From positions 1 through 64,000 of the forward strand of contig JAMLGJ010000019.1 in assembly GCA_023958095.1 (NCBI GenBank): a stretch of 64,000 bases of DNA, read 5' to 3'. The notes below the pieces were generated by a model. That model had not been told where the DNA came from. It did no database searches and saw nothing but the letters and a program-made list of their open reading frames with translations. Position 1 is the first letter of the stretch, and each line of letters starts with the position of its first letter. Positions 1 through 64,000 of this stretch are shown here, one piece after another. The position numbers were made by a program, and so were the translations under genes. This DNA comes from Microthrixaceae bacterium (GTDB lineage Bacteria > Actinomycetota > Acidimicrobiia > Acidimicrobiales > Microtrichaceae).

Positions 1-10
1 AACGGTGGGT

Positions 11-36
11 GGGGGGGCCGACGTGTCGGCCCCCCC
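11..36. terminator. Perfect 11-bp hairpin at the left edge
   Basis: Bases 11-21 (seven G then CCGA) pair perfectly with 26-36 around a CGTG loop. It lies just beyond the stop of the minus-strand gene ending at 42, so it fits a transcription terminator, possibly shared with a gene to the left of the window. No T tract follows, which is common for GC-rich actinobacterial hairpins. Termination itself is inferred. Confidence 0.6.
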
Positions 37-41
37 GACGA

Positions 42-977
42 TCAGTTCGCTCGCAGGGGTACTCGATGCGGGGCGCCCGCGGGGGCCAGCCGGCCCCCGG
101 TTGCTGCTCCGACCGAGAGCGCCTGGTGCTCACGCACGGCATCCCGTGAGAACCCCAGGACCGACTCCACCAGCTCAGCGAAGGGATGCACCTTCAGTGC
201 GGGCAGGACCCACTCGATCGCGTCGGCCAGCGGCGCCACATCATCGGGTGCCACCTGGTGTGAGTCCCTCGTCGACAGGCGCCACCACTCGACCAGCCCT
301 CGCAGCACCGGATCGCTCGGGGCCCGGCGGTCCAACGCGAGGGAGATGTCGGTACGCGGATCGAGCATGATCCAGTTCTCGCCACCGTCACGGCACGCGA
401 GGAGTTCGAGGATCCTCGTGACCCGACCCCGCATCCGGTCACCGGATGCGAGGTCGCCGATCGAGGGCGGGTTGCCACACGGGCTCACCCAGCCGGTGAC
501 CCTGGAGGCCTCGTCCCCACCCGATGCCACGTATGCAGCGAAGAGCACACCGGCCAGGTCCCGGTCCGACCCGAGCGGGCCCAAGCGGACCCACGGCCCG
601 TCGGGGCCACCGCGCCGCAGGACCAGCTCCGGGGACGGCCCCACAGCCGCTCCCCGTGCGACCGGCGCCCCCGTCGCCTCCGCAGCCAGCGCCGAGGGAG
701 GGGAAGATCCATGTCCGGGCTCCGACGGCGCACCCGGGCGCCGACCCCGAGGTGGTCGCCCGCGGCCCGGGAAGCGCTCGGTGGCCGCCCCGACCAGACC
801 TCCGAACATGGCGTCGACGGCCATCGCGAACGTGGCGAACAGTACACCATGGGGCAGGGTTCGACGCGGGGTGCGTTGTTCGAGCACGGACGCCGCGACT
901 GCCACGACCGCGGTCAGCGCCACGAGCACGACCAGGGTCACCGGGTACGACAACCATGCGAGAACCTGCGTGCCCAT
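42..977 (-). CDS. Hypothetical membrane-anchored protein
   Basis: A 311-aa protein I do not recognise. Residues about 8-31 and 45-66 are hydrophobic and look like two N-terminal membrane segments; a Pro/Gly/Arg-rich linker (about 70-115) follows, then a soluble domain of roughly 190 residues with mixed helix/strand character and no catalytic motif I can name. The soluble part contains LGPLGSDRDLAGVLFAAYVA and an aromatic WW pair near residue 230. It is divergent from the TIGR03084 gene at 1062. The start (ATG at 977) is the first Met before the hydrophobic stretch; there is no strong ribosome-binding site. Function is unknown; a membrane-tethered regulatory or structural role is only a guess. 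Confidence 0.7.
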   Translation of the reverse strand: MGTQVLAWLSYPVTLVVLVALTAVVAVAASVLEQRTPRRTLPHGVLFATFAMAVDAMFGGLVGAATERFPGRGRPPRGRRPGAPSEPGHGSSPPSALAAEATGAPVARGAAVGPSPELVLRRGGPDGPWVRLGPLGSDRDLAGVLFAAYVASGGDEASRVTGWVSPCGNPPSIGDLASGDRMRGRVTRILELLACRDGGENWIMLDPRTDISLALDRRAPSDPVLRGLVEWWRLSTRDSHQVAPDDVAPLADAIEWVLPALKVHPFAELVESVLGFSRDAVREHQALSVGAATGGRLAPAGAPHRVPLRAN

Positions 978-1061
978 CCCCGATCAGATCGACCGGCGGA
1001 CCCGTGCCTTTAGCGACCGCATACGCTGGGCCTTCCACGACACCCTGGAGGACCCCCGGAG

Positions 1062-1871
1062 ATGGCACACCAACAGGTCCTGGAGGACCTGCTCGCCGAG
1101 CAGGACGCACTCGACGCCGTGGTCGCTCCCCTGGAGCCCGAGCACTGGGATCTCCCCACGCCGGCTGCGGGGTGGACCGTGGCGCACCAGATCGCCCACC
1201 TGGCCTACTTCGATCGCGCCGCCACCCGGGCCATCGCCGACCCACCGGCGTTCGCCGCCGAGCGCGACTCCCTCATCGAGCAGGTGATGGCCGAACCGGA
1301 GGCGATGGACCGGATCACCCTCGCCGCCCATGTGGACCTGGACCCCGGGGAGCTGCTCGGGTCATGGCGCTCGGCCCGGGCGGAGCTCGCCGAGGCAGCG
1401 GGTGGGCTGGATGCCGACCAGCGAGTCGAGTGGTACGGGCCGTCGATGTCTCCGCGGTCGTTCCTCACCGCCAGGCTCATGGAGACCTGGGCCCACGGGC
1501 TCGACATCGTGGATGCCCTCGACACCGCCGGGGTCGACCACGTGCAAACGGGGACGACCGACCGCCTGCGCCACATCGCCCACCTGGGTGTGGTCACCCG
1601 CGGCTGGTCCTACGTCGTCCGCGGGCGCGAGCCGTCCCCGGTCGAGGTACGCGTGGAGCTGGTCGCGCCGGGTGGGGACACCTGGACCTGGGGCCCAGGG
1701 GATGCCCCGGACCGCGTGACCGGCCCGGCTGCAGACTTCTGTGCCGTGGTGACCCAACGGCGCCACCTCGACGACACCGAACTCGTGGCCACCGGGGATG
1801 CCGCTCGTGAGTGGATGTCGATCGCGCAGGCCTTCGCGGGCGGCCCGACCGAGGGGCCCGGGCCTCGCTGA
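1062..1871 (+). CDS. TIGR03084-family DinB-like metal-binding protein
   Basis: A 269-aa protein with the four-helix DinB/maleylpyruvate-isomerase N-terminal fold. The opening GWTVAHQIAHLAYFD (about residues 38-51) and the later ETWAHGLDIVDAL carry the conserved histidines that bind the metal in this superfamily. Actinobacterial members often use mycothiol or act in small-thiol chemistry, but TIGR03084 members have no settled reaction. The C-terminal part (about 180-269) is a separate beta-rich domain typical of the family (TWTWGPGDAPDRVTGPAADF, an SCP2-like stretch). The start is ATG at 1062, with GGAG immediately upstream. It is divergent from the hypothetical gene at 42-977 and convergent with the LLM oxidoreductase. 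Family assignment is firm; substrate unknown. Confidence 0.85.
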   Translation: MAHQQVLEDLLAEQDALDAVVAPLEPEHWDLPTPAAGWTVAHQIAHLAYFDRAATRAIADPPAFAAERDSLIEQVMAEPEAMDRITLAAHVDLDPGELLGSWRSARAELAEAAGGLDADQRVEWYGPSMSPRSFLTARLMETWAHGLDIVDALDTAGVDHVQTGTTDRLRHIAHLGVVTRGWSYVVRGREPSPVEVRVELVAPGGDTWTWGPGDAPDRVTGPAADFCAVVTQRRHLDDTELVATGDAAREWMSIAQAFAGGPTEGPGPR

Positions 1872-1894
1872 ACCGGTGGGACCCGGGACACGTT

Positions 1895-2740
1895 TCAGGG
1901 GAGCTCGGCGAGCCCTTCCGCGATCACCTCCACCTCCGCAGCGGTGTGGTGCGTCTCGGGCAGGTACACGATGCCGACCTCGCAGCCGGCCTCGGACAGC
2001 TCCGCCATCGCCTCGACGGTGGCGCCCACGCCCTTGGCGGGGTCGTGCGCGCACTGGGCGGTGATCGTGATCTCCGCGGGGTCCCTGCCGATGTCGGCGC
2101 AGTGCCCGTGCAGCGTCTCGACGCTGCGCGCCAGTGACTCCGCGGATGCGAATGGGGCGTTCCAGTAGTCCGCGTGACGGGCGACCGCTCGCAATGTGCG
2201 CTTCGGCCCGTCGCCGCCGATCCAGATGGGTGGGCGTGGCGACTGGACGCACTTGGGCTCGCAGTAGGCGCCCTTGAGCTCGAAGTGCTCCCCGTCGTAG
2301 TCCGAGACCGGCTGGGTCAGGAGGGCATGGATGACGTCCAGGGCCTCGTCGAAGCGGTCGAAACGCTCGCGCAGGGGCGGAAGGTCGATCCCGAGGGCCT
2401 CCGCCTCGTCGGTGTTCCATCCGGCGCCGAGACCCAGTTCGAGACGTCCTCCGGAGATCACGTCGAGGGATGCCGCCATGTTGGCCAGCAGTGACGGATG
2501 CCGGTACGGGACACCCGAGACCATGCAGCCCACGCGGATGCGTGTCGTGGCCTGGGCGAGCGCGCTGAGAGTGGTCCATCCCTCCAGGCACGGCCCGTTG
2601 CGCGGCCTGCCGAAGATGGGTTCGAAGTGGTCGAAGTTCCACACCGATTCGAACAGTTCGATCCCGTCCGCGGTTCGCCACACCTCGAGCATCGCGGGCC
2701 AGGTGGTCATCTGTGGGGCAGTCTTCAGTCCGACACGCAT
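1895..2740 (-). CDS. LLM-class (F420-type) flavin-dependent oxidoreductase
   Basis: A 281-aa luciferase-like TIM-barrel oxidoreductase. The N-terminus MRVGLKTAPQMTTW, the segment VWNFDHFEPIFG, the central RIRVGCMVSGVPYRHPSLLA and LELGLGAGWNTDEAEALGID are hallmark LLM/F420 signatures, and PPIWIGGDGPKRTLR forms the later cofactor-side loop. In actinobacteria such enzymes usually use reduced F420 to hydrogenate or oxidise small molecules; the substrate here cannot be read. I chose ATG 2740 over the upstream ATG 2761 because family members begin MRVG or MKVG. AAGGCT sits six bases upstream of it. It is divergent from the serine hydrolase at 2801, sharing a 60-bp intergenic region. Confidence 0.88.
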   Translation of the reverse strand: MRVGLKTAPQMTTWPAMLEVWRTADGIELFESVWNFDHFEPIFGRPRNGPCLEGWTTLSALAQATTRIRVGCMVSGVPYRHPSLLANMAASLDVISGGRLELGLGAGWNTDEAEALGIDLPPLRERFDRFDEALDVIHALLTQPVSDYDGEHFELKGAYCEPKCVQSPRPPIWIGGDGPKRTLRAVARHADYWNAPFASAESLARSVETLHGHCADIGRDPAEITITAQCAHDPAKGVGATVEAMAELSEAGCEVGIVYLPETHHTAAEVEVIAEGLAELP

Positions 2741-2788
2741 TCGCCCAGCCTTCCACAGCACTGCGGGGCTCCGGAACGCCCCAGTTGG

Positions 2789-2794
2789 CAGACT
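2789..2794 (+). promoter_or_regulatory. Putative -10 element of a leaderless transcript
   Basis: CAGACT ends six bases before the ATG at 2801. The identical hexamer at the identical distance precedes the gene at 18983. A at position 2 and T at position 6 match the actinobacterial TANNNT pattern. There is no Shine-Dalgarno sequence between it and the start. Transcription start is inferred. Confidence 0.4.
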
Positions 2795-2800
2795 GTGGGC

Positions 2801-4039
2801 ATGGATGGTTCAGCGCGCAAGGGTTATGGCCTGGTGGCGAAGGTGTTCGAAAGACAGCTCTCGCGGGGCTCGGGCGGAGCCGCTGTGGCCGTGTACCACC
2901 GTGGCGAGCCCGTGGTGGACCTCTGGGGCGGCATGCGCACCGAGGACGCGCGGTGGCAATCCGACACGGTCGCGATGTGCTTCTCCACCACCAAGGGAGT
3001 TGCCTCCACCGCCCTGCACATGCTGGCCGACCGTGGACTCGTCGACTACGACGCACCGGTGGCCGAGTACTGGCCGGAGTTCGCGGCCAACGGCAAGGAA
3101 GCAGTGACGGTGCGCCACGTGCTCACGCACTCGGCGGGCCTGCACCGGATCCGCAGCATCGTGGACCGTGGCGACCGGCTGCTGGACTGGGACCACATGA
3201 CCGACGCGCTCGCGGCAGCGGCGCCCGCCTACGAACCGGGTACCCGCCACGGGTACCACGCGCTCACCTACGGCTGGCTGGTCGGCGAGTTGGTGCGCCG
3301 GGTGGACGGCCGACCCGTCGAGGAGTTCGTCGACGAGGAGATCGCACAGCCGCTCGGCTGCGACGGCCTCTACATCGGCCTGCCCGAATCACAGCGCCAC
3401 CGTGTCGCCCCCCTGGAGGCCATCTCGCTGCCCCGCCCGTCCAATCCGACGCTGCGGCGCATCGAGAAGGACATCGGGACCCGGATGGGCAAGGTGATCT
3501 CGGCGCTGCCGGGCACGCTCAACACCCGCCGGATCGCGAACGCCCTGGTGCCCCGCAACGCCGAGGAGGCGTTGTTCTCCGAAGCCACGATGGACGCTTC
3601 CATCCCTGCGGCCAACGGGTTCTTCACCGCCCGGTCCCTGGCCAGGATGTACGCCGTGATCGCTGGAGGTGGGGAACTCGACGGGGTGAGGCTGCTCTCA
3701 CCCGAGCGGGTCCGGGTCATGGGCGAGGTGCAGCGACGCGGACGTGATCTGGTGCTCGTGATGCCCATGGACTGGCGCCTCGGCTACCACCGGGTGTTCA
3801 CCACCCGGGGACCGGTGCGGAGCGCCTTCGGGCACTTCGGTTTCGGTGGGTCGGGGGCCTGGGCCGACCCGGAACGGGACCTCGCGGTGGCCCTGGTGTG
3901 CAACCGCGGATCCGGCACGCCCGTCGGCGACCTCCGCATGATGGAGCTGGGCGCGGCGGCGGTTCGGGCCGCTGACCGCCAGGCCTCGTCCACGGGCGGC
4001 GCGGACCCGGACCTTGCTGCCACAAGGAGGTCGACATAG
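2801..4039 (+). CDS. EstB-like serine hydrolase (class C beta-lactamase fold)
   Basis: A 412-aa serine hydrolase of the beta-lactamase/transpeptidase superfamily. The nucleophile motif S-x-x-K is seen as STTK at residues 62-65 (MCFSTTKG), followed by the family segment VLTHSAGL; HGYHALTYGW supplies the tyrosine of the second motif and FGHFGFGGSGAWADP is the usual third-motif region. Members hydrolyse esters or small amides rather than acting as true resistance beta-lactamases. There is no signal peptide, so it is probably cytoplasmic. ATG 2801 is chosen because the homologous core starts there; a longer in-frame extension from 2498 overlaps the LLM gene and is not protein-like. It is followed after 58 bp by an alpha/beta hydrolase on the same strand. 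Confidence 0.88.
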   Translation: MDGSARKGYGLVAKVFERQLSRGSGGAAVAVYHRGEPVVDLWGGMRTEDARWQSDTVAMCFSTTKGVASTALHMLADRGLVDYDAPVAEYWPEFAANGKEAVTVRHVLTHSAGLHRIRSIVDRGDRLLDWDHMTDALAAAAPAYEPGTRHGYHALTYGWLVGELVRRVDGRPVEEFVDEEIAQPLGCDGLYIGLPESQRHRVAPLEAISLPRPSNPTLRRIEKDIGTRMGKVISALPGTLNTRRIANALVPRNAEEALFSEATMDASIPAANGFFTARSLARMYAVIAGGGELDGVRLLSPERVRVMGEVQRRGRDLVLVMPMDWRLGYHRVFTTRGPVRSAFGHFGFGGSGAWADPERDLAVALVCNRGSGTPVGDLRMMELGAAAVRAADRQASSTGGADPDLAATRRST

Positions 4040-4097
4040 CGTCTGGGGGCACCGCGAGGTCCGTCGGGCCCAGACCTCCCGGCGGACCGGAGGACCC

Positions 4098-5123
4098 ATG
4101 GGCACCAACACCAGCCGATCCACGAGACGGCGGCCACCAGAGGTGACGCTGCAGCACCGCGTGATCCACGGCTACCGGCGGGCGTACCGCGCCGCGGGCG
4201 ATCCGGGTTTGTGCAGCGGCGGCGAGCTCTCCGACCCCTCCCGGCCGGTGCTGTTGATGCTGCACGGGATAGGCGACAGCTCGGAGTCATGGCTCGGGGT
4301 CATGGAAGCGCTCGCGGAAGGTCACGCCGTCGTGGCCCCCGACCTGCTCGGCCACGGCGAGAGCGACAAGCCGCGTGCCGACTACAGCGCGGCTGCGTTC
4401 GCGAACGGCATGCGGGACCTCGTGGAGGTGCTCGGCCTGGGTGCGGTGACCGTCGTCGGCCACTCCCTCGGTGGCGGAGTCGCCGCCCAGTTCGCCTACC
4501 AGTATCCCGAGCGCGTCGAACGCCTGGTGCTCGTCGCTCCCGGTGGCGTCGACCGTGACGTCTCACCGGTCCTGCGGATCGCCACCGTGCCCTTCAGCGA
4601 ACTCACGGTTCCACTGCTGCACACACCACCGGGCCGGTTCGCCGTACGGATCGGGACCACGCTGTTGAAGGCCATCGGGCACGACCTGGCGGTCGACGCG
4701 GACGACCTCCGAAGGGTGCTCGAGGGCCTTCCGGAGGACGGGGCCTTCGACGCCTTCACCCGAACGCTGCGTGCGGTGGTGGACTGGCGGGGCCAGGTGG
4801 TCACCATGCGCGACCGCGTGTACCTCGCCGCAACGGTGCCGATGGCGGTCATGTGGGGCAGCCGGGACGGCGTGATCCCCGTCGCCCACGCGGCCAGGCT
4901 GGCCGAGGCGTGCCCGCACGCCGAGATGCACATCTACGAGGGAGCGGGACACTTCCCGCACCACAGCGACCCGGAGCGCTTCGTGCAGGAGGTCCGGGCC
5001 TTCATTTGCGCCACCGAACCCGCACGCTGGGATCCCGAGCTCTTCGGCGACTACCTCCGCACCGGACAGGTCAGACCTGCGGGCGAGGTCAGACCCGCGG
5101 GCCGGGCCACGGCCACGGGGTAG
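4098..5123 (+). CDS. Alpha/beta hydrolase
   Basis: A 341-aa alpha/beta-fold hydrolase. The oxyanion-hole segment LMLHGIGDSSESW is at about 53-65, the nucleophile elbow VVGHSLGG has Ser at 123, the acid lies in MWGSRDGVIP and the catalytic His in GAGHFPHH near the C-terminus. The overall pattern resembles meta-cleavage-product hydrolases and haloperoxidase-like esterases; substrate unknown. The start is ATG 4098 with GGAGG just upstream. The very C-terminus contains a short internal duplication (VRPAGEVRPAG), matched by a direct nucleotide repeat at about 5071-5101. The stop codon lies one base from the stop of the convergent UbiB-family gene, so no space is left for a separate terminator. Confidence 0.87.
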   Translation: MGTNTSRSTRRRPPEVTLQHRVIHGYRRAYRAAGDPGLCSGGELSDPSRPVLLMLHGIGDSSESWLGVMEALAEGHAVVAPDLLGHGESDKPRADYSAAAFANGMRDLVEVLGLGAVTVVGHSLGGGVAAQFAYQYPERVERLVLVAPGGVDRDVSPVLRIATVPFSELTVPLLHTPPGRFAVRIGTTLLKAIGHDLAVDADDLRRVLEGLPEDGAFDAFTRTLRAVVDWRGQVVTMRDRVYLAATVPMAVMWGSRDGVIPVAHAARLAEACPHAEMHIYEGAGHFPHHSDPERFVQEVRAFICATEPARWDPELFGDYLRTGQVRPAGEVRPAGRATATG

Positions 5124-5124
5124 G

Positions 5125-6636
5125 TCAGAGGTCCTCGTCGGGGTCCACCGGCATGGCCGGCTCCTGGGTCCGCACATCGTCCATCAGCCGCGCCGCCTCC
5201 TCCGGGAAGAGGTTCTTGATGATGAACGGATCGCGCACCATCTGGTAGTCCGGGGCGATCCCCTTCACGTAGCGCTCGAAGTAGAGGAACTGCTTGCCCA
5301 GCAGGTTCAGCTCCTCGGGGGCGGAGATGTCGCCCATCTGTTCGGACAGCTGCAGCGACTGCTGGAACAGGTCCGCGAACTGCAGCTCCTCCATGCGCGA
5401 CGCCATGATGGGTTCGAAGACCATGGCGAGCATCGCGCCCAGCTGTTCGTCGTCGCCCAGGTCGCCGCGGATGATGCCGAGCTTCTTGTATCCCCTCACG
5501 ATCCGCGCGAAGTCGTGGTCGACCATGAACGTGTAGAGGATGTCGCGCACCATCTGCTGCCAATCGGCGCTGAACTCCCCCATGATCCCGAAGTCGAGGA
5601 AACATGCCCGACCATCCTCGAGGGCCCAGATGTTGCCCGCGTGCAGGTCACCGTGGAACGGCCCGTGCACCGCCATCGCCTCGACCCACGCCTTCATCCC
5701 GCGCCGCAGGTTGGCCTCGGCGTCGAAACCCATCTCCTGGTGCGCCTCGAAGTCGTCCATCGGCACACCCACCACGCGTTCCATGCAGATCATGTGTGGT
5801 CCGCAGTACTCCCAGATCACCTCGGGGGCGGTGACGTTCCAGTTGTCGCCGAACGCGTGCAGGTTCTCGCGGAACTCGTGCTGGCGGTATGCCTCGAGCG
5901 CGGTGTTGAGTTCCTGGTTCGTGACCCGGTGGAGGTCCCGGATCATCCCCGCGGTGTTGGCGCGGCGACCCAGGTCGGTCCTCATGAGCAACTTCGCGAG
6001 CACGTGTGCAACCCGCAGGTCACGGTTCATCCGCTCGTGGATCCCCGGCCGCAGCAGCTTCACCACGGCCTCGGTGCCGTCCGGCAGCTCCACCGCGTGC
6101 ACCTGACCCACCGATGCGGCCGACAGGGGTCGCTCGTCGATGTGGCGGAACAACACACTGGGGTCGTGGCCCAGGTCACGGGTGATGGTCTGGCGCACCA
6201 GCTCGAAGGAGAAGCCCGGGACGTCCGACAGGCACCGCTGGGCGGGCCCGGACATGTCGTCGGGGAACAGCCCCGGCGAGCTGGCGACCACCTGCCCGAG
6301 CTTCACCCAGGTGGGGCCCATCGCGAAGAAGCCCTCGACCATCCCCTCGCTCGCACACCACAACCACGAACCGCGCCTCCACTGCACCAGCTTGCGGGCG
6401 AGCCCCTTGAGCACGTAGCCGAGCAACAGCAGCGAGTTGAGCACCGCGGACCATGCCTCGGCGGGACCGAAGCGGTCGAGGTCGGGGTAGTGCACCTCGA
6501 GGTCCTCCGGGGGAGGTCCGTCCGCGTAGGGCCCCCTGAAGGAGGCCCGCAGGCCCGTGTCACCGAAGGTGTCCGGGCTCGCCGCGTCGGAGCTGGCGCC
6601 ACCTGTCGGGTCGGCATCGGTTCGGTTCGGATCCAT
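5125..6636 (-). CDS. ABC1/AarF (UbiB) family atypical protein kinase
   Basis: A 503-aa member of the UbiB/ADCK atypical kinase family. It shows the KxGQ-type motif KLGQ (112-115), the ATP-lysine region VVKLLRPG (K193), the catalytic loop HGDLHAGNIW (328-337) and the metal-binding LDFG (347-350), all diagnostic. UbiB proteins support isoprenoid quinone or lipid homeostasis through ATPase activity; in menaquinone-using actinobacteria their exact partner is unsettled. The N-terminus (1-45) is acidic, Pro-rich and probably disordered. Unlike many UbiB proteins it has no obvious C-terminal transmembrane helices. It is convergent with the alpha/beta hydrolase (stops at 5123 and 5125) and divergent from the flavodoxin-like gene. 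Confidence 0.9.
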   Translation of the reverse strand: MDPNRTDADPTGGASSDAASPDTFGDTGLRASFRGPYADGPPPEDLEVHYPDLDRFGPAEAWSAVLNSLLLLGYVLKGLARKLVQWRRGSWLWCASEGMVEGFFAMGPTWVKLGQVVASSPGLFPDDMSGPAQRCLSDVPGFSFELVRQTITRDLGHDPSVLFRHIDERPLSAASVGQVHAVELPDGTEAVVKLLRPGIHERMNRDLRVAHVLAKLLMRTDLGRRANTAGMIRDLHRVTNQELNTALEAYRQHEFRENLHAFGDNWNVTAPEVIWEYCGPHMICMERVVGVPMDDFEAHQEMGFDAEANLRRGMKAWVEAMAVHGPFHGDLHAGNIWALEDGRACFLDFGIMGEFSADWQQMVRDILYTFMVDHDFARIVRGYKKLGIIRGDLGDDEQLGAMLAMVFEPIMASRMEELQFADLFQQSLQLSEQMGDISAPEELNLLGKQFLYFERYVKGIAPDYQMVRDPFIIKNLFPEEAARLMDDVRTQEPAMPVDPDEDL

Positions 6637-6767
6637 CCAGTCCCCCGTGCATCCGCGGGCCCGGTCGGTCCAGACACGTGCCCGTGGACCCGAGACTACC
6701 GACGCCGCCGCCGCCGCAGAAGCGGAGCCCGGCTCGCGCTGCGGCGCGATCCGGAACGGGGCGTGCC

Positions 6768-6773
6768 TATCGT
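6768..6773 (+). promoter_or_regulatory. Putative -10 element, leaderless start
   Basis: TATCGT lies exactly six bases ahead of the ATG at 6780. No Shine-Dalgarno sequence intervenes. It is one of the best matches to the TANNNT pattern seen in front of several lead genes in this window. Confidence 0.5.
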
Positions 6774-6779
6774 GCGGCG

Positions 6780-7232
6780 ATGGCCGTACTCCTGGTGGTC
6801 CACCACTCGCCCACCGCCCACACCCGGGAACTCACCGAGGCGGTGCTGCGCGGGGCGACGCACCCGGACATCACCGGGGTCCGGGTGGTCGTGCGCGAGG
6901 CCCTCTCGGCCACCATCGACGACGTGCTGGCCGCCGATGGCTACCTGCTCGGCACCACGGCGAACCTCGGGTACATCTCGGGTGCCCTCAAGCACTTCTT
7001 CGACACCGTCTACGACGATGCACTCGAGGTCACGCGCGGCCGCCCCTTCGGCAGCTGGATACATGGGTCCACCGACACCACCGGGGCCCGAGCCGCCCTC
7101 GGGATGATCGTCACCGGACTCCGCTGGACACAGGTGGCCGAGCCGGTCGACCTGATCGGGCGCGGTGGCGGGCAGTCGGAGCGCTGCAGCGAGCTGGGCG
7201 CAACGCTCGCGGCGCTGCTGATGGATTCCTGA
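6780..7232 (+). CDS. Flavodoxin-fold NAD(P)H/FMN oxidoreductase-like protein
   Basis: A 150-aa single-domain flavodoxin-like protein. MAVLLVVHHSPTAHTREL is the phosphate-binding first loop, AADGYLLGTTANLGYISGALKHFFD (in two pieces) the second flavin loop with the GxLKxFFD pattern of NADPH-dependent FMN reductases, and RPFGSWIHGSTDTTGARAAL the third. It should bind FMN and transfer electrons or reduce small molecules. ATG 6780 is preferred over an upstream in-frame ATG at 6678 because the fold begins there and the upstream extension is Pro/Arg-rich. It is divergent from the UbiB-family gene. The electron partner is unknown. Confidence 0.8.
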   Translation: MAVLLVVHHSPTAHTRELTEAVLRGATHPDITGVRVVVREALSATIDDVLAADGYLLGTTANLGYISGALKHFFDTVYDDALEVTRGRPFGSWIHGSTDTTGARAALGMIVTGLRWTQVAEPVDLIGRGGGQSERCSELGATLAALLMDS

Positions 7233-7357
7233 CCGCTGGACCCGTCGGGACTATCCTGCCCCCCTAGGTACCAACTCACGCCTCCGCCCGCTCATGCCTC
7301 CACCCGACGGGAACCCGGCGACGAGACCCCGAAACCCCCACGGAGAGGACTCCTTCC

Positions 7358-7759
7358 ATGCTGCTCGCGGACATCAACCTCGGAGAGATCTTCTGGTCGC
7401 TGCTGGTGATCTTCTTCATGGTGATCTACTTCATGATCATCTTCAGCATCTTCGGTGACCTGTTCCGGTCAAAGGACCTGGGTGGCCTCGCCAAGGCACT
7501 CTGGGTGCTGTTCATATTCGTGTTCATGTTCGTCGGCCCGCTCGTGTACCTGATCGTGCGCGGCAACAAGATGGGCGAACGCGCCCTGGCGGCACAGGCC
7601 GACGCCCAGAAGCAGCTCCAGGACTACGCCCAGACGGTCGTGTCCCAGACCGGCGGGGACACCCCGGCGGACCACATCGCCAAGGCGAAGGAGCTGCTCG
7701 ACTCCGGGGCGATCAACCAGCAGGAGTTCGAGGCCCTCAAGGCCAAGGCACTCAGCTGA
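7358..7759 (+). CDS. Small SHOCT-domain inner-membrane protein
   Basis: A 133-aa protein with two predicted transmembrane helices (about 8-33 and 44-67), the second within the PLDc_N-type pattern VGPLVYLIVRGN. A Gln/Ala-rich stretch follows, then a C-terminal SHOCT motif (about 103-131, IAKAKELLDSGAINQQEFEA). Such proteins are common in actinobacteria, sit in the membrane and are thought to oligomerise or scaffold; none of this gives a specific function. GGAGAGGA is 8-12 bases upstream of the ATG, a clear ribosome-binding site, in contrast to the leaderless gene before it. It is followed by a strong hairpin. Confidence 0.88.
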   Translation: MLLADINLGEIFWSLLVIFFMVIYFMIIFSIFGDLFRSKDLGGLAKALWVLFIFVFMFVGPLVYLIVRGNKMGERALAAQADAQKQLQDYAQTVVSQTGGDTPADHIAKAKELLDSGAINQQEFEALKAKALS

Positions 7760-7766
7760 GCCGGGC

Positions 7767-7790
7767 GACCGCCGGCGGGGGCCGGCGGTC
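7767..7790. terminator. Bidirectional hairpin between convergent genes
   Basis: GACCGCCGGC (7767-7776) pairs perfectly with 7781-7790 around a GGGG loop. It lies between the stops of the SHOCT gene (7759) and the carboxylase alpha gene (7789), overlapping the latter stop, and can serve both strands. Confidence 0.7.
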
Positions 7791-9891
7791 AGCCGAAGGC
7801 AACCAGCACGTCGCCCGCGTCGACCTTGTCCCCGGGGGAGACGTTCACCTCGGCGATCGTCACGTCACCGAATGCGGTGATGCGGTGCTCCATCTTCATG
7901 GCCTCGATCACCACCAGCAGGTCGCCCTCGGCGACCTCGTCCCCGGGTGACACGTGGACCGAGAGCACCGAACCGGGAAGGGGTGACACCGGACCCGAGG
8001 CCGCAGCGGCCTCGTCGTGGTCCACGAAGCGCGGGGCCTCGGTCCATGCCGTGCGTCCCGAGGCACCGACCACGCTCAGGCGGGTGGTTCCCCCCGGACC
8101 GTCGAGCACCTCCACATCCAGGGTGGAAACGACGCCGTCGAGGTCGACCTGTACCGGTCCGCTCGAAGCCCCGCTCACGACCACATCGCAGCACCGGCGC
8201 TCGTCGGCACCCAGCACACCCCGTTCGTCGGGCTCCGGCGGTTCGCCGACGAGCACCCTCGCCACCCGATCCCGGCTGCCGGGACCCTTCTTCCCGGTCG
8301 CCGAGTGATCGATCATGTACTCGAGCTGCACCGAACGGTCGAGGTCGCCATCCGGTGCATCGGCGTCGAGGAGGTGCACCCGCTGGCCCCGGGTCGCGAC
8401 GTTGCGCCATCCCGATGGCGCGAAGCCGGTGACGAGGTCGGCCGCCCTGCGTGCGGACTGCAGGCAGAATGCCGCAGCGATCGCATGGACCACGCGCTCC
8501 TCGCCCGACGGACCGGCACACCGGAGGAGGTCCGCCGGGTCATCCAGGTAGGAGGTCGTCGCAGCACCGTCGCGGAACCGTCCATCGGCACAGATGGCCG
8601 ACAACGCGTCGGCGTTGGTTCGCACACCGTCGAGCCTCGCGGTGCGCAGGGCCCGCCCGAGCATCGCCACCGCACCCTCGCGGCTCGGGGCGTACGCCAC
8701 CACCTTCGCCAGCAGGGAGTCGTACTCGGCTCCAACGACCGATCCCGCATCGACTCCCGAGTCCACACGGATCCCGGGGCGTCGTGGCAGCGAGCCGTCG
8801 ACGAGATGCGCATCGGGGAACGAGAAGGATCCGACCGTGCCCGTGGAGGGCAACCAGCCGGCGGCGGGGTCCTCGGCCACCAGACGGGCCTCGACCGCGT
8901 GACCGCGCGGCGCGAGTTCCTCCTGGGAGAACGGAAGCACCTCCCCCGCCGCCACCGAGAGCTGCAACTCCACCAGGTCGACGCCCCACACCGCCTCGGT
9001 GACCGGATGCTCCACCTGCAGGCGGGTGTTCACCTCGAGGAACGCGATGGTGCCGTCGGACCCGACCAGGTACTCCACGGTGCCCGCGCCCCGGTAGGAG
9101 ACGCTGCGGGCCAGTGCCACCGACCCGTCCCAGAGCGCCCCCCGCACCTCCTCGGAGATGCCCGGCGAGGGGGCCTCCTCGAGGACCTTCTGGTGCCGAC
9201 GCTGGATCGAGCAGTCCCGCTCCCCGAGGTGCACCACGTTGCCGTGTGCGTCGCCGAGCACCTGCACCTCGACGTGGCGCCCGTGTTCGATGAGCGGTTC
9301 CACGAACACGGTGCCGTCCCCGAATGCCGCTTCGGCCTCACGGGCCGCCGAAGCGACGACGTCGGGGAACTCCGATCGGTCGTGCACGGTGCGCATGCCC
9401 CTGCCCCCGCCGCCGGCTGCAGCCTTGACCATGGCGGGCAGTGGCAGCTCGTCGAGCAGCTCGGCGGACATCGCAGCCGGGTCGACCACCACCGCCTCGG
9501 TGGTGGGCACGCCCGCGGCGACGGCCGCCTCCTTGGCGGCCACCTTGTCGCCCAGCAGTTCGATCTGTTCAGGTGTGGGGCCGACCCAGATGAGCTCTGC
9601 GTCCTGCACCGAACGGGCGAACGCAGCGTTCTCCGCGAGGAACCCGTAGCCCGGGTGCACCGCGTCGGCCCCGCTCGACACGGCGGCCTCGATCACGGCA
9701 TCCGCGCGCAGGTACGACTGCGACGGTGACGCCCCGCCGATGCACACGGCACGATCCACCACCCGGGTGTGCAGCGCGCCACGGTCCGCCTCGGAGAACA
9801 CGCCGACGGTGTCGATGCCCAGCCGGTGGGCGGTACGCGCCACGCGCGTGGCGATCTCACCCCGGTTCGCTATCAGGAGCCGTTCGATCAA
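7789..9891 (-). CDS. accA: Acyl-CoA carboxylase alpha subunit (biotin carboxylase plus BCCP)
   Basis: A roughly 700-aa protein with an N-terminal biotin carboxylase (IERLLIANRGEIATRVARTA start; ATP-grasp Gly-rich loop AAAGGGGRGMRTVHD; GTVEYLV and FLEVNTRLQVEHPVTE motifs) and a C-terminal biotinyl domain with EAMKMEH, the biotin Lys being about residue 666. It carboxylates biotin for the beta subunit encoded immediately upstream; the pair is of the acetyl/propionyl/methylcrotonyl-CoA type, acting in fatty-acid precursor supply or branched acyl degradation. The start is uncertain: TTG 9891 gives the family N-terminus, overlaps the upstream stop as TTGA and has a G-run about 10 bases upstream; GTG 9900 is the alternative. 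The gene name is used generically, since actinobacterial accA paralogues are numbered differently. Confidence 0.9.
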   Translation of the reverse strand: MIERLLIANRGEIATRVARTAHRLGIDTVGVFSEADRGALHTRVVDRAVCIGGASPSQSYLRADAVIEAAVSSGADAVHPGYGFLAENAAFARSVQDAELIWVGPTPEQIELLGDKVAAKEAAVAAGVPTTEAVVVDPAAMSAELLDELPLPAMVKAAAGGGGRGMRTVHDRSEFPDVVASAAREAEAAFGDGTVFVEPLIEHGRHVEVQVLGDAHGNVVHLGERDCSIQRRHQKVLEEAPSPGISEEVRGALWDGSVALARSVSYRGAGTVEYLVGSDGTIAFLEVNTRLQVEHPVTEAVWGVDLVELQLSVAAGEVLPFSQEELAPRGHAVEARLVAEDPAAGWLPSTGTVGSFSFPDAHLVDGSLPRRPGIRVDSGVDAGSVVGAEYDSLLAKVVAYAPSREGAVAMLGRALRTARLDGVRTNADALSAICADGRFRDGAATTSYLDDPADLLRCAGPSGEERVVHAIAAAFCLQSARRAADLVTGFAPSGWRNVATRGQRVHLLDADAPDGDLDRSVQLEYMIDHSATGKKGPGSRDRVARVLVGEPPEPDERGVLGADERRCCDVVVSGASSGPVQVDLDGVVSTLDVEVLDGPGGTTRLSVVGASGRTAWTEAPRFVDHDEAAAASGPVSPLPGSVLSVHVSPGDEVAEGDLLVVIEAMKMEHRITAFGDVTIAEVNVSPGDKVDAGDVLVAFG

Positions 9892-11486
9892 TGCCGCCAC
9901 ACCCCCCAGGAGTCGGTCCCACGGACCTCGTTCGAATGTGCTGCGGAGATCGCCATGCCGAGCACCGTGCGCGTGTCGCGGGGGTGGATGATGCCGTCGT
10001 CCCACATGCGCCCCGTCGCGTACAGCGCCGTCGACTGGGATTCCACGAGTGCCTCGAGCATCCCCGTCTGCTCGGCGAGGGTGTCCTCGTCGAGCTCCAC
10101 GCCCTTGGCCGCGGCGGCCTTGCGGGCGATGATGCCCATCACCCCGGCCAACTGCTTCGGACCCATCACCGCTATGCGGTGGTTCGGCCAGGTGAAGATG
10201 AAGCGGGGGTCGTACGCCCGGCCCGACATCCCGTAGTTGCCTGCCCCGTAGCTGGCTCCGACCATGAGCACGAAGTGCGGCACCCCCGAGTTGGACACCG
10301 CGTTGATCAGCTTCGCCCCGTCCTTGATGATCCCGCCCTGCTCGGCTGCGGTGCCGACCATGAACCCGGTGATGTTCTGCACGAAGACCAGGGGCGTGTC
10401 GGTCCGGTTGCACAGCTGGATGAACTGCGCACCCTTGTCCGACTCCTCGGAGAACAGGATCCCGTTGTTCGCCAGCACCCCCACCGGGAACCCGCAGATG
10501 GAACCCCAGCCACAGACCAGCTTGTCGCCGTAGAGGGGCTTGAACTCCTCGAAGCGGCTGCCGTCGAGCACCCGTGCCAACACCTCGCGCACCTCGAAGG
10601 GCACCCTCACGTCGGCCGAGGCACAACCGATCAGCTCCTCCGGGTCGTACAGGGGTGGATCCGCCGGCATCGTGGGACCGGGCCCGAGCTTCTTCCAGTC
10701 CAGGTGGGCGACGATGTCGCGGGTGATGCGCAGCGCATCCATCTCGTCCACGGCCAGGTAGTCCGAGAGCCCCGAGGTCCTGGAGTGCATCTCGGCACCT
10801 CCGAGGGTCTCCTCGTCCACGTCCTCGTCGATGGCCATCTTCACCAGGGGCGGTCCGCCCAGGTATGCGAAGGCCGCCTTGTTGACCATCACCACGTAGT
10901 CGCTCATGGCGAGCGCGTAGGCGCCGCCTGCGGTGGCCGGCCCGAAACCGACGGTGATGGTGGGGATGTCCCTGGCGGAGAGCTGGGTGAGGTTCCTGAA
11001 CTGCGCACCACCCGGCACGAATATGTCGGCCTGACGCGTCAGGTCGGCACCCGCCGACTCCGAGAGCGAGATCATCGGCAGGCGGTTGGCGTGCGCTATC
11101 TCGAATGCCCGTGCACCCTTGGCCAGGGTGTGGGGATTCGCGGATCCACCGCGCACGGTCATGTCGGTGCCCCCGATCAGGCACTCGACGCCGTTCACGA
11201 CGCCTATGCCGCTCACCGAACCGGCTCCGATCGGGTCGTCGGTCTCCGCCGCGGCGAGGGGCATGAGCTCGAGGAACGGTGTGTCGGGGTCCACGAGGGC
11301 CTCGATGCGTTCCCGGACCAGCATCTTGTCGCGGCGCCGGTGCCGGTCGACCTTCTCCTGGCCACCCACGGTCGGCAGCTGCGAGAGCTTCTCGGCCACC
11401 CGGGCCCAGAGCTGTTCCATCGCGTCGACGTTCTGCCTGTAGTCCTCACTCGAGGTGTCGAGCCTGCTTCGCAGCACCGGTGCCAT
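9888..11486 (-). CDS. Acyl-CoA carboxylase beta subunit (methylcrotonyl-CoA type)
   Basis: A 532-aa carboxyltransferase. The N-terminus with a long helix (SSEDYRQNVDAMEQLWARVA), the RDKMLVRERIEALVDPDTPF segment and GIGVVNGVECLIGGTDMTVRGG are typical of MCCase beta / AccD1. GGAYALAMSDYVVMV and GNYGMSGRAYDPRFIFTWPN form the acyl-CoA and carboxybiotin sites. It transfers CO2 from carboxybiotin to an acyl-CoA, probably 3-methylcrotonyl-CoA in leucine degradation, though propionyl- or geranyl-CoA cannot be excluded. Its stop overlaps the start of the alpha subunit. It follows the desaturase after a 57-bp gap that contains a hairpin, so it may be only partly co-transcribed with it. Confidence 0.88.
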   Translation of the reverse strand: MAPVLRSRLDTSSEDYRQNVDAMEQLWARVAEKLSQLPTVGGQEKVDRHRRRDKMLVRERIEALVDPDTPFLELMPLAAAETDDPIGAGSVSGIGVVNGVECLIGGTDMTVRGGSANPHTLAKGARAFEIAHANRLPMISLSESAGADLTRQADIFVPGGAQFRNLTQLSARDIPTITVGFGPATAGGAYALAMSDYVVMVNKAAFAYLGGPPLVKMAIDEDVDEETLGGAEMHSRTSGLSDYLAVDEMDALRITRDIVAHLDWKKLGPGPTMPADPPLYDPEELIGCASADVRVPFEVREVLARVLDGSRFEEFKPLYGDKLVCGWGSICGFPVGVLANNGILFSEESDKGAQFIQLCNRTDTPLVFVQNITGFMVGTAAEQGGIIKDGAKLINAVSNSGVPHFVLMVGASYGAGNYGMSGRAYDPRFIFTWPNHRIAVMGPKQLAGVMGIIARKAAAAKGVELDEDTLAEQTGMLEALVESQSTALYATGRMWDDGIIHPRDTRTVLGMAISAAHSNEVRGTDSWGVWRH

Positions 11487-11520
11487 CGGGCTCCGACCCT
11501 ATCCGCGGTCGCGGAGCCCG
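11487..11520 (-). terminator. Hairpin between desaturase and carboxylase genes
   Basis: CGGGCTCCG (11487-11495) and CGGAGCCCG (11512-11520) are perfect 9-bp inverted repeats with a 16-base loop. The loop strand contains TAGGGT (minus strand), a possible -10. The structure may end desaturase transcripts or act as an attenuator, and the hexamer may start a separate carboxylase transcript. Both roles are inferred. Confidence 0.4.
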
Positions 11521-11543
11521 GCCGGACTCGTGCTTCGGGGGGT

Positions 11544-12779
11544 TCAGGGGCGGGCGAGACGCCAGATCTTGCGCACCACGGTGCCGAGCTGGTGAGCGAA
11601 GGAGGCGGTGTTGTACTTCACGCCGTGGCGCTGGCACACCTCGCGCACCTTCGGCGCCACCTCGGCGTAGCGGTTCGAGGGCATGTCGGGGAACAGGTGG
11701 TGCTCGATCTGGTGGTCGAGGTTGCCCGACAGGAGATCCATGAGCCGTCCACCGGTGAAGTTGACCGATCCGGTCACCTGCCTGCGGTACCACTCGCCCC
11801 GCGACTCGCCCTCCACCTCCTCGGGGTCGAAGAACTCCGCACCGTCGGGGAAGTGGCCACAGAAGATGACCGCGAAGCTCCACACGTTGCGCACGACGTT
11901 GGCCGCCAGGGCTCCGGACAGCGAGGAAAGGACCGACCCGACACCGAAGGGCACTGACAGGGCCGGCCACGCGAGGTAGTCCTTGAAGGCCTGCGAACGC
12001 ACCTTGTCGAGCGTCTGGGAGACGCGCTCGGAGACACTCGGACCGCCCTCGCAACCGGGGGGCAGCTCACCGCTGCCACCGTTGGAGCGGTCCTTGGCCG
12101 CCTGGTTGAGACGCGCCTGGTGCGACATGGCGTCGTGGAACCCGACGCCGAACTCGAACGCGAGTGCGAGACCGACGAATGCGAGGGGCTGGAAGCGGTG
12201 CTCGGGGTTCCAGCGCTGTCGCTGGTCGACCCGGAACAGTCCGTAGCCGATGTCCGCGTCGTAGCCACGGACGTTGGTCCACTGGTGGTGCATGTGGTTG
12301 TGGGTGTGGCGCCACTGCTCCGAAGGGCACACGTTGTCCCACTCCCAGGTGGCGGAGTTGATGTCGGGATCACGCATCCAGTCCCACTGGCCGTGCATGA
12401 CGTTGTGGCCGATCTCCATGTTCTCGAGGATCTTCGAGGTGCTGAGGAGTCCCACCCCCACGAGCCATGCCGGCGGGAACACACCTGCCATCAGGGCGAT
12501 GCGCCCCGCGACCTCGCAGCGTCGCTGGAGCCTGATCAAGCGCCGGAGGTACTCCGCGTCCTGTGCGCCGCGTGTCGCGAGCACCTCGTCGCGGATCGCG
12601 TCCAGTTCTGTCGCGAAGGCGTCCGCATCGAAGGCGTCCGCATCGAAGGGCTCCCCCATGTCCGCGGGGCGCGGCGACCCGGGGACGCCTCCGGTCACCG
12701 CGGGGTCGTCGTCTCCCTCGCGGACGAGCAGGTCCGCGCTGTCCGGACCGGCCGCTTCGGTGTCGTCCACCAGGCTCAC
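11544..12779 (-). CDS. Membrane fatty-acid desaturase (DesA3-like)
   Basis: A 411-aa integral-membrane di-iron desaturase. All three His boxes are present: GHNVMHG (H125, H129), RHTHNHMHHQW (158-165) and DHQIEHHLFPDMP (356-361). Hydrophobic stretches near 92-112 and 215-230, with others around 290-315, fit the family topology. It introduces a double bond into a long acyl chain with electrons from a ferredoxin-type partner. The N-terminal 60 residues are acidic and contain a tandem FDADAFDADAF duplication. The GTG start at 12779 overlaps the upstream ferredoxin-like gene's stop as GTGA; a longer upstream reading would run across that gene. The coupling strongly suggests the two proteins work together. 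Confidence 0.92.
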   Translation of the reverse strand: MSLVDDTEAAGPDSADLLVREGDDDPAVTGGVPGSPRPADMGEPFDADAFDADAFATELDAIRDEVLATRGAQDAEYLRRLIRLQRRCEVAGRIALMAGVFPPAWLVGVGLLSTSKILENMEIGHNVMHGQWDWMRDPDINSATWEWDNVCPSEQWRHTHNHMHHQWTNVRGYDADIGYGLFRVDQRQRWNPEHRFQPLAFVGLALAFEFGVGFHDAMSHQARLNQAAKDRSNGGSGELPPGCEGGPSVSERVSQTLDKVRSQAFKDYLAWPALSVPFGVGSVLSSLSGALAANVVRNVWSFAVIFCGHFPDGAEFFDPEEVEGESRGEWYRRQVTGSVNFTGGRLMDLLSGNLDHQIEHHLFPDMPSNRYAEVAPKVREVCQRHGVKYNTASFAHQLGTVVRKIWRLARP

Positions 12780-13501
12780 AGTTCGACCTCCACGTCGACG
12801 ATGGGTCTGCTCACACAGATTCGGATCGTGTCCCCGGCCGCCCCGACGGTTCCATCCCGCGAGTTCGAGGTGGAACCCGAGCGCAGGCGTGTCGCACAGC
12901 GGTGACAGACCCCCCGGCGGCAACCGGTCGTGGGATCGAGGCCTGCGTCGAGGGCCACCTGAAGGACGGTGTCGTCCCCTTCCGCGGTCGCCAGGACATC
13001 GGACCCGGTGAAGCGCACGGCCCGTCGGTCGGCACTTGTGCAGCCCTCCGATGGCCTGTTGCCGGCATCCGGGCCGTCGTGGCGAGCGGACATCTCACCC
13101 GGGCCGACCTCGAAGCGCTCCCCGGGCGCAGCGTGGCGCACGCGTGATGCGACCGGGCCCTGGGCGCCGTCGGGGACCAGGGCGGTCACCCTGAAGGCCA
13201 CGCCACCCGCGGAGCGTCGCAGCGCCACGACCTCGAAGGCATCCCTGTGGCGAACACCGCGCACGTCCACCGAGATCTCCAGCGCGGTCACCCCCTGTGC
13301 GGGTTCGTCGGTGCCCCAGGGCCGGTTCCACCACCCGGGCAGCGACAACTCGACCGCCGAGCCGCCGGGCACCGGGTCGGAGCCGACCACCGAGCCACGC
13401 GGCCGGGCTCCGGGCAGACCGAACCCCAGACCCGGGTGCAGGGCCTGGAGCAACGCTCCCGGTGCGGTCGGGGTGGTGATCCTCTCGAGCAGCCTCGTCA
13501 C
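12776..13501 (-). CDS. Short 2Fe-2S ferredoxin-domain protein, desaturase partner lacking an NAD-binding domain
   Basis: A 241-aa protein (GTG start). The C-terminus is a plant-type 2Fe-2S domain: TTGCRRGVCHRCATRL gives three cysteines in C-x4-C-x2-C spacing and RICVS the fourth. The N-terminal portion aligns in feel with the flavin-barrel part of DesA3-associated reductases (FGLPGARPRGSVV..., TALEISVDVRG) but I see neither an RxYS flavin motif nor any NAD(P)H-binding domain; Rv3230c-type partners are around 380 aa. It is translationally coupled to the desaturase. Inference: an electron carrier that must be reduced by a separate enzyme. A longer TTG start at 13537 is possible but lies in the promoter region. 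Confidence 0.78.
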   Translation of the reverse strand: MTRLLERITTPTAPGALLQALHPGLGFGLPGARPRGSVVGSDPVPGGSAVELSLPGWWNRPWGTDEPAQGVTALEISVDVRGVRHRDAFEVVALRRSAGGVAFRVTALVPDGAQGPVASRVRHAAPGERFEVGPGEMSARHDGPDAGNRPSEGCTSADRRAVRFTGSDVLATAEGDDTVLQVALDAGLDPTTGCRRGVCHRCATRLRSGSTSNSRDGTVGAAGDTIRICVSRPIVDVEVEL

Positions 13502-13507
13502 CGGGCC

Positions 13508-13537
13508 ATCTTCATTGCTGACAGTATCCGGTGTCAA
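13508..13537 (-). promoter_or_regulatory. Putative promoter of the ferredoxin-desaturase operon
   Basis: On the minus strand TTGACA (13537-13532) is separated by 18 bases from GAAGAT (13513-13508), which ends six bases before the GTG start at 13501. This is a coherent -35/-10/leaderless-start arrangement. A spacer of 18 is slightly longer than optimal, a feature MerR-family activators exploit, and a MerR gene is divergent. Promoter activity is inferred. Confidence 0.5.
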
Positions 13538-13560
13538 TAGTTGCTGGCAGCTTTTACTGT
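13515..13560. promoter_or_regulatory. Repeat-containing intergenic operator candidate
   Basis: TTGCTGACAG (13515-13524) and TTGCTGGCAG (13541-13550) are direct repeats with one mismatch, 26 bases apart. ACAGTA (13521-13526) and TACTGT (13555-13560) are an inverted pair in the same stretch. They overlap the proposed -35 and spacer of the desaturase operon, and lie between it and the MerR-type gene, so they are the natural candidate binding sites. No footprint or conservation data are available here. Confidence 0.45.
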
Positions 13561-13592
13561 AACGACTTGGTGGCGTGTGTCACCATCTGGGC

Positions 13593-14333
13593 ATGGTTGC
13601 CGAGCAGACCGACCTCCCCGAAGCCGAGGAGGGCATGACCCTCGACGAGCTCTCGGCGGCCACCGGGATCCCCCCGCGCACGATCCGCTACTACCAGGCC
13701 GAGAAGCTGCTCCAGAAGCCCCAACGGGCACGCAGCGACGCCCGGGTGGCCCGCTACACCTCGAAGCACGTCGAGCGTCTGGAGCTGGTCGCGGAACTGC
13801 GCGACCGCGGCCTGAAGCTCCCCGCGATCCGGGGGTTGCTCGAGGCCGGGGACACATCGCACAGCGTCGCCGACTGGCTCGGACTGGACTCCCATCTGCG
13901 CGGTTCGTGGGGACACGACGAACCACGGATCGTGACCTCCGGAGAGCTCGCCGAGCTCCTGGGTGACACCCCGCCGGGCACCCAGGGGCTGCTCGAGGAA
14001 GCGGGGTTCTTCACCCGCCAGGGCAACTCATGGCTGATCCCTAGCGAGCCCCTGCTCATGGTCTGTGTGGAGCTCGTGCGCAACGGGGTCGACGTGGACG
14101 TCGTGGTGGATGCATCCTCGATACTCGCCAAGTACCTCGGGAAGGCCGCCGACAAGCTGATCGCGGTTTTCGTGGACGCTGTGCGACACGGCCTGGGAAG
14201 TGGCGCCGAGACATCCGTGATGGTCGATGCCCTGCGTTCATCCGCGGGCGAGGCGGCCCGGATCATCTTCGGCCAGCAACTCGAGCGTGCGATCGACGAA
14301 CTGCTGTCGGACACCAAGCGCCTACGTCGCTGA
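13593..14333 (+). CDS. MerR-family transcriptional regulator
   Basis: A 246-aa regulator. The winged-helix N-terminus is clear: GMTLDELSAATGIPPRTIRYYQAEKLL with the RYY of MerR proteins, then RYTSKHVERLELVAELRDRGLKLPAIRGLL. The remaining 160 residues are longer than in metal-sensing MerR proteins, lack a conserved Cys cluster, and include a second HTH-like stretch (VTSGELAELLGDTPPGTQGLLEEAG) plus helical sensor regions. It is probably a ligand- or lipid-state sensor. It is divergent from the desaturase operon, which it likely controls. CACCAT lies six bases before ATG 13593; an ATG at 13575 would start in the same frame but is less likely. The 3' end overlaps the convergent ogt gene by 12 bp. 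Confidence 0.85.
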   Translation: MVAEQTDLPEAEEGMTLDELSAATGIPPRTIRYYQAEKLLQKPQRARSDARVARYTSKHVERLELVAELRDRGLKLPAIRGLLEAGDTSHSVADWLGLDSHLRGSWGHDEPRIVTSGELAELLGDTPPGTQGLLEEAGFFTRQGNSWLIPSEPLLMVCVELVRNGVDVDVVVDASSILAKYLGKAADKLIAVFVDAVRHGLGSGAETSVMVDALRSSAGEAARIIFGQQLERAIDELLSDTKRLRR

Positions 14334-14846
14334 CCGAACTCGGCGAGGCGGTCCGCTCCCACCCCTCTCCAGGGCCAGCAGGGCCCGCTTGACCTCGAGC
14401 CCGCCGCCGTATCCGGTGAGGCTGCCGTCGGAGCCGATCACACGGTGGCAGGGCACGATGATCGAGATGGGGTTGGAGTTGTTGGCTCCCCCCACGGCTC
14501 GAACGGCTCGCGGGCGCCCGACCGCGCGGGCGATGTCGCCGTAGGAAGCGGTCTCGCCGTAGGGAATCGATGCCAGCGCACCCCAGACCTGGAGCTGGAA
14601 CTCGGTTCCGTGCGGCTCCAGATCGAGGTCGAACGCCGTGCGCTCGCCCGCGAAGTACTCATCGAGCTGGTCCCGCACGAACGAGCAGGCCGCGTCGTCG
14701 CGCTCGGCACCGGGAACGCCGCTCCGCTCCTCCCCGCGGTGGTAGCTCACCTCGAGCACCACACCGTCACGCACGACGGTCAACAGCGCGCCCACCGGCG
14801 AATCGATCAGACCCCAGGTGGCCGTTCCCTCCGACCTGTGTTCCAT
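14322..14846 (-). CDS. ogt: Methylated-DNA--protein-cysteine methyltransferase (Ogt)
   Basis: A 174-aa suicide alkyltransferase that removes O6-alkyl groups from guanine. The active-site motif IIVPCHRVI with acceptor Cys is present, as are the preceding helix-turn-helix features (YGETASYGDIARAVGRPRAVRAVGGANNSN) and the substrate-loop GYGGGLEVKRALLALE. Length is normal. ATG 14846 is chosen because TWGLIDSPVGALLTVV, the usual N-terminal strand, follows closely; ATG 14909 would add an unconserved tail. It is divergent from the Ada/AlkA fusion gene, so both repair genes may share the 123-bp intergenic control region. Confidence 0.92.
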   Translation of the reverse strand: MEHRSEGTATWGLIDSPVGALLTVVRDGVVLEVSYHRGEERSGVPGAERDDAACSFVRDQLDEYFAGERTAFDLDLEPHGTEFQLQVWGALASIPYGETASYGDIARAVGRPRAVRAVGGANNSNPISIIVPCHRVIGSDGSLTGYGGGLEVKRALLALERGGSGPPRRVRSAT

Positions 14847-14969
14847 GGCAGTACCTCCAGTCGTGGCGACCGACGCCGCACCCCACCCTCGCGCGGGCGT
14901 GCGACGCACGGCCGGACGGATACGGACAGGCCCTCGAAACGGGGCACCGTGTCCGGATCCGTCGCCTCG

Positions 14970-16487
14970 GTGGACACTCCCACGTGGTCAGATTGCGGGG
15001 TGGGATTCCCGCGCGAACCCGATCCGGCACCGCGGCCGGTCGTGCGCGCAGTGCGCACGACCGGCATCTACTGCCGTCCGGGGTGCTCCGCACGTCCTCT
15101 GGAGTCGAACGTCGTGGAGTACCCGCTCGCGGCAGCGGCGGAGGCCGCCGGCTACCGGGCGTGCCACCGCTGCCGGCCATACCAGTCGCCGGATGCAGGT
15201 GCGATAGGGCCCGAGATCGTCTGCCGCGGGGTCAGGATGGTCACCGCGGGAGCGCTCGACGAACACACCGAGGCCGACCTGGCCGCCACACTCGGGGTCT
15301 CCGCGCGCCACCTCCGCAGGGTCTTCACCGAACACCTCGGCGTGACCCCCGACCGCCTCGCCCGGTCGCACCGGGCCCACTTCGCGCGCCGGCTGCTGGA
15401 CGATTCCGACCTGCCCGTGCGCGACGTCGCGTTCGCGGCCGGGTTCGGCAGCGTCCGCCAGCTGCAGCGGGCGATGGTCACCACCTTCGGCGAGCCACCC
15501 AGCGTGCTGCGCGAACGGCGGCCGGGCGGCGACGCCGCGCCGGGGACGACCGGGGGCCTCACGGTGCCGCTGCCCCACGACGGCCCACTCGACTGGCCCT
15601 GGATGTGCCGCTGGCTCGCCACGCGGGCCATCACGGGCGTCGAGACGGTCGACTTCGACGGGGATCCCCCGAACCGGGCGACACTGCGGCGCTCCTTCGA
15701 GGTCGACGGAGAAGCCGCTCTGGTGGAGCTGACGGCCGGGGGCCACGACGGCCGGCTCCTGCTGCGGGTGCACATGCCGCGCTGGGACGACCTCACCCAC
15801 CTGGTTCGCTCGGCGCGCCGGGTCGGGGCAACGGGCTCCGACGCCGCCGACGCCCTGGAGCACCTGGGGGCGGACCCGATCCTCGGGGAGCTCGTGCGCG
15901 GGCGACCCGGGTTGCGTCCCCCGGGCTGCTGGGACCCCTTCGCCGCGGTCGTCCAGGCGGTGCTGGCCCAGCAGGTCAGCACGCGCGCTGCGCGCACACT
16001 CGTCACCCGCCTCGTGCGCGCCCACGGCACACCGGTCGCCGGCCTGGAGGAACTCGGGCTGCACCTCGCGTTCCCGGACCCAGAGCTCCTCGCCGAGGCG
16101 GACCTGTCAGGGGTCGGACTCACCCGACGCCGGGCCGCGACCGTGCGCTCGGTCGCGCTCGCGGTCGGCTCCGGTGAACTCGACCTCGAGGATCCGCTGC
16201 TACTGGCCCCGAACCGTGCAGGTGGGGAGCCCGAGGTGCTCCGGGCGTTGCAGCGGGTCCCCGGCATCGGCCCATGGACGGCCTCCTACGTCGGGATCAG
16301 GATGGGCCTGCCCGACGAGTTCCCGGTGGCCGACCTCGCGCTGCGCGACGCCGTGGGTCTGCTCACCTCTGGACCCCGCCCCAGCACCCGGGAGCTGGCA
16401 GCGCTGTCTGAGGCGTGGCGCCCCCACCGCTCCTTCGCAGCGGTGCACCTCTGGACATGGTTGAGGGAGTTCAGAAGTCCCGGGTGA
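14970..16487 (+). CDS. Ada zinc domain / AraC / AlkA 3-methyladenine glycosylase fusion
   Basis: A roughly 505-aa protein in three parts. (1) Ada N-terminal zinc domain, TTGIYCRPGC plus ACHRCRP, supplying the four cysteines, one of which accepts methyl groups from phosphotriesters in Ada proteins. (2) AraC-type HTH (about 95-185; ATLGVSARHLRRVFTEHLGVTP). (3) AlkA-type glycosylase with the N-terminal AlkA domain (DWPWMCRWLATRAITGVETV) and the helix-hairpin-helix catalytic core: RVPGIGPWTASYVGIRMG followed by the catalytic Asp in FPVADLALRDAVG. It would sense methylation, activate repair genes and excise alkylated bases. The start is uncertain (GTG 14970 or GTG 14949). It ends 17 bp inside the convergent ATPase gene. 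Confidence 0.88.
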   Translation: MDTPTWSDCGVGFPREPDPAPRPVVRAVRTTGIYCRPGCSARPLESNVVEYPLAAAAEAAGYRACHRCRPYQSPDAGAIGPEIVCRGVRMVTAGALDEHTEADLAATLGVSARHLRRVFTEHLGVTPDRLARSHRAHFARRLLDDSDLPVRDVAFAAGFGSVRQLQRAMVTTFGEPPSVLRERRPGGDAAPGTTGGLTVPLPHDGPLDWPWMCRWLATRAITGVETVDFDGDPPNRATLRRSFEVDGEAALVELTAGGHDGRLLLRVHMPRWDDLTHLVRSARRVGATGSDAADALEHLGADPILGELVRGRPGLRPPGCWDPFAAVVQAVLAQQVSTRAARTLVTRLVRAHGTPVAGLEELGLHLAFPDPELLAEADLSGVGLTRRRAATVRSVALAVGSGELDLEDPLLLAPNRAGGEPEVLRALQRVPGIGPWTASYVGIRMGLPDEFPVADLALRDAVGLLTSGPRPSTRELAALSEAWRPHRSFAAVHLWTWLREFRSPG

Positions 16488-17979
16488 AGTACAGCGACAT
16501 CACCCGGTCGACCATGTCGGCGGTGAGCACCGGTTCGGTGCCCAGGTAGCTCGCGATCGACGAGGCCAGCTTGCACACCGTGCCGGGGAGGTACGCCCGC
16601 AGCTCGCCGTCACCCTGGGTGCGCGCGAAGTCGCGCAGGTGGTCCGCTGCCCCGGGCTCGACCCGGATGCCCTTGGCCTCGGTGACCCGCCTGAGGATCT
16701 CGTCGAACTCCGCGTCGGCGCAGGCTCCAACGAAGACCTTCGAGTGGATGCGGCGGAAGAATGCGTCGTCGCCGAGCTTCGCCGGCTGCATGTTGGTCGA
16801 CAGGACCACCTTGAGGTCGAACGGGACCTCGAACTTGCGCCCCATGAGCGTCAGGTAGTCGATGCCACGATCGAGCGGGACGATCCAACGGTTCAGCAGC
16901 TCCTCGGGAGAAGCGCTCTGGCGTCCGAAGTCGTCGATCACGAAGATGCCGTTGTTGGCCTTCAGCTGCAGTGGCGCCAGGTACACACCGGAGTCGGGCT
17001 CGAACGCCAGATCCAACATGCCGGCGTGCAGCTCGCCACCGGCGATCACCGCGGGGCGTTCGCAGGCAACCCAGCGGGGGTCGAGGCCGGGCGGCTGTTG
17101 CGGGATCGGGGTGTGCAGGGTCGGGTCGAACACCGCGACGATCTGGCCCTCGACCTCGATGGCGTGCGGAATCAGCACGTAGTCGCTGTGGGCACGCACG
17201 ATGCGCTCGGCCACACTCGACTTGCCGGTACCGGGGGGTCCGTAGAGGAACATCGCCCCGTCGCCGTGTATCGCCGGGCCGAGTTCGTCGAGCAGGTCAT
17301 CGGCGATGACCAGGTCAGCGAACGCCTCGGTGAGGATCTCGCGGTCGAGGTGCAGCGAGGGGTGCTGGGCCCGCACCACGTCGTGGTAGAGCCCCAGCGA
17401 CACCGGGACCGGGCCCATGTAGCGGCACTCCGAGGAGCGCTGGGCGGCGTGGGCGCGGCCGGCCTCGGTCGGGCTCACCACGTAGGAGCGACCGTCCATG
17501 CCCTGGTACTCCACGAGGTTCCGGTCCCTCATCGCCTGGACCGCCACGTCGACCAGGTTCGCGGTCACGTGGAGCTTCGCCGCGACCGCGGTGGTGGTGT
17601 TGCGCACGTCGACCACGATCTGGCGCAACAGGATGTCCTCGAGCACAGCCGGGTTGATCCCGAGTCCTTCCGGGAGCGCGGGTGGCCGCAAGCGGCTCTC
17701 GAGGCTCGCCAGCTCCTGCTCACCTGGAGCGGTGGCTCCGGGGTCCCCGGTGGCACCCTCCTGCGCACCAGGCGGGCCCTGGTCGCCCACGGCCGGATCG
17801 AGCCCGGCATCGAAGCGGCGTTCCCAGTCGCTCTCCGGCTCTGGGGTGGTGTCCGCGGGCCCCACCTCGACGTCGGGTTCGAGCACTGCTGTGTCCGCCG
17901 GCCGGTCGTACCAGGCTCCCCCCGGTTGCGCGGGTGAGAACTCCGGCAGTTGCTCGGCGGTGCTCGTGCTCTGGTCCAT
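16471..17979 (-). CDS. Orphan AAA+ ATPase with winged-helix-like N-terminal region
   Basis: A 502-aa ATPase. Residues 1-95 are acidic, Pro-rich and probably disordered; 100-180 (AVLEDILLRQIVVDVRNTTT..., LHVTANLVDVAVQAMRDRNL) look like a winged-helix domain. The ATPase core has Walker A GPPGTGKSS (247-255), Walker B GIFVIDDFG (344-352) and sensor 1 STNMQP (N396). The fold resembles MoxR/RuvB-like AAA+ proteins. No VWA partner, no pilus or protease gene and no other ATPase subunit is adjacent, so its client is unknown. Start ATG 17979 has GAGGGG about 6 bases upstream; the upstream in-frame extension is basic and unlikely. It is convergent with the AlkA fusion and divergent from the YceI gene. 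Confidence 0.82.
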   Translation of the reverse strand: MDQSTSTAEQLPEFSPAQPGGAWYDRPADTAVLEPDVEVGPADTTPEPESDWERRFDAGLDPAVGDQGPPGAQEGATGDPGATAPGEQELASLESRLRPPALPEGLGINPAVLEDILLRQIVVDVRNTTTAVAAKLHVTANLVDVAVQAMRDRNLVEYQGMDGRSYVVSPTEAGRAHAAQRSSECRYMGPVPVSLGLYHDVVRAQHPSLHLDREILTEAFADLVIADDLLDELGPAIHGDGAMFLYGPPGTGKSSVAERIVRAHSDYVLIPHAIEVEGQIVAVFDPTLHTPIPQQPPGLDPRWVACERPAVIAGGELHAGMLDLAFEPDSGVYLAPLQLKANNGIFVIDDFGRQSASPEELLNRWIVPLDRGIDYLTLMGRKFEVPFDLKVVLSTNMQPAKLGDDAFFRRIHSKVFVGACADAEFDEILRRVTEAKGIRVEPGAADHLRDFARTQGDGELRAYLPGTVCKLASSIASYLGTEPVLTADMVDRVMSLYFTRDF

Positions 17980-18116
17980 TCGTGCCCCTCGGGTCGTGCA
18001 CCCGCGCGGACGCGTGGACCACCCGAGCCGGTGCAACAGCTGCTCGCGACATCGGCAGCATCGTGCGGGCCCTTGAGCGGCGACCCGGGTGCGCGCCGCT
18101 GGTCGGCTCCGGGTGC

Positions 18117-18122
18117 GACACT
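18117..18122 (+). promoter_or_regulatory. Putative -10 element before the YceI gene
   Basis: GACACT ends six bases before ATG 18129 with no Shine-Dalgarno sequence between. It fits the A2/T6 spacing pattern but lacks the first T, so support comes mainly from its position. Confidence 0.35.
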
Positions 18123-18128
18123 GGCTGC

Positions 18129-18965
18129 ATGACCAATCGCTCCAAGGGCTCCATCGCCGCAGGCATCGCTCTGGCGGTGGTGCTGGTCGCAGCGGGTGTG
18201 TGGTTCCTGTTCTTCCGCAGCGACGCTCCCCCGAAGGTGGACCTCGAGTCGGCCACCGAGCAGGTCACCTCCACCACCACCGGCGACGGCGACGGAGACG
18301 GTGACGGCGCAACGACAACCTCGGAGGCGCCCACACCGGCCGACATCGAGGGCACCTGGGTCGTGGACGACGAGAGCGGGGAGTTCGACTTCGAATCGGC
18401 GACGGGCTCCTTCGCGGGCTACCGCGTGCAGGAGGAGCTGGCCAGCATCGGCAGCACCGAGGCGGTGGGCCGCACGGGTGAGGTCACCGGCGAGATGGCC
18501 ATCGCGGGCACCACCATGGAATCGGTCCAGGTGACCGTCGACCTGTCCGCGATCGAGTCGGACAAGCCAAGGCGCGACAACCGGGTGCAGGATGCTCTCG
18601 AGACCGAGGAGTTCCCGACCGCGGACTTCGAACTGACCGAACCGGTCGAGTTGGGTCCGGACGCCGCAGCGTCCGAGGAGATCTCCGTCGAGGCGACCGG
18701 CGAGTTGACCATCCACGGAGTGACCCGTGAGGTGACCGTCGAGCTCGCGGCTCAGCTCGTGGACGGCACCGCCGTGGTCGTGGGCAGCATCCCCATCGAG
18801 TTGTCCGACTTCGGGGTCGAGGCACCGAGTGCTCCGATGGTCCTCTCGGTCTCCGAGGAGGCCACGATCGAGTTCCAACTCCTGTTCACACCGAGCGACG
18901 CACCACTCGAGCAGGAGGCCTCCGGCGGGGAACCGGCCACGACGGGGAGCACCGCCGCACCCTGA
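18129..18965 (+). CDS. Membrane-anchored YceI-family lipid-binding protein
   Basis: A 278-aa protein with a single N-terminal membrane segment (about 9-29), a Thr/acidic linker containing a GDGDGDGDG run (encoded by GA-C-rich hexamer repeats at about 18287-18308), and a YceI lipocalin-like domain from about 75 to 255 (EFDFESATGSFAGYRVQEEL, then TGELTIHGVTREVTVEL). YceI domains bind long isoprenoids or amphiphilic lipids outside the cytoplasm. A low-complexity tail (EPATTGSTAAP) follows. It is probably anchored outside the membrane with the domain exposed. It is divergent from the AAA+ ATPase gene and is followed by the 18983 gene after 17 bp, though that gene has its own promoter-like hexamer. 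Confidence 0.88.
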   Translation: MTNRSKGSIAAGIALAVVLVAAGVWFLFFRSDAPPKVDLESATEQVTSTTTGDGDGDGDGATTTSEAPTPADIEGTWVVDDESGEFDFESATGSFAGYRVQEELASIGSTEAVGRTGEVTGEMAIAGTTMESVQVTVDLSAIESDKPRRDNRVQDALETEEFPTADFELTEPVELGPDAAASEEISVEATGELTIHGVTREVTVELAAQLVDGTAVVVGSIPIELSDFGVEAPSAPMVLSVSEEATIEFQLLFTPSDAPLEQEASGGEPATTGSTAAP

Positions 18966-18970
18966 TCGAC

Positions 18971-18976
18971 CAGACT
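18971..18976 (+). promoter_or_regulatory. Putative -10 element before the DUF6807 gene
   Basis: CAGACT ends six bases before ATG 18983, identical in sequence and spacing to the element at 2789-2794. It lies only five bases after the YceI stop, suggesting a fresh transcript for the carbohydrate genes. Confidence 0.4.
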
Positions 18977-18982
18977 GCGCCC

Positions 18983-19858
18983 ATGGGACGAAGCGACCCC
19001 GTGCCGATCGGTCAGTGGGCCTACAACTGGCACGACCGCCCCCGACCATTCGTCCACCCGGTGACCACCCCGTCGGGCCGTGTGTTGACCGTCGACGCCC
19101 CGGCGGACCATCCGTGGCACCACGCGCTGTGGTTCACCATCAAGTTCGTCAACGGCGAGAACTTCTGGGAGGAGTACGACGACTACGGCCTGCTCGTGCA
19201 GGACCGACCCCCACGGGTGCTCGGAGCGACCGACGCGGCCGGTCGAATCTGGCGGAGCCACATCTCCTGGCAACGACCGGGAAACCCCGGGGGCACCGGG
19301 GCGGAGGTCGTGATCGACCAGGTCGTGGAGCTCGCCCTCGAACAGCACCGCGACATGGTCGCCATGGACTGGGACGTGCGCCTGGTGCCGCGGGTGGACG
19401 TGGTGCTCGACCGCACGCCCTTCACCACCTGGGGCGGCTACGGGGGGCTCACCTTCCGGGGGCGCGGGGACTGGCACGACACCACCCTGTGGGCCCCCGG
19501 ACACCCGTGGCCCCCGGGGGACGACACCCGGGCGCGGCTGCTCGGGGACGGTTCCAGGTGGTGCAGTCTCGAAGGCATGCTCCCCGGACCGCAGGGCGCT
19601 GAACGGCCCGCCGGGATGGCGATCCTCGACCATCCCGGCAACCCGAACCACCCGACCCCGTGGTACGCGAGCACCAGGGCCGACACCTACGGCGACGAGG
19701 GTTGGTCGAACTTCGTGAACGCGGCCTTCCTGTGGCACGGGCCACTGGAAGTTGCCGCCGGTGAGGAACTGCGGTTGCGCCACCGCGTGGTGACCTGGGA
19801 CGACGAATCGGACCACGAGCGCATCGACTCCGAGTGGGACCGCTGGGTGTCGCGGTGA
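18983..19858 (+). CDS. DUF6807 (PmoA-annotated) family protein
   Basis: A 291-aa protein of the family often mislabelled methane oxygenase PmoA. It shows the family features: FVHPVTTPSGRVLTVDAPADHPWHHALWF (read in two parts, with the HPWHHALWF core), WGGYGGLTFRG in the middle, and GMAILDHPGNPNHPTPWY (in parts) late in the chain. There are no membrane segments, so it is not the membrane subunit of methane monooxygenase. Family members sit in sugar-degradation clusters of soil and marine bacteria next to isomerases and oxidoreductases, and the fold is beta-sandwich-like; a carbohydrate-related role is likely but the reaction is unknown. It overlaps the next gene by 4 bp (GTGA), implying coupled translation. 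Confidence 0.8.
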   Translation: MGRSDPVPIGQWAYNWHDRPRPFVHPVTTPSGRVLTVDAPADHPWHHALWFTIKFVNGENFWEEYDDYGLLVQDRPPRVLGATDAAGRIWRSHISWQRPGNPGGTGAEVVIDQVVELALEQHRDMVAMDWDVRLVPRVDVVLDRTPFTTWGGYGGLTFRGRGDWHDTTLWAPGHPWPPGDDTRARLLGDGSRWCSLEGMLPGPQGAERPAGMAILDHPGNPNHPTPWYASTRADTYGDEGWSNFVNAAFLWHGPLEVAAGEELRLRHRVVTWDDESDHERIDSEWDRWVSR

Positions 19859-22542
19859 GAGCGAAGGCCGATGAGCTGCTCGGACTCACCACCGACACCC
19901 TCGAGCAACTGGTGGCGACGCACCTGCCGCGCTGGCGCATCCCCGGGTTCATGGCCGGACACCCGGTCGAACCCGACGTGGCCGCCGACGTCGCGTTCAC
20001 CCTCGCCCACCTCCACGACGCCGGGGTCACCGAGGTCGCCGGCAGCCCCGTGCCGGATGCCATCGAACAGGTGCTCGCACAGGTCGACGGTTCCCGCACC
20101 CACACGTTCTTCTCCTACCGCGTGGCCGAGACGCTGGCCCGCTTCGGGAGCTTCGACGACAACCAGATCCTGGCCGGCTGGTCACCCCGGGCGCGGGCCG
20201 ACATCGCGGCGGCCACCGACTCCCGCGAGTGGATCCAGCTGTTGGATGCGGGCCTGCCTCGCAACTACGCGGCGGTGCTCGCGCGCTGTGAGGTGGCACG
20301 TGAACGCCTGGGCCTGGAGGTGGACCCGGAGGTGACGGCGGACCTCCTCGGGCGCACCGCGTCGATGCTGGCCACCGATCCACTCGGATACCTCGACGAC
20401 TCGACCCACGGAGTCGGACGCACGGACATCTACACCGTCGACGTCTGGCTGTTCACCGAGCCCCTGGCGGATCGGCTCGGCGACATCTGGACCCGTGGGC
20501 TCGCAACCGCGGTGGAGCTGGTCTCCCGCACCGGGACCCCGGGTGGCTGTGCCATCAGCTGGGGGCGCTCGAGTGGGGCACTGGCAACCGCACTGACCAT
20601 CGAACTCGCCGCCGAGGTGCTGGCGACCGACGACCCCGCACTCCACGGGCGCCGGGACCTGTGGAGCGCACGGCTCGGACCTGCGGTGGCCTCCATGCGG
20701 CGCTGGTTCGAGTCGGGGCTCGTGAACGCCCACGTCGGAAGGAGCCCATATGGCTACAGGGGACCCTTCCGCCGCCTGCAGATGACCGCCGACCTGCTCG
20801 GCAAGCTGGCATGGGCAGCAGCTCGCCTCGGGGCCTGCCGCGTCGACCCCGGCGCCGAACCCGGCGACGGACGCGGCCGTGTCGTGTTCGACCACGACGA
20901 GCTCCTGCCCCTCGGATCGGATCCCGCGGCACACCTCTGGTCTCGCTCGGTTGGGCCGACCGGTTTCGTGGTGCCCTTCGTGGGAGCGACCCGCTCGGAC
21001 TACCTGGCTGCGCCGCGGCGGCCCGGCACCTATGAGGTGCCCGTCGACGCGGCGATCGGATGCTGGGTGCCGGTGGTCCACTCCGGCGCCGAGCAGTACG
21101 CACCCGCAGGGGTGCCCCTGGGCGTGGAGCACGCCCCGGGACGGGTGTCGGCCCGTTGGGGAGCACTCAGGCGGCTCGGCGACCTGGATCCACCCTCCGG
21201 AGGCCACGAACTGCCCGGAACCGCCGAGGTGACCTTCACCGAGGAGGGACGCGCGCTGCGCGTCGAGGTGATGGTGGAGCTCGCGACGGCACCCCATGCG
21301 GTGGCGGTCACGGTGCCCGAGACCTCCGGGACTCCGCTGCGCGTGGAGAACCTGGACGGACCGCGGGAGAAGCCGTTCGCGACCGTGGACACCGCCGGAA
21401 TCGCCGAGTGGCGTTCGTTCTGGGGTGAGCTCCCGGTCGTGCACCAGCACGACCTCGAACCCGACCCTGTCGAGCCACAGCTGTTCCGCAGTTCCTACCG
21501 GGTGACGCCCGCGGTGAGGGTGGCATCCACCGCGCACGGCCACCACTACGACCGGACTCTGTACGGACCCCTCGAACAACGGCGCCGGGCGGTGTCGGTG
21601 GCCAATCCGCTCGGGCCGCTCGGGAGCCCCGACGTGGGGGCGGACGACTTCGACGTGTTCCACCTCCACTGGCCGGAATGGTTGGCCTTCGACGACCTCT
21701 CCGAACACGAGGCCATCGCCAACACGCTGGCGGGGATGGACAAGCCCGTGCTGTGGACCGCTCACAACCTGCGGCCACACGCCAGAGGACCGGGTGATGC
21801 GCATCGGGCGGTCTACGAGCTCTGGGCCTCACGGGCGGACGCGGTGGTGCACCACAGCACCTGGGGACGCGACCGGATGCTGGCGACCCACGACTTCCCC
21901 GACGACACGACGCACCACGTGGTGCCGCACCCGCACTTCGGCGACCTCTACCCGAGTGCGCGCACGCCCCGCGGGGAGGCGGCCGCACGACTCGGGCTGC
22001 CCGAGGAAGGGATCCGGATCGGGCTGCTGGGCGCGCCGCGCAGCGAGCGCGACGTGCAGGGGTTCCTCGAAGCCGTGGCAGCCAGCACCAACCGCGACAT
22101 CCAGGTGTGCTGCTGGTCACTCGCCGCGGATCAGGAGGCTCCCCGGGACGGGCGCATCGCGGTGGCGGAGACCTACCGGATGGTCGATGCGGACACCTAC
22201 GGCCTGCGGCTCGCCGCCTGCGACGTGGTGGCCATGCCCGTGGACCCGGAGGGGGAGATGCTCGGCAGCGGTCTGGCAGCCGACGTGGTCGGCGCCGGTC
22301 TCGCGGCCCTGTGCACTCCCTGGGGCTACACCGAGGAGATCCTCGGCGGTGCGGTGATCCCGATGGGATTCGACCACGGGTCCATGGTCACCGCACTCGA
22401 CGGCCTGGACCGGGACACCGTCGAGGCCTCACGCAGCGCAGCGGTCGACCTGCGGGAGCGCCTCTCCCCCCTGCGCTGCGCCACGGCGACCGAGGAGATA
22501 CTCCTCGGACTGCTCACGGGCTCCCGGGCGGAGCGCCCCTGA
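19855..22542 (+). CDS. DUF2264-like toroid domain fused to a GT4-type glycosyltransferase
   Basis: An 895-aa protein with two unrelated halves. Residues 1-about 330 form a helical repeat region (HTFFSYRVAETLARFGSFDD, then DIYTVDVWLFTEPLADRLG and ISWGRSSGALATALTIELAA) that resembles DUF2264/heparinase-like alpha/alpha toroids; about 330-570 is beta-rich, as in the companion domain of such enzymes. Residues about 595-895 look like a GT-B glycosyltransferase: FDVFHLHWPEWLAF, KPVLWTAHNLRPH, a GLLGAPRSERDVQGFL segment and a C-terminal helix region. The expected donor-binding E-x7-E is not obvious (EGEMLGSGLAADVVGAG is the nearest region). The GTG start overlaps the preceding stop. Substrate unknown; the domain names are my reading and need profile searches. 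Confidence 0.7.
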   Translation: MRAKADELLGLTTDTLEQLVATHLPRWRIPGFMAGHPVEPDVAADVAFTLAHLHDAGVTEVAGSPVPDAIEQVLAQVDGSRTHTFFSYRVAETLARFGSFDDNQILAGWSPRARADIAAATDSREWIQLLDAGLPRNYAAVLARCEVARERLGLEVDPEVTADLLGRTASMLATDPLGYLDDSTHGVGRTDIYTVDVWLFTEPLADRLGDIWTRGLATAVELVSRTGTPGGCAISWGRSSGALATALTIELAAEVLATDDPALHGRRDLWSARLGPAVASMRRWFESGLVNAHVGRSPYGYRGPFRRLQMTADLLGKLAWAAARLGACRVDPGAEPGDGRGRVVFDHDELLPLGSDPAAHLWSRSVGPTGFVVPFVGATRSDYLAAPRRPGTYEVPVDAAIGCWVPVVHSGAEQYAPAGVPLGVEHAPGRVSARWGALRRLGDLDPPSGGHELPGTAEVTFTEEGRALRVEVMVELATAPHAVAVTVPETSGTPLRVENLDGPREKPFATVDTAGIAEWRSFWGELPVVHQHDLEPDPVEPQLFRSSYRVTPAVRVASTAHGHHYDRTLYGPLEQRRRAVSVANPLGPLGSPDVGADDFDVFHLHWPEWLAFDDLSEHEAIANTLAGMDKPVLWTAHNLRPHARGPGDAHRAVYELWASRADAVVHHSTWGRDRMLATHDFPDDTTHHVVPHPHFGDLYPSARTPRGEAAARLGLPEEGIRIGLLGAPRSERDVQGFLEAVAASTNRDIQVCCWSLAADQEAPRDGRIAVAETYRMVDADTYGLRLAACDVVAMPVDPEGEMLGSGLAADVVGAGLAALCTPWGYTEEILGGAVIPMGFDHGSMVTALDGLDRDTVEASRSAAVDLRERLSPLRCATATEEILLGLLTGSRAERP

Positions 22543-23356
22543 GGGCCTCCGGCGGCCGTGCTCCGGTGCCGCCGACAGGACCGTCCCCGACGACCGCGAG
22601 GATCTCCCTCAGCACCGCCGCGTCGCGTCGGAGGTTCGCCGGGTCGTCGTGTTCGACGAACTCGATCAGCACGGAGCGCCTGAAGCCCTCCGGCGCGTCC
22701 AGGTCCCCTGCGGTGCGGATCCATTCGGTCCAGCTGCGACGTTGCCGGGAGAGCGGGTGGCGCGTGCCGTCGCCCGACCAGGCGTAGACGTGCAGGTGCG
22801 CCAGCTGCTCGCCGAGCATCCGGATGGCGGCCACACCCGGCGCCGTCCGCGGAAGTGCCCCCGGTTCCCCGCCCGGGGACCAGTACGGCGGCTGCCAGGC
22901 GCACAGCAGGTTCGGCGCATCGACGCGCTCCAGCAGCGACACCGCCGAAGGGGCACTCGAGGTGAGGGTGCCTCCATGGAACTCCAGGTACACCCACAAC
23001 CCCAGCTCCGCCGCGGCGTCGGCCACCTCGGCGAGGGAATCAGCGGTGCCATCGGGTGGCGCCCAGACGCGCACCGCCGGGGCTCCGAGGGCCACTGCCG
23101 TGTCCAGCACCGGCCCCATGGACCCGGCCGCGGCGCCATCCGCGACCAGGTAGGAGCCGTAGGAGCACACCTCCAGCCCTGCGTCCACGGTGCGCCGGGC
23201 GACCTCGCCGGCGGTGCGCAGGTCGCCGTGGGGGACGTGCACGTCACCACCCCACTCGATGCAGCGCAGGCCCGCTCGTGTTGCCAGCTCCACGATCTCC
23301 GCGGCACTGCACCGGCGGAAGGTGACCGAGCAGAGGCCCGGCTGCAGCCGACTCAC
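22514..23356 (-). CDS. Sugar phosphate isomerase/epimerase-family TIM barrel
   Basis: A 280-aa xylose-isomerase-like TIM barrel. Hallmarks: FRRCSAAEIVELATRAGLRC with CIEWGGDVHVPHGD (metal His region), VYLEFHGGTL (metal Glu and His), LCAWQPPYWSPGG and HLHVYAWSGDG; QLAHLHVY is the usual late strand. It probably binds a divalent metal and isomerises or epimerises a sugar or keto-sugar. The ATG start overlaps the stop of the upstream hydroxyacid dehydrogenase as ATGA, making it the third gene of a minus-strand operon beginning at 25225. Its 3' end overlaps the convergent glycosyltransferase fusion by 29 bp, so the two operons of the cluster meet here. Confidence 0.85.
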   Translation of the reverse strand: MSRLQPGLCSVTFRRCSAAEIVELATRAGLRCIEWGGDVHVPHGDLRTAGEVARRTVDAGLEVCSYGSYLVADGAAAGSMGPVLDTAVALGAPAVRVWAPPDGTADSLAEVADAAAELGLWVYLEFHGGTLTSSAPSAVSLLERVDAPNLLCAWQPPYWSPGGEPGALPRTAPGVAAIRMLGEQLAHLHVYAWSGDGTRHPLSRQRRSWTEWIRTAGDLDAPEGFRRSVLIEFVEHDDPANLRRDAAVLREILAVVGDGPVGGTGARPPEALRGAPPGSP

Positions 23357-24390
23357 GCGATCCTCGGAATGTCCTCACGCCGAACCGGGTACAGCGGAGA
23401 CTCACCGGCGGCGAAGCGCGCCACCTCGGCGACCGCAAGGTCGGTCAGGCGTCGGGTCTCACTCCCCACCGCACCGGCGACGTGCGGGGTCAACATGACG
23501 TTCGGCAGCTCCCGCAGTGGCGAATCGACCGGTAGGGGCTCCGGGTGGGTGACATCCAGGATGGCCTGCAACCGGCCCGACGCGAGTTCCTGCTGCAGCG
23601 CTGCGGTGTCGATCAGGGCCCCCCGCGCGGTGTTGACGATGGTGACGCCGTCGGCCAGCAGCGACAGCTGTCGGGCTCCGATCATCCGGCGGGTCGAATC
23701 GAGTTCGGGGGCGTGCAGGCTCAACACGTCGCACCAGCTGCAGAGCTCGTCGAGTTCCATCTTCTGCGCACCCATGCGGGCGGCGTCATCGTCGTCCAGG
23801 TACGGATCGTGGAACGCCACCTGCAGGTCGTGGACCGAGAGGTACTCGCAGGTGAGCCGGCCCACGTGCGAGGCACCCACGAGCCCGACGCGGCGGTCGT
23901 GGTTGCCGAGCGCGGACATGTCCAGTGGCACCCGCAGCGAGGGGTCCCGCTCGGCTGCCGAGAGCCACACGATCCCCTTGTTCGCGAGCAGGATCGCAGC
24001 AGCTGCGAACTCCGCGACGGGAACCGCGTTCGCCGCGGCGGCGCTCGTCACCACCACCCCACGCTCCCAGAGCTCGTCGGTGACCTGCCACTTCACGGTT
24101 CCGGCGCCGTAGGCGAACATGGCCAGCCTCGGCATCGCCTCGAGCGCCGTGGCGTCGAGTGTCGGGCAACCCCAGTGTCCGAAGATGACATCGGTGTCGG
24201 CGAGCAGCTCCGCAACAGCGGGATCCGAGAAGTCGCCCACCGGGACACGTGTGGACAGCTCGCCGATCTCGGCCAGTGCATCCAGGTGTTCCTCGGTCAC
24301 CGCGTAGCCGAGCAGACCATCCATCATCGCAGGGGTGATCACCGGAGGTCGGGCTCGTCGGGAACCCGGCTGCCCAGCGTGGTCGGTCAC
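23353..24390 (-). CDS. D-2-hydroxyacid dehydrogenase family protein
   Basis: A 345-aa NAD-dependent D-isomer-specific 2-hydroxyacid dehydrogenase. The Rossmann motif reads VGLVGASHVGRL (Gly-x-Gly-x2-Gly is altered to GASHVG, so the second Gly is Ser/Ala-like), the catalytic Arg is in IVNTARGALIDTAAL, the Glu in VTHPEPLP and the His in MLTPHVAG. It reduces a 2-keto acid or oxidises a hydroxy acid, possibly a sugar-acid intermediate given its neighbours. The GTG start at 24390 lies 13 bases after the upstream gene's stop. The altered nucleotide loop is worth noting but is seen in some sugar-acid members of the family. Confidence 0.87.
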   Translation of the reverse strand: MTDHAGQPGSRRARPPVITPAMMDGLLGYAVTEEHLDALAEIGELSTRVPVGDFSDPAVAELLADTDVIFGHWGCPTLDATALEAMPRLAMFAYGAGTVKWQVTDELWERGVVVTSAAAANAVPVAEFAAAAILLANKGIVWLSAAERDPSLRVPLDMSALGNHDRRVGLVGASHVGRLTCEYLSVHDLQVAFHDPYLDDDDAARMGAQKMELDELCSWCDVLSLHAPELDSTRRMIGARQLSLLADGVTIVNTARGALIDTAALQQELASGRLQAILDVTHPEPLPVDSPLRELPNVMLTPHVAGAVGSETRRLTDLAVAEVARFAAGESPLYPVRREDIPRIA

Positions 24391-24403
24391 CTTCGCGTCC
24401 GCC

Positions 24404-25225
24404 TCAGCCGAGCAGTCGTTTCGAGAAGTGCTCGAGCACCAGGTCGAGGGCAGCTCTGGTGGGTTCCCCCTCCTCGTCGACGAGGTGCTCCGTCAACACC
24501 GAGTGCGGGGCCATGGGCGGGTCTGGGTTGGCGTCCTCGTCGTCGAGCTCCACCGCCGTGAAGCTGTCGCCGAGCTGTTCGCGCAGGAACTCGAAGCGTT
24601 CCGCGGGTACGAGCCTGTCACCCCTGAAACGCAACCCGATGACCTCGAAGTCGTCCTCGGCGGCGCAGCGCTGCTTCACGATCTCGAGGTCCTCCGGCGA
24701 GGTGTCGATGCTGCGCCTGCGGGCCGCCCCCACGGCGAACGGCAACGAGGGCTGCGACAGCACCGGGGCGAGCAGGCGCTCGTCGGTGGCCATGGCGAGC
24801 GCGAACCCCCCGGTGAAGCACATCCCGACCGCACCCACACCGGGTCCACCGCAGCGCTCGTGCTCGTGCGCGGCGAGTGCCCTCAACCAGGCCACCACGG
24901 GCGAGGTCCGGCCGGTGGACCACACCACGAACTCCCGCGACACGCAGGGTGGCACGATGCTGCGCACGAAGGTCGACGCCCCACCGATACGACCGTGCGC
25001 CTCGGGCGCGGGGTCCCTCCCCGGCTCGCCGAAGAGGTGGGGCATCACCGCGGTGCAACCGATCCCCGCCACCTTGCGGGCGAAGTCGGCCACCTTGGGG
25101 GTGATCCCGGGCATCTCGGCGATCACGATCACCGCGGGGCCGCTCCCGGTGCGGTACGTGCGCCTCGTGGAGCCTCCGTGGGTGAAGGTCGTCGCCTCGA
25201 AGTCGCTCAGCGGGTCATCTGCCAT
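24404..25225 (-). CDS. Dienelactone hydrolase family protein
   Basis: A 273-aa alpha/beta hydrolase with a Cys nucleophile. GVGAVGMCFTGGFALA places Cys at about 136 in the G-x-C-x-G elbow of dienelactone hydrolases; VIVIAEMPGITPKVADFARK is the first loop with the conserved Glu/Met region. The C-terminal part (SVLTEHLVDEEGEPTRAA) is less typical, and the expected catalytic His region is not clear. It could hydrolyse a lactone, for example a sugar lactone produced in this operon. It is the first gene of the DLH - hydroxyacid dehydrogenase - isomerase operon and has a promoter-like hexamer directly before the ATG. Confidence 0.85.
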   Translation of the reverse strand: MADDPLSDFEATTFTHGGSTRRTYRTGSGPAVIVIAEMPGITPKVADFARKVAGIGCTAVMPHLFGEPGRDPAPEAHGRIGGASTFVRSIVPPCVSREFVVWSTGRTSPVVAWLRALAAHEHERCGGPGVGAVGMCFTGGFALAMATDERLLAPVLSQPSLPFAVGAARRRSIDTSPEDLEIVKQRCAAEDDFEVIGLRFRGDRLVPAERFEFLREQLGDSFTAVELDDEDANPDPPMAPHSVLTEHLVDEEGEPTRAALDLVLEHFSKRLLG

Positions 25226-25231
25226 GTGGGC

Positions 25232-25237
25232 ACGCTA
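25232..25237 (-). promoter_or_regulatory. Putative -10 element of the DLH operon
   Basis: On the minus strand TAGCGT ends six bases before ATG 25225. It is a full TANNNT match and no Shine-Dalgarno sequence is present, which points to a leaderless operon transcript. Confidence 0.5.
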
Positions 25238-25270
25238 CCCAGCCGGACCACAGCAGTGCCGGTGCGGACC

Positions 25271-26731
25271 TCAGCCCGCGTACGACAGCGGTGCACCGCC
25301 ACCGCCGGGGATCGTGGTGCTGCCGGGCACCGTCGTGGTCGCCGCGGCCACCACCGGCACCGCGGATCCTGCGGTGACCGGGAAGTCCGGGCCGAGGATG
25401 TTGTTCTCCCAGGACACGCCGACCTCGTTGACGATGGAGGTGTCCGCAGCCGCGTCCGTGGCGACCGTGCCGGTGGCGGAGAAGGTCGTCGTACCCTCCG
25501 GCATCGAGGCGGTGGTGCAGCTCGTCGAGGTGCAGCTCCACTCGCCCACACCCTCGACGTAGGTGAGCTCGAGATCGTTCACCTCTGTCGGGGCAACGTC
25601 GTTGATGACCACGTCGGTTGCCGCTAGCGGGCCCTCGTTGGTGACCACTACGGTCCAGGTGACCGTTGCCCCCGGGTCGACACCGGTCTCCGCGGTCGCC
25701 TTCTCGATGGTCAGCTCCGTGTCGCCCGTACCCACCACGGTGACGCCGTCGGAGGCCGTCACGGGCCCGCCGGCGACAGGGGTCGTCCACTGAACCGAGG
25801 CCTCGTTGGTTCCGGTCCCGCCGGTCGGGTCGGTCGCCACGGTGGCCGCGAAGTCGAACTCGGCGGATTCACCTGCGGCCAGTTCTCCGTCGCTGCAGGT
25901 CGCCGATGCGCAACTCCACGTGCCGGCACCGGCGCTCTTGGTGAGTGCACCACCGGACAGGAACGCGCCGAGCGCGCTGTCCGGCGTGTCGGTGACGCTG
26001 ATTCCCGACAGGGTCGGCCCGGCGGTGGGCCCCACGGGGTGGGTGACCGTGATGGTGCAGTTCAGCTGCGAGCCGGCGTCGACGGTCGTGGGGCAGCTCT
26101 TGGTGACGTCCAGCGTGGTGCCCAGGTCGACGGTCAGCCCGGCGGTCGCGAGCTGCTGGAAGGTGTGGGGCAGGATGCCGCGCCCGAACTCCACCGAGAG
26201 GTCCACGGTGCCGGAGTTGACACCGGGATCGGTCCTCCAGGTGAAGGTGAACTTCTGGTCGTGGCCGGCGAAGAGGAGCTGCTTCATGCAGTGCTCGCGG
26301 AACACCACGAGGTGGTTCCAGCCCGAGCTGTCACAGGTGAGGTCGACCAGGGTGGCGTCGGTCGGCGTGTCGTCCTGGCCCACGATGCAGTTGAACACGA
26401 CCGGCAGACAGATGCGGTTGGAGTCCAGGGTCGCCTCGGCCACGATGGTCCAGTTGTCGTCGCCCGCGTCGTAGGTGCGCGACACGAGTGCCAGGTCGAG
26501 GCGGGTGTGACGGTGGTCCACCTCAGATGTGTCGACCTGTGCAGGGGCCTGCTGCGCACCGGGTGCGGCCTGTGCCGCCGGGGAGCCGGCGAGGTGGCTG
26601 ACCGCACCCACGGCCAGCAGCGCCACTGCCATGAGCGCGGCCAACACGGTCCCGGGGGTGCGCGGACGTCCCTCGTTCCCGTCCGGGGTTCCAGCCCCGC
26701 GGACTCGGCGATGCCGTCGGTTCGTGTTCAC
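25271..26731 (-). CDS. Secreted DUF11-repeat surface protein
   Basis: A 486-aa exported protein. A basic N-terminus and hydrophobic segment (about 27-50, TVLAALMAVALLAVGAVSHLAG) precede a probable signal-peptidase site near AQAAPGAQ. The mature part carries beta-sandwich DUF11-like repeats in the C-terminal half: ATDVVINDVAP, VDPGATVTWTVVVTNEG and paired Cys in WSCASATCSDG and WSCTSTSCTTA. The Cys pairs recur at matching positions in the two repeats. The tail (VPGSTTIPGGGGAPLSYAG) has no LPxTG, membrane helix or basic anchor, so it is probably released or non-covalently bound. The GTG start has GGAG nearby. Ligand or function unknown; adhesin-like or cell-envelope structural. Confidence 0.82.
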   Translation of the reverse strand: MNTNRRHRRVRGAGTPDGNEGRPRTPGTVLAALMAVALLAVGAVSHLAGSPAAQAAPGAQQAPAQVDTSEVDHRHTRLDLALVSRTYDAGDDNWTIVAEATLDSNRICLPVVFNCIVGQDDTPTDATLVDLTCDSSGWNHLVVFREHCMKQLLFAGHDQKFTFTWRTDPGVNSGTVDLSVEFGRGILPHTFQQLATAGLTVDLGTTLDVTKSCPTTVDAGSQLNCTITVTHPVGPTAGPTLSGISVTDTPDSALGAFLSGGALTKSAGAGTWSCASATCSDGELAAGESAEFDFAATVATDPTGGTGTNEASVQWTTPVAGGPVTASDGVTVVGTGDTELTIEKATAETGVDPGATVTWTVVVTNEGPLAATDVVINDVAPTEVNDLELTYVEGVGEWSCTSTSCTTASMPEGTTTFSATGTVATDAAADTSIVNEVGVSWENNILGPDFPVTAGSAVPVVAAATTTVPGSTTIPGGGGAPLSYAG

Positions 26732-26841
26732 GCTCGCTCCCGCGGCGACGTCTCGGAATCGGAATCATCTCGGTCGCCGATTCCCTGTATAGCGGCGGGC
26801 GCGCCGGAAGCGGCGGATCCGGCTGCGCGGAGCGGAGCCCT

Positions 26842-28164
26842 TCAGGCGTTCTTGGGCAGCTCGGAGAAGGGGACCTTGTTGAGGTCACCCGGCTCCTTCG
26901 GGAGCCCGAGCGCCCGTTCACCGATGATGTTGCGCTGGATCTGGTCGGTACCGCCGTAGATGGGTGGCGCCTGGGCGTAGAGGGCCGAACCGGTGACCAT
27001 CGCGAGGAACGGGTTGCCCGTGGCCTCGTCGATGGGTTCCTTGTCCTGGCCGGGGTAGGCGTGCAGCATGCCGGCGGGACCGACGATGCGCAGGCCCACG
27101 TCGCGCTGCAGGCGCACCATGTCGCTCATCGCGAGCTTGGCGATGTTGGCCATGCCCGGGATGTCGCCCCCGGCGGCCTTGGTCGCCTTCAGCCGCTCGG
27201 CGTTGTAGCGCCCGACCTCCCCCATCATGTGCAGCCGGACCAGGTCCTGGCGGATCGTCGGATCCTGCGCGGTTCCGTTGCCCTTGGCGAGGTCGATGTA
27301 GAGCTGCGCGGCCGAACGCCTCTTGCGTTCCCCGTCCGGCTTGGCGGTGCGCTTCGCGGCGGGCCTGGGACCATCCACGAAGTCTCCGGCGCGCTTGTCG
27401 AGGTTGCCGGCGATCGTGCCGGGCACCGCAGTGGGCATGGCACCGCCGCCGCCGGCGCCCAGGCCGGCGCGCTCGTTGGCCAGTGTCGTGTTGGCTGCGG
27501 CCCAACCGGCGTTGAGCCCACCGATCACCGCGTCGGCGGGTACCCGGGCATCGGTGAGGAACACCTCGTTGAACATGGCGTGGCCGGTCATCTCGTACAG
27601 GGGCCGCAACTCGACGCCGTCCTGGTGCATGTCGATGGCCATCCAGGTGATGCCACGGTGCTTGGGGGCATCGGGATCGGTGCGCGCCAGCAACATGCCG
27701 AGGTCGGCACTCGTGCCGAGGGATGTCCACACCTTCTGGCCGTTGATGATCCACTCCTCGCCGTCGAGCTCGGCCCGGGTGGTCAACCCTGCCAGGTCGG
27801 ACCCCGCGCCGGGCTCACTGAAGAGCTGGCACCAGGCCTTCTGGCCGGTGACGATGTCGCGCACGTACAGGTCGATCTGCTCGCGGCTGCCGTGCTGCGC
27901 GATCGTCGGCGCCGCCAGCAGCAGCCCGAGGCCCGAAGGCGCCCCGAGGGCACCGAAGGCCCCTATCTCACGGGCCACGGTCACCCCGTCGCTGCGCGAC
28001 AGCCCGCGGCCGTAGGCGTCCCGGGGCAGGTTGGGTGCGGACCAGCCCGCTAGGCCGAGGCGTTCCCACCACTGCGCGACGGTCAGGTCCGGGTCCCAGT
28101 TCTCCCGGAGCCAGGTGCGGATCTCCTCCACCAGGTCCGTCGAGGCCGCAGCCGTGTCTGTCAT
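26842..28164 (-). CDS. Acyl-CoA dehydrogenase
   Basis: A 440-aa FAD-dependent acyl-CoA dehydrogenase. CQLFSEPGAGSDLAGLTTRA is the flavin/substrate signature, EWIINGQKVWTSLG follows, and GTDQIQRNIIGERALGLP closes the catalytic domain. Compared with typical members there is a basic linker at about 257-280 (PAAKRTAKPDGERKRR). It should catalyse alpha,beta-desaturation of an acyl-CoA; neighbours suggest lipid or steroid side-chain breakdown. A strong ribosome-binding site (GGGGGA) precedes ATG 28164. Short 25-bp tandem repeats separate it from the upstream PPOX gene. Substrate unknown. Confidence 0.9.
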   Translation of the reverse strand: MTDTAAASTDLVEEIRTWLRENWDPDLTVAQWWERLGLAGWSAPNLPRDAYGRGLSRSDGVTVAREIGAFGALGAPSGLGLLLAAPTIAQHGSREQIDLYVRDIVTGQKAWCQLFSEPGAGSDLAGLTTRAELDGEEWIINGQKVWTSLGTSADLGMLLARTDPDAPKHRGITWMAIDMHQDGVELRPLYEMTGHAMFNEVFLTDARVPADAVIGGLNAGWAAANTTLANERAGLGAGGGGAMPTAVPGTIAGNLDKRAGDFVDGPRPAAKRTAKPDGERKRRSAAQLYIDLAKGNGTAQDPTIRQDLVRLHMMGEVGRYNAERLKATKAAGGDIPGMANIAKLAMSDMVRLQRDVGLRIVGPAGMLHAYPGQDKEPIDEATGNPFLAMVTGSALYAQAPPIYGGTDQIQRNIIGERALGLPKEPGDLNKVPFSELPKNA

Positions 28165-28178
28165 CTGTTCCCCCTGCT

Positions 28179-28253
28179 GTCCATGTGCGGCCCGTCAGCC
28201 GCCGTCCATGTGCGGCCCGTCAGCCGCCGTCCATGTGCGGCCCGTCAGCCGCG
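28179..28253. repeat. Three tandem 25-bp repeats spanning a gene end
   Basis: Three back-to-back copies of a 25-bp unit beginning GTCCATGTGCGG: 28179-28203, 28204-28228 and 28229-28253. The first two are identical and the third differs only in its last base. The third copy includes the stop codon and last codons of the PPOX gene at 28245. The other two lie in the gap to the acyl-CoA dehydrogenase, so the array probably grew by duplication of the gene end. Such arrays can vary in copy number by slippage. Confidence 0.9.
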
Positions 28254-28754
28254 TTCGTGTATGTACTGAGCCGTGGTCCCACCCAGATCGATCGGATCGA
28301 GCCCCAGCTTTCGGTGGTCCCAGCTGCGCACCCGGTCAGGGCGCACCCGGACCGCGATGCGCTTGTGCAGCATCATCTCCACCAGGGGTGCCACCTCGTC
28401 GGTGAAGGCGCCGTTGTAGCGCTCCCAGACGCTCACACCCACCTGCCAGAGCCTGTCGGCGTCCTCCACGACCTCGGCGGTTCCGTCGACCGACACGCCA
28501 CGCAGGCCGTCGTAGGTCTCACCGTCCTCGACCAGCACGGTGACCCTCGGGTCGCGCCGCAGGTTGACCGCCTTCTGGGAGGCGGTCTTGGTCTCGAACC
28601 AGATCTCACCGTCGATCCAGGCGTACCACATGGCCACGAGGTGCGGACGACCGTCGGCGCCGATGGTCGCGAGCGTGGCGGTCCGGCTGCGCTCCAGGTA
28701 GGCGGCGACCTCGTCGTCGGTCATCGCCACCCTGGAGCGCTCGTTGGTACCCAT
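28245..28754 (-). CDS. PPOX-class (pyridoxamine 5'-phosphate oxidase-like) flavin/F420 protein
   Basis: A 169-aa split-barrel protein. AYLERSRTATLATIGADGRPHLV and MWYAWIDGEIWFETKTASQKAVNL match the core of PPOX-type F420/FMN-binding proteins; RRDPRVTVLVEDGETYDGLRGV is the second conserved block. In this family many members bind F420 or FMN and reduce quinone-like or other small molecules. Length and domain are normal. The 3' end is embedded in a 25-bp tandem repeat array. It is the first of the minus-strand genes after the small membrane protein at 28777 and lies upstream of the acyl-CoA dehydrogenase. Reaction unknown. Confidence 0.87.
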   Translation of the reverse strand: MGTNERSRVAMTDDEVAAYLERSRTATLATIGADGRPHLVAMWYAWIDGEIWFETKTASQKAVNLRRDPRVTVLVEDGETYDGLRGVSVDGTAEVVEDADRLWQVGVSVWERYNGAFTDEVAPLVEMMLHKRIAVRVRPDRVRSWDHRKLGLDPIDLGGTTAQYIHERG

Positions 28755-28776
28755 CCGTGCCGGACCCGTACGGGAT

Positions 28777-29013
28777 TCAGCTACCGGATCCGCTACCGCC
28801 GCTGCTCGGGGGCTGGTAGGGCTCGGGCTCGGAGTCGGAGGTGAGCTGCTTCACCACCGCGAAGATGATCCCGATGATGCCGAGGACGATGATCATCTTC
28901 AGCAGCTTGTGGGACTTCTTGGCTGCAGCCTCGTTCACCTCTTCGAGCGCTTCACCGAGCGTGTCGATTGCGTCACCCACCGCCTCGGCGGCGGTGTCGG
29001 TTGCAGTGGCCAT
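28777..29013 (-). CDS. Small single-pass membrane protein, paralogue 1
   Basis: A 78-aa protein with an acidic, helix-forming N-terminus (1-33), a KKSHK-type basic patch, one transmembrane helix (about 41-60, LLKMIIVLGIIGIIFAVV) and a Ser/Gly/Pro-rich tail. It resembles the 96-aa protein at 32959-33249 in order of segments and in the pattern KK..+LLK-hydrophobic-IIGI-AV--LT. ATG 29013 has a clear GGAGG ahead, and the longer ATG at 29043 is less likely. Function unknown; the N-terminus could form a coiled coil or amphipathic helix. Too small to be enzymatic on its own. Confidence 0.75.
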   Translation of the reverse strand: MATATDTAAEAVGDAIDTLGEALEEVNEAAAKKSHKLLKMIIVLGIIGIIFAVVKQLTSDSEPEPYQPPSSGGSGSGS

Positions 29014-29104
29014 GGTTCCTCCATTGGTGGTCTCTGCCCCCAACCTATCTCCGATTCACACCGGTGAGGGCCGCAGTGCGGATCGGTTCGGCGTGCCGGC
29101 GACC

Positions 29105-29920
29105 TCAGCCGCAGGTGGAAGCGCCACCGTCGACGGGGATCACCGCACCGGTCAGGTAGGAACCGGCCCTCGAAGCGAGGAACAGGGCGATTCCAGCCAT
29201 GTCGTCGGCCCGCCCGATCCGCTTCAGCGGGGTGCCGGCGGCGATCTCCTCTCCGAAGGAATCGAGCGTGGCACGCATCATCTTCGACGGGAACGCCCCG
29301 GGGGCGATCGCGTTGACCGTGATCTCCGGAGCGAGCTGGCCCGCCAGGTGGCGTGTGAGCTGGTGCACCGCGGCCTTGGACGCCGAATAGGAGTAGGTCT
29401 CGAGGATCGGGGGTTCGAGGCCGTTGATCGATCCGATGTTCACCACCCTGGCGGGGCGTTGCGCGGTGCCGGCCGCACGCAGCAGGGGCAGCAGGAACTT
29501 CGTGGTGTGGAACACGCCCTGGACGTTCAGGTTCAGGACACGGTCCCACGACGCCGAGTCGTGCTCCTCGAGGGGCACCCCCCAGGTCGCCCCGGCGTTG
29601 TTCACCAGCACGTCCAGGCTGTCGTGGTCCCGCTGCACCCATTCGGCGAACGCCGCACAACCGTCCTCGCTGGAGAGGTCCGAGGTCGTGCCCGTCACCG
29701 AGCCCGAGGAGTCCCGGGCCACCTCGGAGAGCTCCGTGACGGTCGACTCGACGGCATCGGGTTTGCGGGAGGTGACCACCACATGGGCTCCGCCGGCCGC
29801 GAAGCCGCCTGCGATCATGCGCCCGATCCCGCTGGTGCCACCGGTGACGACGACCTTGAGGCCGGCCACCGAGAACAACTCCTCGGGTGGGGTGGGTCGA
29901 CTGCTCGCACTCTGGTCCAT
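29105..29920 (-). CDS. Short-chain dehydrogenase/reductase
   Basis: A 271-aa NAD(P)-dependent SDR. VVVTGGTSGIGRMIA is the cofactor loop, VLVNNAGATWG the NNAG motif and YSYSASKAAVHQLTRHLA the catalytic Tyr-x3-Lys; ITVNAIAPGAFPSKM and GAVIPVDGGASTCG close the fold. It oxidises or reduces an alcohol/ketone, with substrate not deducible. ATG 29920 is chosen over ATG 29944 because AGGAG sits about 7 bases upstream. It is flanked by lipid-type genes, which supports a role in acyl, steroid or cofactor metabolism. Confidence 0.9.
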   Translation of the reverse strand: MDQSASSRPTPPEELFSVAGLKVVVTGGTSGIGRMIAGGFAAGGAHVVVTSRKPDAVESTVTELSEVARDSSGSVTGTTSDLSSEDGCAAFAEWVQRDHDSLDVLVNNAGATWGVPLEEHDSASWDRVLNLNVQGVFHTTKFLLPLLRAAGTAQRPARVVNIGSINGLEPPILETYSYSASKAAVHQLTRHLAGQLAPEITVNAIAPGAFPSKMMRATLDSFGEEIAAGTPLKRIGRADDMAGIALFLASRAGSYLTGAVIPVDGGASTCG

Positions 29921-30007
29921 GGCTGCTCCTGGGTTCGTCCGCACGGTAGCCGCAGCGGAGGGCGGGGTGGCGTGTCCGGCGCCGTGTCCCGCGCGGTGGC
30001 CGCGGAC

Positions 30008-30295
30008 TCAGGACTCCAGCCAGCTCCAGCGCGTGTCGAGCACCTCGACCCCTTCCCGCGACCACACGAAGTCCTCCACCGAACCGAGTCGCTCCCGGAC
30101 CACCGACGGGCTGTTGGAGATGGCGCAGAAGCCGACCACCGCGTGCTTCGGCTCGGACGCTTCGTCGAGTTCCGCCGCTGCGACCTCGAAACGCCGCCTC
30201 GGGGCCTCCACCAGTGAACGCACGACCTGGCGCCGGTCCTTCAACGTCCGGGCATCGGGGAGCCGGAGCACCATCTCGAGGGCCAGCACGTGCAT
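30008..30295 (-). CDS. DUF503 family protein (YlxP-like)
   Basis: A 95-aa protein matching DUF503: MHVLALEMVLRLPDARTLKDRRQVVRSLVE, split here as MHVLALEMVLRLPDARTLKD followed by RRQVVRSL, then a C-terminal SWSREGVEVLDTRWSW-like strand. In Firmicutes YlxP lies with ribosome-maturation genes (rbfA, nusA), but none of those are adjacent here. Function in actinobacteria is not established. It is normal length, with no ribosome-binding site obvious. A stand-alone gene between SDR and ADH genes. Confidence 0.8.
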   Translation of the reverse strand: MHVLALEMVLRLPDARTLKDRRQVVRSLVEAPRRRFEVAAAELDEASEPKHAVVGFCAISNSPSVVRERLGSVEDFVWSREGVEVLDTRWSWLES

Positions 30296-30341
30296 GTCCG
30301 ACCCGTTCAGCGCTCCTCCGAAGAGGCTGGGCCGCGGTTGC

Positions 30342-31391
30342 TCACGGCGTCACGACGGCTCGTCCGCGCACCTCACCCCGGGCGAGCCTGTCGTAGGTCT
30401 CTGCCGCCTCCGCCAGTGGGGACACGCTGACCTCGGGTCGGATCTGGCCCCGCTCGGCGAGGTCGATGACCTCCATCAGCTCGGGAAGGCTCCCCCAGTA
30501 GGTCGTCGCCACCGAGAGCTCGTAGGGCACGCTGAAGAAGTTCACCCCCAGCGTTCCACCCCCGATCCCCACGATCGTCAGGTGCCCCAGGGGTCTCGCC
30601 ACCGCCGCGCCGAGTGCGAGCGTGTCGTCGACCCCCACCACGTCGAGCACGACATCGGCACCCCTTCCCCTGGTGGCCTCCCTGATCTGCTCTGTCGCGT
30701 CCTCGCCGGGTTGCACCGTGTGGGTCGCACCCGCCGACCTGGCCAGCTCGAGGGCAGCGGGGTTGGCATCCACCGCCACGACCTCTGCGGCAGTGGTCGC
30801 CGCGAGGATCTGGATCGCCATGTGACCGAGCCCGCCACAGCCGATCACCACCGCGGTGCTTCCGGCTCCGAGCAGGTCCCACGAGCGCTTGATGGCGTGG
30901 TAGGGGGTCAGGCCCGCGTCGGTCAACGGTGCGGCCAGCACGGGATCGAGGTCGCCGATGGGAACCAGCAACCGGTCGCTAGGGACCAGCATGTACTCCG
31001 CCATGCCGCCGTTGCGGCCGAGTCCACCGCCACCCGCACCGATCTCGGTCAGGTGTTCGCAGTAGTTCTCCATTCCCTTCCTGCAGCGCCGGCACCGGCC
31101 ACAACCCCAGGGGCCGTACACGGCCACCGGCTGGCCCACCTCGAAGCCCCCGATCCCGGTGGAGACGCCGTCACCGAGTGCGTGCACCCGCCCCGCGTTC
31201 TCGTGGCCCAGGGTGAACGGAGGTTCGAACGGGACCATCCCCTCCTCGAAGTCGTGGAGCAGGTGCAGGTCCGAATGGCACGCCCCGGCGGCAGCCACCT
31301 CGATGACCACCTCACCGGGCCCCGGTTCCGGTTCGGGAAGCTCCCTGAGCTCGGGAGCCTGCTTCCATCCCACGAGTTGCAGTGCCTTCAT
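30342..31391 (-). CDS. Zinc-dependent alcohol dehydrogenase
   Basis: A 349-aa MDR-family alcohol dehydrogenase. AAAGACHSDLHLLHDF provides the catalytic-zinc Cys and the PLTDAGLTPYHAIKR region is conserved; GCGRCRRCRKGMENYCEH supplies the four structural-zinc Cys; VIGCGGLGHMAIQI is the NAD loop. It interconverts alcohols and aldehydes or ketones with NAD(H). The ATG start overlaps the stop of the upstream two-domain kinase gene as ATGA, so it is translationally coupled to that protein. The pairing is unusual and suggests a shared stress or redox context, without proof. Confidence 0.9.
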   Translation of the reverse strand: MKALQLVGWKQAPELRELPEPEPGPGEVVIEVAAAGACHSDLHLLHDFEEGMVPFEPPFTLGHENAGRVHALGDGVSTGIGGFEVGQPVAVYGPWGCGRCRRCRKGMENYCEHLTEIGAGGGGLGRNGGMAEYMLVPSDRLLVPIGDLDPVLAAPLTDAGLTPYHAIKRSWDLLGAGSTAVVIGCGGLGHMAIQILAATTAAEVVAVDANPAALELARSAGATHTVQPGEDATEQIREATRGRGADVVLDVVGVDDTLALGAAVARPLGHLTIVGIGGGTLGVNFFSVPYELSVATTYWGSLPELMEVIDLAERGQIRPEVSVSPLAEAAETYDRLARGEVRGRAVVTP

Positions 31392-32917
31392 GGGTCACCT
31401 CCGTCGGAGTCGGTTCGGCGTTCGAGTTGTGCCTGCGGACCCGAACGGAGCGCCAGCAGCGCCCGCTCGGTCGCTTCCCCAACCGTAGACCCCGTGTCCA
31501 CCGCCGTGGCCTCGGGCCACGGGTCGGCCGCACGGTGCAGGTGCGCCGTCACCACCTCGTCCGCATCCGATGGCCCACCGCGACGGGACCGCACCCTCTC
31601 GAGCGCCACCTGCTCGTCCAGCTCGCAACGCAGTTCGACGAGGCCCACCCGCCGGCGCCGCGCCAGTTCCCGGACCGACCGGCGATGCGAGTCGCTGGTG
31701 AAGGAGGCATCGAGCACCACCGGTTCGCCGAGACCGAGCAGGCTCTCGGCCCTGGAGAGCAACTCGGCATATGTCGCCTCGGTCATCGCCGGGGAGTAGA
31801 TGCCCTCGTCGACCGGGGACCGGGCGGACTGCTCCGGTGACAACCCGGCCAGTTCCTTGCGCACGATGTCGGATCCGACGTACGCGAGTCCTTCGGACTC
31901 ACTCAGCGAACGGGCCAGGGTCGACTTGCCGGTGCCCGGACCACCCCCCACGACGACGAGCCTCGGAGCCCCTCGACGCAGTCGGTCGAGCACCAGGGAG
32001 TGCAGCGCCCTCGCCTCCGCGGCGCGCTCCATGTCCCCCTGTGCGTACTGGAGGCAGCAGACCTTGGTGCGCACGTGTGCCCGGTAGGCGATGTAGTGCT
32101 GGGCGAGTGACGCCGGGTGTGTCTCGGCTGTGAACTCCTCGTAGAGGCGGAGCATCCGGTCGGCCTCCCGGGGAAACCCGAGGTTGACGAGGTCCATGGC
32201 CAGGAAGCACACGTCGGCCAGCACGTCCGCTATCCGGAGGTCCTCGGAGAAGGCGAGGCAATCGAGGATCCTGGGCCCGTCCGGTTCACAGAAGATGTCC
32301 TCCGCTCGCAGGTCGCCGTGCCCGTCGCGGATCCATCCCCTGTCGATGCGGTGGGCGAACAGCTCCGCGCTGCCGTGCAGGTACGCGGTGGCGAGTTCAC
32401 GGACCTCCTCGAAGTCGTCCCGGTCGATCACCTCCCCGACGTGCGGCTCGATGACCGCGAAGTTGTCCGCCCAGTTGCCTGCCACGGCATCACGGGTCGC
32501 CATGGCTGCGTCGTCGCCGTACACCGGTGCCGAGGCGGCGTGCAGCGCCGCGACGGAGCGCACGACCGCATCGATGCAGGCCCGGAGGTGTGCCGGGACT
32601 GCAACCCCGGACGCGGTGCAGTCCCGCAGCAGCGACTCGAGGCGGTGCGAGTCGTTCATCCGTCGCATCACGAGCATGCGGTCCACGACCGCTCCCTGCT
32701 CGGTCACGTCGGCCGTTCCCAGGTACACATCAGGTGCGAGGCGGCGGTTCAGCAGTAGTTCCTGCTCGACCGCGCGGAGGCGTTCACCGGTGTCGGTGAA
32801 GTCGACGAAGCCGAGGTCCACCGCCTTGAGCAGCTTGTAGGCACGGTCACCCGCGAGCAACACGGTGGAGATGTGGCTCTCGGCCACCGTGGCGGGCCTC
32901 GACGGATCAGGGTTCAC
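31388..32917 (-). CDS. Two-domain APH-like / P-loop kinase protein (Rv2004c-like)
   Basis: A 509-aa protein. The N-terminal domain (about 1-310) is APH/choline-kinase-like, with YKLLKAVDLGFVDF, the catalytic-loop DGHGDLRAED (199-207; H200, D202) and ILDCLAFSEDLR (217-228) as the metal-binding stretch. The C-terminal domain (about 316-500) is a P-loop phosphotransferase with GGGPGTGKST (324-333) and a DASFTSDSHRR segment. This arrangement matches the mycobacterial Rv2004c family (a DosR-regulon protein of unknown reaction). GTG 32917 begins where the family homology begins. The catalytic loop has Glu/Asp where Asn is typical after HGDLxxxN (HGDLRAED), so activity needs testing. It is coupled to the ADH. 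Confidence 0.83.
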   Translation of the reverse strand: MNPDPSRPATVAESHISTVLLAGDRAYKLLKAVDLGFVDFTDTGERLRAVEQELLLNRRLAPDVYLGTADVTEQGAVVDRMLVMRRMNDSHRLESLLRDCTASGVAVPAHLRACIDAVVRSVAALHAASAPVYGDDAAMATRDAVAGNWADNFAVIEPHVGEVIDRDDFEEVRELATAYLHGSAELFAHRIDRGWIRDGHGDLRAEDIFCEPDGPRILDCLAFSEDLRIADVLADVCFLAMDLVNLGFPREADRMLRLYEEFTAETHPASLAQHYIAYRAHVRTKVCCLQYAQGDMERAAEARALHSLVLDRLRRGAPRLVVVGGGPGTGKSTLARSLSESEGLAYVGSDIVRKELAGLSPEQSARSPVDEGIYSPAMTEATYAELLSRAESLLGLGEPVVLDASFTSDSHRRSVRELARRRRVGLVELRCELDEQVALERVRSRRGGPSDADEVVTAHLHRAADPWPEATAVDTGSTVGEATERALLALRSGPQAQLERRTDSDGGDP

Positions 32918-32958
32918 GTCGCTGCAGCCGGCCGTCCGCCACCCGTGGCCCCTGCCCC

Positions 32959-33249
32959 CTAGTCGGAGGCAGAGCCGGCCTCCCCGGGTGATGGCCGGTC
33001 CGGGGTCGGTTCCGGCTGGCGGCTGCTGCGCGTCAAGCGCATGACAACCGCGATGGCGATCCCGATGATCGTCACCACGACGAGCACCTTGAGGACCCGT
33101 CTGCCCTTCTTCGCGGCCTCCTCGACCTGCTCGGCCACGGCGAGGGCGGCCTCGGTGTGCTCGAGCACGCTGTGCAACTGGGCCACCCCTTCCTCGGCCT
33201 GGCCCACGCGTTCCCTGGCGGTGGTGATCCGTCCCTTGGCATCTGCCAT
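32959..33249 (-). CDS. Small single-pass membrane protein, paralogue 2
   Basis: A 96-aa protein: N-terminal helix (1-48) predicted coiled-coil-like with heptad-rich VGQAEEGVAQLHSVLEHTEA, a KKGRR basic patch, transmembrane helix about 53-72 (VLKVLVVVTIIGIAIAVVM), and a Pro/Glu-rich tail. Segment order and the IIGI...AVV-x-LT pattern match the protein at 28777-29013, so the two are probably paralogues. GGGGAGGG lies just upstream of ATG 33249. Divergent from the acyl-CoA synthetase gene. Function unknown; topology suggests the helix faces the cytoplasm. Confidence 0.75.
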   Translation of the reverse strand: MADAKGRITTARERVGQAEEGVAQLHSVLEHTEAALAVAEQVEEAAKKGRRVLKVLVVVTIIGIAIAVVMRLTRSSRQPEPTPDRPSPGEAGSASD

Positions 33250-33378
33250 CTCGTGCCCTCCCCTGGCCGGGTGCCGCACAGTTCCTGCGGCTGCTGCGTG
33301 CGGTCGCTGCGGATCCAGCCTGCCACGCGCGGGCCACCACCTGCGACGCGTCCGGGACAGACGGCGGCCTCCCGCGGG

Positions 33379-33384
33379 TATGGT
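33379..33384 (+). promoter_or_regulatory. Putative -10 element of the acyl-CoA synthetase operon
   Basis: TATGGT ends six bases before ATG 33391; no Shine-Dalgarno sequence is present. It matches the TANNNT leaderless geometry seen elsewhere in the window. Confidence 0.55.
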
Positions 33385-33390
33385 GCGCCC

Positions 33391-35031
33391 ATGAGCGCAC
33401 CAAGCACATGGAACCTCGCGGACCTCTACGAGTCCGTCGTCGACGTGATCGGCGACCGCACCGCCGTGGTCGTGCCCAATGCTGCAGGAGGTCGGCGGGA
33501 GTTCACCTTCGAACAACAAGAGGCGCGCATCAACCGCCTCGCCCATGCCCTGGCCGAACGTGGTGTGGGCCCCGGTGACAAGGTCGGCGTCTACGGCTAC
33601 AACGGCAACGAGTGGATAGAGGCCCAGTGGGCCGCATGGAAGCTGCGTGCCGTGCCGGTGAACGTGAACTACCGGTACGTGGAGGGCGAACTGCAGTACC
33701 TGCTCGACAACTCGGATGCGGCAGCGGTCGTGCACGGGGCGGAGTTCGCCCCGCTGCTGGCGCACATCCGCGGCGACCTGCCGAAGCTCAAGGCTGCCCT
33801 GGCGTGGGCGGACGGCACCGAGGTGGACCTCGAGGCGGCCGGCAGCGAGGACTACGAGGAGGCACTCGCTTCGTCCTCGCCCGAGCGCGACTTCGAACCC
33901 CGCAGCAACGACGACCTGTACATCCTCTACACCGGAGGCACCACCGGAATGCCCAAGGGCGTGATGTGGCGCCACGAGGACTTCTTCCTCGCCACGATCG
34001 GCCCGATCGTGACCGCGTTGGCAGACCCCATCGAGGACCCGGCCGAACTGGCCACGCGGACCGCCGCCAACACCCCGGGGTGTGGCTTCCCGGTGGCCCC
34101 CCTGATGCACGGGGCGGCCCAGTGGGTGGCGATCGGCAACGCCCTGCAGGGCACGAAGATGGCCCTCAGCACCGCCCGGCACATGGACCCGATGGAGGTG
34201 TGGGGCATCGCCGCGGACGAGAAGGCGATGGTCATGAACCTCGTGGGCGACGCGCAGGCCCGGCCACTCGTGGAGGCGCTCGCGGAGGATCCGGACCGCT
34301 TCGACCTGTCGTCGCTGTTCCTGATCTCCTCGGGTGGAGCGATCCTGTCGCCCGCGGTCAAGGAGCGCTACGCCGAGATCCTCCCCAACGTGATCATGTA
34401 CGACGCCCTCGGGGCATCCGAGACCGGCTACCAGGGCACCCATGCCGGATCCGACGACCAGGGCAGGCCGAGGTTCTTCTTCGGCGACCACACGATCGTC
34501 CTCGACGACGACGGGAAGCCGACCACGCCGGGCGACGGGGTCGTGGGCCGTCTCGCCCGCCGCGGACACCTGCCACTCGGCTACTACAAGGACGAGAAGA
34601 AGACCGCCGAGACGTTCCCCACCATCAACGGGGAACGCTGGGTGATTCCCGGTGACATGGCCATCGCGGAGGCCGACGGGACCATCACCCTCCTCGGCCG
34701 CGGGTCGGTCTCGATCAACTCCGGTGGCGAGAAGATCTACCCCGAGGAGGTCGAGCTCGTGCTGAAGGGGCACCCGGACGTGTTCGACGCGGTGGTGGTG
34801 GGCGTGCCCGACGAACGCTGGGGCGAACACGTCACCGCGGTGATCGTGGCCCGGCCCGGCACCCAACCCACCGTCGAGGAGCTGCACGACTACGTGAAGG
34901 GGAGGATCGCCAGCTACAAGGCACCCCGCGAGGTGGTCATCGTCGACGAGATGGTGCGATCGCCCTCCGGCAAGGCGGACTACCGATGGGCCCGTGCGAC
35001 CGCCCGTGGCGAGACCGCGCAGAGCTCATGA
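33391..35031 (+). CDS. FadD19-like acyl-CoA synthetase
   Basis: A 546-aa ANL-superfamily AMP-forming ligase. YTGGTTGMPKGVMWRHED (about 180-197) is the P-loop variant typical of FadD17/FadD19 steroid side-chain CoA ligases. NVNYRYVEGELQYLL, GASETGYQGTH and SGGEKIYPEEVE are the later AMP and adenylate motifs, and SPSGKADYRWA has the catalytic Lys. It would activate a carboxylic acid, plausibly a sterol side chain or fatty acid, to its CoA ester. The next gene starts with an ATGA overlap. Steroid specificity is inferred from motif similarity only. Confidence 0.88.
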   Translation: MSAPSTWNLADLYESVVDVIGDRTAVVVPNAAGGRREFTFEQQEARINRLAHALAERGVGPGDKVGVYGYNGNEWIEAQWAAWKLRAVPVNVNYRYVEGELQYLLDNSDAAAVVHGAEFAPLLAHIRGDLPKLKAALAWADGTEVDLEAAGSEDYEEALASSSPERDFEPRSNDDLYILYTGGTTGMPKGVMWRHEDFFLATIGPIVTALADPIEDPAELATRTAANTPGCGFPVAPLMHGAAQWVAIGNALQGTKMALSTARHMDPMEVWGIAADEKAMVMNLVGDAQARPLVEALAEDPDRFDLSSLFLISSGGAILSPAVKERYAEILPNVIMYDALGASETGYQGTHAGSDDQGRPRFFFGDHTIVLDDDGKPTTPGDGVVGRLARRGHLPLGYYKDEKKTAETFPTINGERWVIPGDMAIAEADGTITLLGRGSVSINSGGEKIYPEEVELVLKGHPDVFDAVVVGVPDERWGEHVTAVIVARPGTQPTVEELHDYVKGRIASYKAPREVVIVDEMVRSPSGKADYRWARATARGETAQSS

Positions 35032-35795
35032 CCTCGGTGCGCGAACCCCACGTGCCGGTGTTCGACCGGAGCCCCGAGGAGGAGCGGCGCCACCGCAAGC
35101 AGCGCCTCGCCGCGGCGTTCCGGATCTTCGGGCGCCTCGGGTTCGACGAGGGCATCGCGGGTCACATCACCGCGCGGGATCCCGAACGGACGGACTGCTT
35201 CTGGGTGAACCCGTTCGGCATGAGCTTCAAGCAGATCCGCGTGGCGGACCTGCTGCTGGTCGACCACGACGGCGAGGTCGTGGAGGGTCACTGGCCGGTC
35301 AACCGGGCGGCGTTCGCCATCCACTCCGCGGTGCACGCCGCGCGTCCCGAGGTGGTCGCGGCGGCCCACTCGCACTCGGTGCACGGCAAGGCCTTCTCGG
35401 CCCTGCACCGTCCCCTCCTCGCGCTGACCCAGGACTCCTGCATCTTCTGGCGGGACCATGCCGTGGACACCGACTACGGAGGGGTGGCCAACGACGTCGA
35501 GGAGGGCAAGCGAATCGCCGCTGCGCTCGGCGGGAACAAGGCCGCGATCCTGGCCAACCACGGACTGCTCACCGTCGGGCAGTCGGTGGACGAGGCCACG
35601 TTCTGGTTCACCTCCATGGAACGCACCTGCCAGGCACAGCTCCTGGCCGAAGCTGCCGGCGAGCCCGAGGAGATTCCCGACGACGTGGCGGAGGGCGTGC
35701 ACGCCCACGTGGGCTCCCCGCTCGCGGGCTGGTTCAGTGCCCAGCCGCTGTTCGACTGGATCCTCGCCGAACAGCCGGACTGCCTCGAGGAGTAG
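35028..35795 (+). CDS. Class II aldolase/adducin-fold protein
   Basis: A 255-aa class II aldolase-family protein. The Zn-binding His-x-His is in EVVAAAHSHSVHGKAFS and the third His in ILANHGLLTVG. NRAAFAIHSAVHAARPEVV is the preceding conserved helix. These proteins bind zinc and perform aldol cleavage or epimerisation, or act structurally. Long class II aldolase-like genes occur in actinobacterial sterol and lipid clusters, and here it is fused by ATGA overlap to a FadD19-like gene, so a role in acyl- or steroid-CoA metabolism is likely. It faces the P450 gene, with stops 10 bp apart. Confidence 0.85.
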   Translation: MTSVREPHVPVFDRSPEEERRHRKQRLAAAFRIFGRLGFDEGIAGHITARDPERTDCFWVNPFGMSFKQIRVADLLLVDHDGEVVEGHWPVNRAAFAIHSAVHAARPEVVAAAHSHSVHGKAFSALHRPLLALTQDSCIFWRDHAVDTDYGGVANDVEEGKRIAAALGGNKAAILANHGLLTVGQSVDEATFWFTSMERTCQAQLLAEAAGEPEEIPDDVAEGVHAHVGSPLAGWFSAQPLFDWILAEQPDCLEE

Positions 35796-35804
35796 GCAGC
35801 GGCC

Positions 35805-37064
35805 TCAGGCCGGCACGAGGGTCATGTTCGCCCGTTCGATTCCGTGCACGAACGCGTTGGGCATGTCCACGATGCTTCCCTCGTCGAGCTCGAGCGATGC
35901 CACCCTCGTGAGGAGCTCCTCGAAGAACACCCGGATCTCCAGACGGGCGAGGGACGAGCCGAGGCAGAAGTGCGTGCCGAAACCGAACGCCAGGTGGTGG
36001 TTCGGGTGTCGTTCCACGTCGAAGACATCGGGTGAGTCGAAGTGCTCCGGATCGCGGTTGGCCGCACCGTAGAGCAGCACCACCTGATCGCCGGCACGCA
36101 CCAGCTCGCCCGCCACCTCGGTGTCCTCGGTTGCGACACGGCACATGTTGTGGATCGGGGTCACCCAGCGAATGAACTCCTCACAGGCCACCTCGAGGTC
36201 GGCTCCTCCGCGCAACCGCGCCCACGCATCGGGTCGCCGGGCCAGCTCCAGCAGCACCCGCGCGATGACGGTGCGCGTCGTCTCGGCTCCTCCGTCGAGC
36301 AACAGCAGGCAGTCCGAGATCACCTGGTCGAGTCCGAAGTCGTGTCCCGGAACCTCGGCGGTGGTCCAGACCGACATGACGTCGTCGGCCGGGCACCGTT
36401 GCTTCTCGGTGTAGAGCTCCGCGCACGCCCCGGCGAACTCCATCGCCGCCGCGACCCCGTCCTCGGTCATGTAGCGAGGTCCGCCGCCCAGCTGGATCGA
36501 ACGCTCCGACCACTCCTGCAGGGAACGGGTCATCTCCTCGGGGAATCCCAGCAGCAGCCCGATCATGGATGCAGGCAGGGGAGCCGCCAGCTCGCCCACT
36601 ACTTCCACAGGTCCGTCGTGGTCGAGTGCGTCGTCGATCAGACCGGTGACCACCCCCCGGACGTGTTCCTCGAAGCGGCGCACGGCCCGAGGGGTGAACC
36701 GGCGCGAGACCAGCTTCCGGCGCAGGGTGTGGTGGGGATCGTCGAGCCCGATGATCGCTGAATCAGCAGGGATGTTGGGCCGGTAGCCGCCCTTGTGCTG
36801 GTCGCTGTTGATGAACAGGTCCTTGTGCTGTTCGATCCAGACGATGTCGTCGTAGCGGGTGATCCCCCACAGCTCGTTCAACGGGTCCCAGTAGGCAGGC
36901 GCCTCCGCACGCATCCACGCATAGGTCGGATAGGGATCCACCGCGTAGAAGTCCCCGTCCAGCAGGTCGATGGACCGGGCGTGGGTGGGCCGCCCAGGTC
37001 GCTGCGTGCGGTCCTGGTTCTGTGTGTGGCCCTGGTTCGCCGTGGTCCCGGTCTCGGCCGTCAC
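35805..37064 (-). CDS. Cytochrome P450
   Basis: A 419-aa class I bacterial P450. The heme-binding segment FGFGTHFCLGSSLARLE has Cys at about 367; I-helix LLLLDGGAETTRTV shows the G-A-E-T-T oxygen-activation pattern; RRKLVSRRFTPRAVRRFE and an E-x-x-R region are normal. It needs ferredoxin and ferredoxin reductase partners, none of which are adjacent. Sequence style is of the CYP125/CYP142/CYP124 type used on sterol and branched acyl side chains, which fits the FadD19-like neighbour, but this is an impression. GTG 37064 is chosen because it is preceded by GGAGA at 8 bases. The leader contains 12-bp direct repeats. Confidence 0.9.
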   Translation of the reverse strand: MTAETGTTANQGHTQNQDRTQRPGRPTHARSIDLLDGDFYAVDPYPTYAWMRAEAPAYWDPLNELWGITRYDDIVWIEQHKDLFINSDQHKGGYRPNIPADSAIIGLDDPHHTLRRKLVSRRFTPRAVRRFEEHVRGVVTGLIDDALDHDGPVEVVGELAAPLPASMIGLLLGFPEEMTRSLQEWSERSIQLGGGPRYMTEDGVAAAMEFAGACAELYTEKQRCPADDVMSVWTTAEVPGHDFGLDQVISDCLLLLDGGAETTRTVIARVLLELARRPDAWARLRGGADLEVACEEFIRWVTPIHNMCRVATEDTEVAGELVRAGDQVVLLYGAANRDPEHFDSPDVFDVERHPNHHLAFGFGTHFCLGSSLARLEIRVFFEELLTRVASLELDEGSIVDMPNAFVHGIERANMTLVPA

Positions 37065-37067
37065 GTC

Positions 37068-37094
37068 AGGTCTCCGCACATGAGGTCTCCGCAC
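37068..37094. repeat. 12-bp direct repeats in the P450 leader
   Basis: AGGTCTCCGCAC occurs at 37068-37079 and 37083-37094, a 15-base period, just upstream of the P450 GTG start. On the minus strand each copy contains the GGAGA ribosome-binding-like core, so the site is duplicated. It may also be a regulator site. Which role applies is unknown. Confidence 0.6.
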
Positions 37095-37178
37095 TGCGAG
37101 TACATGCACGCGACGCTAGATGATCGACCTCGGAGCGTTCCGGGGTTCTGTGTCGGCAGCGGTTTGCGGAGGCCTGCC

Positions 37179-38807
37179 TCAGGCAGCGGCTCTTCGTGGC
37201 GGGGCCGGCCCGGAATGGTCCGCGGTCGTCTGGGCGAGGAAGAGCTCACCACTGGGTGAGCGCCAGACGCGAACCTCGGATGCCGGGTCGACACCGGCGC
37301 TCGCGGCCCGGGACCGGTGTGCCGAGGCGAGCCCCTCAGGCAGGTCCTCGACGTCGAGATGCAGAATCCTCCAGGGATCTGCGGCGTGCACGAGACCGTG
37401 GTGGCGCCTGCACAACAGGCATCCGTTGTCGGGATCGGTCAGTCCACCGGCCTCCCATGGCCGTTCGTGGTGCGCATCGCAGCGCGACGCCGGTTGGTCG
37501 CAACCGGGAAAGGTGCAGCCTCCGTCGCGGACCATCAGCGCCCCACGTTGGGCGCCGCTGAACAGACGGGCCATCCGGCCGAGCCGCAGCGGGGTTCCGG
37601 AGCCGTCGGTCACGACCGGTCGCAGGAAGGCATCGCACATCAACAGGGCGCTCGTGAAGTCGTCGAGCTCGGTGCCGTCGCTGGTACGGACCGCCACCGG
37701 CCGGCCACCTCGGTCGACCACCACGGGCAGGATCGCCTCGACGGCCGGACCGGGACTGTCGGGATTGGCCTTGGCGCCCCGGCGCAACAGCTCCATCACC
37801 GCGCGTGCACGAAGCACACCGGCGGGCGGGACCGGCACCCCGGCCTCGCGGTGTTCGCGCCTGGCGTTGCGCCACTGCCGGTCCAACTCGTCGTTGATGA
37901 TTCGCTCCGCCGCGGCAGCGTTGTGCCCCGACAGCTCGAGTCGGACATGGAGGTGGGACTCGAAGTCGCGGGCCATCGCCGCCGTGTCACGGTCGCCGCA
38001 GTCAGGCTCGGGGCCGTCCTCGTCGAGCATCGCCGCCAGGCGGCGGAGGAACCGCACGAAGCGACGGAACGGGTAGAGCTTCGCGATGCGGACGATCCGG
38101 TGCTCCTGTTCGACGAGCGCATCGACGATGCGTTCGTTGCAGACCGCTGCAACCGCCAGAAGGTGGTCGGCGGAGAGCTCGCCCCTGCGCAGCTCGGCGG
38201 CGATCTGTCCGAACCGCTGCGCGGTGTGGGCCACTCGCAGCTCCCGTGCCACCGTCGCGTCGTTGCCGTTGGTGCGATCTGCCTTCCAGCGCCTGGTGGC
38301 CAGCCCGGCCGTTGATTCCGTCGCCCCCGAGCGGTCGAGCGAACACAGCACCGAGGCCTTCGCCGCATCGAGACGACGTTGGGCGGCCTCGAGTGCGAGC
38401 GTCGCCGCCATGAGGGACTCACCGTCAGGGTCCGCGCCCTCGACCCGAGGGCCGGAGGGACGCTCGGGGTCGTCGGCACCGGAGCGTTCCCGGGTCGCTC
38501 CGGGACCAGGGACCTCGAGACCCTCCAGGGCCTCGTTCAGGTCGTCCAGGGACTGCCGGAGCGACAGCACCCGGGGTGGAGCGTGCAGCTCGACGAGCTC
38601 ATCACGACGAACCGTCTCGGCTGCGCGGACCCTGAACTCCTCCAGCAGGGCCAGGCCCCGACGGCGCTGGTGCGCACGGCATACCGATTCGGGCCCACGT
38701 TCACGGTCGCGGTCGTGCGATTCGGCACTGGAGCACACGCAGTCCCAGTGCCGGCCCGGCCAACCCGGGCCGGTGCCCCCTGGCAGGTGTTCGCTCCCCG
38801 ATCCCAT
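37179..38807 (-). CDS. DUF222/HNH endonuclease-domain protein (13E12-type)
   Basis: A 542-aa protein of the actinobacterial 13E12/DUF222 family. The C-terminal HNH motif reads CTFPGCDQPASRCDAHHERP, with CLLCRRHHGLVHAADPW behind it, giving the zinc-Cys pairs and His residues of the nuclease fold. The N-terminal region about 100-350 is the DUF222 helical domain (ATRRWKADRTNGNDATVARE, SADHLLAVAAVCNERIV). Family members occur in many copies in actinobacterial genomes, and their activity and target are unproven. It is not obviously part of a mobile element: no flanking repeats or recombinase are present. A promoter-like hexamer TAGGTT lies six bases before the ATG. Confidence 0.88.
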   Translation of the reverse strand: MGSGSEHLPGGTGPGWPGRHWDCVCSSAESHDRDRERGPESVCRAHQRRRGLALLEEFRVRAAETVRRDELVELHAPPRVLSLRQSLDDLNEALEGLEVPGPGATRERSGADDPERPSGPRVEGADPDGESLMAATLALEAAQRRLDAAKASVLCSLDRSGATESTAGLATRRWKADRTNGNDATVARELRVAHTAQRFGQIAAELRRGELSADHLLAVAAVCNERIVDALVEQEHRIVRIAKLYPFRRFVRFLRRLAAMLDEDGPEPDCGDRDTAAMARDFESHLHVRLELSGHNAAAAERIINDELDRQWRNARREHREAGVPVPPAGVLRARAVMELLRRGAKANPDSPGPAVEAILPVVVDRGGRPVAVRTSDGTELDDFTSALLMCDAFLRPVVTDGSGTPLRLGRMARLFSGAQRGALMVRDGGCTFPGCDQPASRCDAHHERPWEAGGLTDPDNGCLLCRRHHGLVHAADPWRILHLDVEDLPEGLASAHRSRAASAGVDPASEVRVWRSPSGELFLAQTTADHSGPAPPRRAAA

Positions 38808-38813
38808 GGGACC

Positions 38814-38819
38814 AACCTA
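38814..38819 (-). promoter_or_regulatory. Putative -10 element of the HNH gene
   Basis: TAGGTT on the minus strand ends six bases before ATG 38807. It is a full TANNNT match with no Shine-Dalgarno sequence. Confidence 0.5.
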
Positions 38820-38855
38820 TGTGCACCCTGTGACACCGATGCCGAGTGGGTTCCG

Positions 38856-39959
38856 TCAGGGCCTTCCCCGCTGAACTCGGGCCGGAGCGCCGGCCGGGCC
38901 CGGAGTGGTGAGCATCCGGTCGACCGAGTCGTCGATCTCGCACCAGAGCTCGTCCAGCCACTCGACGAAGTCTCCCGGTGGGCTGGAGACCACCGGTGAC
39001 TGCTCGGTGGCTCCGGGCTCCGGCGGTTCCCCGAGGCGCCTGATCCGCATCCGCACCGGCCGGGGCTTCGCCCCGAGCGCCCCGATGATCCCACCGAAGC
39101 TGTCGAGACCCTCGAAACCGGTGTGCCACGCCACACAGGCTGCTGCTCCGTGGGTGGCGGCCACGAGGGTTGCCGCCCCCGCCGGCCGGGGTGGCAACAG
39201 GTGACGCAATCCCGACATGCGATCGGCCCGGGCCGGGTCGCGCCTGGCGATCGACTCGAGCGCCCGCGCCTGCTTGCGCGGGTTCACCCTGGTGCCCTCG
39301 GGGAAGAGCACCGCCACCTCGCCCGCGCCGAGCCCACCCGCCATGGCCGCGATCGCAGCCAGTTCCGGGCCCGAGTCGGCCGCGGCGCGGTCCACGAAGG
39401 TGTTCGGCAGGCGGTTCCCGACGATGTCCAGGCAGGGATCGACGAGCAGCTCCTTCTTCATCACCACCCTCGGGCGCATGCCCACCGAGTTGGTTATGAC
39501 CCAGGCCGTGAGCAGGGAGTCGGCCAGCGAGGCATGCCGCACGAGCAACAAGGTGGGACCCGGCTGCAGGGCCTCGGCTCCCTCGACCTGCGGATCGAGC
39601 CCACAGGTGACCCTGAGCGCAGCCATCACCTTGTCGGCCCACCACGCCTGCAGGCGGTAGTGGCTCGCCCGGTCGCGGGAACGTCCGGTCACCCACAGGG
39701 CTGCTGCGGCGAGGACTCCCAGCACCTCGAGCCACGACCAGGCGACCCCGAAGCAGTAGAGCCTGGCCAGGGGCAACCGCCACCTGAGGCGCAACAGGTC
39801 CACCAGCACCACGAGCGGCAGCGCCACGGGAGCCATCACGGTGGAGCCCAGGGCGACGGCCGACACCGCCGGAACGGAGACGAGACGCCGACGGATCACC
39901 TCCCGGCGGGACCCGGCCCCGTTCCGGGGGCCCGTCGGTTCACCCGGACCGGTGCTCAC
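38856..39959 (-). CDS. 1-acyl-sn-glycerol-3-phosphate acyltransferase-like (PlsC)
   Basis: A 367-aa membrane-associated acyltransferase. Motif I HASLAD (H142, D147; H-x4-D) and motif III FPEGTRVNPRK are present, as is the long N-terminal extension with two hydrophobic segments (about 31-52 and 68-92). It would acylate a lysophosphatidate or similar acceptor. The C-terminal part is longer than minimal PlsC proteins. It is coupled with the DUF1295 gene: that gene lies upstream and its stop overlaps this start by 4 bp (ATGA), so the two form an operon. The membrane location of both supports a lipid role. Confidence 0.88.
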   Translation of the reverse strand: MSTGPGEPTGPRNGAGSRREVIRRRLVSVPAVSAVALGSTVMAPVALPLVVLVDLLRLRWRLPLARLYCFGVAWSWLEVLGVLAAAALWVTGRSRDRASHYRLQAWWADKVMAALRVTCGLDPQVEGAEALQPGPTLLLVRHASLADSLLTAWVITNSVGMRPRVVMKKELLVDPCLDIVGNRLPNTFVDRAAADSGPELAAIAAMAGGLGAGEVAVLFPEGTRVNPRKQARALESIARRDPARADRMSGLRHLLPPRPAGAATLVAATHGAAACVAWHTGFEGLDSFGGIIGALGAKPRPVRMRIRRLGEPPEPGATEQSPVVSSPPGDFVEWLDELWCEIDDSVDRMLTTPGPAGAPARVQRGRP

Positions 39960-40858
39960 TGACGTTCCTGCACCTGGTCACCGCCACTCCGGCGGGGTGG
40001 CCTCGGCACGAGCAGCGGGGTGCCGCTCCGGTAGGCACGCCAGCGCGGATCGTCGCCCCAGCGTTTCTCGGCCTTGGCCTCCAGCATCGGAACGCCGCTG
40101 ACGTAGCGGATCAGGGCGAACACGAACACCGGTGACACCAGACCCACGTAGCCCCAACCGACCATGGCGGGGAACGACACCACTGCCACTCCGACCCAGA
40201 GGGTGATCTCGCCGAAGTAGTTGGGGTGGCGCGACCATGCCCACAGGCCGGTCGAGATGTACATCCCATCGTTCGACGGATCGGCCCTGAAGGCCGACTT
40301 CTGCGCGTCGGCCACGGCCTCCAGTGTGAAACCCAACAGCCAGATCGCTCCGCCCGGCAGCCACCACCATCCGGCGTCGGGCTCCTCGGCGACGGTCAGC
40401 GCCACCAGCGCGGCGGCCAGGGTGGCGCTCACCCACAGACCCTGCAGCGTCCAGGTCATGAACAGCTGTGTGGGACGGGTGAGGATCTTCTCGAAGCGCG
40501 AGTCCGACCCGGCGGCGCTGATGCGCCTGAACAGGAAGGTTCCGAGCCGCAACGTCCACAACGCCACGAGGGCCACCAGCAGCCACGACAGAGGGTCATA
40601 GCGGCCGGTGAGCACCAGCGCGGTAGCCACCACCAGGAGGTAGGTGAGGGTGCCGGTCAGGTCGTAGAAGCGCTCGGTGCGTGCGATGACCGAGTGGAGG
40701 AAGCCGACCCAGTTGACCACGAACGCCAGGCCGACGCACCAGAACACGACGGCCACACCTCCGGCAGTCGCACCGCCATCGGAGATCGCCCAGGCCAACG
40801 AGGCCGCCAGGAGGACGGCCACTGCCGAACCAACGATGTGGTTGCCCTTCTGTCCCAT
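39956..40858 (-). CDS. DUF1295 (steroid 5-alpha-reductase-like) membrane protein
   Basis: A 300-aa multipass protein. The family tail LWAWSRHPNYFGEITLWVGVA, with the HPNYFGE motif, is the signature of DUF1295/SRD5A-like proteins, and about six to seven hydrophobic segments span the chain (first at about 10-28, later WVGVAVVSFPAMVGWG). Members include isoprenylcysteine methyltransferase-like and 5-alpha-reductase-like enzymes; the substrate here is unknown. It lies upstream of PlsC with a 4-bp stop-start overlap. It is preceded by a 120-bp gap containing a hairpin. Confidence 0.87.
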   Translation of the reverse strand: MGQKGNHIVGSAVAVLLAASLAWAISDGGATAGGVAVVFWCVGLAFVVNWVGFLHSVIARTERFYDLTGTLTYLLVVATALVLTGRYDPLSWLLVALVALWTLRLGTFLFRRISAAGSDSRFEKILTRPTQLFMTWTLQGLWVSATLAAALVALTVAEEPDAGWWWLPGGAIWLLGFTLEAVADAQKSAFRADPSNDGMYISTGLWAWSRHPNYFGEITLWVGVAVVSFPAMVGWGYVGLVSPVFVFALIRYVSGVPMLEAKAEKRWGDDPRWRAYRSGTPLLVPRPPRRSGGDQVQERQ

Positions 40859-40892
40859 GGCTACATGTTCGTCGACCCGGCAGCACGGGATT

Positions 40893-40916
40893 GGGAAAAG
40901 TGCGGAAACTTCTCCC
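40893..40916. other. Imperfect hairpin in an AT-richer intergenic patch
   Basis: GGGAAAAGT (40893-40901) faces ACTTCTCCC (40908-40916) with one mismatch over a GCGGAA loop. It lies between the start of the DUF1295 gene and the stop of zwf and is notably less GC-rich than its surroundings. It could be a terminator for zwf, or an operator for the downstream gene. Which it is cannot be said. Confidence 0.4.
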
Positions 40917-40978
40917 CCGAGGCCGACGACCCGGGCCGTGGCGACTCCCGGTGCACCAACGCCGGTCCCGGCGACCGC

Positions 40979-42436
40979 TCAGCCGGACTGGTGTGGCAGG
41001 CGCCAGTGGTACGGGGAGAGCAGCCCGTCGACCGCGGCAGGACCCCAGGAACCCACCGGGTAGGACTCGACCTCGGGAGGCGAGTCGAGCAGGGGCGCAC
41101 TCACCTCCCAGAGGCGTTCGATGCCCTCCGAGCGGTTGAACAACATGTGGTCGTCGAGCATCGCGTCGTGCAGGAGCCGTTCGTATGCCTCCAGCTCACA
41201 ACGAGGATCGAAGCTCGACCGGTAGTCGAAGTCCATGTGGGCCGATCCCAGCTCGAGGGACGCTCCCGGCTCCTTGGAGGTGAAGTTGATCCTGATGCTG
41301 CCCGGTTCACCGATCTCGAAGACCAGCTCGTTTCCATGGGTGTCCTGGTCGTCGAACATCCCCATCGGTGGATGCTTGAGCTTGAGGATGACCGCACGCT
41401 TGTCGAGCGGCATCCGCTTGCCGGTGCGCAGGTAGATCGGCACGCCGTCCCAGCGCTCGTTGTCGATGCGTGCCTCGAGCGCCACGAGGGTCTCGGTGGT
41501 GGACCCCTCGGCCACCCCGTCCGCGTCCAGGTAGCCCTCGTACTGGCCCCTCACGACCCTGGAGGGGTCGAGCGGGGCGAGGGCGTCGAACACGCGCTGC
41601 TTCTCCCGGTGCAGGGAGTCGGAGGTGAACCTCGAGGGCGGTTCCATGGCCACGAAGCCGAGGGTCTGGAAGAGGTGGGTCACGACCATGTCGCGGAACG
41701 CCCCGGTGGCGTCGTAGAAACCGGCCCGGTTCTCGATCCCGAGCGTCTCGGGCACGTCGATCTGTATGTTCCGCACGTGCTCGGCACACCAGATCGGCTC
41801 GAAGAGCCGGTTGGAGAAACGCACCGCGAGGATGTTCTGCACGTCCTCCTTGCCGAGGAAGTGGTCGATGCGGAATATCTGGTCCTCGTTGAACACCGAG
41901 TGGAGCAACGCATCGAGCTCCGTGGCCGAGGCCAGGTCGGTGCCGAAGGGCTTCTCGAGGATCACCTTGGAGGCCGCGCCGGCCAGTCCGCTGGAGTCCA
42001 GCTCGCCGATGATGCCGGGCATTGCCAGGGGTGGCACCGAGAGGTAGTGGAGCACCGCGGCGTCGTCACCGATGCCCGAGCGGGCCTGCGACACCGCCGC
42101 GGCGAGGTCGCCATAGTCGTCGGCGGGCACGAAACCGAGCCGGGAGGAGAAGGCCTCCCACGCCTCACCGGTCGGGTCGGATGAGCCGAAGCGGGTGATC
42201 GCGTCGGCCGCCACCCCGACGAAGTCGTCGTCGGTGCAGTCGCTGCGCGAGCACCCGATGATGCGGAAGTCCGAGGGCATCAGGCCCACCTCGCACAGGT
42301 GGAAGAAGCCGGGTATCAACTTGCGCGCGGCGAGGTCACCGGTGGCTCCGAAGAGCACCACGACGTGGTTGCGCGGTACCCGTGCCGGCCCGCCGGTGCT
42401 GCCGGCAGCACCACCGACCGCAGGACCCGGGGTCAC
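40979..42436 (-). CDS. zwf: Glucose-6-phosphate 1-dehydrogenase
   Basis: A 485-aa NADP-dependent dehydrogenase that makes 6-phosphoglucono-1,5-lactone. VVLFGATGDLAARKLIPGFF is the cofactor loop and FRIDHFLGKEDVQN the catalytic His/Lys region, with GVPIYLRTGKRMPLDK later. Length is normal. The actinobacterial activator gene opcA is not adjacent. The GTG start (42436) overlaps the pgl stop by GTGA, so it is the last gene of a seven-gene minus-strand operon. The first 25 residues (GGAAGSTGGPARVP) are flexible and dispensable-looking. Confidence 0.96.
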   Translation of the reverse strand: MTPGPAVGGAAGSTGGPARVPRNHVVVLFGATGDLAARKLIPGFFHLCEVGLMPSDFRIIGCSRSDCTDDDFVGVAADAITRFGSSDPTGEAWEAFSSRLGFVPADDYGDLAAAVSQARSGIGDDAAVLHYLSVPPLAMPGIIGELDSSGLAGAASKVILEKPFGTDLASATELDALLHSVFNEDQIFRIDHFLGKEDVQNILAVRFSNRLFEPIWCAEHVRNIQIDVPETLGIENRAGFYDATGAFRDMVVTHLFQTLGFVAMEPPSRFTSDSLHREKQRVFDALAPLDPSRVVRGQYEGYLDADGVAEGSTTETLVALEARIDNERWDGVPIYLRTGKRMPLDKRAVILKLKHPPMGMFDDQDTHGNELVFEIGEPGSIRINFTSKEPGASLELGSAHMDFDYRSSFDPRCELEAYERLLHDAMLDDHMLFNRSEGIERLWEVSAPLLDSPPEVESYPVGSWGPAAVDGLLSPYHWRLPHQSG

Positions 42437-43200
42437 CCTCCGCGCTCCCCTGCGCCGTCGAGCAACTCCGGGGGCAACCGGGCCACCGCTGCACGGTCGG
42501 CGATCACGACCGATGGGCGCACACCCACCCCCGATGCGGGGATCGACGGATCACCGGCCAACAGGCGGGCGAGGGAATCCGCCTTGGACGACCCCGACAC
42601 GAGCCACAGGACCGACCTGGCCCTGGCGAGTCCGGCATAGGTGAGCGTCATCCTGCGGTGACCCTGGTAGCTCGAGGTGGTGACAGCCACGGGGCGGTCG
42701 GTCACCGCGAGCACGCCGTCGCCCGGCACCAGCGAGGCGGTGTGCCCGTCGGGTCCGAGCCCCAGGTGAACGAGGTCGAAGTGCTCGGGCAACTCCGATG
42801 CGTAGTCCGCAGCTGCCCGGTCAGGGTCGAGATCCGAGCTCTCGAGGTCCCCGACGGGCATGGGCACGACCGTGGCGTCCACGCCCTCGAGGGCCGCCCG
42901 CAGGTGCGCCAGGTTGCGGTCCGGGTCGTCCAGCGCGACGAAGCGTTCATCCACCTGGTGCACGACCACGGACTCCCAGGGAACCGACATGGACCTGAGC
43001 GCGGCGAACATGGCCCAGGGCGTGTGCCCGCCGCTCACCGCCATGTCGAAGCTGCCGTGCGAGGCGACGCACTCGGAGGCGGCCGCCGCCACGTGCCGCG
43101 CTGCGGTGGCGGCGAGCTCGTCCGGTCCGGCGCACACCACGAGCTGGTGACCCACCACCTCGGGGGGTTCCCCGCTGCCCGGGACGGACTCGGCCGGCAC
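42433..43200 (-). CDS. pgl: 6-Phosphogluconolactonase
   Basis: A 255-aa member of the NagB/DevB lactonase family. VVVHQVDERFVALDDPDRN, LGLGPDGHTASLVPG and WLVSGSSKADSLARLLAGD are the sugar-phosphate motifs. It hydrolyses 6-phosphogluconolactone to 6-phosphogluconate. GTG 43200 is selected: it begins 4 bases after the gnd stop, has GGAGGG upstream and leaves the fold intact, whereas the longer ORF upstream is a shadow of gnd. The sequence fits between gnd and zwf in the operon. One of the clearest assignments here. Confidence 0.95.
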   Translation of the reverse strand: MPAESVPGSGEPPEVVGHQLVVCAGPDELAATAARHVAAAASECVASHGSFDMAVSGGHTPWAMFAALRSMSVPWESVVVHQVDERFVALDDPDRNLAHLRAALEGVDATVVPMPVGDLESSDLDPDRAAADYASELPEHFDLVHLGLGPDGHTASLVPGDGVLAVTDRPVAVTTSSYQGHRRMTLTYAGLARARSVLWLVSGSSKADSLARLLAGDPSIPASGVGVRPSVVIADRAAVARLPPELLDGAGERGG

Positions 43201-43204
43201 TGCC

Positions 43205-44242
43205 TCAGCCCTCCGGTGCAGGCTTCTCCGCGTGGCCACCGAACTGGCCCCGCATGGCCGAGAGCAGCTTGCCCGTGAAGGTACCCAGGTCGCGCGACTC
43301 GAACCGCTCGTTGAGGGCGGAGGCGATGACACTCGCCGGTACGCCCTCCTCGATCGCGGCCATGACCGTCCAGCGGCCCTCGCCCGAGTCCGACACCCGG
43401 CCCTCGAAACCCGCAAGGTCGGGTGACTCGGCGAGTGCGGCAGCGGTCAGGTCCACGAGCCACGAGCCCACAACCGAACCCCGGCGCCAGACCTCTGCCA
43501 CCTCGCCCACGTCGATCTCGTACTGGTAGTAGCGGGGGTCGCGCAACGGAGTTGTCTCGGCGTCGACCTCCTGTTGGTGCAGACCTGCGTCCGCGTGACG
43601 GATGATGCTCAGGCCCTCGGCGATCGCCGCCATCATCCCGTACTCCACGCCGTTGTGGACCATCTTCACGAAGTGGCCCGCGCCGCTGGGACCACAGTGC
43701 AGGTAGCCGTCCTGTGCGGTGCCGCCCGGCTTGCGCCCCGGCGTGGGGTCGGCATCCCCGGCCCCCGGAGCGATCGTCGCGAACAACGGGTCCAGCCGCT
43801 GCACCGCGGCCTCGTCGCCACCGATCATGAGGCAGTAGCCGCGCTCGAGGCCCCACACCCCTCCGGAGGTACCGACGTCCAGGTAGTGGATCCCGGATGC
43901 CGACAACTGTTCGGAACGCGCGATGTCGTCCCGGTAGTAGGAGTTGCCCCCGTCTATCACCACGTCGTCGGCGTCGAGGAGTGGCTGCAACGAATCCACG
44001 GTCCCACCCACGTAGCCGGCGGGCACCATGATCCACACCGCCCGCGGCACCTCCAGGTGGCCGACGAACTCCTCGAGGCTGTGGGCGCCCGTGGCACCCT
44101 CGGCCACGAGCTCGTCCACGGCGTCGGCCGACACGTCGTAGACCACGCAACGGTGCCCGTCGCGCATGAGGCGTCGAACGAGGTTGGCCCCCATGCGACC
44201 GAGGCCGATCATTCCGAGCTGCATCGGGTGTTGTGTGCCCAT
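43205..44242 (-). CDS. gnd: 6-Phosphogluconate dehydrogenase (decarboxylating), short GntZ-type
   Basis: A 345-aa enzyme of the shorter 6PGDH class. GMIGLGRMGANLVRRLM is the Rossmann motif and DVVIDGGNSYYRDDIARS the substrate loop; GGTAQDGYLHCGPSGAGHFVKMVHNGVEYG contains the catalytic Lys. It converts 6-phosphogluconate to ribulose-5-phosphate, CO2 and NAD(P)H. Short forms of this length commonly prefer NAD. ATG 44242 has AGGAG 8 bases upstream. The placement between pgi and pgl completes the oxidative branch. Confidence 0.95.
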   Translation of the reverse strand: MGTQHPMQLGMIGLGRMGANLVRRLMRDGHRCVVYDVSADAVDELVAEGATGAHSLEEFVGHLEVPRAVWIMVPAGYVGGTVDSLQPLLDADDVVIDGGNSYYRDDIARSEQLSASGIHYLDVGTSGGVWGLERGYCLMIGGDEAAVQRLDPLFATIAPGAGDADPTPGRKPGGTAQDGYLHCGPSGAGHFVKMVHNGVEYGMMAAIAEGLSIIRHADAGLHQQEVDAETTPLRDPRYYQYEIDVGEVAEVWRRGSVVGSWLVDLTAAALAESPDLAGFEGRVSDSGEGRWTVMAAIEEGVPASVIASALNERFESRDLGTFTGKLLSAMRGQFGGHAEKPAPEG

Positions 44243-44284
44243 GGGCGGTCTCCTGTGGTCGTGGTCCGTAGGTGTGCTCTGTTG

Positions 44285-45934
44285 TCAGGCGCGCATCGAG
44301 CGGTAGGTCCTGATGAGCGCGTTCGTGGAGGAGTCGTGGTCGAGGTCGGGTTCCTCGTTCGAGGTGAGCTGTGGGGCGATCTCCTTGGCGAGGACCTTGC
44401 CCAGTTCCACGCCCCACTGGTCGAACGAATCGATTCCCCAGATGACCCCCTGGGTGAACACGGCGTGTTCGTAGAGCGCCACGAGGGTGCCGAGCCGGTA
44501 GGGGGTCAGCGATTCGGCGAGGATGACGTTGGTCGGCCGGTTGCCCTCCATGACCCTGTGTGGCACCACTTCCTCGGGGGTGCCCTCGGCGCGCACCTCG
44601 TCGGCTGTCCGACCGAAGGCGAGCGCCTTGGCCTGGGCGAACACGTTCGAGCTCAGCAGGTCCTGATGCTCGCCGAGGGGGTTGTCGCTGCGGGCGAAGC
44701 CGATCAGGTCGGCGGGGACGATCGTGGTCCCCTGGTGGAGCAGTTGGTAGAAGCTGTGCTGTCCGTTCGTGCCGGGTTCACCCCAGTAGATCGGACCGGT
44801 GTCGGCGCGCACGTGCGATCCGTCGAGCGTCACGTGCTTGCCGTTGGACTCCATGGTGAGCTGCTGGAGGTAGGCCGGGAACCGCTTCAGGTACTGCGAG
44901 TAGGGCAGCACCGCGACGGTCTGGCATCCGAAGAAGTTTCGGTACCACACGCCGAGGAGCCCGAGGAGCACCGGGATGTTGGAGTCGAACGGCCTGGAGC
45001 GGAAGTGCTCGTCCATTGCGTGGAAACCCGCGAGCATCTCGCCGAACGCATCCGGGCCGACCGCGACCATGGTGGAGAGCCCGATGGCGGAGTCCATGGA
45101 GTAGCGGCCCCCGACCCAGTCCCAGAACCCGAACATGTTCTCGGTGTCGATGCCGAAGTCCCGCACGCGCTCGGCGTTGGTCGACACGGCCACGAAGTGC
45201 CTGGCGACGACCTCTGACTCCGCGACCCCGTCCCCACCCAGGGCATCCAGCACCCACTGGCGGGCCGAGTGGGCGTTCGTCATCGTCTCCAGGGTCGAGA
45301 AGGTCTTGGACGCCACGATGAACAGGGTCTCCGCTGGATCCAGGTCGCGGGTCGCCTCGACCAGGTCGGTCGGATCGATGTTGGACACGAAGCGGCAGCT
45401 CAGCGCGCGGTCGCTGCTGTGCAGGAGCGCCTCGTGGGCCATCACGGGACCCAGGTCGGAACCACCGATGCCGATGTTCACCACGTTGCGGATGCGCCGC
45501 CCGGTGTGGCCCTTCCAGGCACCGCTGCGAACCGCGTTCGCGAAACCCGCCATGCGGTCCAGCACCTCGTGCACCGAGGCCACCACATCGGTTCCCTCCA
45601 CCACCAGCTTGGCGTTGCGCGGCATGCGCAGCGCCACGTGGAGCACGGAGCGATCCTCGCTCACGTTGATCCGCTCCCCGGAGAACATCGCGTCGATGCG
45701 GTCGCGCAGGCCCGCATCGTCCGCTAGCTGCAGGAGAAGGCGGATCGTGGTGTCGTCGATCCGGTTCTTGGAGTAGTCGAAGTAGAGACCCACGTCGCGC
45801 ACGACCATGCGCTCACCGCGCCCCGGGTCCGCTTCGAACAGATCGCGCAGGTGCGCCCCACCCATGCGGGCGTGGTGGTCTGCCAACTCGTCCCACACAG
45901 GTGAGTTCCAACCGGGCTTCGGGGTGACGGGCAT
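44285..45934 (-). CDS. pgi: Glucose-6-phosphate isomerase
   Basis: A 549-aa isomerase interconverting glucose-6-phosphate and fructose-6-phosphate. Signature sequences are [33 protein letters not shown] (in part), [22 protein letters not shown] and [14 protein letters not shown] with its catalytic Lys; [20 protein letters not shown] has the conserved Glu and His. Length is normal. It is separated by 42 bp from gnd and 13 bp from tal, all on the minus strand. It can switch carbon between the pentose phosphate pathway and glycolysis. Confidence 0.97.
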
Positions 45935-45947
45935 CCGGTGGGCTCCT

Positions 45948-47024
45948 TCAGCTCAGGGCGGCGGACTGTGCCGCGATCCGGTCCATCAGGTCTGTCCAGG
46001 ACTTCACGAACGCCGCCGCTCCGTCCGCCTGGAGCTTCTCGGCCAACCCGGCGATCGAGATGCCGGCGGACTCGAACTCCTCGAGGACCTCCTCGGAGTT
46101 GCCGCCATCTGATTCCAGGGTGTCGGTCAGGGACCCGTGGTCGGCGAAGGCCTCCAGGGTGGAATCGGGCATCGTGTTGATCGTGTCGGGGGCCGCGAGG
46201 CCCGAGACGTACATCGTGTCGGGCGCAGCGGGGTTCTTGGTGCTCGTGGAGGCCCAGAGCAGACGCTGCATCCGGGCTCCGCGGGCCTGGAGTGCGAGCC
46301 AGCGGTCGGAGGCCTGCAACTCCCGGTAGGCCCGGTACGTCGTGCCCCCGACTGCGAGGGCCAGGCGGTCGGTGAGCTCATCGGGCACCTGCCCTGCAAC
46401 CGCCGCGTCCCAGCGCGACATGAACACCGAGGCCACGCTCGGCACCACCGGATCCTCACCTGCGGCGATGCGCGCCTCGATCCCGGTCATGTAGGCGTCC
46501 GCCGCCGCCAGGTACTGGTCGGTGTCGAACAGCAACGTGACGTTCACCGGCACGCCGGCGGCGATCGACTCCGATATCGCCCCCAGGCCCTCCCGGGTGC
46601 CGGGGATCTTGATGAACAGGTTCTCGCGGTCGGCGCGTGCGTGGAGGGCCCGGGCAGCTTCCACCGTGGCTGTCGTGTCGTAGGCGAGCTCCGGGGACAC
46701 CTCGAGGGACACGAAGCCATCGGTGCGACCGCTGTCGGCATGCACCGGGGCGAACAGGTCCGCTGCCCGGCGCAGGTCCTCGATGGCGATCTCGAAGAAG
46801 AGATCCTCACCCTCGAGTCCCGAGGACGACTTCTCCGCGATGGCGTCGTCGTAGCCCCCACCGGCGATCGCCTTGTCGAAGATCGATGGGTTGGAGGTCA
46901 ACCCGGTGACCGAGAAGTCGGAGATGTACCGCTCGATGGTGCCGTCGTCGAGCATCTGGCGGGTGATGTTGTCGAGCCAGAGGCTCTGCCCGAGGTCGTG
47001 GAGCTGCTTGGTGGGGCTGGTCAT
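45948..47024 (-). CDS. tal: Transaldolase
   Basis: A 358-aa transaldolase of the TalB-like actinobacterial class. [20 protein letters not shown] and [15 protein letters not shown] (Schiff-base Lys at about 139) are the defining blocks. The active-site region [18 protein letters not shown] supports a pathway-type transaldolase. It links fructose-6-phosphate and erythrose-4-phosphate pools. ATG 47024 overlaps the ppgK stop as ATGA, so it is coupled to the kinase that supplies the pool. Transketolase is not in the window. Confidence 0.95.
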
Positions 47025-47851
47025 GACGACGCTTCCTCCTGGGCGGCCAACGCCGCTCCTACGATTCCCGCCTGGTTGAGCAGGTGTGCTGGGACGACCT
47101 CGGTGTCGGAGTGCATTTTGTCGCGCACGTGGTGCATGTAGTGGTCGAGGTGCTTCGACACTCCCCCGCCGATGATGAACAGCTCCGGGGAGAACAGCCG
47201 GTCGACCATCCTCAGGTACCGACCCACGCGGTGACCCCACTTCTTCCAGCCCAGGTGCTCGTTCTCGCGCACCGAGGCGGCCGCGTAGTCCTCGGCGTCC
47301 ATGCCGCGCAGCTCGAGGTGGCCCAGCTCGGTGTTGGGCACGAGCCTGCCGTCGGTGAACACGGCACTTCCTATGCCCGTGCCGAGGGTGGCCATCACGA
47401 CCACGCCGGTGCGGCCCCGCCCGGCACCGAAGCGCATCTCGGCGAGCCCCGCGGCGTCGGCGTCGTTGAGCACCGCGGTCGGCCGCCCGAGGGCGCGTGC
47501 GAACAGGGCGTTCGCGTCGGTGCCGACCCACGAGTCGTCGATGTTGGCGGCCGTGCGCACGACCCCGCGTTGCACCACGGCCGGCACGGTCACACCCACC
47601 CGGTCGGCGCCGCCGAGACGATCCAGCAGTTCGACCACGACTGCGGCCACCGCCTCGGGGGTGGCCGGGTGCGGTGTCTCGATCCGGATCCGTTCGCTGG
47701 CGAGCTCACCGGTGGCGAGGTCGACCACGGCGGCCTTCACCCCGCTGCCTCCCACGTCCACGCCGACGACGGTGTGGTCCCCTCCGCCGGACCCACCCGG
47801 GGCCGGATCGCTCCGTGTCGATGCGGCAGAGCTCGAGTCCGGAGTGCTCAT
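47021..47851 (-). CDS. ppgK: Polyphosphate glucokinase
   Basis: A 276-aa ROK-family kinase, polyphosphate/ATP-glucose phosphotransferase. [21 protein letters not shown] is the N-terminal phosphate loop, [15 protein letters not shown] has the catalytic Asp, and [15 protein letters not shown] and ELGHLELRG supply the glucose-binding Glu/His. The C-terminus carries [11 protein letters not shown]. The [13 protein letters not shown] segment is characteristic of polyphosphate-using members. It phosphorylates glucose and is translationally linked to tal and close to a HAD gene. Polyphosphate as donor is known for the family and inferred here. Confidence 0.92.
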
Positions 47852-47860
47852 GGCCCCAGA

Positions 47861-48673
47861 CTAGGGACTGCGGAGGACGAAGCGTTCCACTGCGTGGGCA
47901 AACCCGTCCTCGGCGTTGCTGCGGGTGACGAACCGGGCCGAGCGCTGCACGTCGGGGTGTGCGTTTCCCATTGCGATCCCCATGCCGCTGTGGGCGAACA
48001 TGAGCACGTCGTTCGGGCTGTCGCCGAGGGTGGCGACGGCCCCGAGCGGGATGCCCAGGTGGTCGGCCAGGTAGGTGACCATCGCTCCCTTGTTGGCATC
48101 AGGGTGGGTGACGTCCAGGTAGTAGGGCTGGGAACGTGCGGCGCTCACCGAGTGGCCGTAGAGCTCGCGCGCGTCGGACTCGGCCCGGCGTACCGCCTCG
48201 TGGTCGTCGCTCGCCCCCACGATCTTCGTGACCGGCCCGACCGCGGTGAGCGAGTCGACCACCACCGGATCGAAGCGCACCGTGGAGGATTCGCGCTCCA
48301 CGTGTGGTCCGGAGGCATCGGTGACGTACCAGTCGCTTCCCGAGTAGACCCATGCGAAGAGGCCGTGGCCGCGCATCGTGTCGATCACGGCCGACACGAG
48401 GTCATCGGGCACGCACAGCGTGCGCAGCTCGGCGAGGCCCGGGGTCACGATTGCCCCACCGTTGAACGCCCCGAGCGGTTCGGTGAGCCCGAGCGGCTCC
48501 ACGAACATCTCCATGCCCCTGGGTGGCCGTCCCGAGGTGAGGGCGAAGGAGATCCCCCTCGCCCGGAGTCGCGCGACCGCGTCGATCGTCGCCGGGGTGA
48601 GTCTGCGATCCGGGTCGACGAGCGTGCCGTCCACGTCGGAGACCACCAGTTTGATGTCGCTGCCATCGGCCAT
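47861..48673 (-). CDS. HAD-family phosphatase (Cof-type)
   Basis: A 270-aa HAD superfamily IIB hydrolase. VVSDVDGTLVDPDRRLTPAT has motif I DVDGT, ALTSGRPPRGME the motif II, and GDSPNDVLMFAHSGMGIAMG motif IV with an internal cap domain of the Cof type. Substrates of this class are sugar phosphates, phosphorylated cofactors or flavins; here it leads the pentose-phosphate operon, pointing to a sugar phosphate. ATG 48673 has GAGGGAG 8-14 bases upstream; an upstream in-frame start at 48805 is not conserved. ppgK starts 9 bases after its stop. Confidence 0.9.
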   Translation of the reverse strand: MADGSDIKLVVSDVDGTLVDPDRRLTPATIDAVARLRARGISFALTSGRPPRGMEMFVEPLGLTEPLGAFNGGAIVTPGLAELRTLCVPDDLVSAVIDTMRGHGLFAWVYSGSDWYVTDASGPHVERESSTVRFDPVVVDSLTAVGPVTKIVGASDDHEAVRRAESDARELYGHSVSAARSQPYYLDVTHPDANKGAMVTYLADHLGIPLGAVATLGDSPNDVLMFAHSGMGIAMGNAHPDVQRSARFVTRSNAEDGFAHAVERFVLRSP

Positions 48674-48777
48674 CTGCGCAACTCCCTCGGTCGCTCCGGC
48701 CCGACGGTAGCGGGCCCGTGGAAACCCGGGTCGGCCACCCGCACGCGGTGCCTCCGGCGCCGGTACGGTGGGCGGCC

Positions 48778-50601
48778 ATGTCAGCGCGCATCGAGGACTA
48801 CGCACTCATAGGCGACAGCCGCACCGTGGCGCTCGTGGGCCGCAACGGCTCGATCGACTGGTTCTGCGCCCCGCGGATCGACTCGGGAGCATGTTTCGCG
48901 GCCCTGCTGGGCGACGAGGACCACGGGCGCTGGTTGATCGCCCCCGTCGAGGAGCCGACCTCGGTGACCCGTCGTTACGAACCCGACACCCTGGTGCTGG
49001 AAACCCTCTTCGAGACACCCAGCGGCACCGTCGCCCTGAACGACTTCATGGTCCCCGGCTCGCCGGATCCGACCATCCACCGGATCGTGGAGTGTCGCAG
49101 CGGATCGGTCGAGCTGGACATGGAGTTGCTCGTGCGCTTCGACTACGGCTCGATCACGCCGTGGGTGACCTCCACCGGAGACGGCCAGCTCCTCGTTGCA
49201 GGGCCCGAGGGGCTGCGGTTCCACAGTTCGGTGCCACTCGAGGCCGAGCGCATGCGGACCACCGCACGATTCACCATCACGGAGGGGAACCGCCGCACCT
49301 TCTCGCTCACCGCCTTCGACAGTGCCGGTGACGAACCCCACCCGCTCGACAGCTTCGCCGCGCGGGAGGCCACACGCCGCTGGTGGCACGAGTGGGTGGG
49401 ACGCTGCACCTACCAGGGAGGATGGCGCGACGAGGTGGTCCGCTCCCTCATAACCCTCAAGGCCCTCACCTACGAACCGACCGGTGCGGTGTGTGCCGCC
49501 GCGACCACCTCGCTGCCCGAGGAGCTGGGCGGGATACGCAACTGGGACTACCGGTACTCGTGGCTGCGCGACGCGACCATGACCCTGCAGGCGTTCCTGT
49601 TGGGCGGCTACCTCGAGGAGGCGGCGAACTGGTCCCTGTGGTTGAGGCGGGCCGTCGCCGGTGACCCGGCGGACTTCCAGATCATGTACGGGGTGGACGG
49701 CACCCGACGACTCACCGAGCTCACCCTCGACTGGTTGCCGGGCTACGAGGGCTCCGCCCCGGTGCGCATCGGCAACGCCGCGTCCGACCAGTTCCAGCTG
49801 GACGTGTTCGGCGAGATCCTCGACGCGGTGCTCACCGCGGCGCGCAACGGCCTCCAACCCGTGGCCGACGCCCGCGACGGGATCCTCATCAAGATGCTCG
49901 ACCGGCTCGAGCGCGTGTGGAGGGAACCCGACGAGGGCATCTGGGAGGTGCGTGGACCCCGCCGCCACTTCACGCACTCCAAGGTCATGGCCTGGGTCGC
50001 GTTCGACCGGGCGGTGCGCCTCGCGAAGGAGGGGCTGCTCATCAGGGACGACTCGGAACACTGGGCGGAATTGCGCGACGAGGTCCACGCCGAGGTCTGC
50101 GAGAAGGGCTGGAATCCCGAGGTCGGGGCGTTCACGCAGTACTACGGCTCGGACCGGCTGGATGCCAGTGTGCTCATGATGTGCCAGGTCGGCTTCCTGC
50201 CGGCGGACGACGCACGCATGGTCTCAACGGTCGAGGCCATACAACGCGACCTGGTGGTGGACGGCTTCGTGAAGCGCTACCAGACCGACTCCGGGAGCTC
50301 CGACGGGCTGTCCGGCGACGAGGGGGCCTTCCTCTTGACGACGTTCTGGCTGGCCGACGCCCTCACCTTCCTCGGCCGCACCGACGAGGCCGAGGAGACC
50401 TTCGACCGGTTGCGCGGCCTCGCCAACGACGTGGGGCTCCTATCCGAGGAGTACGAGCCGCATGCCGGCCGGCTCCTGGGGAACTTCCCCCAGGCGTTCT
50501 CCCACCTGGGGTTGATCCACACCGCCGCGAACCTGAGCCTGAAGGAGGCATCGCCGTGTGCGATCCGGGCCTCGGCAGCCGCTTCGCCCACCGGTCGCTG
50601 A
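48778..50601 (+). CDS. Glycoside hydrolase family 15 protein (glucoamylase/trehalase-like)
   Basis: A 607-aa GH15 enzyme. MSARIEDYALIGDSRTVALVGRNGSIDWFC (read in parts: IEDYALIGDSRTVALV then NGSIDWFCAPR) is the family N-terminus; GIRNWDYRYSWLRDA is the substrate loop and SEEYEPHAGRLLGNFPQAFSH the C-terminal catalytic Glu loop. In actinobacteria this family includes trehalases that split alpha,alpha-trehalose to two glucose, so the enzyme could feed ppgK across the divergent promoter region. ATG 48778 sits in a stretch with TACGGT 8 bases upstream. It could equally cleave glucan ends. It lacks a signal peptide, so it is probably cytoplasmic. Confidence 0.9.
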   Translation: MSARIEDYALIGDSRTVALVGRNGSIDWFCAPRIDSGACFAALLGDEDHGRWLIAPVEEPTSVTRRYEPDTLVLETLFETPSGTVALNDFMVPGSPDPTIHRIVECRSGSVELDMELLVRFDYGSITPWVTSTGDGQLLVAGPEGLRFHSSVPLEAERMRTTARFTITEGNRRTFSLTAFDSAGDEPHPLDSFAAREATRRWWHEWVGRCTYQGGWRDEVVRSLITLKALTYEPTGAVCAAATTSLPEELGGIRNWDYRYSWLRDATMTLQAFLLGGYLEEAANWSLWLRRAVAGDPADFQIMYGVDGTRRLTELTLDWLPGYEGSAPVRIGNAASDQFQLDVFGEILDAVLTAARNGLQPVADARDGILIKMLDRLERVWREPDEGIWEVRGPRRHFTHSKVMAWVAFDRAVRLAKEGLLIRDDSEHWAELRDEVHAEVCEKGWNPEVGAFTQYYGSDRLDASVLMMCQVGFLPADDARMVSTVEAIQRDLVVDGFVKRYQTDSGSSDGLSGDEGAFLLTTFWLADALTFLGRTDEAEETFDRLRGLANDVGLLSEEYEPHAGRLLGNFPQAFSHLGLIHTAANLSLKEASPCAIRASAAASPTGR

Positions 50602-50634
50602 CCCCAACCCCGCGGACCCGGTAGGGTCGACGAC

Positions 50635-52071
50635 ATGAGCGCGGAGATCCTCCACCGGATCCAGTTCGCACTGACGATCAGCTTCCACTTCGTGTTCCCC
50701 CCGATGTCGATCGGGTTGGGCCTGATCCTCATCATCCTCGGGGTGAAGTCGGTCCGCACCGGCGACCCGAAGTGGCGCCAGCTCTCGATGTTCTGGGTGA
50801 AGATCTACGGCCTCGTGTTCGCGATGGGCATCGCGACCGGGATCGTCCAGGAGTTCCAGTTCGGCACCAACTGGTCGGTGTTCTCCCGCTACGTGGGCAA
50901 CGTGTTCGGGAGCCTGCTCGCCGCCGAGGGAATCTTCGCGTTCATGCTCGAGGGCGGATTCCTCGGCCTGATGCTCTTCGGGGGCAGCAAGCTGGGGAAC
51001 CGGCTGTGGCTCTTCGCCACGACCATGGTCGTGACCGGTGCGATGTTCTCCGCCACGTGGATCGTGATGGCCAACTCGTGGATGCAGTCCCCCGCTGGAT
51101 CGGAGGTCCGCGACACCGCCCAGGGTGCCCAGGCGTTCATGACCGACTTCGCGGATGTGGTGTTCACGCCCACGTTCATACCCCGCATCCTGCACGTGCT
51201 GGTCGCCTCCTGGATCGTCGGCGCCGCGTTCGTCATGAGCGTCGGGGCCTTCTACCTGCTCAAGGGCCGCCACGAGGACCTGGCACGCACGATGATCCGG
51301 GTCTCGCTGCCGCTGTTCGCCGTGCTGTCGGTGCTGCAGGTGTTCGTGTTCGGATCCAACGCGGCGGTGGCCGTGACCGAGAACCAGCCACAGAAGCTGG
51401 CCGCCATGGAGGGGCTCTACGAGACCCGCGACTGCGCGCCGATGTTCATCGTGGGCTGGAGCGACGAGGAGACCCGCGAGACCACCGGGTTGTCGGTGCC
51501 GTGCCTGTTGAGCTTCCTCGCCACCCAGGACTTCCAGGGCCAGGTGGACGGACTCGAGCAGTTCCCCACCGACGAGTGGGCACCGGTCAACCTCACCTTC
51601 CAGGTGTACCACCTGATGATCGACCTGGGCGTGCTGTTCATGGCGATCGGTGCTTTCGCCCTCGCCATGTGGGCGTGGAAGGGACGCCTGTGGGACATGC
51701 GGTGGCTCCTGTGGGTGCTCGTGTCCACGATCGTGCTCACACACATCGCGACCCAGGCCGGGTGGTGGACCGCGGAGATCGGCCGACAGCCCTGGATCGT
51801 GTGGGAGCAGCTGCGCACCGCGGATGCCTACTCCCCGATGGTCGGCACCGGGAACCTCGTGTTCTCGATCGTCATGTTCGTGCTGCTGTACGGGTTGTTG
51901 TTCGCGCTGTTCCTGTTCCTGTTGAACCGCAAGATCCAGGACGGGCCACCACCACCCCCGAGCGAGGAGGACACCTCCTCGCTGCCCGACAGCTTCGCCG
52001 AGGTGTTCGCACGCCGACCGCACCGCGCCTCGCAGGACTCCACGACCGCAGCAACCGGAGGTGAGAAGTGA
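50635..52071 (+). CDS. cydA: Cytochrome bd ubiquinol/menaquinol oxidase subunit I
   Basis: A 478-aa multipass heme protein and the catalytic subunit of bd oxidase. RIQFALTISFHFVFPP places the axial His (about 18), GWWTAEIGRQPWIVWE is the quinol-oxidation signature, and AEGIFAFMLEGGFLG has the acidic channel residues. It oxidises quinol and reduces oxygen to water with high oxygen affinity. The sequence is close to the canonical length for short Q-loop members. TAGGGT lies 7 bases before the ATG. cydB begins inside the stop as GTGA. Confidence 0.96.
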   Translation: MSAEILHRIQFALTISFHFVFPPMSIGLGLILIILGVKSVRTGDPKWRQLSMFWVKIYGLVFAMGIATGIVQEFQFGTNWSVFSRYVGNVFGSLLAAEGIFAFMLEGGFLGLMLFGGSKLGNRLWLFATTMVVTGAMFSATWIVMANSWMQSPAGSEVRDTAQGAQAFMTDFADVVFTPTFIPRILHVLVASWIVGAAFVMSVGAFYLLKGRHEDLARTMIRVSLPLFAVLSVLQVFVFGSNAAVAVTENQPQKLAAMEGLYETRDCAPMFIVGWSDEETRETTGLSVPCLLSFLATQDFQGQVDGLEQFPTDEWAPVNLTFQVYHLMIDLGVLFMAIGAFALAMWAWKGRLWDMRWLLWVLVSTIVLTHIATQAGWWTAEIGRQPWIVWEQLRTADAYSPMVGTGNLVFSIVMFVLLYGLLFALFLFLLNRKIQDGPPPPPSEEDTSSLPDSFAEVFARRPHRASQDSTTAATGGEK

Positions 52072-53090
52072 GTTGGCTCGCCACGACCTGGTTCGTGCTG
52101 TTCGTGGTGATAGTCGCGGGGTACGTCATCCTCGACGGGTTCGACCTCGGCGTCGGGATGCTCTCGCCCTTCGTGGCCCGGAGTGACCATGACCGCCGCG
52201 TCCTGCTCAACAGCATCGGACCGGTCTGGGACGGCAACGAGGTCTGGCTCGTGCTCGCCGGCGGCGCTCTCTTCGCCGCGTTCCCGCTCGTGTACGCGGC
52301 GCTCTTCTCGGGTTTCTACTCGGCGATGATGCTCGTGTTGCTCGTTCTCATCCTGCGCACGGTGGCGATCGAGTTCCGCTCCAAGCGCCACAGCCAGCGC
52401 TGGCGCAACACCTGGGACTGGTTCTTCTTCGCCTCCTCGCTGGGAATAACCCTGCTGCTGGGTGTGGCCCTCGGCAACGTGGTGAGGGGCGTGGCCATCG
52501 ACGAGGCCGGCAACATGACGGTCGACCTGGTGGAGCTCCTCAACCCGTATTCGCTGCTGATCGGGATCACAGCTGTCGCGATGCTGTGCCTGCACGGAGC
52601 GATCTTCCTCACCCAGAAGGTCGAGGGGGAGCTGTTGGCGAAGGTCAAGCGATTGATCCCCCGACTCGGGGTGACGTTCTTCGTCCTCGCGACAGCCGCG
52701 GTGCTCGCGACCCTGCAGGTCGACTCCGAGATGGTCGACACCTTCCGTGACCGCCCCTGGACGGTCGTGTTCCCCATCGGGGCACTCCTGTCGACCCTGG
52801 TTGCGTGGCGCCTCGTCGAGGCAACCTGGTACCTGGCCGGATTCCTGGCCTCGGCTACGACGATCGCCCTGCTGCTCGCCTCCGTGGCAGCCGGTCTCTA
52901 CCCGGTGATGCTGCCCTCTTCGATCGACCGTGCCTACGACCTGACCGTGCACAATGCCGCGTCGGCCGACAACACGCTGCAGGTCATGTTCGTCATCGCG
53001 CTGATCGGCATGCCGTTCGTGCTGCTGTACACCGCGGGGATCTACTACTTCTTCCGCGGCAAGGTCGAGATCGACCAGGACAGCTACTAG
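52068..53090 (+). CDS. cydB: Cytochrome bd oxidase subunit II
   Basis: A 340-aa multipass membrane protein. FVVIVAGYVILDGFDLGVGML and GPVWDGNEVWLVLAGGALFAAFP are the CydB signatures (the DGFDLG and WDGNEVW motifs) that form the partner surface for CydA. It stabilises the oxidase. A GTG start is used and overlaps the cydA stop. cydDC begins 15 bases later, giving a single operon for oxidase and assembly factors. Confidence 0.96.
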   Translation: MSWLATTWFVLFVVIVAGYVILDGFDLGVGMLSPFVARSDHDRRVLLNSIGPVWDGNEVWLVLAGGALFAAFPLVYAALFSGFYSAMMLVLLVLILRTVAIEFRSKRHSQRWRNTWDWFFFASSLGITLLLGVALGNVVRGVAIDEAGNMTVDLVELLNPYSLLIGITAVAMLCLHGAIFLTQKVEGELLAKVKRLIPRLGVTFFVLATAAVLATLQVDSEMVDTFRDRPWTVVFPIGALLSTLVAWRLVEATWYLAGFLASATTIALLLASVAAGLYPVMLPSSIDRAYDLTVHNAASADNTLQVMFVIALIGMPFVLLYTAGIYYFFRGKVEIDQDSY

Positions 53091-53105
53091 GCACCCCGGA
53101 GCATC

Positions 53106-56100
53106 GTGGGGCACCGACCGGCTGCATCGCTGGTCTTCGGGCAACTGGCCGGACGCGGCAGCCACGCACGGAAGCTGGTCGCGGCGGCACTGCTGTCGCA
53201 TGCGGTTGCCACCGCGGCAACGGTGGCCCTGCTCGTGGTGCTCGCCGGCTCCGTGGCATCCGTCTTCGCGGAGGGCTCGGACCTCACCGGGATCCGCTGG
53301 CGGCTCGTGGCGATGGCGGGTCTGGTGCTCCTGCGTGCCGGTGCCGTTCGCGCTGGTGGCGGGTGGTTCGCTCGTGCTGGCGAGCTCGTCGAGCTCGACC
53401 TTCGACGCGCCACGGTACGCGCGCTGGCCAGCCCCGGGCGCCTCCCCCTGCCAGCGGAGTCCACGGTCCATGGACCAGCAGCGTCCCACCGGACGCCACC
53501 GGGGCACACCGGGGACCGCAACGCCGCCGCGGCCGCCAGCACGGTGCTCGACGGAACCGACGCCGTCGGCAGCTGGGTCACCGAGTACCTACCCGCAGCA
53601 GCGGGGGCGGTGTTCGCCCCGGCTCTGGTGTTCGTGCTGGTGCTGCTGGCCGACCCTCCCAGCGCCCTCATCCTCGTGTTCACGGGACCGATGCTCGTAC
53701 TGCTCCTGGCCGTGATCGGGAGGCGAACCTCGGAGCTGACCGAACGACGCGAGGAGGAGCTCGCGTGGCTGCGGTCCCTCTACGCGGACCTGCTCGCAGG
53801 CATCTCGACGCTGCGCACCTTCGGCCGGTCCCGGGAGGGAGCCGACCTCGTGGACTCGACCAGCTCCAGGTTCGCGAACCGGACCCTCGAAGTCCTGCGC
53901 ACGGCGTTCCAGACCTCGCTGGTCATGGAGTGGGCGGCCACCGCGGCGACGGCCCTGGTGGCGGTCGAGGTGAGCTTCCGGCTCACCGCGAACCACATCG
54001 GCTTCGCCTCCGCACTCGCAGTGCTCATGGTCGTGCCGGAGTTCTTCGCGGGGTTCCGGACGCTGGCGCTCGCCTACCACTCGGGGGCCAGCGGCGACGC
54101 CGCGGCGACGAGCATCCGCGCGGTGCTCGACCGCGGGGCGGCGCATCGCCCCCACGCGGCGGATGGGGACGCAGCGACCCGTGGCCCGGAGTCGCCAGCG
54201 CCGGCGGCGGGCGGTTCGACGACACCTCCGTCGCTCGAGCTCACCGGGATCCAACTGCGGTACCCGGGTGCCGCCACGCCCGCGCTCGACGGTGTGGACC
54301 TCGGCATCGCCGCGGGTGAGACCGTCGCCCTGTGCGGACCCAGCGGGGCCGGGAAGTCGACGATCGCGAGGGTGCTCGTCGGTCTGGAGCAGCCCGGGTC
54401 AGGAGCGGTGAGCTGCGACGGCATGATCGTGCGCACCGACGACGACCGGTGGCGCGCCGGTGTGGCATGGGTACCGCAGGCTCCGACGCTGTTCGCCGGC
54501 ACCATCCGGGACAACATCGACCTGGGGGCCCCCGGCGCCTCACCGGCGCGGATCCGGCGAGCAGCTCGCGTCGCAGCGGTGGATGACTTCATCGCCCCCA
54601 TGGAACACGGACTGGAGACCCGTGTGGGTGAGGAGGGCATCGGTCTGAGCGGAGGGGAGCGCCAGCGGATCGCGATCGCGCGGGCGGTCCTGCGCGAGGC
54701 ACCGCTGGTGGTGCTCGACGAGTTCACCTCACAACTCGATCCCGCCACCGAGGAGCGGGTGCTGGACGCGTTGCACGACCAGCTCCGCGACACCACCGTG
54801 GTGATGGTCGCCCACCGCGAAGCGGTGGCGCGCCGGGCGGACCGGCTGGTCGTGGTGGAGGACGGAGAGGTGGTGGACCAGGGCCCACCTGCAGAGGTGC
54901 TCGCCCGCCGGGACTGGGATTCCCTGTTGCGGGGGGACACCCACGGCTCCCATGGCACCCGGTACGGCGACGCTGCCGGCAGGTTGGACCGGGGTGACAC
55001 CGGAGCAGCTGCTGGCCCGGACGAAGGCGCCACACCCGGCCCCGATCACGTGGCCGTCACGGTCGGAGCGGAGCGGGCGACCCCCGAGGAGCTCCTTCGG
55101 TCCCTCAGGGGCCAGTGGCGCTGGATCGCTGCGGCGGTAGGCCTCGCTGCGCTCACGACGCTGTCGGGCATCGGGCTGATCGCGGTGGCGGCATGGCTCA
55201 TCTCGCGTGCCTCCCAGCTGGACGGGACCGCCGAGCTGGGCCTCGGCATCACCGTTGTGCGCCTCTTCGCCGTGTCCCGGGTCGGGCTGCGCTACGCGGA
55301 GCGCCTGGTCGGTCACATCGGCACCTTCCGCTGGCTGACCGAACAGAGGGTCCGGACCTACCGACGCCTCGAACCGCTGCTCGTGGGCGGCGGTGCCGAC
55401 CTACGGCGGGGTGACCTCCTCACACGCGTGATGGCCGACATCGACACCCTCGGCGACCTGCCGCTACGAGCAGTGGTGCCGATACTCGCCGGAACGGCTT
55501 CGCTGGGGGTCACGGCCGCGTTGTTGTGGTGGTTGGCACCGGCGGCCGCTGTCCTCGCCGTGACCGCCCTGCTGCTCGCAGGTGTCGCCGTCCCCTGGGC
55601 CACGCGCCGGGCTCTGCGGGGACGTGCATCCGATGCGGCCGAGCAGAGGGGTCTTCTGGAGGCGGACCTGGTCGAGTCGCTGCAGGGACTCGACGAGCTC
55701 GTCGTGCTGGGGCGCACCGAGCGGATCACCTCGGCGGTGGATGCCTCGGCCACCGCGTTCGGGGCACAGGAACGGTTCATGGGCACGGTGCGCGCACGCG
55801 CGCAGGCTTCGGCCTCGCTGCTGGTGGGAGCGGGCGTGCTCGGTTCCTTCGCGATGGCGGTGCTCGCCGTGCGCAACGGCACGCTCTCCGGAGTGCTCCT
55901 GGCCACGGTGCCGCTGGTCGTGATCGCGGCCACCGAGACGGTGTCACCGTTCGGCCCCGCCATCGTCTCGGTGGAGAAGGCCCGCGCCGCCCTGGGCAGG
56001 CAACTCGCGCTCGGCCAGCGTGTCACCCGGAGTGCGGCTGCACCTCCCGGACACGAGGACCCGTGTCCCGCTCCCCGACCGACGGCGACGACAGCGCCAC

Positions 56101-56912
56101 CCGCGATCGAACTGAGCGACGTGTCGTTCTCGCACCACGGTGCGGCGTCGAACGACGGTCCGGCACCCGGAGACGTCGGCCGGGGTCGGGGCCGGGATCG
56201 TGCTCGACAACACGCGCCCCGGACCCTGGCGGGGATCGACATGGTCGTGCCCGCTGGCTGCTCGGCGCTCCTGTCGGGTCCGAGCGGAGTGGGCAAGTCG
56301 ACCCTGGTGTCACTGCTGTGCGGCCTGGCCGAGGCCGACTCGGGCACGGTCACCCTCGGGGGGCGGCGGCTGTGCGACCTGCTCCCGGAGGAGGTCGCCG
56401 AGCAGGTCGCCGTGGTGCGCCAGCACGACCACCTCTTCGACACCTCCGTGCGCGACAACCTCGCCCTCGGTGACCCCTGGGCCGGGGATGAACGGATGAG
56501 CGAGGTGCTCGAAGCCGTCGGCGCCGGCGAATGGCTCGAGGGTCTGGCCGACGGGCTCGACACGCGGATCGGACCCGATGGCGACCGGCTGAGCGGCGGG
56601 GAGCGCCAGCGGCTTCTCGTCGCCCGGGCCCTCCTGAGGGACGTTCCGCTGCTGGTGCTCGACGAGGCGACCTCGCATCTCGACGCGCGCTCCGAGGCAC
56701 GGGTCCTCGAAGCGGTCGAGGCCTGGAGGAACCAACCGGGCGAGCGAGCCCGCACGGTGCTGTGGGTTGCACACCACCGGCCCCGCGGGCTCGAGGGGCA
56801 CCTCGGGTTCCGGATGGAGCCCACGACACCCGAGGCTCACGGCGCCGCCGGATCGCCCGCCCGACTGCGCAGGGTGGATCAGGCCGCCGGTGTCCGCGGT
56901 GAGTCACCCTGA
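53106..56912 (+). CDS. cydDC: Fused CydDC heme/thiol ABC exporter
   Basis: A 1268-aa polypeptide containing two complete ABC half-transporters. Each half has a six-helix membrane domain followed by an ATPase: first Walker A GPSGAGKSTIAR at about 415 with signature LSGGERQRIAIAR; second Walker A GPSGVGKSTLVS at about 1060 with LSGGERQRLLVAR. The inter-domain joint near 610-660 and the segment before the second ATPase (about 980-1035) are Pro/Gly/Arg-rich. CydDC exports a reducing agent or heme-related substrate needed for cytochrome bd assembly. Fused CydDC proteins are known in actinobacteria; separate CydD and CydC are usual elsewhere. The stop lies 34 bp inside the convergent glycosyltransferase gene. 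GTG start. Confidence 0.93.
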   Translation: MGHRPAASLVFGQLAGRGSHARKLVAAALLSHAVATAATVALLVVLAGSVASVFAEGSDLTGIRWRLVAMAGLVLLRAGAVRAGGGWFARAGELVELDLRRATVRALASPGRLPLPAESTVHGPAASHRTPPGHTGDRNAAAAASTVLDGTDAVGSWVTEYLPAAAGAVFAPALVFVLVLLADPPSALILVFTGPMLVLLLAVIGRRTSELTERREEELAWLRSLYADLLAGISTLRTFGRSREGADLVDSTSSRFANRTLEVLRTAFQTSLVMEWAATAATALVAVEVSFRLTANHIGFASALAVLMVVPEFFAGFRTLALAYHSGASGDAAATSIRAVLDRGAAHRPHAADGDAATRGPESPAPAAGGSTTPPSLELTGIQLRYPGAATPALDGVDLGIAAGETVALCGPSGAGKSTIARVLVGLEQPGSGAVSCDGMIVRTDDDRWRAGVAWVPQAPTLFAGTIRDNIDLGAPGASPARIRRAARVAAVDDFIAPMEHGLETRVGEEGIGLSGGERQRIAIARAVLREAPLVVLDEFTSQLDPATEERVLDALHDQLRDTTVVMVAHREAVARRADRLVVVEDGEVVDQGPPAEVLARRDWDSLLRGDTHGSHGTRYGDAAGRLDRGDTGAAAGPDEGATPGPDHVAVTVGAERATPEELLRSLRGQWRWIAAAVGLAALTTLSGIGLIAVAAWLISRASQLDGTAELGLGITVVRLFAVSRVGLRYAERLVGHIGTFRWLTEQRVRTYRRLEPLLVGGGADLRRGDLLTRVMADIDTLGDLPLRAVVPILAGTASLGVTAALLWWLAPAAAVLAVTALLLAGVAVPWATRRALRGRASDAAEQRGLLEADLVESLQGLDELVVLGRTERITSAVDASATAFGAQERFMGTVRARAQASASLLVGAGVLGSFAMAVLAVRNGTLSGVLLATVPLVVIAATETVSPFGPAIVSVEKARAALGRQLALGQRVTRSAAAPPGHEDPCPAPRPTATTAPPAIELSDVSFSHHGAASNDGPAPGDVGRGRGRDRARQHAPRTLAGIDMVVPAGCSALLSGPSGVGKSTLVSLLCGLAEADSGTVTLGGRRLCDLLPEEVAEQVAVVRQHDHLFDTSVRDNLALGDPWAGDERMSEVLEAVGAGEWLEGLADGLDTRIGPDGDRLSGGERQRLLVARALLRDVPLLVLDEATSHLDARSEARVLEAVEAWRNQPGERARTVLWVAHHRPRGLEGHLGFRMEPTTPEAHGAAGSPARLRRVDQAAGVRGESP

Positions 56913-58819
56913 CCGGACTCGTCGCTGTTCGCCGCGGCGCCTCCGGACGCACCCACCGCAGCGCCGGTGTGTTCGGTGGCTGGGTGCCCTCCGGAGCCCT
57001 CGAGCTCGGTGCGGCCGTGGCGGCGGGCGGGAAGGGTGACCTTCGAGTACTCGATCAGGCACTCCGAGTCCTCGTCGGACGGCCGCAGGAACTCCACCCC
57101 CAGCCGAACCGGGCCATCCGCGGCACGCGCCGCGGAACGCACCGCGGCACGCAGGTGCAACTCCCGCCGGTTCCCCTGCAGGTCCGGCACGCGCAGTTCC
57201 AGCGGCAGCACCGATCCCACCGCCCTGGGCCGGTCCACGAGCAGGCCCGCGCCGCCGACGGTGAGGTCCGTGACCCTCACGACCTCGCCCTCGACCCTTG
57301 CGGCCAGGTCGACCTGGACCCTGTAGTTCGTGCGCATCTGGCGGTGTCGCCCGAGGGACACGAGAACGCCGGTGATCACGCACAACTCGAACACCCCGAT
57401 CGCGATGCTCACGTACAGCGCGAAGCGGGGCATCGCTGCGAGCTCGGCAAGGCCGAGGGCCGCACAGACGCGGGCCACCAGCGCCGAGAAGAGCACCGCC
57501 GCTCCGAACGCGAGCAGCGGCAGGCGTCTGATCACGCCGATCCCCGCCTCGTCGACGCCTTCCTTGGGAGTCACCTTGAACCCACCGACCGCGGGGAGGA
57601 ACAGGCCCGCCACCGCCCCGCTGTAGATGCCCATGGTCATCCAGCCGAACCTGGTGGCGGTGGTGAAGCCGACGTGGCCGCGTCCCAGCAGCTTCGTGGC
57701 GAGCAACGACAGGACCACCCAGGGCGCCCACAGGACCGCGAACATGACCGGTTCCCCGTACAGGGGCAACAGCCCGGTCAGGAGCGTGGCGCACAGGACC
57801 GCCAGCATCACGAGGCGCTGCGGTCCACCGAAGTAGTGCGAGAGCGAACCCAGGTAGCTCAGGCGCTGCCCGAGGCTCAACCCCGGTGACCACAGCGGGT
57901 TCTCCCGTGTCCACAGCACCCGCAGGTTGCCGCGGGCCCACCGGCTCCGCTGCAACAGGAAGGAGTCCAGGTCGTGCGGAGCGAGGCCCAGCAGCAGGGT
58001 CTCGTCCACGTAGCGCGTCTTCCAGCCCCTCGAGTGCAACACGATGCTCGTGTGGAAGTCCTCCGCGATGGTGGCTGTCTGCACGCCACCGATGTCCTCG
58101 AGCGCGGAACGCCGGAGCACGGTTCCCGAACCGCACCAGAACGTCGCCCCATCACGCTCCTTGCCCGGGCAGATCACCCTGAAGAACAGCGACTGCTCGT
58201 GCACCTCTCCCTCGATGTGCTGCACCGAGTCGAGGTTGGAGAACTCGTGTGGGGCCTGCACGAGTGCGACCTCGGGGTCGTCGAAGTGGCCCACGAGTTC
58301 ATCCAGGAAGTCCGGCAACGGCACGTGGTCCGCATCCAGCACCGCCACCAGCTCACCCTCCAGGTGACCGAGAGCGTGGTTGATGTTCCCGGCCTTGGCA
58401 TGGGAGTTGTCGGGTCGGGTCAGGTAGCGCACACCCATCTCGTGTGCGAGCCGCTCCATCTCGGGTCGTCGACCGTCGTCCAGCAGCCAGGTGGTGTGCG
58501 GATGCCGGACAGCGGCACATCCCAGGAGGGTGGCCTGCAGCACCGCCACTGGTTCGTCGTAGGTGGGAACCAGCACGTCGACATGGCGTGTCACCGTTGC
58601 CTGCACCGGCGTGCACGATGCGCGCCGCCAGGCCAGGTAGGCGTAGAACCCGAGGCTCACCCATCCGACGAGCTCGGCTGCGAGCAGCGCCAGGTAGAGC
58701 ACCGGGTTGGCGCCGCGCCAGGTCCAGCCGATGCGCCAGACCAGGTAGGCCGCACCCCACAGGAGCGCCACCGCGGCGACCACCCGGATGACCGTCTCGT
58801 TGTATCCACGGGCTTTCAC
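56879..58819 (-). CDS. BcsA-like glycosyltransferase family 2 protein with PilZ domain
   Basis: A 646-aa membrane synthase. The GT2 core has TRHVDVLVPTYDEP, VLDADHVPLPDFLDE (DxD), ATIAEDFHTSI and QRSRWARGNLRVL (QxxRW); multiple helices flank it, the first two at about 8-25 and 36-62, and a set from about 315 to 500. A PilZ-like domain (about 505-610; RTNYRVQVDLAARVEGEVVR, VGGAGLLVD) follows, with a GxG-type loop; the RxxxR motif reads R-x-N-Y-R. It probably makes a beta-glycan, under cyclic-di-GMP control if the PilZ site is active. No bcsB, bcsZ or bcsC is adjacent, so the polymer and export route are open. The tail is low-complexity. GTG start. Confidence 0.85.
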   Translation of the reverse strand: MKARGYNETVIRVVAAVALLWGAAYLVWRIGWTWRGANPVLYLALLAAELVGWVSLGFYAYLAWRRASCTPVQATVTRHVDVLVPTYDEPVAVLQATLLGCAAVRHPHTTWLLDDGRRPEMERLAHEMGVRYLTRPDNSHAKAGNINHALGHLEGELVAVLDADHVPLPDFLDELVGHFDDPEVALVQAPHEFSNLDSVQHIEGEVHEQSLFFRVICPGKERDGATFWCGSGTVLRRSALEDIGGVQTATIAEDFHTSIVLHSRGWKTRYVDETLLLGLAPHDLDSFLLQRSRWARGNLRVLWTRENPLWSPGLSLGQRLSYLGSLSHYFGGPQRLVMLAVLCATLLTGLLPLYGEPVMFAVLWAPWVVLSLLATKLLGRGHVGFTTATRFGWMTMGIYSGAVAGLFLPAVGGFKVTPKEGVDEAGIGVIRRLPLLAFGAAVLFSALVARVCAALGLAELAAMPRFALYVSIAIGVFELCVITGVLVSLGRHRQMRTNYRVQVDLAARVEGEVVRVTDLTVGGAGLLVDRPRAVGSVLPLELRVPDLQGNRRELHLRAAVRSAARAADGPVRLGVEFLRPSDEDSECLIEYSKVTLPARRHGRTELEGSGGHPATEHTGAAVGASGGAAANSDESGQGDSPRTPAA

Positions 58820-58906
58820 CGGTTCCGCATCGGCAGCTGACCGAGCACCCTGAGGATTCCGAGGCCGCCTCCACCCGTGGGCCTCGGAACCGGCGCGCGA
58901 GCCTGC

Positions 58907-60127
58907 TCAGGTGGTGGTCACGCCGTTGCGGTGCACGTGCGCACGATGCGTCGCGCAGAGGAACTTCTCGATGCCCTGTGTCACCGCGTTCGCCCTGATC
59001 GACGGGAAAATCTCGAAGGCGTGCTGCGCGCCGGCGAGCTCGAGGTAGTGCACGGGGTTCTCCGACACCGCGGAGAGCTCGTCCGCGAAGTGCCTCGCAT
59101 CCTCGACGGGTGCGAGGGAGTCCTTGTCACCGTGGATCACGAGCATCGGGGGCGCCCCGGGATGCACCCTGTCCATGGGCGACGCAGCAGCCCAGGCCTC
59201 GGGGTCCTCATCGGGATGTGACTTCATCACCCACGGCACCAGGAAGTTGTCCACGGTCCCCTCCACCCAGTGCCCGAAACGGTCGGTGAGGTCGTACACG
59301 CCATAGAGCGGCACTGCTGCCTGTACCGAGGTGTCCGCGTCCTCGAAACCGGGCTGGTAGACGGGATCGTTCTGCGTGAGCGCGGCGAGTGCGGTCAGGT
59401 GACCGCCGGCTGACTGCCCGGTGAGGGCCACGAAACCGGGGTCGATCCCGAATCGCTCGGCGTTGTCGCGCAGCCAGGCGATGGCGCGCTTGACGTCGAC
59501 GAGGTGGTCCGGAAAGGTCGCCGCCGGGCTGAGCCGGTAGTCGACGTTCGCACAGACCCAACCCGCCCGGGCCATCTCCGACATGACCAGTTGCCCCTGG
59601 CGTTCCTTGTGGCCGAGCACCCAACCACCACCGTGGACCTGGATCAGCAGTGGCCGCTTCGAGCCATGTGCGGGCGGCTCGCTCGGGGCGAGCACGTCCA
59701 TCCGCAGCGCCCGGCCCCCGACCCTCGCGAACTCGATGCGACGTTGCCATGAGACCTCGGTCGCCCCCGGGATGTGCGGCAGCGTTGCATCGTTCGCTCC
59801 CGCAGGAGCGTCCTCGAGGTCGGCGAGCGCATCACGGACCTGGTCGCGCGCGGCAAAGCTCTGGCGCACCGTGATGGCCAGGCCGGCGAGGGAGAGCACG
59901 TTGATCCCGACCCCGAGTCGACCCTGGGGACTGCGCAGTGCGCCCCTGCGCACGAAGAACAGGGTGGCGAGCGCCTGCCAGATGATCTGGAACGGCGCCA
60001 GTTCGATCGTCAGCCACGACGCGAAGAAGCTCCACCCCACGAACAGCCGGCTGCGACGCGCCGGGCGCAGCGCGTTGATCGTGTAGATCGCTCCGTTGAC
60101 CGACACCGCGAGGCAGACCCAACCCAT
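58907..60127 (-). CDS. Membrane-anchored esterase/lipase (alpha/beta hydrolase, HSL-like)
   Basis: A 406-aa hydrolase with an unusual N-terminal membrane region: about three hydrophobic segments (4-19, 28-58 and 73-86). The catalytic domain (about 120-400) shows the HGGG oxyanion motif (QVHGGGWVLGHK), nucleophile GQSAGGHLTALA, acid in VIHGDKDSLAP and His in GAQHAFEIF. It is likely a carboxylesterase acting at the inner membrane or facing outwards. Similar three-helix-plus-HSL proteins exist in mycobacteria. ATG 60127 is chosen with AACAAT six bases upstream; ATG 60166 would add a short Arg/Pro-rich extension. Convergent arrangement is absent: it follows the BcsA-like gene on the same strand. 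Confidence 0.85.
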   Translation of the reverse strand: MGWVCLAVSVNGAIYTINALRPARRSRLFVGWSFFASWLTIELAPFQIIWQALATLFFVRRGALRSPQGRLGVGINVLSLAGLAITVRQSFAARDQVRDALADLEDAPAGANDATLPHIPGATEVSWQRRIEFARVGGRALRMDVLAPSEPPAHGSKRPLLIQVHGGGWVLGHKERQGQLVMSEMARAGWVCANVDYRLSPAATFPDHLVDVKRAIAWLRDNAERFGIDPGFVALTGQSAGGHLTALAALTQNDPVYQPGFEDADTSVQAAVPLYGVYDLTDRFGHWVEGTVDNFLVPWVMKSHPDEDPEAWAAASPMDRVHPGAPPMLVIHGDKDSLAPVEDARHFADELSAVSENPVHYLELAGAQHAFEIFPSIRANAVTQGIEKFLCATHRAHVHRNGVTTT

Positions 60128-60187
60128 CGCGCCATTGTTGCACCGCGGGGGTCGCCACGACCCCACCCGGGGTCACGAACCCGGTTG

Positions 60188-60239
60188 ACAGGTCCTGTTT
60201 CAGTCACGGCGCGAACGTGCCGAGTACACGAACATGTTC
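60188..60239 (+). promoter_or_regulatory. Two palindromes upstream of the putative lipoprotein gene
   Basis: ACAGG-T-CCTGT (60188-60198) and GAACATGTTC (60230-60239) are perfect palindromes in a gap that is less GC-rich than its surroundings. The second overlaps the ATG at 60234. They are good candidates for repressor sites of the lipoprotein gene, and possibly of the divergent esterase gene. Binding protein unknown. Confidence 0.45.
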
Positions 60240-61922
60240 CGACCCTTTCATGTTGTTTCATGTCGGTTCATGCTCGTGCTCATCGGGTGTCTGGTGCTGC
60301 TCGGGACGGCCTGCAGTCCCGCCGGCTCGATACGCGATGATTCCGGCCAGGCGGAGTACGGCCTCAGGGCATCCAAGGGCGCTCCACGGGACGACACCCG
60401 ACGCAGCGACGACAGCCCCGACCAGGCCGAACCGGGGGACGATGCCGGTGGCGGTGACCAGGCGAGCAGCCCGGTGCCGGTCGAGGATCCACCCTCGGCA
60501 CCGGCCGATCCGGACACTTCGACCGCGGACCTGCGGGTGGCTCAGGGTTCCGAATGGGTCGGGACGGGCTGCCCGATGACACCCGAGGACAGCTTCTGGC
60601 GCACGCCGGTGAGCGACCTGCCCGAGCTGGAGCCGAACGGGCCGCAACCCGGGACCAGCCTGGCCGACTTCCCGCTGGCGGCGGACGGGAGCGACCCGCT
60701 CGTGTTGCGCCCCGGCCTGCGCAGCACCGTGGGCAAGACCATCACCTGGGCCGATTCCGACGATCCACTGAAGTGGGTTCGTGTGGAGGGCGACTGGAGC
60801 AGCGACGCCGAGTTCACCGCCATCGACTCGATCCAGGTGGGACCCGTCGCCATCCCGACTGCAGGGCTGCTCCGCCACCGGGTGCCCGGCGACATCCAAC
60901 TCGAGCTCTCCAGCGAGGACGACCATGCGCTGTTCGTGGACACCGATGCCTGCACGCTGACCGAGTACATCGGCTGGTCACGGTTCCCCGGGACACTCGC
61001 CGGTCGCAAGGCCACGCTGAACGACCTGAGCACCAACGAACGGCGCCTGAGCGTGCGTCCCGGATGGCAGTCGAGCCCCACGAATGCCACCGATGGCGGT
61101 TCCATCGACAGTCCGGTCGCGACCAGTCCGGTGCCGCTGCTCGACTTCGAGGTCTCCCTGTTCGAGCGGCCCCGCAAGGGCACGGGGGCCTCCGGCGGCA
61201 GCGCCATTCCTACCACTCCGGGCATGGTCCGACTCGAGGAGGTGTTCCTGAACCCGCTCCCGGGCGACACCCGCGTCGCTCCGGACGCGCACATCGACCA
61301 TGCGATCACCGTCGGACTGCCCAAGCAGCACATCAGCGACATCCCCGAGGTGCTCACACCCGCGACACCGGCTCCCTTCGTGTGGCCCGCACTCGTCAGC
61401 GACGGCTGCGGCGGCGGAACCTGCCCCGATGGGTCAGCGGGGTCCGAATACCACTTCCCGATGGGGTCGAGGTTCCGCCTCGGAGAGGAGGCATGCGGAC
61501 GCGACTGGGTCGACCCCCAGAGCGCCGTGATCGTGGAGGCGATGTGCACCTACGGCATCGTCGTGACCGACAGCTCGAACGGCTTCTCGATGTCGGCCGA
61601 ACGCTCGCCCGCGGGTGGCGAACTCAAGTGGACCCGCACCGCCCAGGAGGAGCTGCGCACCCTCACGCTGCGCGACTTCGAGCTGGTGGACACCCGAGGG
61701 ATCGCCGCGGTGGACCCCGATGCCCTCTGGGAGGGTGCGCGCACCTGGGCCGGATCGGAACTGGGATTCGGCACGACGCTTCACGGGGGCTGGTACACGG
61801 GTCGTTTCTGGAATGCCGTGCTCGGCTGCGAACGCCTCGCCGACCACACGCGCTGCGCGGACCCGAACCTCGAACGCATCCGAGCCGTCGTGAACGGACC
61901 CGACTGGTTCCGCGCGGGCTGA
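60234..61922 (+). CDS. Putative secreted lipoprotein of unknown function
   Basis: A 562-aa protein with a signal-peptide-like N-terminus: MFRPFHVVSCRF, a hydrophobic stretch LVLIGCLVLLG, then a weak lipobox-like GTAC. The first 100 mature residues are acidic and Pro/Asp-rich and probably disordered; the remainder is rich in beta strands, with repeated WxxPxx-like aromatic spots and few cysteines except CGGGTCPDG and two others. I recognise no enzyme motif. A start at 60270 is possible but would remove the basic residues of the signal. Three TTCATG copies lie at exactly 10-base steps (60247, 60257, 60267) inside the N-terminal codons. Its role could be surface binding; nothing more can be said. 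Confidence 0.7.
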   Translation: MFRPFHVVSCRFMLVLIGCLVLLGTACSPAGSIRDDSGQAEYGLRASKGAPRDDTRRSDDSPDQAEPGDDAGGGDQASSPVPVEDPPSAPADPDTSTADLRVAQGSEWVGTGCPMTPEDSFWRTPVSDLPELEPNGPQPGTSLADFPLAADGSDPLVLRPGLRSTVGKTITWADSDDPLKWVRVEGDWSSDAEFTAIDSIQVGPVAIPTAGLLRHRVPGDIQLELSSEDDHALFVDTDACTLTEYIGWSRFPGTLAGRKATLNDLSTNERRLSVRPGWQSSPTNATDGGSIDSPVATSPVPLLDFEVSLFERPRKGTGASGGSAIPTTPGMVRLEEVFLNPLPGDTRVAPDAHIDHAITVGLPKQHISDIPEVLTPATPAPFVWPALVSDGCGGGTCPDGSAGSEYHFPMGSRFRLGEEACGRDWVDPQSAVIVEAMCTYGIVVTDSSNGFSMSAERSPAGGELKWTRTAQEELRTLTLRDFELVDTRGIAAVDPDALWEGARTWAGSELGFGTTLHGGWYTGRFWNAVLGCERLADHTRCADPNLERIRAVVNGPDWFRAG

Positions 61923-62036
61923 GCGGCTCCGCCATCGGGTCCGGTCAACCGGGTGCTCGTGGACCATGTCCCACCGTCGGCCCACCGCCGGGCGGGCGCG
62001 GGGGCTGGGACCGGACTCTCCGGGATACCGTTGGGG

Positions 62037-62807
62037 ATGGCCCATCCGGTCACGGTCATGTGGACAACACCGCGCTCGCGCTCCACGGCGTTCGAACGCA
62101 TGATGATCGAGCGCGGTGACCACACCGTGCTCGACGAGCCCTTCTCGGCCCGCTACTACTTCTCCACCGAGCGCCGCAGCGCGCGCTACGCACCCGAGGA
62201 ACCGGATGCCACGGGGGAGGCGGTGCTCGAGTCGATCCTGGCCGAGGCGCAGACCGCACCGGTGTTCGTCAAGGACATGGCCTACCACGTCTCCGGCCTG
62301 CTGGGCACGCAGTACCGGGGCAGCGAGCTGCTCGGGCACTTCACCAACACCTTCCTGGTGCGCGAACCGAGGTCCGCCCTTCGCTCGCTGGCGCGCAAGT
62401 GGCCCGACTTCACCGACGAGGAAGCCGGATACGACGCCCTGGCCGGGGCATTCGACCGGGCATGCTCGATCGGCCGCGGCAGCACCCCGGTCGTGCTCGA
62501 CGCCGACGAACTCGCGGTGGATCCGGAGCGGATCGTCGCCGCGTGGTGTGGCGCGGTGGGCATCGATGCGATGCCGGAGGCACTCACCTGGGAACCGGGC
62601 ATGGTCCCGCAGTGGGTGCGCTGGCAGGACTGGTACGCGGGCGTCGCGGCGAGCGACGGGTTCAATCCGCCCGCCCCTCCTGCGGCGATGGTTCCCGACG
62701 ATCGGGCTCCCCAGGTCCACGACGGCCTGCTCGCCGACCGTCAGGAGCTGCTGGAACGCTGCTCGCACACCTACGAGCGGCTGGCGGCCGTACGCGTCGG
62801 TCGCTGA
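62037..62807 (+). CDS. Sulfotransferase-family protein
   Basis: A 256-aa P-loop-like sulfotransferase. The 5'-phosphosulfate-binding loop reads MWTTPRSRSTAFERMM (residues about 7-22, PRSRST replacing the usual PKSGTT) and the 3'-phosphate region is FTNTFLVREPRSALRSLARK. These are hallmarks of the actinobacterial branched-chain-sulfotransferase-like group that shares the aminotransferase-associated sulfotransferase fold. It would move sulfate from PAPS to a small-molecule acceptor. The ATG 62037 has TACCGT 5 bases upstream and no Shine-Dalgarno sequence; a longer start at 61953 is rejected as the extension is not conserved-looking. Acceptor unknown. Confidence 0.82.
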   Translation: MAHPVTVMWTTPRSRSTAFERMMIERGDHTVLDEPFSARYYFSTERRSARYAPEEPDATGEAVLESILAEAQTAPVFVKDMAYHVSGLLGTQYRGSELLGHFTNTFLVREPRSALRSLARKWPDFTDEEAGYDALAGAFDRACSIGRGSTPVVLDADELAVDPERIVAAWCGAVGIDAMPEALTWEPGMVPQWVRWQDWYAGVAASDGFNPPAPPAAMVPDDRAPQVHDGLLADRQELLERCSHTYERLAAVRVGR

Positions 62808-62843
62808 CCGGGCAGTTCGGGTGGAGACCAGATCCGTCGCCGG

Positions 62844-62849
62844 TACCCT
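62844..62849 (+). promoter_or_regulatory. Putative -10 element of the SMR gene
   Basis: TACCCT ends six bases before ATG 62856, a full TANNNT match without a Shine-Dalgarno sequence. Confidence 0.5.
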
Positions 62850-62855
62850 GCGGCG

Positions 62856-63182
62856 ATGGCTTGGGTCTACCTGACGATTGCGATAGTGAGCGAGGTCGTG
62901 GGCACCTCGTTCCTGAAGGAGAGCAACGGCTTCAGCGAGCTGTGGCCCTCGGTGATCTCGCTGTGTGGCTACGGAATCGCACTGTTCACGCTGTCGCTCG
63001 CCGTGCGGGAGATCGAACTGGGAGTCGCGTACGCGATCTGGGCCGGTGTGGGCACTGCGCTGATCGTGCTCATCGGATGGCTCGTGCTCGGCCAGAAGAT
63101 CGATGCCGCAGCAATCGCCGGCGTGCTGATGATCGTGGGCGGGGTGGTCGTCATAAACGCCTTCAGCCAGATCGAGGCCTGA
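62856..63182 (+). CDS. Small multidrug resistance (SMR) family transporter
   Basis: A 108-aa four-helix membrane transporter. WVYLTIAIVSEVVGTSFLK holds the essential proton/substrate-coupling Glu at position 13, as in EmrE. Later helices have GVAYAIWAGVGTALIVLIGW and VLMIVGGVVVINAF. It probably works as a dimer to exchange protons for cationic or guanidinium compounds. The length is typical of the family. It stands alone between a sulfotransferase and a convergent acyl-CoA ligase. Confidence 0.93.
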   Translation: MAWVYLTIAIVSEVVGTSFLKESNGFSELWPSVISLCGYGIALFTLSLAVREIELGVAYAIWAGVGTALIVLIGWLVLGQKIDAAAIAGVLMIVGGVVVINAFSQIEA

Positions 63183-63196
63183 CCCGGCGCTGCAAC

Positions 63197-64000
63197 TCAG
63201 GGGGCTTCCAAGGCCTCCTCGCGCAGCATGCGCTTGAGGATCTTGCCCGCGGCGTTGCGGGGCAGTGGGTCATCACTGAAGTGCACACGGGTCGGGATCT
63301 TGTGTGCGGACAGGTGCTCGGCGAGGTACTCCCGCAGCTCCACATCGGTGAGGGAGGCACCCGCGCGCAGCATCACCGTGGCGGCCACCTCCTCCCCGAG
63401 GCGTTCGTGGGGTACACCGAAGACCGCCACCTCGTGCACCGAGGGATGCTCCAGAACCGCTGCCTCGACCTCTGCGCAGTAGACGTTCTCACCGGCGCGC
63501 AGGACCATGTCCTTGGCCCTGTCGGTCACGTACAGGAAGCCGTCCTCGTCCAGGCGGCCGATGTCACCGGTGCGGATCCAGCCGTCCACCAGGGTCTCCG
63601 CCGTGGCCTCGGGGTTCTTCCAGTAGCCGCGGAAGAGGTGGGGTCCCGACATCCAGATCTCCCCGAGCGTGCCCACCGGCACCCTGCACCCGGAGTCGTC
63701 ACGTATCTCGATGCCCGCGATCGGCGTCGCCCGACCGGTGGAGGTCGGATGCGTCAGGTAGTCACGCCCGGAGTTCTGTGGTCCGTAGGCGTTCGTCTCG
63801 GTCATGCCGTAACCGATCGTCGGACTGCCGCCGGTGAAGCTGTCGCCCATGCGCCGCACCAACTTGGGTGCCGCCGGCGCGCCCCCACCGCCCACCCTGG
63901 CGAGGCTGGAGGTGTCGAAGGAGTCGAACTCGGGGTGCTCGAGCATGTCCCATGCCTGCGTGGGCACCCCGACGAACTGGGTCACGTGCTCGGCCTCGAT
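63197..64000 (-). CDS. AMP-dependent acyl-CoA ligase, C-terminal part (5' end beyond the window)
   Basis: The open reading frame runs off the right edge (the five codons beyond GTG 63985 are still open), so only the last about 267 residues are seen. Motifs are SFTGGSPTIGYGMTETNAYG (adenylate), GWIRTGDIGRLDEDGFLYV, DRAKDMVLRAGENVYCAEVE and LPRNAAGKILKRMLREE with the catalytic Lys. It is a class I adenylate-forming enzyme converting an acid to its CoA ester. It is convergent with the SMR gene, 14 bp between the stops. Substrate and N-terminal half cannot be judged. Confidence 0.9.
   Translation of the reverse strand: MEAEHVTQFVGVPTQAWDMLEHPEFDSFDTSSLARVGGGGAPAAPKLVRRMGDSFTGGSPTIGYGMTETNAYGPQNSGRDYLTHPTSTGRATPIAGIEIRDDSGCRVPVGTLGEIWMSGPHLFRGYWKNPEATAETLVDGWIRTGDIGRLDEDGFLYVTDRAKDMVLRAGENVYCAEVEAAVLEHPSVHEVAVFGVPHERLGEEVAATVMLRAGASLTDVELREYLAEHLSAHKIPTRVHFSDDPLPRNAAGKILKRMLREEALEAP

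Follow-up and report, generated by a model that had tools for sequence, protein, structure and literature searches.

A helical toroid combined with a β-sheet domain is known from polysaccharide lyases (HepC of PL12, chondroitin AC lyase of PL8, Alg17c of PL17, PL33 enzymes and GAGases), and the matched entries of these lyases carry no GT-B glycosyltransferase (GT) domain. The same toroid and β fold occurs in dermatan sulfate epimerase (6HZN), a eukaryotic, secretory protein. In DSE and DSEL, a sugar-editing domain is followed by another domain. On the transferase side, the closest described systems are GT4 enzymes (MshA 3C4Q, GlgM 6TVP, BshA, SenB), which have a GT-B fold and no such N-terminal unit.

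Toroid proteins of a further kind are collected in DUF2264 and the GH154 family (BcGDH, 9O4U and 9NWF; BT_3677; BD-beta-Gal, 8OI4), and no GT domain was seen in their loci that we examined. DUF2264 matches 8OI4, 9O4U and 9NWF by sequence. GH154 has been re-described as a family of β-glucuronate dehydratases, in which alanine mutants of E74, R78, N176, N177, W178, F181, Y229, R285, Y289 and Y354 have no activity (PMC12269599). In the glucuronate dehydratase BcGDH, Y229 probably serves as the base and Y289 as the acid (PMC12269599).

Here we describe a protein in which a toroid and β unit is joined to a GT-B domain in a single chain. Its gene lies in a window of 64,000 nucleotides, the whole stretch of DNA that was analysed, from the genome of a Microthrixaceae bacterium (Table 1). 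The predicted 895-aa frame is real and uninterrupted, and the sequence motifs quoted in the original prediction are found in its product. Counted from the start at 19855, family-wide conservation begins at about residue 5 in the alignment of relatives; a start at the alternative in-frame GTG at 19834 would lengthen the protein to 902 aa. The proposed coupling to a DUF6807 gene through a GTGA overlap was borne out by the PF14100 match and by the shared bases at 19855–19858, where the GTG of the fusion gene (19855–19857) overlaps the TGA of the DUF6807 gene (19856–19858). The N-terminal sequence of the fusion protein has no evident signal peptide.

Table 1. Positions of the fusion gene, its domains and its neighbours in the window
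Feature	Positions	Strand	Description
DUF6807 gene	18983..19858	+	PF14100 E 7e-45; upstream of the fusion gene in relatives too
Fusion gene	19855..22542	+	Intact open frame, 895 aa, GTG start; full-length single-frame homologues
Toroid domain	19912..20844	+	Residues ~20-330, helical; AlphaFold2, fold matches, DUF2264 profile match
β-sheet companion domain	20887..21510	+	Residues ~345-552; DSSP of models, within polysaccharide lyase matches
GT4-like GT-B domain	21511..22524	+	Residues ~553-890; alpha/beta; MshA Z 27.2, rmsd 3.2, 320 residues
Xylose isomerase-like TIM barrel gene	22514..23356	-	PF01261 E 4e-8; convergent with the fusion gene; conserved neighbour
D-2-hydroxyacid dehydrogenase gene	23353..24390	-	PF02826 E 3e-42; conserved neighbour

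The AlphaFold2 model of the whole protein, built from 33 sequences, reached a pLDDT of 91.4 and a pTM of 0.89; for the N-terminal unit modelled separately these values were 88.6 and 0.90. The toroid and its β-rich companion, both of which had been predicted, are seen in the models and in the fold matches, and the three-part anatomy is well supported. The GT-B domain, on the other hand, does not begin at residue 595 as proposed for a domain spanning 595–895. According to DSSP, the last strand of the β domain (residues 543–552) leads straight to the GT-B domain's first strand (554–558). There is thus no linker between the two domains, and the transferase starts about 45 residues earlier than thought, with the boundary at ~551–553 and the domain at ~553–890.

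A search of Pfam and NCBIfam with the N-terminal 572 residues gave no match. Because this half is invisible to both collections, we are dealing with a conserved Acidimicrobiia enzyme family without useful annotation. When PDB sequences were searched with HMMER profiles, that of the N-terminal domain had no match, and those of the whole protein and the GT domain gave weak or chance matches only. The folds themselves are already known. The searched libraries contain neither the family nor its link to GH154 nor the linker-less pairing with GT-B, and a literature search for such a fusion found no paper.

In structure comparisons, the toroid and β unit matched HepC with a Z of 19.3 over 416 residues (6.0 Å), followed by heparinase III (Z 18.5), alginate lyase (18.0) and chondroitin AC lyase (16.7), with PL17, PL33 and GAGases likewise among the matches. 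The toroid and the β sheet were each matched along their length. Human dermatan sulfate epimerase aligned with the same unit at Z 13.4 over 464 residues (4.2 Å); its relative DSEL has a sulfotransferase-like partner domain, whereas the partner is GT-B in the window protein. The lyase-fold matches share 5–12% sequence identity with the window protein, and a common fold does not prove function. The window protein also differs from these lyases in showing no sign of export. The original prediction had spoken of a putative glycan-cleaving or glycan-binding fold. Cleavage is just one of several chemistries of this fold, and the nearest characterised DUF2264 relatives are now described as uronate dehydratases.

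Heparinase II/III was considered as a sequence relative of the toroid and rejected (profile–profile P 0.15–0.32); neither the window protein nor its relatives have a Pfam match to PF07940 or PF16889. A fused GT was present in 0 of the seven actinobacterial heparinase frames scanned.

The toroid had also been called DUF2264-like, and this claim held up only as a probable remote relationship. HMMER found no match to the Pfam family DUF2264 (PF10022) in the window protein or in 28 relatives, even at E 1. Profile–profile comparison with collected DUF2264 proteins gave a score of 41.4 (P 4e-4) over the toroid, compared with at most 28.3 in 150 block shuffles and 20.3 when the profile was reversed. 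A more diverse set of DUF2264 proteins raised the score to 50.4 (P 2.8e-5, HH probability 74%; best of 100 shuffles 33.7), and the match is remote. With query and template swapped, P was 2e-4 and the probability 44%.

Aligned by sequence alone, N137 (20263–20265), Y193 (20431–20433) and R238 (20566–20568) correspond to N177, Y229 and R285 of BcGDH, so that an Asn, the base Tyr and an Arg are common to both groups. Each of the three is invariant in 33/33 sequences. The acid Tyr of DUF2264/GH154 is absent from the fusion toroid: Y289 aligns with residue 242, which is A, V, S, I or D among the 33 sequences and is not conserved. Y354 of BcGDH seemingly has no counterpart in the fusion family. Judging from these sequence comparisons, the N-terminal domain is best called a probable remote relative whose active site is conserved in part, and not a member of DUF2264/GH154. 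The link to GH154 gives a testable catalytic set, namely N137, Y193 and R238.

For the C-terminal part, the predicted GT4-type GT-B domain was supported by its fold. The closest matches are GT4 enzymes, with MshA at Z 27.2 and GlgM at 26.5; across these enzymes, Z is 24–27 over ~300–320 residues at 8–19% identity. In Pfam, the window protein scores 18.7 bits against PF13439 (Glyco_transf_4), below the cut-off of 28.5; when matches down to E 1 are counted, a GT match is seen in 24 of 29 relatives, the best at 6e-8. Neither of the two Pfam families for which the original prediction proposed a check is matched above threshold by the window protein: the GT match is sub-threshold and DUF2264 gives none.

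H603, H605, H637, R729, D810 and E828 are invariant in the GT-B domain. The EX7E and GR..K motifs of GT4 enzymes are partly kept. In the former, D810 is invariant and E801 variable; in the latter, the Lys is present as K732 in 31/33 sequences (Arg in the other two), and A727 stands at the place of the usual Arg, with R729 nearby. We also noted a stand-alone relative of the GT domain (L055:5361-6506, +) beside nucleotidyltransferase, ABC transporter and sulfotransferase genes, in what is probably a sulfated-polysaccharide locus.

The fusion gene often lies in what resembles a cluster for sugar metabolism. In 30 loci that span 10 kb or more, its neighbours include the dehydrogenase (16 loci), the isomerase (13), DUF6807 (11), a DUF993/DHDPS-like protein (9), an old-yellow-enzyme (OYE) homologue (8) and the c8 family (5), while 11 loci contain none of the cluster genes. 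In the window, the dehydrogenase gene overlaps the isomerase gene by 4 bases. The c8 family consists of secreted-looking proteins of ~740 aa that recur beside the fusion cluster (L023:14734-16962, +; L160:4004-6193, -; and relatives) and have no Pfam or PDB sequence match. As a candidate relative of the toroid, c8 gained no support. Elsewhere in the window, a 535-aa frame (14570–16177, +) with no Pfam or PHROGs match is perhaps not a gene.

In the window's own genome, homologues of DUF993-like, OYE and c8 proteins lie together on another contig (L160, C16 36000-42300), where the match to the DUF993-like gene crosses one TGA. With these genes placed away from the fusion gene, the pathway therefore appears to be distributed over two separate loci here.

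G038, a genome of the same order that consists of one contig, lacks the fusion. There, DUF2264 forms a run with DUF993-like (54–57%) and OYE (53%) homologues, and a dehydrogenase homologue (46%) is found ~4 kb away (L153, 4212000-4231900). On a Streptomyces plasmid, DUF2264 adjoins a hydroxyacid dehydrogenase with 43% identity to that of the window. In one cluster and one plasmid, DUF2264 thus takes a place equivalent to that of the fusion toroid. This speaks for a similar role, although the cases are few. The fixed fusion, together with a cluster in which DUF2264 can substitute, points to an uncharacterised sugar pathway. A GH36 alpha-galactosidase gene also occurs near the DUF2264 run of G038.

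Our best explanation, which we put forward tentatively, is that the protein is a bifunctional sugar enzyme of the cytosol, probably with two active sites, combining lyase/dehydratase-type chemistry with glycosyl transfer. In the toroid, Y193 would be the base that deprotonates an acidic or oxidised sugar, while R238 and N137 would stabilise the carboxylate; the outcome would be elimination or dehydration, and not epimerisation. The GT-B domain would act on the same molecule in either direction, by adding a glycosyl residue or removing one. In the clade of the window protein, the enzyme may work in a sugar-acid pathway with the isomerase, the 2-hydroxyacid dehydrogenase and the DUF993-like and OYE-like proteins.

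Confidence in this mechanism is tempered by the missing acid Tyr and by the partly degenerate GT4 motifs. We also count against it the remoteness of the profile match, the 11/30 loci without the cluster and the biosynthetic surroundings of the copy in Streptomyces hoynatensis. That the two sites act in turn on the same sugar within one rigid cytosolic chain is possible but doubtful, and the searched libraries hold no precedent for it. The fusion may couple chain processing with glycosyl transfer, as was suggested originally. Should both sites prove active, the protein would be an example of how one chain combines elimination with glycosyl transfer.

The protein could instead be biosynthetic, with the GT4 domain glycosylating a small molecule or a glycan and the toroid editing the sugar, for example as a C5-epimerase of the dermatan sulfate epimerase kind or as a dehydratase with an unsaturated sugar as its product. 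The GT4 fold itself is consistent with such a role, as is the toroid and β fold of dermatan sulfate epimerase. The neighbours of the S. hoynatensis copy (GT8, ABC transporter, carbamoyltransferase and NRPS genes) and those of the stand-alone GT relative point the same way. We nevertheless regard this explanation as rather unlikely, given the catabolic-looking neighbours in the window's clade and the DUF2264 protein that stands in for the fusion in a catabolic-looking cluster.

The catabolic-looking cluster of the fusion gene would also fit a GT-B domain that acts in degradation, as a phosphorylase or by NDP-dependent cleavage, with the toroid handling the released or terminal sugar. GT4 does include trehalose phosphorylases and reversible sucrose synthases, but the best fold matches of the domain are synthetic GT4 enzymes, and we consider a degradative transferase improbable.

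The absence of the GH154 acid Tyr might also mean that the toroid is catalytically dead and serves only to bind the GT domain's acceptor glycan. This is a little less probable still, as the toroid is the most conserved part of the protein (mean identity 0.53, compared with 0.49 for the GT and 0.39 for the β domain) and dozens of its polar residues are invariant, among them the Asn, Tyr and Arg shared with its relatives. Binding modules usually drift faster.

Full-length single-frame homologues with 38–56% identity are found in at least 32 other genomes. In 14 of 60 related genomes, the whole protein is encoded in one frame without stops (43–56% identity), and a scan of GTDB contigs yielded 40 loci, of which 32 aligned over their full length with the window protein. 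The fusion is therefore retained in homologues, and two genes joined by a frameshift, which had been named as a possible refutation, can be dismissed together with a chimera, an assembly error or chance, since the intact copies come from numerous assemblies made independently, among them the complete Aquihabitans sp. G128 genome, and the few broken ones either lie at contig ends (L052 and L054) or contain internal stops (L053). With the fusion intact in more than 30 other genomes, we conclude that the joint is real and the protein probably a hitherto unnamed two-part sugar enzyme, the two parts being the N-terminal unit and the transferase.

The two halves also travel together. A clear match to the N-terminal domain was present in 22 of 296 genomes of the class, and an intact N-terminal domain without the GT in 0. 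The incomplete cases are halves of one bin (L052 and L054), other partial contigs and the L053 copy. Strong GT-domain matches (E < 1e-100) are fused too, except for two broken or contig-edge cases, and stand-alone GTs are distant relatives only (E 1e-20 or weaker). Pairwise distances of the toroid and of the GT are correlated at 0.76. No relatives of the fusion were found in the viral contigs and plasmids searched.

The hosts are mostly Acidimicrobiia bins, and the grouping partner of the window protein (L036) comes from a Microthrixaceae bin. Other carriers are Aquihabitans sp. G128, S. hoynatensis and two Myxococcota/Deltaproteobacteria bins. One contig labelled Bifidobacterium breve (L043) has a typical Acidimicrobiia-type fusion cluster and probably belongs to a mislabelled bin.

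Follow-up and report, generated by a model that had tools for sequence, protein, structure and literature searches.

A Conserved TorGT/SIE/HADH Gene Module of Acidimicrobiia with a Proposed Role in Carbohydrate Catabolism

The genes for a large toroid-containing protein (TorGT), a sugar isomerase-like protein (SIE), and a 2-hydroxyacid dehydrogenase (HADH) form one conserved module, which goes together with genes for an Old Yellow Enzyme (OYE), a DUF993 protein, and an exported lipoprotein. The module lies on contig C11 of a Microthrixaceae bacterium genome (3.25 Mb, 94% complete) in the window, which denotes here the whole 64,000-nucleotide stretch that was analyzed. It is likely that the module as such is catabolic, and a subset of the Acidimicrobiia probably shares a system for carbohydrate catabolism that is divided between two loci, the window region being one of them. 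The best reading is that the module genes make up half of a genuine pathway by which actinobacteria of soil and water break down a sugar, with the other half placed elsewhere in the genome. Five loosely related genes become in this way a defined, testable gene set. DUF6807 and DUF993, both families of unknown function, gain a functional context, as do TorGT and the exported 700-amino acid lipoprotein, which have no Pfam family. None of the papers searched for the gene set describes a matching pathway.

Gene Layout and Distribution

The five genes named in the first-pass annotation are present at the coordinates listed in Table 1, with the same open reading frames chosen by an independent codon-based caller and with Pfam matches for DUF6807, HADH, SIE, and the dienelactone hydrolase-family protein (DLH). 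The 29-bp overlap of TorGT with SIE (22514-22542) noted there is real, and further overlaps of 25 bp between DUF6807 and TorGT and of 4 bp between SIE and HADH are followed by a 13-bp gap between HADH and DLH. Its observation that no transporter or regulator is adjacent also holds within the window. The convergent TorGT/SIE/HADH pairing occurs again in ∼9 other family genomes, so the layout is not a product of chance. The AAA ATPase and YceI-domain genes just upstream of DUF6807, the latter encoding an N-terminal hydrophobic segment, are both kept in the sister genome.

Table 1. Coordinates of the module genes and related features (window positions unless a contig or locus is given)
Feature	Position	Strand	Remarks
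AAA ATPase; YceI-domain protein	16471-18965	-; +	
DUF6807 (PF14100) protein	18983-19858	+	Pfam E 7e-45
TorGT, 902 aa	19834-22542	+	Gene call; sub-threshold GT4 match as sole Pfam signal
SIE, sugar isomerase-like protein	22514-23356	-	Pfam AP_endonuc_2 E 4e-8
HADH, 2-hydroxyacid dehydrogenase	23353-24390	-	Pfam 2-Hacid_dh_C E 3e-42
DLH, dienelactone hydrolase-family	24404-25225	-	Pfam DLH E 2e-7; nucleophile motif GMCFTGG
OYE and DUF993 pair, window genome	C16:39808-42221		
Tat-lipoprotein, window genome, one copy	L083:5004-7133 (G000:C16)	-	
Tat-lipoprotein, window genome, other copy	L117 (G000:C56)		
OYE with cysteine tail	L083:8776-10275		
Diaminopentanoate dehydrogenase-like and HEAT-repeat flanks	L039:11264-13663; also L035, L036, L037, L041, L042		
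PAS/histidine-kinase and GFO/IDH/MocA frame	L019:476-3229		Single open frame

TorGT homologues are found in 14 of 33 family genomes, several of which are fragmented or incomplete and with six of the 14 belonging to one genus, and in two genomes elsewhere in the order. Among the 14 TorGT genomes, 12 have a relative of HADH (E below 1e-40), compared with 0/19 of the genomes that lack TorGT (p 3e-7). A relative of SIE is present in 10 compared with 0/19 (p 1e-5), and DUF993 in all 14 compared with 7/19 (p 1e-4), with kinship ignored in each of these p values. OYE and the lipoprotein are likewise carried by 14/14 TorGT genomes. Counted by genus, co-occurrence with TorGT has a p value of 7e-4 for HADH and of about 0.013 for the other genes. 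An even sample of 396 genomes from the phylum contains full-length TorGT in four and OYE in six, with OYE present in 4/4 TorGT genomes (p 1.5e-8, relatedness uncorrected).

The association is strong in gene position as well. In ten family genomes HADH is only a few kilobases from TorGT, and in nine this is true of SIE, with the convergent arrangement of the window in nearly every case; the simple gene caller chose antisense frames in very GC-rich relatives, and the gene positions there were taken from tblastn. In one locus (L040) the order OYE-HADH-SIE-DUF993-lipoprotein-TorGT is found on a single strand with spacings of -4, 25, -4, 33, and -4 bp, an operon which indicates that the facing arrangement is no barrier to shared function. 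A few genomes have TorGT with no HADH or SIE detected (G010, G073), SIE is also absent from the TorGT genomes G005, G006, and G028, and in G034 TorGT is megabases away from the OYE and HADH genes. Many family genomes have the TorGT/SIE/HADH unit flanked by two further genes, one diaminopentanoate dehydrogenase-like (79-90% identity) and the other encoding HEAT repeats.

DLH is a bystander. It is present in 30 of the 37 genomes tested whatever their TorGT status (Fisher p 0.17), and 14 of the 19 family genomes that lack TorGT have it. The genus of the window is alone in having DLH close to the TorGT cluster; in other genomes it is elsewhere on the chromosome. This distribution takes DLH out of the pathway, and the lactone cleavage suggested for the region by the first-pass annotation, together with any lactonase route, is rejected on the same grounds. 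The co-occurrence search suggested there as a check leaves the link standing for four of its five genes (TorGT, SIE, HADH, and DUF6807) and removes it for DLH.

That gene set was also incomplete, having missed OYE, DUF993, a Gfo/Idh/MocA dehydrogenase (GFO), and the exported lipoprotein, which complete it at a second locus. In the sister genome (contig C12) DUF993 is located between TorGT and SIE, and OYE between HADH and DLH in the minus-strand operon. Loss of both genes from the window genome, suspected from this comparison, is ruled out because they are paired on contig C16, divergent from the GFO gene at L083:7305-8666 and close to a 709-amino acid lipoprotein. Sister contig C9 carries relatives of the C16 GFO (78%) and lipoprotein together, without OYE or DUF993. 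The two placements indicate that, within the genus, a gene pair of this kind has been transferred from one of the two loci to the other. The window SIE has ∼25 C-terminal residues that are absent from its relatives and overlap the 3′ end of TorGT, a tail such as would be left by removal of DUF993 from between SIE and TorGT.

Transporters and regulators are found at loci of other genomes. L112 (G038) contains, in order, an ABC permease, a solute-binding protein, a DeoR regulator, several further genes, a DUF2264/GH154 gene, OYE, DUF993, a LacI regulator, a 266-amino acid protein, HADH, and a GH36 α-galactosidase. A Clostridia plasmid record (L118) has an OYE relative with 35-36% identity; the record is unannotated there, and the sequences of the neighboring genes suggest a LacI regulator, an isomerase, an IlvD-type dehydratase, and an ABC importer. 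The plasmid collection contains no relative of DUF993 or DUF6807.

Features of the Module Proteins

TorGT has 16 homologues of 35-55% identity and is composed of an α/α toroid (residues ∼1-340), a β-rich region (∼400-560), and a GT-B/GT4-like domain (∼600-890) with conserved H-x-x-W-P-E-W and W-T-x-H-N-x-x-P-H motifs. The model of the whole protein, built from three sequences, is poor overall (pLDDT 49.7), and so only residues 4-339 are interpreted. The best fold match of this toroid is to cellobiose 2-epimerase (Z 20.2), and the best matches include BcGDH (PDB code 9nwf) and GH154 (PDB code 8oi4), the latter with Z 16.6 over 304 residues, which is non-specific as other toroid families score equally high. 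Of the toroid-glycosyltransferase fusion first described for this gene, the toroid is thus upheld by a fold match and the GT4 portion has a sub-threshold Pfam signal, with a best score of 22.8 bits compared with the 28.5 bits needed. Weak Glyco_transf_4 matches occur in five TorGT members and there is otherwise no Pfam match. Foldseek matches to the GT-B proteins Gtf3 and MshA are no more than weak, and at the site of the E-x7-E donor-binding motif M809, G813, and D817 are invariant with the second Glu absent.

The toroid and β domain, together with conserved N, Y, and G-R-S landmarks, liken TorGT to the GH154/DUF2264 uronate dehydratases (PMC12269599), although an extra GT-B domain is present and both sequence-level membership and the proposed catalytic acid Tyr are absent. 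In BcGDH the catalytic pair is Arg-285 and Tyr-289, with the Tyr as the proposed catalytic acid (PMC12269599). The corresponding R245 of TorGT is invariant in 16 sequences, and the position four residues on is variable and never Tyr. PF10022 (DUF2264) gives no Pfam match to TorGT up to E 10, and hhalign of the toroid with two GH154/DUF2264 members gives a probability of 0.6%. TorGT as a member of GH154 is rejected by Pfam, by hhalign, and by the missing Tyr.

SIE has a xylose isomerase-like TIM barrel. Its sequence profile matches AsbF (PDB code 3dx5), a 3-dehydroshikimate dehydratase, with E 1.6e-12, and the match spans the strand that bears the E-x-H motif. E125 and H127 of the motif are invariant in 10 sequences, and the metal site retains E125, H187, and E232. 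The differences from AsbF are the gene context and the metal Asp, the position of which appears to be taken by Gln-155 (W154-Q155). SIE is a probable AsbF-like keto-dependent eliminase, dehydratase, or hydratase. In the O-glycoside β-eliminase AtOGE and the C-glycoside eliminases, the E/H-x-H motif supplies both a ligand of the metal and the His that is essential for catalysis (PMC10628242). HADH is, as its active-site residues indicate, a D-2-hydroxyacid dehydrogenase of the NAD type, with R256, E284, H303, and the NAD-binding D195 invariant in 13 homologues. Its nucleotide loop reads G-A-S-x-x-G, not G-x-G-x-x-G, and is also invariant in the 13.

OYE shares with the Old Yellow Enzyme/2,4-dienoyl-CoA reductase superfamily an FMN barrel, the active-site positions H154 (in 10/11 sequences) and H221 (11/11), R268, and the G-x-G-R phosphate motif, but it belongs to a clade of its own with an invariant C-R-T-F-S-D-C-x11-C end. 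This C-x5-C-x11-C tail (CRTFSDC...GC), found in the L083 protein and its homologues, resembles the Fe-S site of dienoyl-CoA reductases in a degenerate form, and from the spacing we take its cysteines to be three of the four that bind the cluster in that enzyme. The DUF993 protein passes the Pfam gathering score for PF06187 marginally (24.2 compared with 24 bits) and belongs to the DapA/NAL superfamily, with K210 invariant in 11 sequences and aligned with the Schiff base lysine of the DapA "GIK" motif. Immediately before the called start of the C16 lipoprotein, the sequence encodes a twin-arginine stretch and a lipobox, V-A-S-A-C. The family of ∼700-amino acid Tat-lipoproteins is present in 24 of the 37 genomes tested, matches nothing in Pfam, and probably comprises secreted carbohydrate-active enzymes. 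PDB sequence profiles are uninformative for DUF6807, for TorGT, and for the lipoprotein.

A Candidate Route and Its Alternatives

The enzyme classes, as predicted from the sequences, suggest a specific route of ketone formation, β-elimination, ene-reduction, and aldol-type cleavage, which is put forward tentatively and for which we infer the following order and substrate. The exported Tat-lipoprotein and the TorGT toroid would act on a glycoside or oligosaccharide, with uronate- or galactose-containing glycosides as candidates; the sugar would thus be prepared by toroid-type enzymes on the export side and in the cytosol. GFO would oxidize a ring hydroxyl to a ketone, and SIE, whose E-x-H motif is shared with AsbF and the glycoside β-eliminases, would remove water or the aglycone β to this ketone. 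The C=C bond formed would be reduced by OYE, the DUF993 protein with its DapA fold and invariant Schiff base-type lysine may cleave or dehydrate the deoxy-keto product, HADH would interconvert 2-keto acid and 2-hydroxy acid with NAD, and the anomer or ring form may be handled by DUF6807. An enone sugar arising by ketone-driven elimination, reduced by OYE, passed to the DapA-like lyase and HADH, and fed by the toroid/GT fusion is possible, if somewhat doubtful. Should the ene-reductase step be true, these actinobacteria, few of which are cultivated, would be breaking down sugar with an Old Yellow Enzyme in an unusual role. The gene linkage of GFO is to OYE/DUF993, and it adjoins SIE in no Acidimicrobiia locus seen.

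Similar chemistry occurs in the 3-keto glycoside pathways (AtOGE, the C-glycoside eliminases, and the levoglucosan operon; PMC10628242), which have the E/H-x-H barrel motif in common with the module and place GFO and sugar isomerase/epimerase-family proteins, the same enzyme classes, in one operon. In those pathways a second isomerase-family hydratase and a reductase are present and no OYE, DUF993, HADH, or TorGT is described, whereas the constant core of the module is the ene-reductase (OYE) and the DapA-like lyase (DUF993).

Several features speak against a catabolic explanation. A GT4-like domain is more easily explained in a biosynthetic pathway than in a degradative one, and the apparent Gln in SIE is unusual where AsbF- and AtOGE-type enzymes have the metal Asp. 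The TorGT genomes with no HADH or SIE detected, the distant TorGT of G034, and the incomplete genomes and shared genus in the family sample also count against it. TorGT might instead build a glycan or glycoside containing an unusual sugar of the deoxy or pseudo type, with GFO, SIE, OYE, DUF993, and HADH making the precursor. This would agree with the conserved motifs of the GT-B/GT4-like domain and with the lack of Pfam matches in the window to any named family of degradative enzymes, but it is unlikely given that L112 has OYE, DUF993, and HADH in the company of a sugar ABC importer, both regulators, and the α-galactosidase, that the partner lipoprotein is predicted to be exported, and that about a third of the family genomes with OYE and DUF993 have no TorGT.

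The lack of GH154 membership bears on a variant of the catabolic explanation, in which the TorGT toroid would be a GH154-type dehydratase yielding a 4,5-unsaturated uronate for degradation by OYE, SIE, DUF993, and HADH. GH154 enzymes are reported as dehydratases (PMC12269599), BcGDH and GH154 (PDB codes 9nwf and 8oi4) are among the best toroid fold matches, and a true DUF2264/GH154 gene abuts OYE in G038. With the Pfam and hhalign results negative, no Tyr four residues after the Arg in spite of the N-Y, Y, and GRS landmarks, and no GH88/GH105 gene seen nearby, this variant is improbable. An accidental neighborhood of five unrelated genes, with no pathway at all, is very improbable; the failure of DLH to co-occur and the presence of DUF6807 in only 2/33 family genomes would suit it, and it is opposed by the co-occurrence and contiguity of TorGT, SIE, and HADH and by the recurrence of DUF6807, which in L021 is again next to TorGT and HADH and in L019 and L020 accompanies OYE/DUF993.

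DUF6807 as an Optional Module Member

DUF6807 is an optional member of the module, confined within the family to the genus of the window. Its PF14100 match extends over residues 14-286 (154 bits compared with a gathering score of 27), with H43, H46, R21, and W50 conserved. The AF2 model (pLDDT 85.5) has a mutarotase-like β-supersandwich fold with VIA Z scores of 14-17 to galactose mutarotases and GH36 N-domains; PDB code 4bze is matched with Z 15.5 and rmsd 3.8 over 223 aligned residues, and many mutarotases have Z 14-16. The operons in L019 and L020 have the order GFO-DUF6807-cupin-DUF993-OYE, and a conserved block GFO-AP_endonuc_2-DUF6807-sulfatase is found in Phycisphaerae (L023, L024, L028). 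In a functional-metagenomics clone, a PF14100 gene is located between two β-galactosidase genes (PMC5342196). These neighborhoods, the predicted fold, and the clone place DUF6807 in sugar catabolism and do not give its reaction; within the module it is probably a sugar-binding or an anomer/elimination enzyme. No function was found in the literature searched for DUF6807, PF14100, and DUF993. The Phycisphaerae block adjoins genes for indoleamine 2,3-dioxygenase and a multicopper oxidase. In L019 PAS/histidine-kinase domains and an entire GFO/IDH/MocA enzyme are encoded by a single open frame, either a genuine fusion or possibly a chimera of the assembly.
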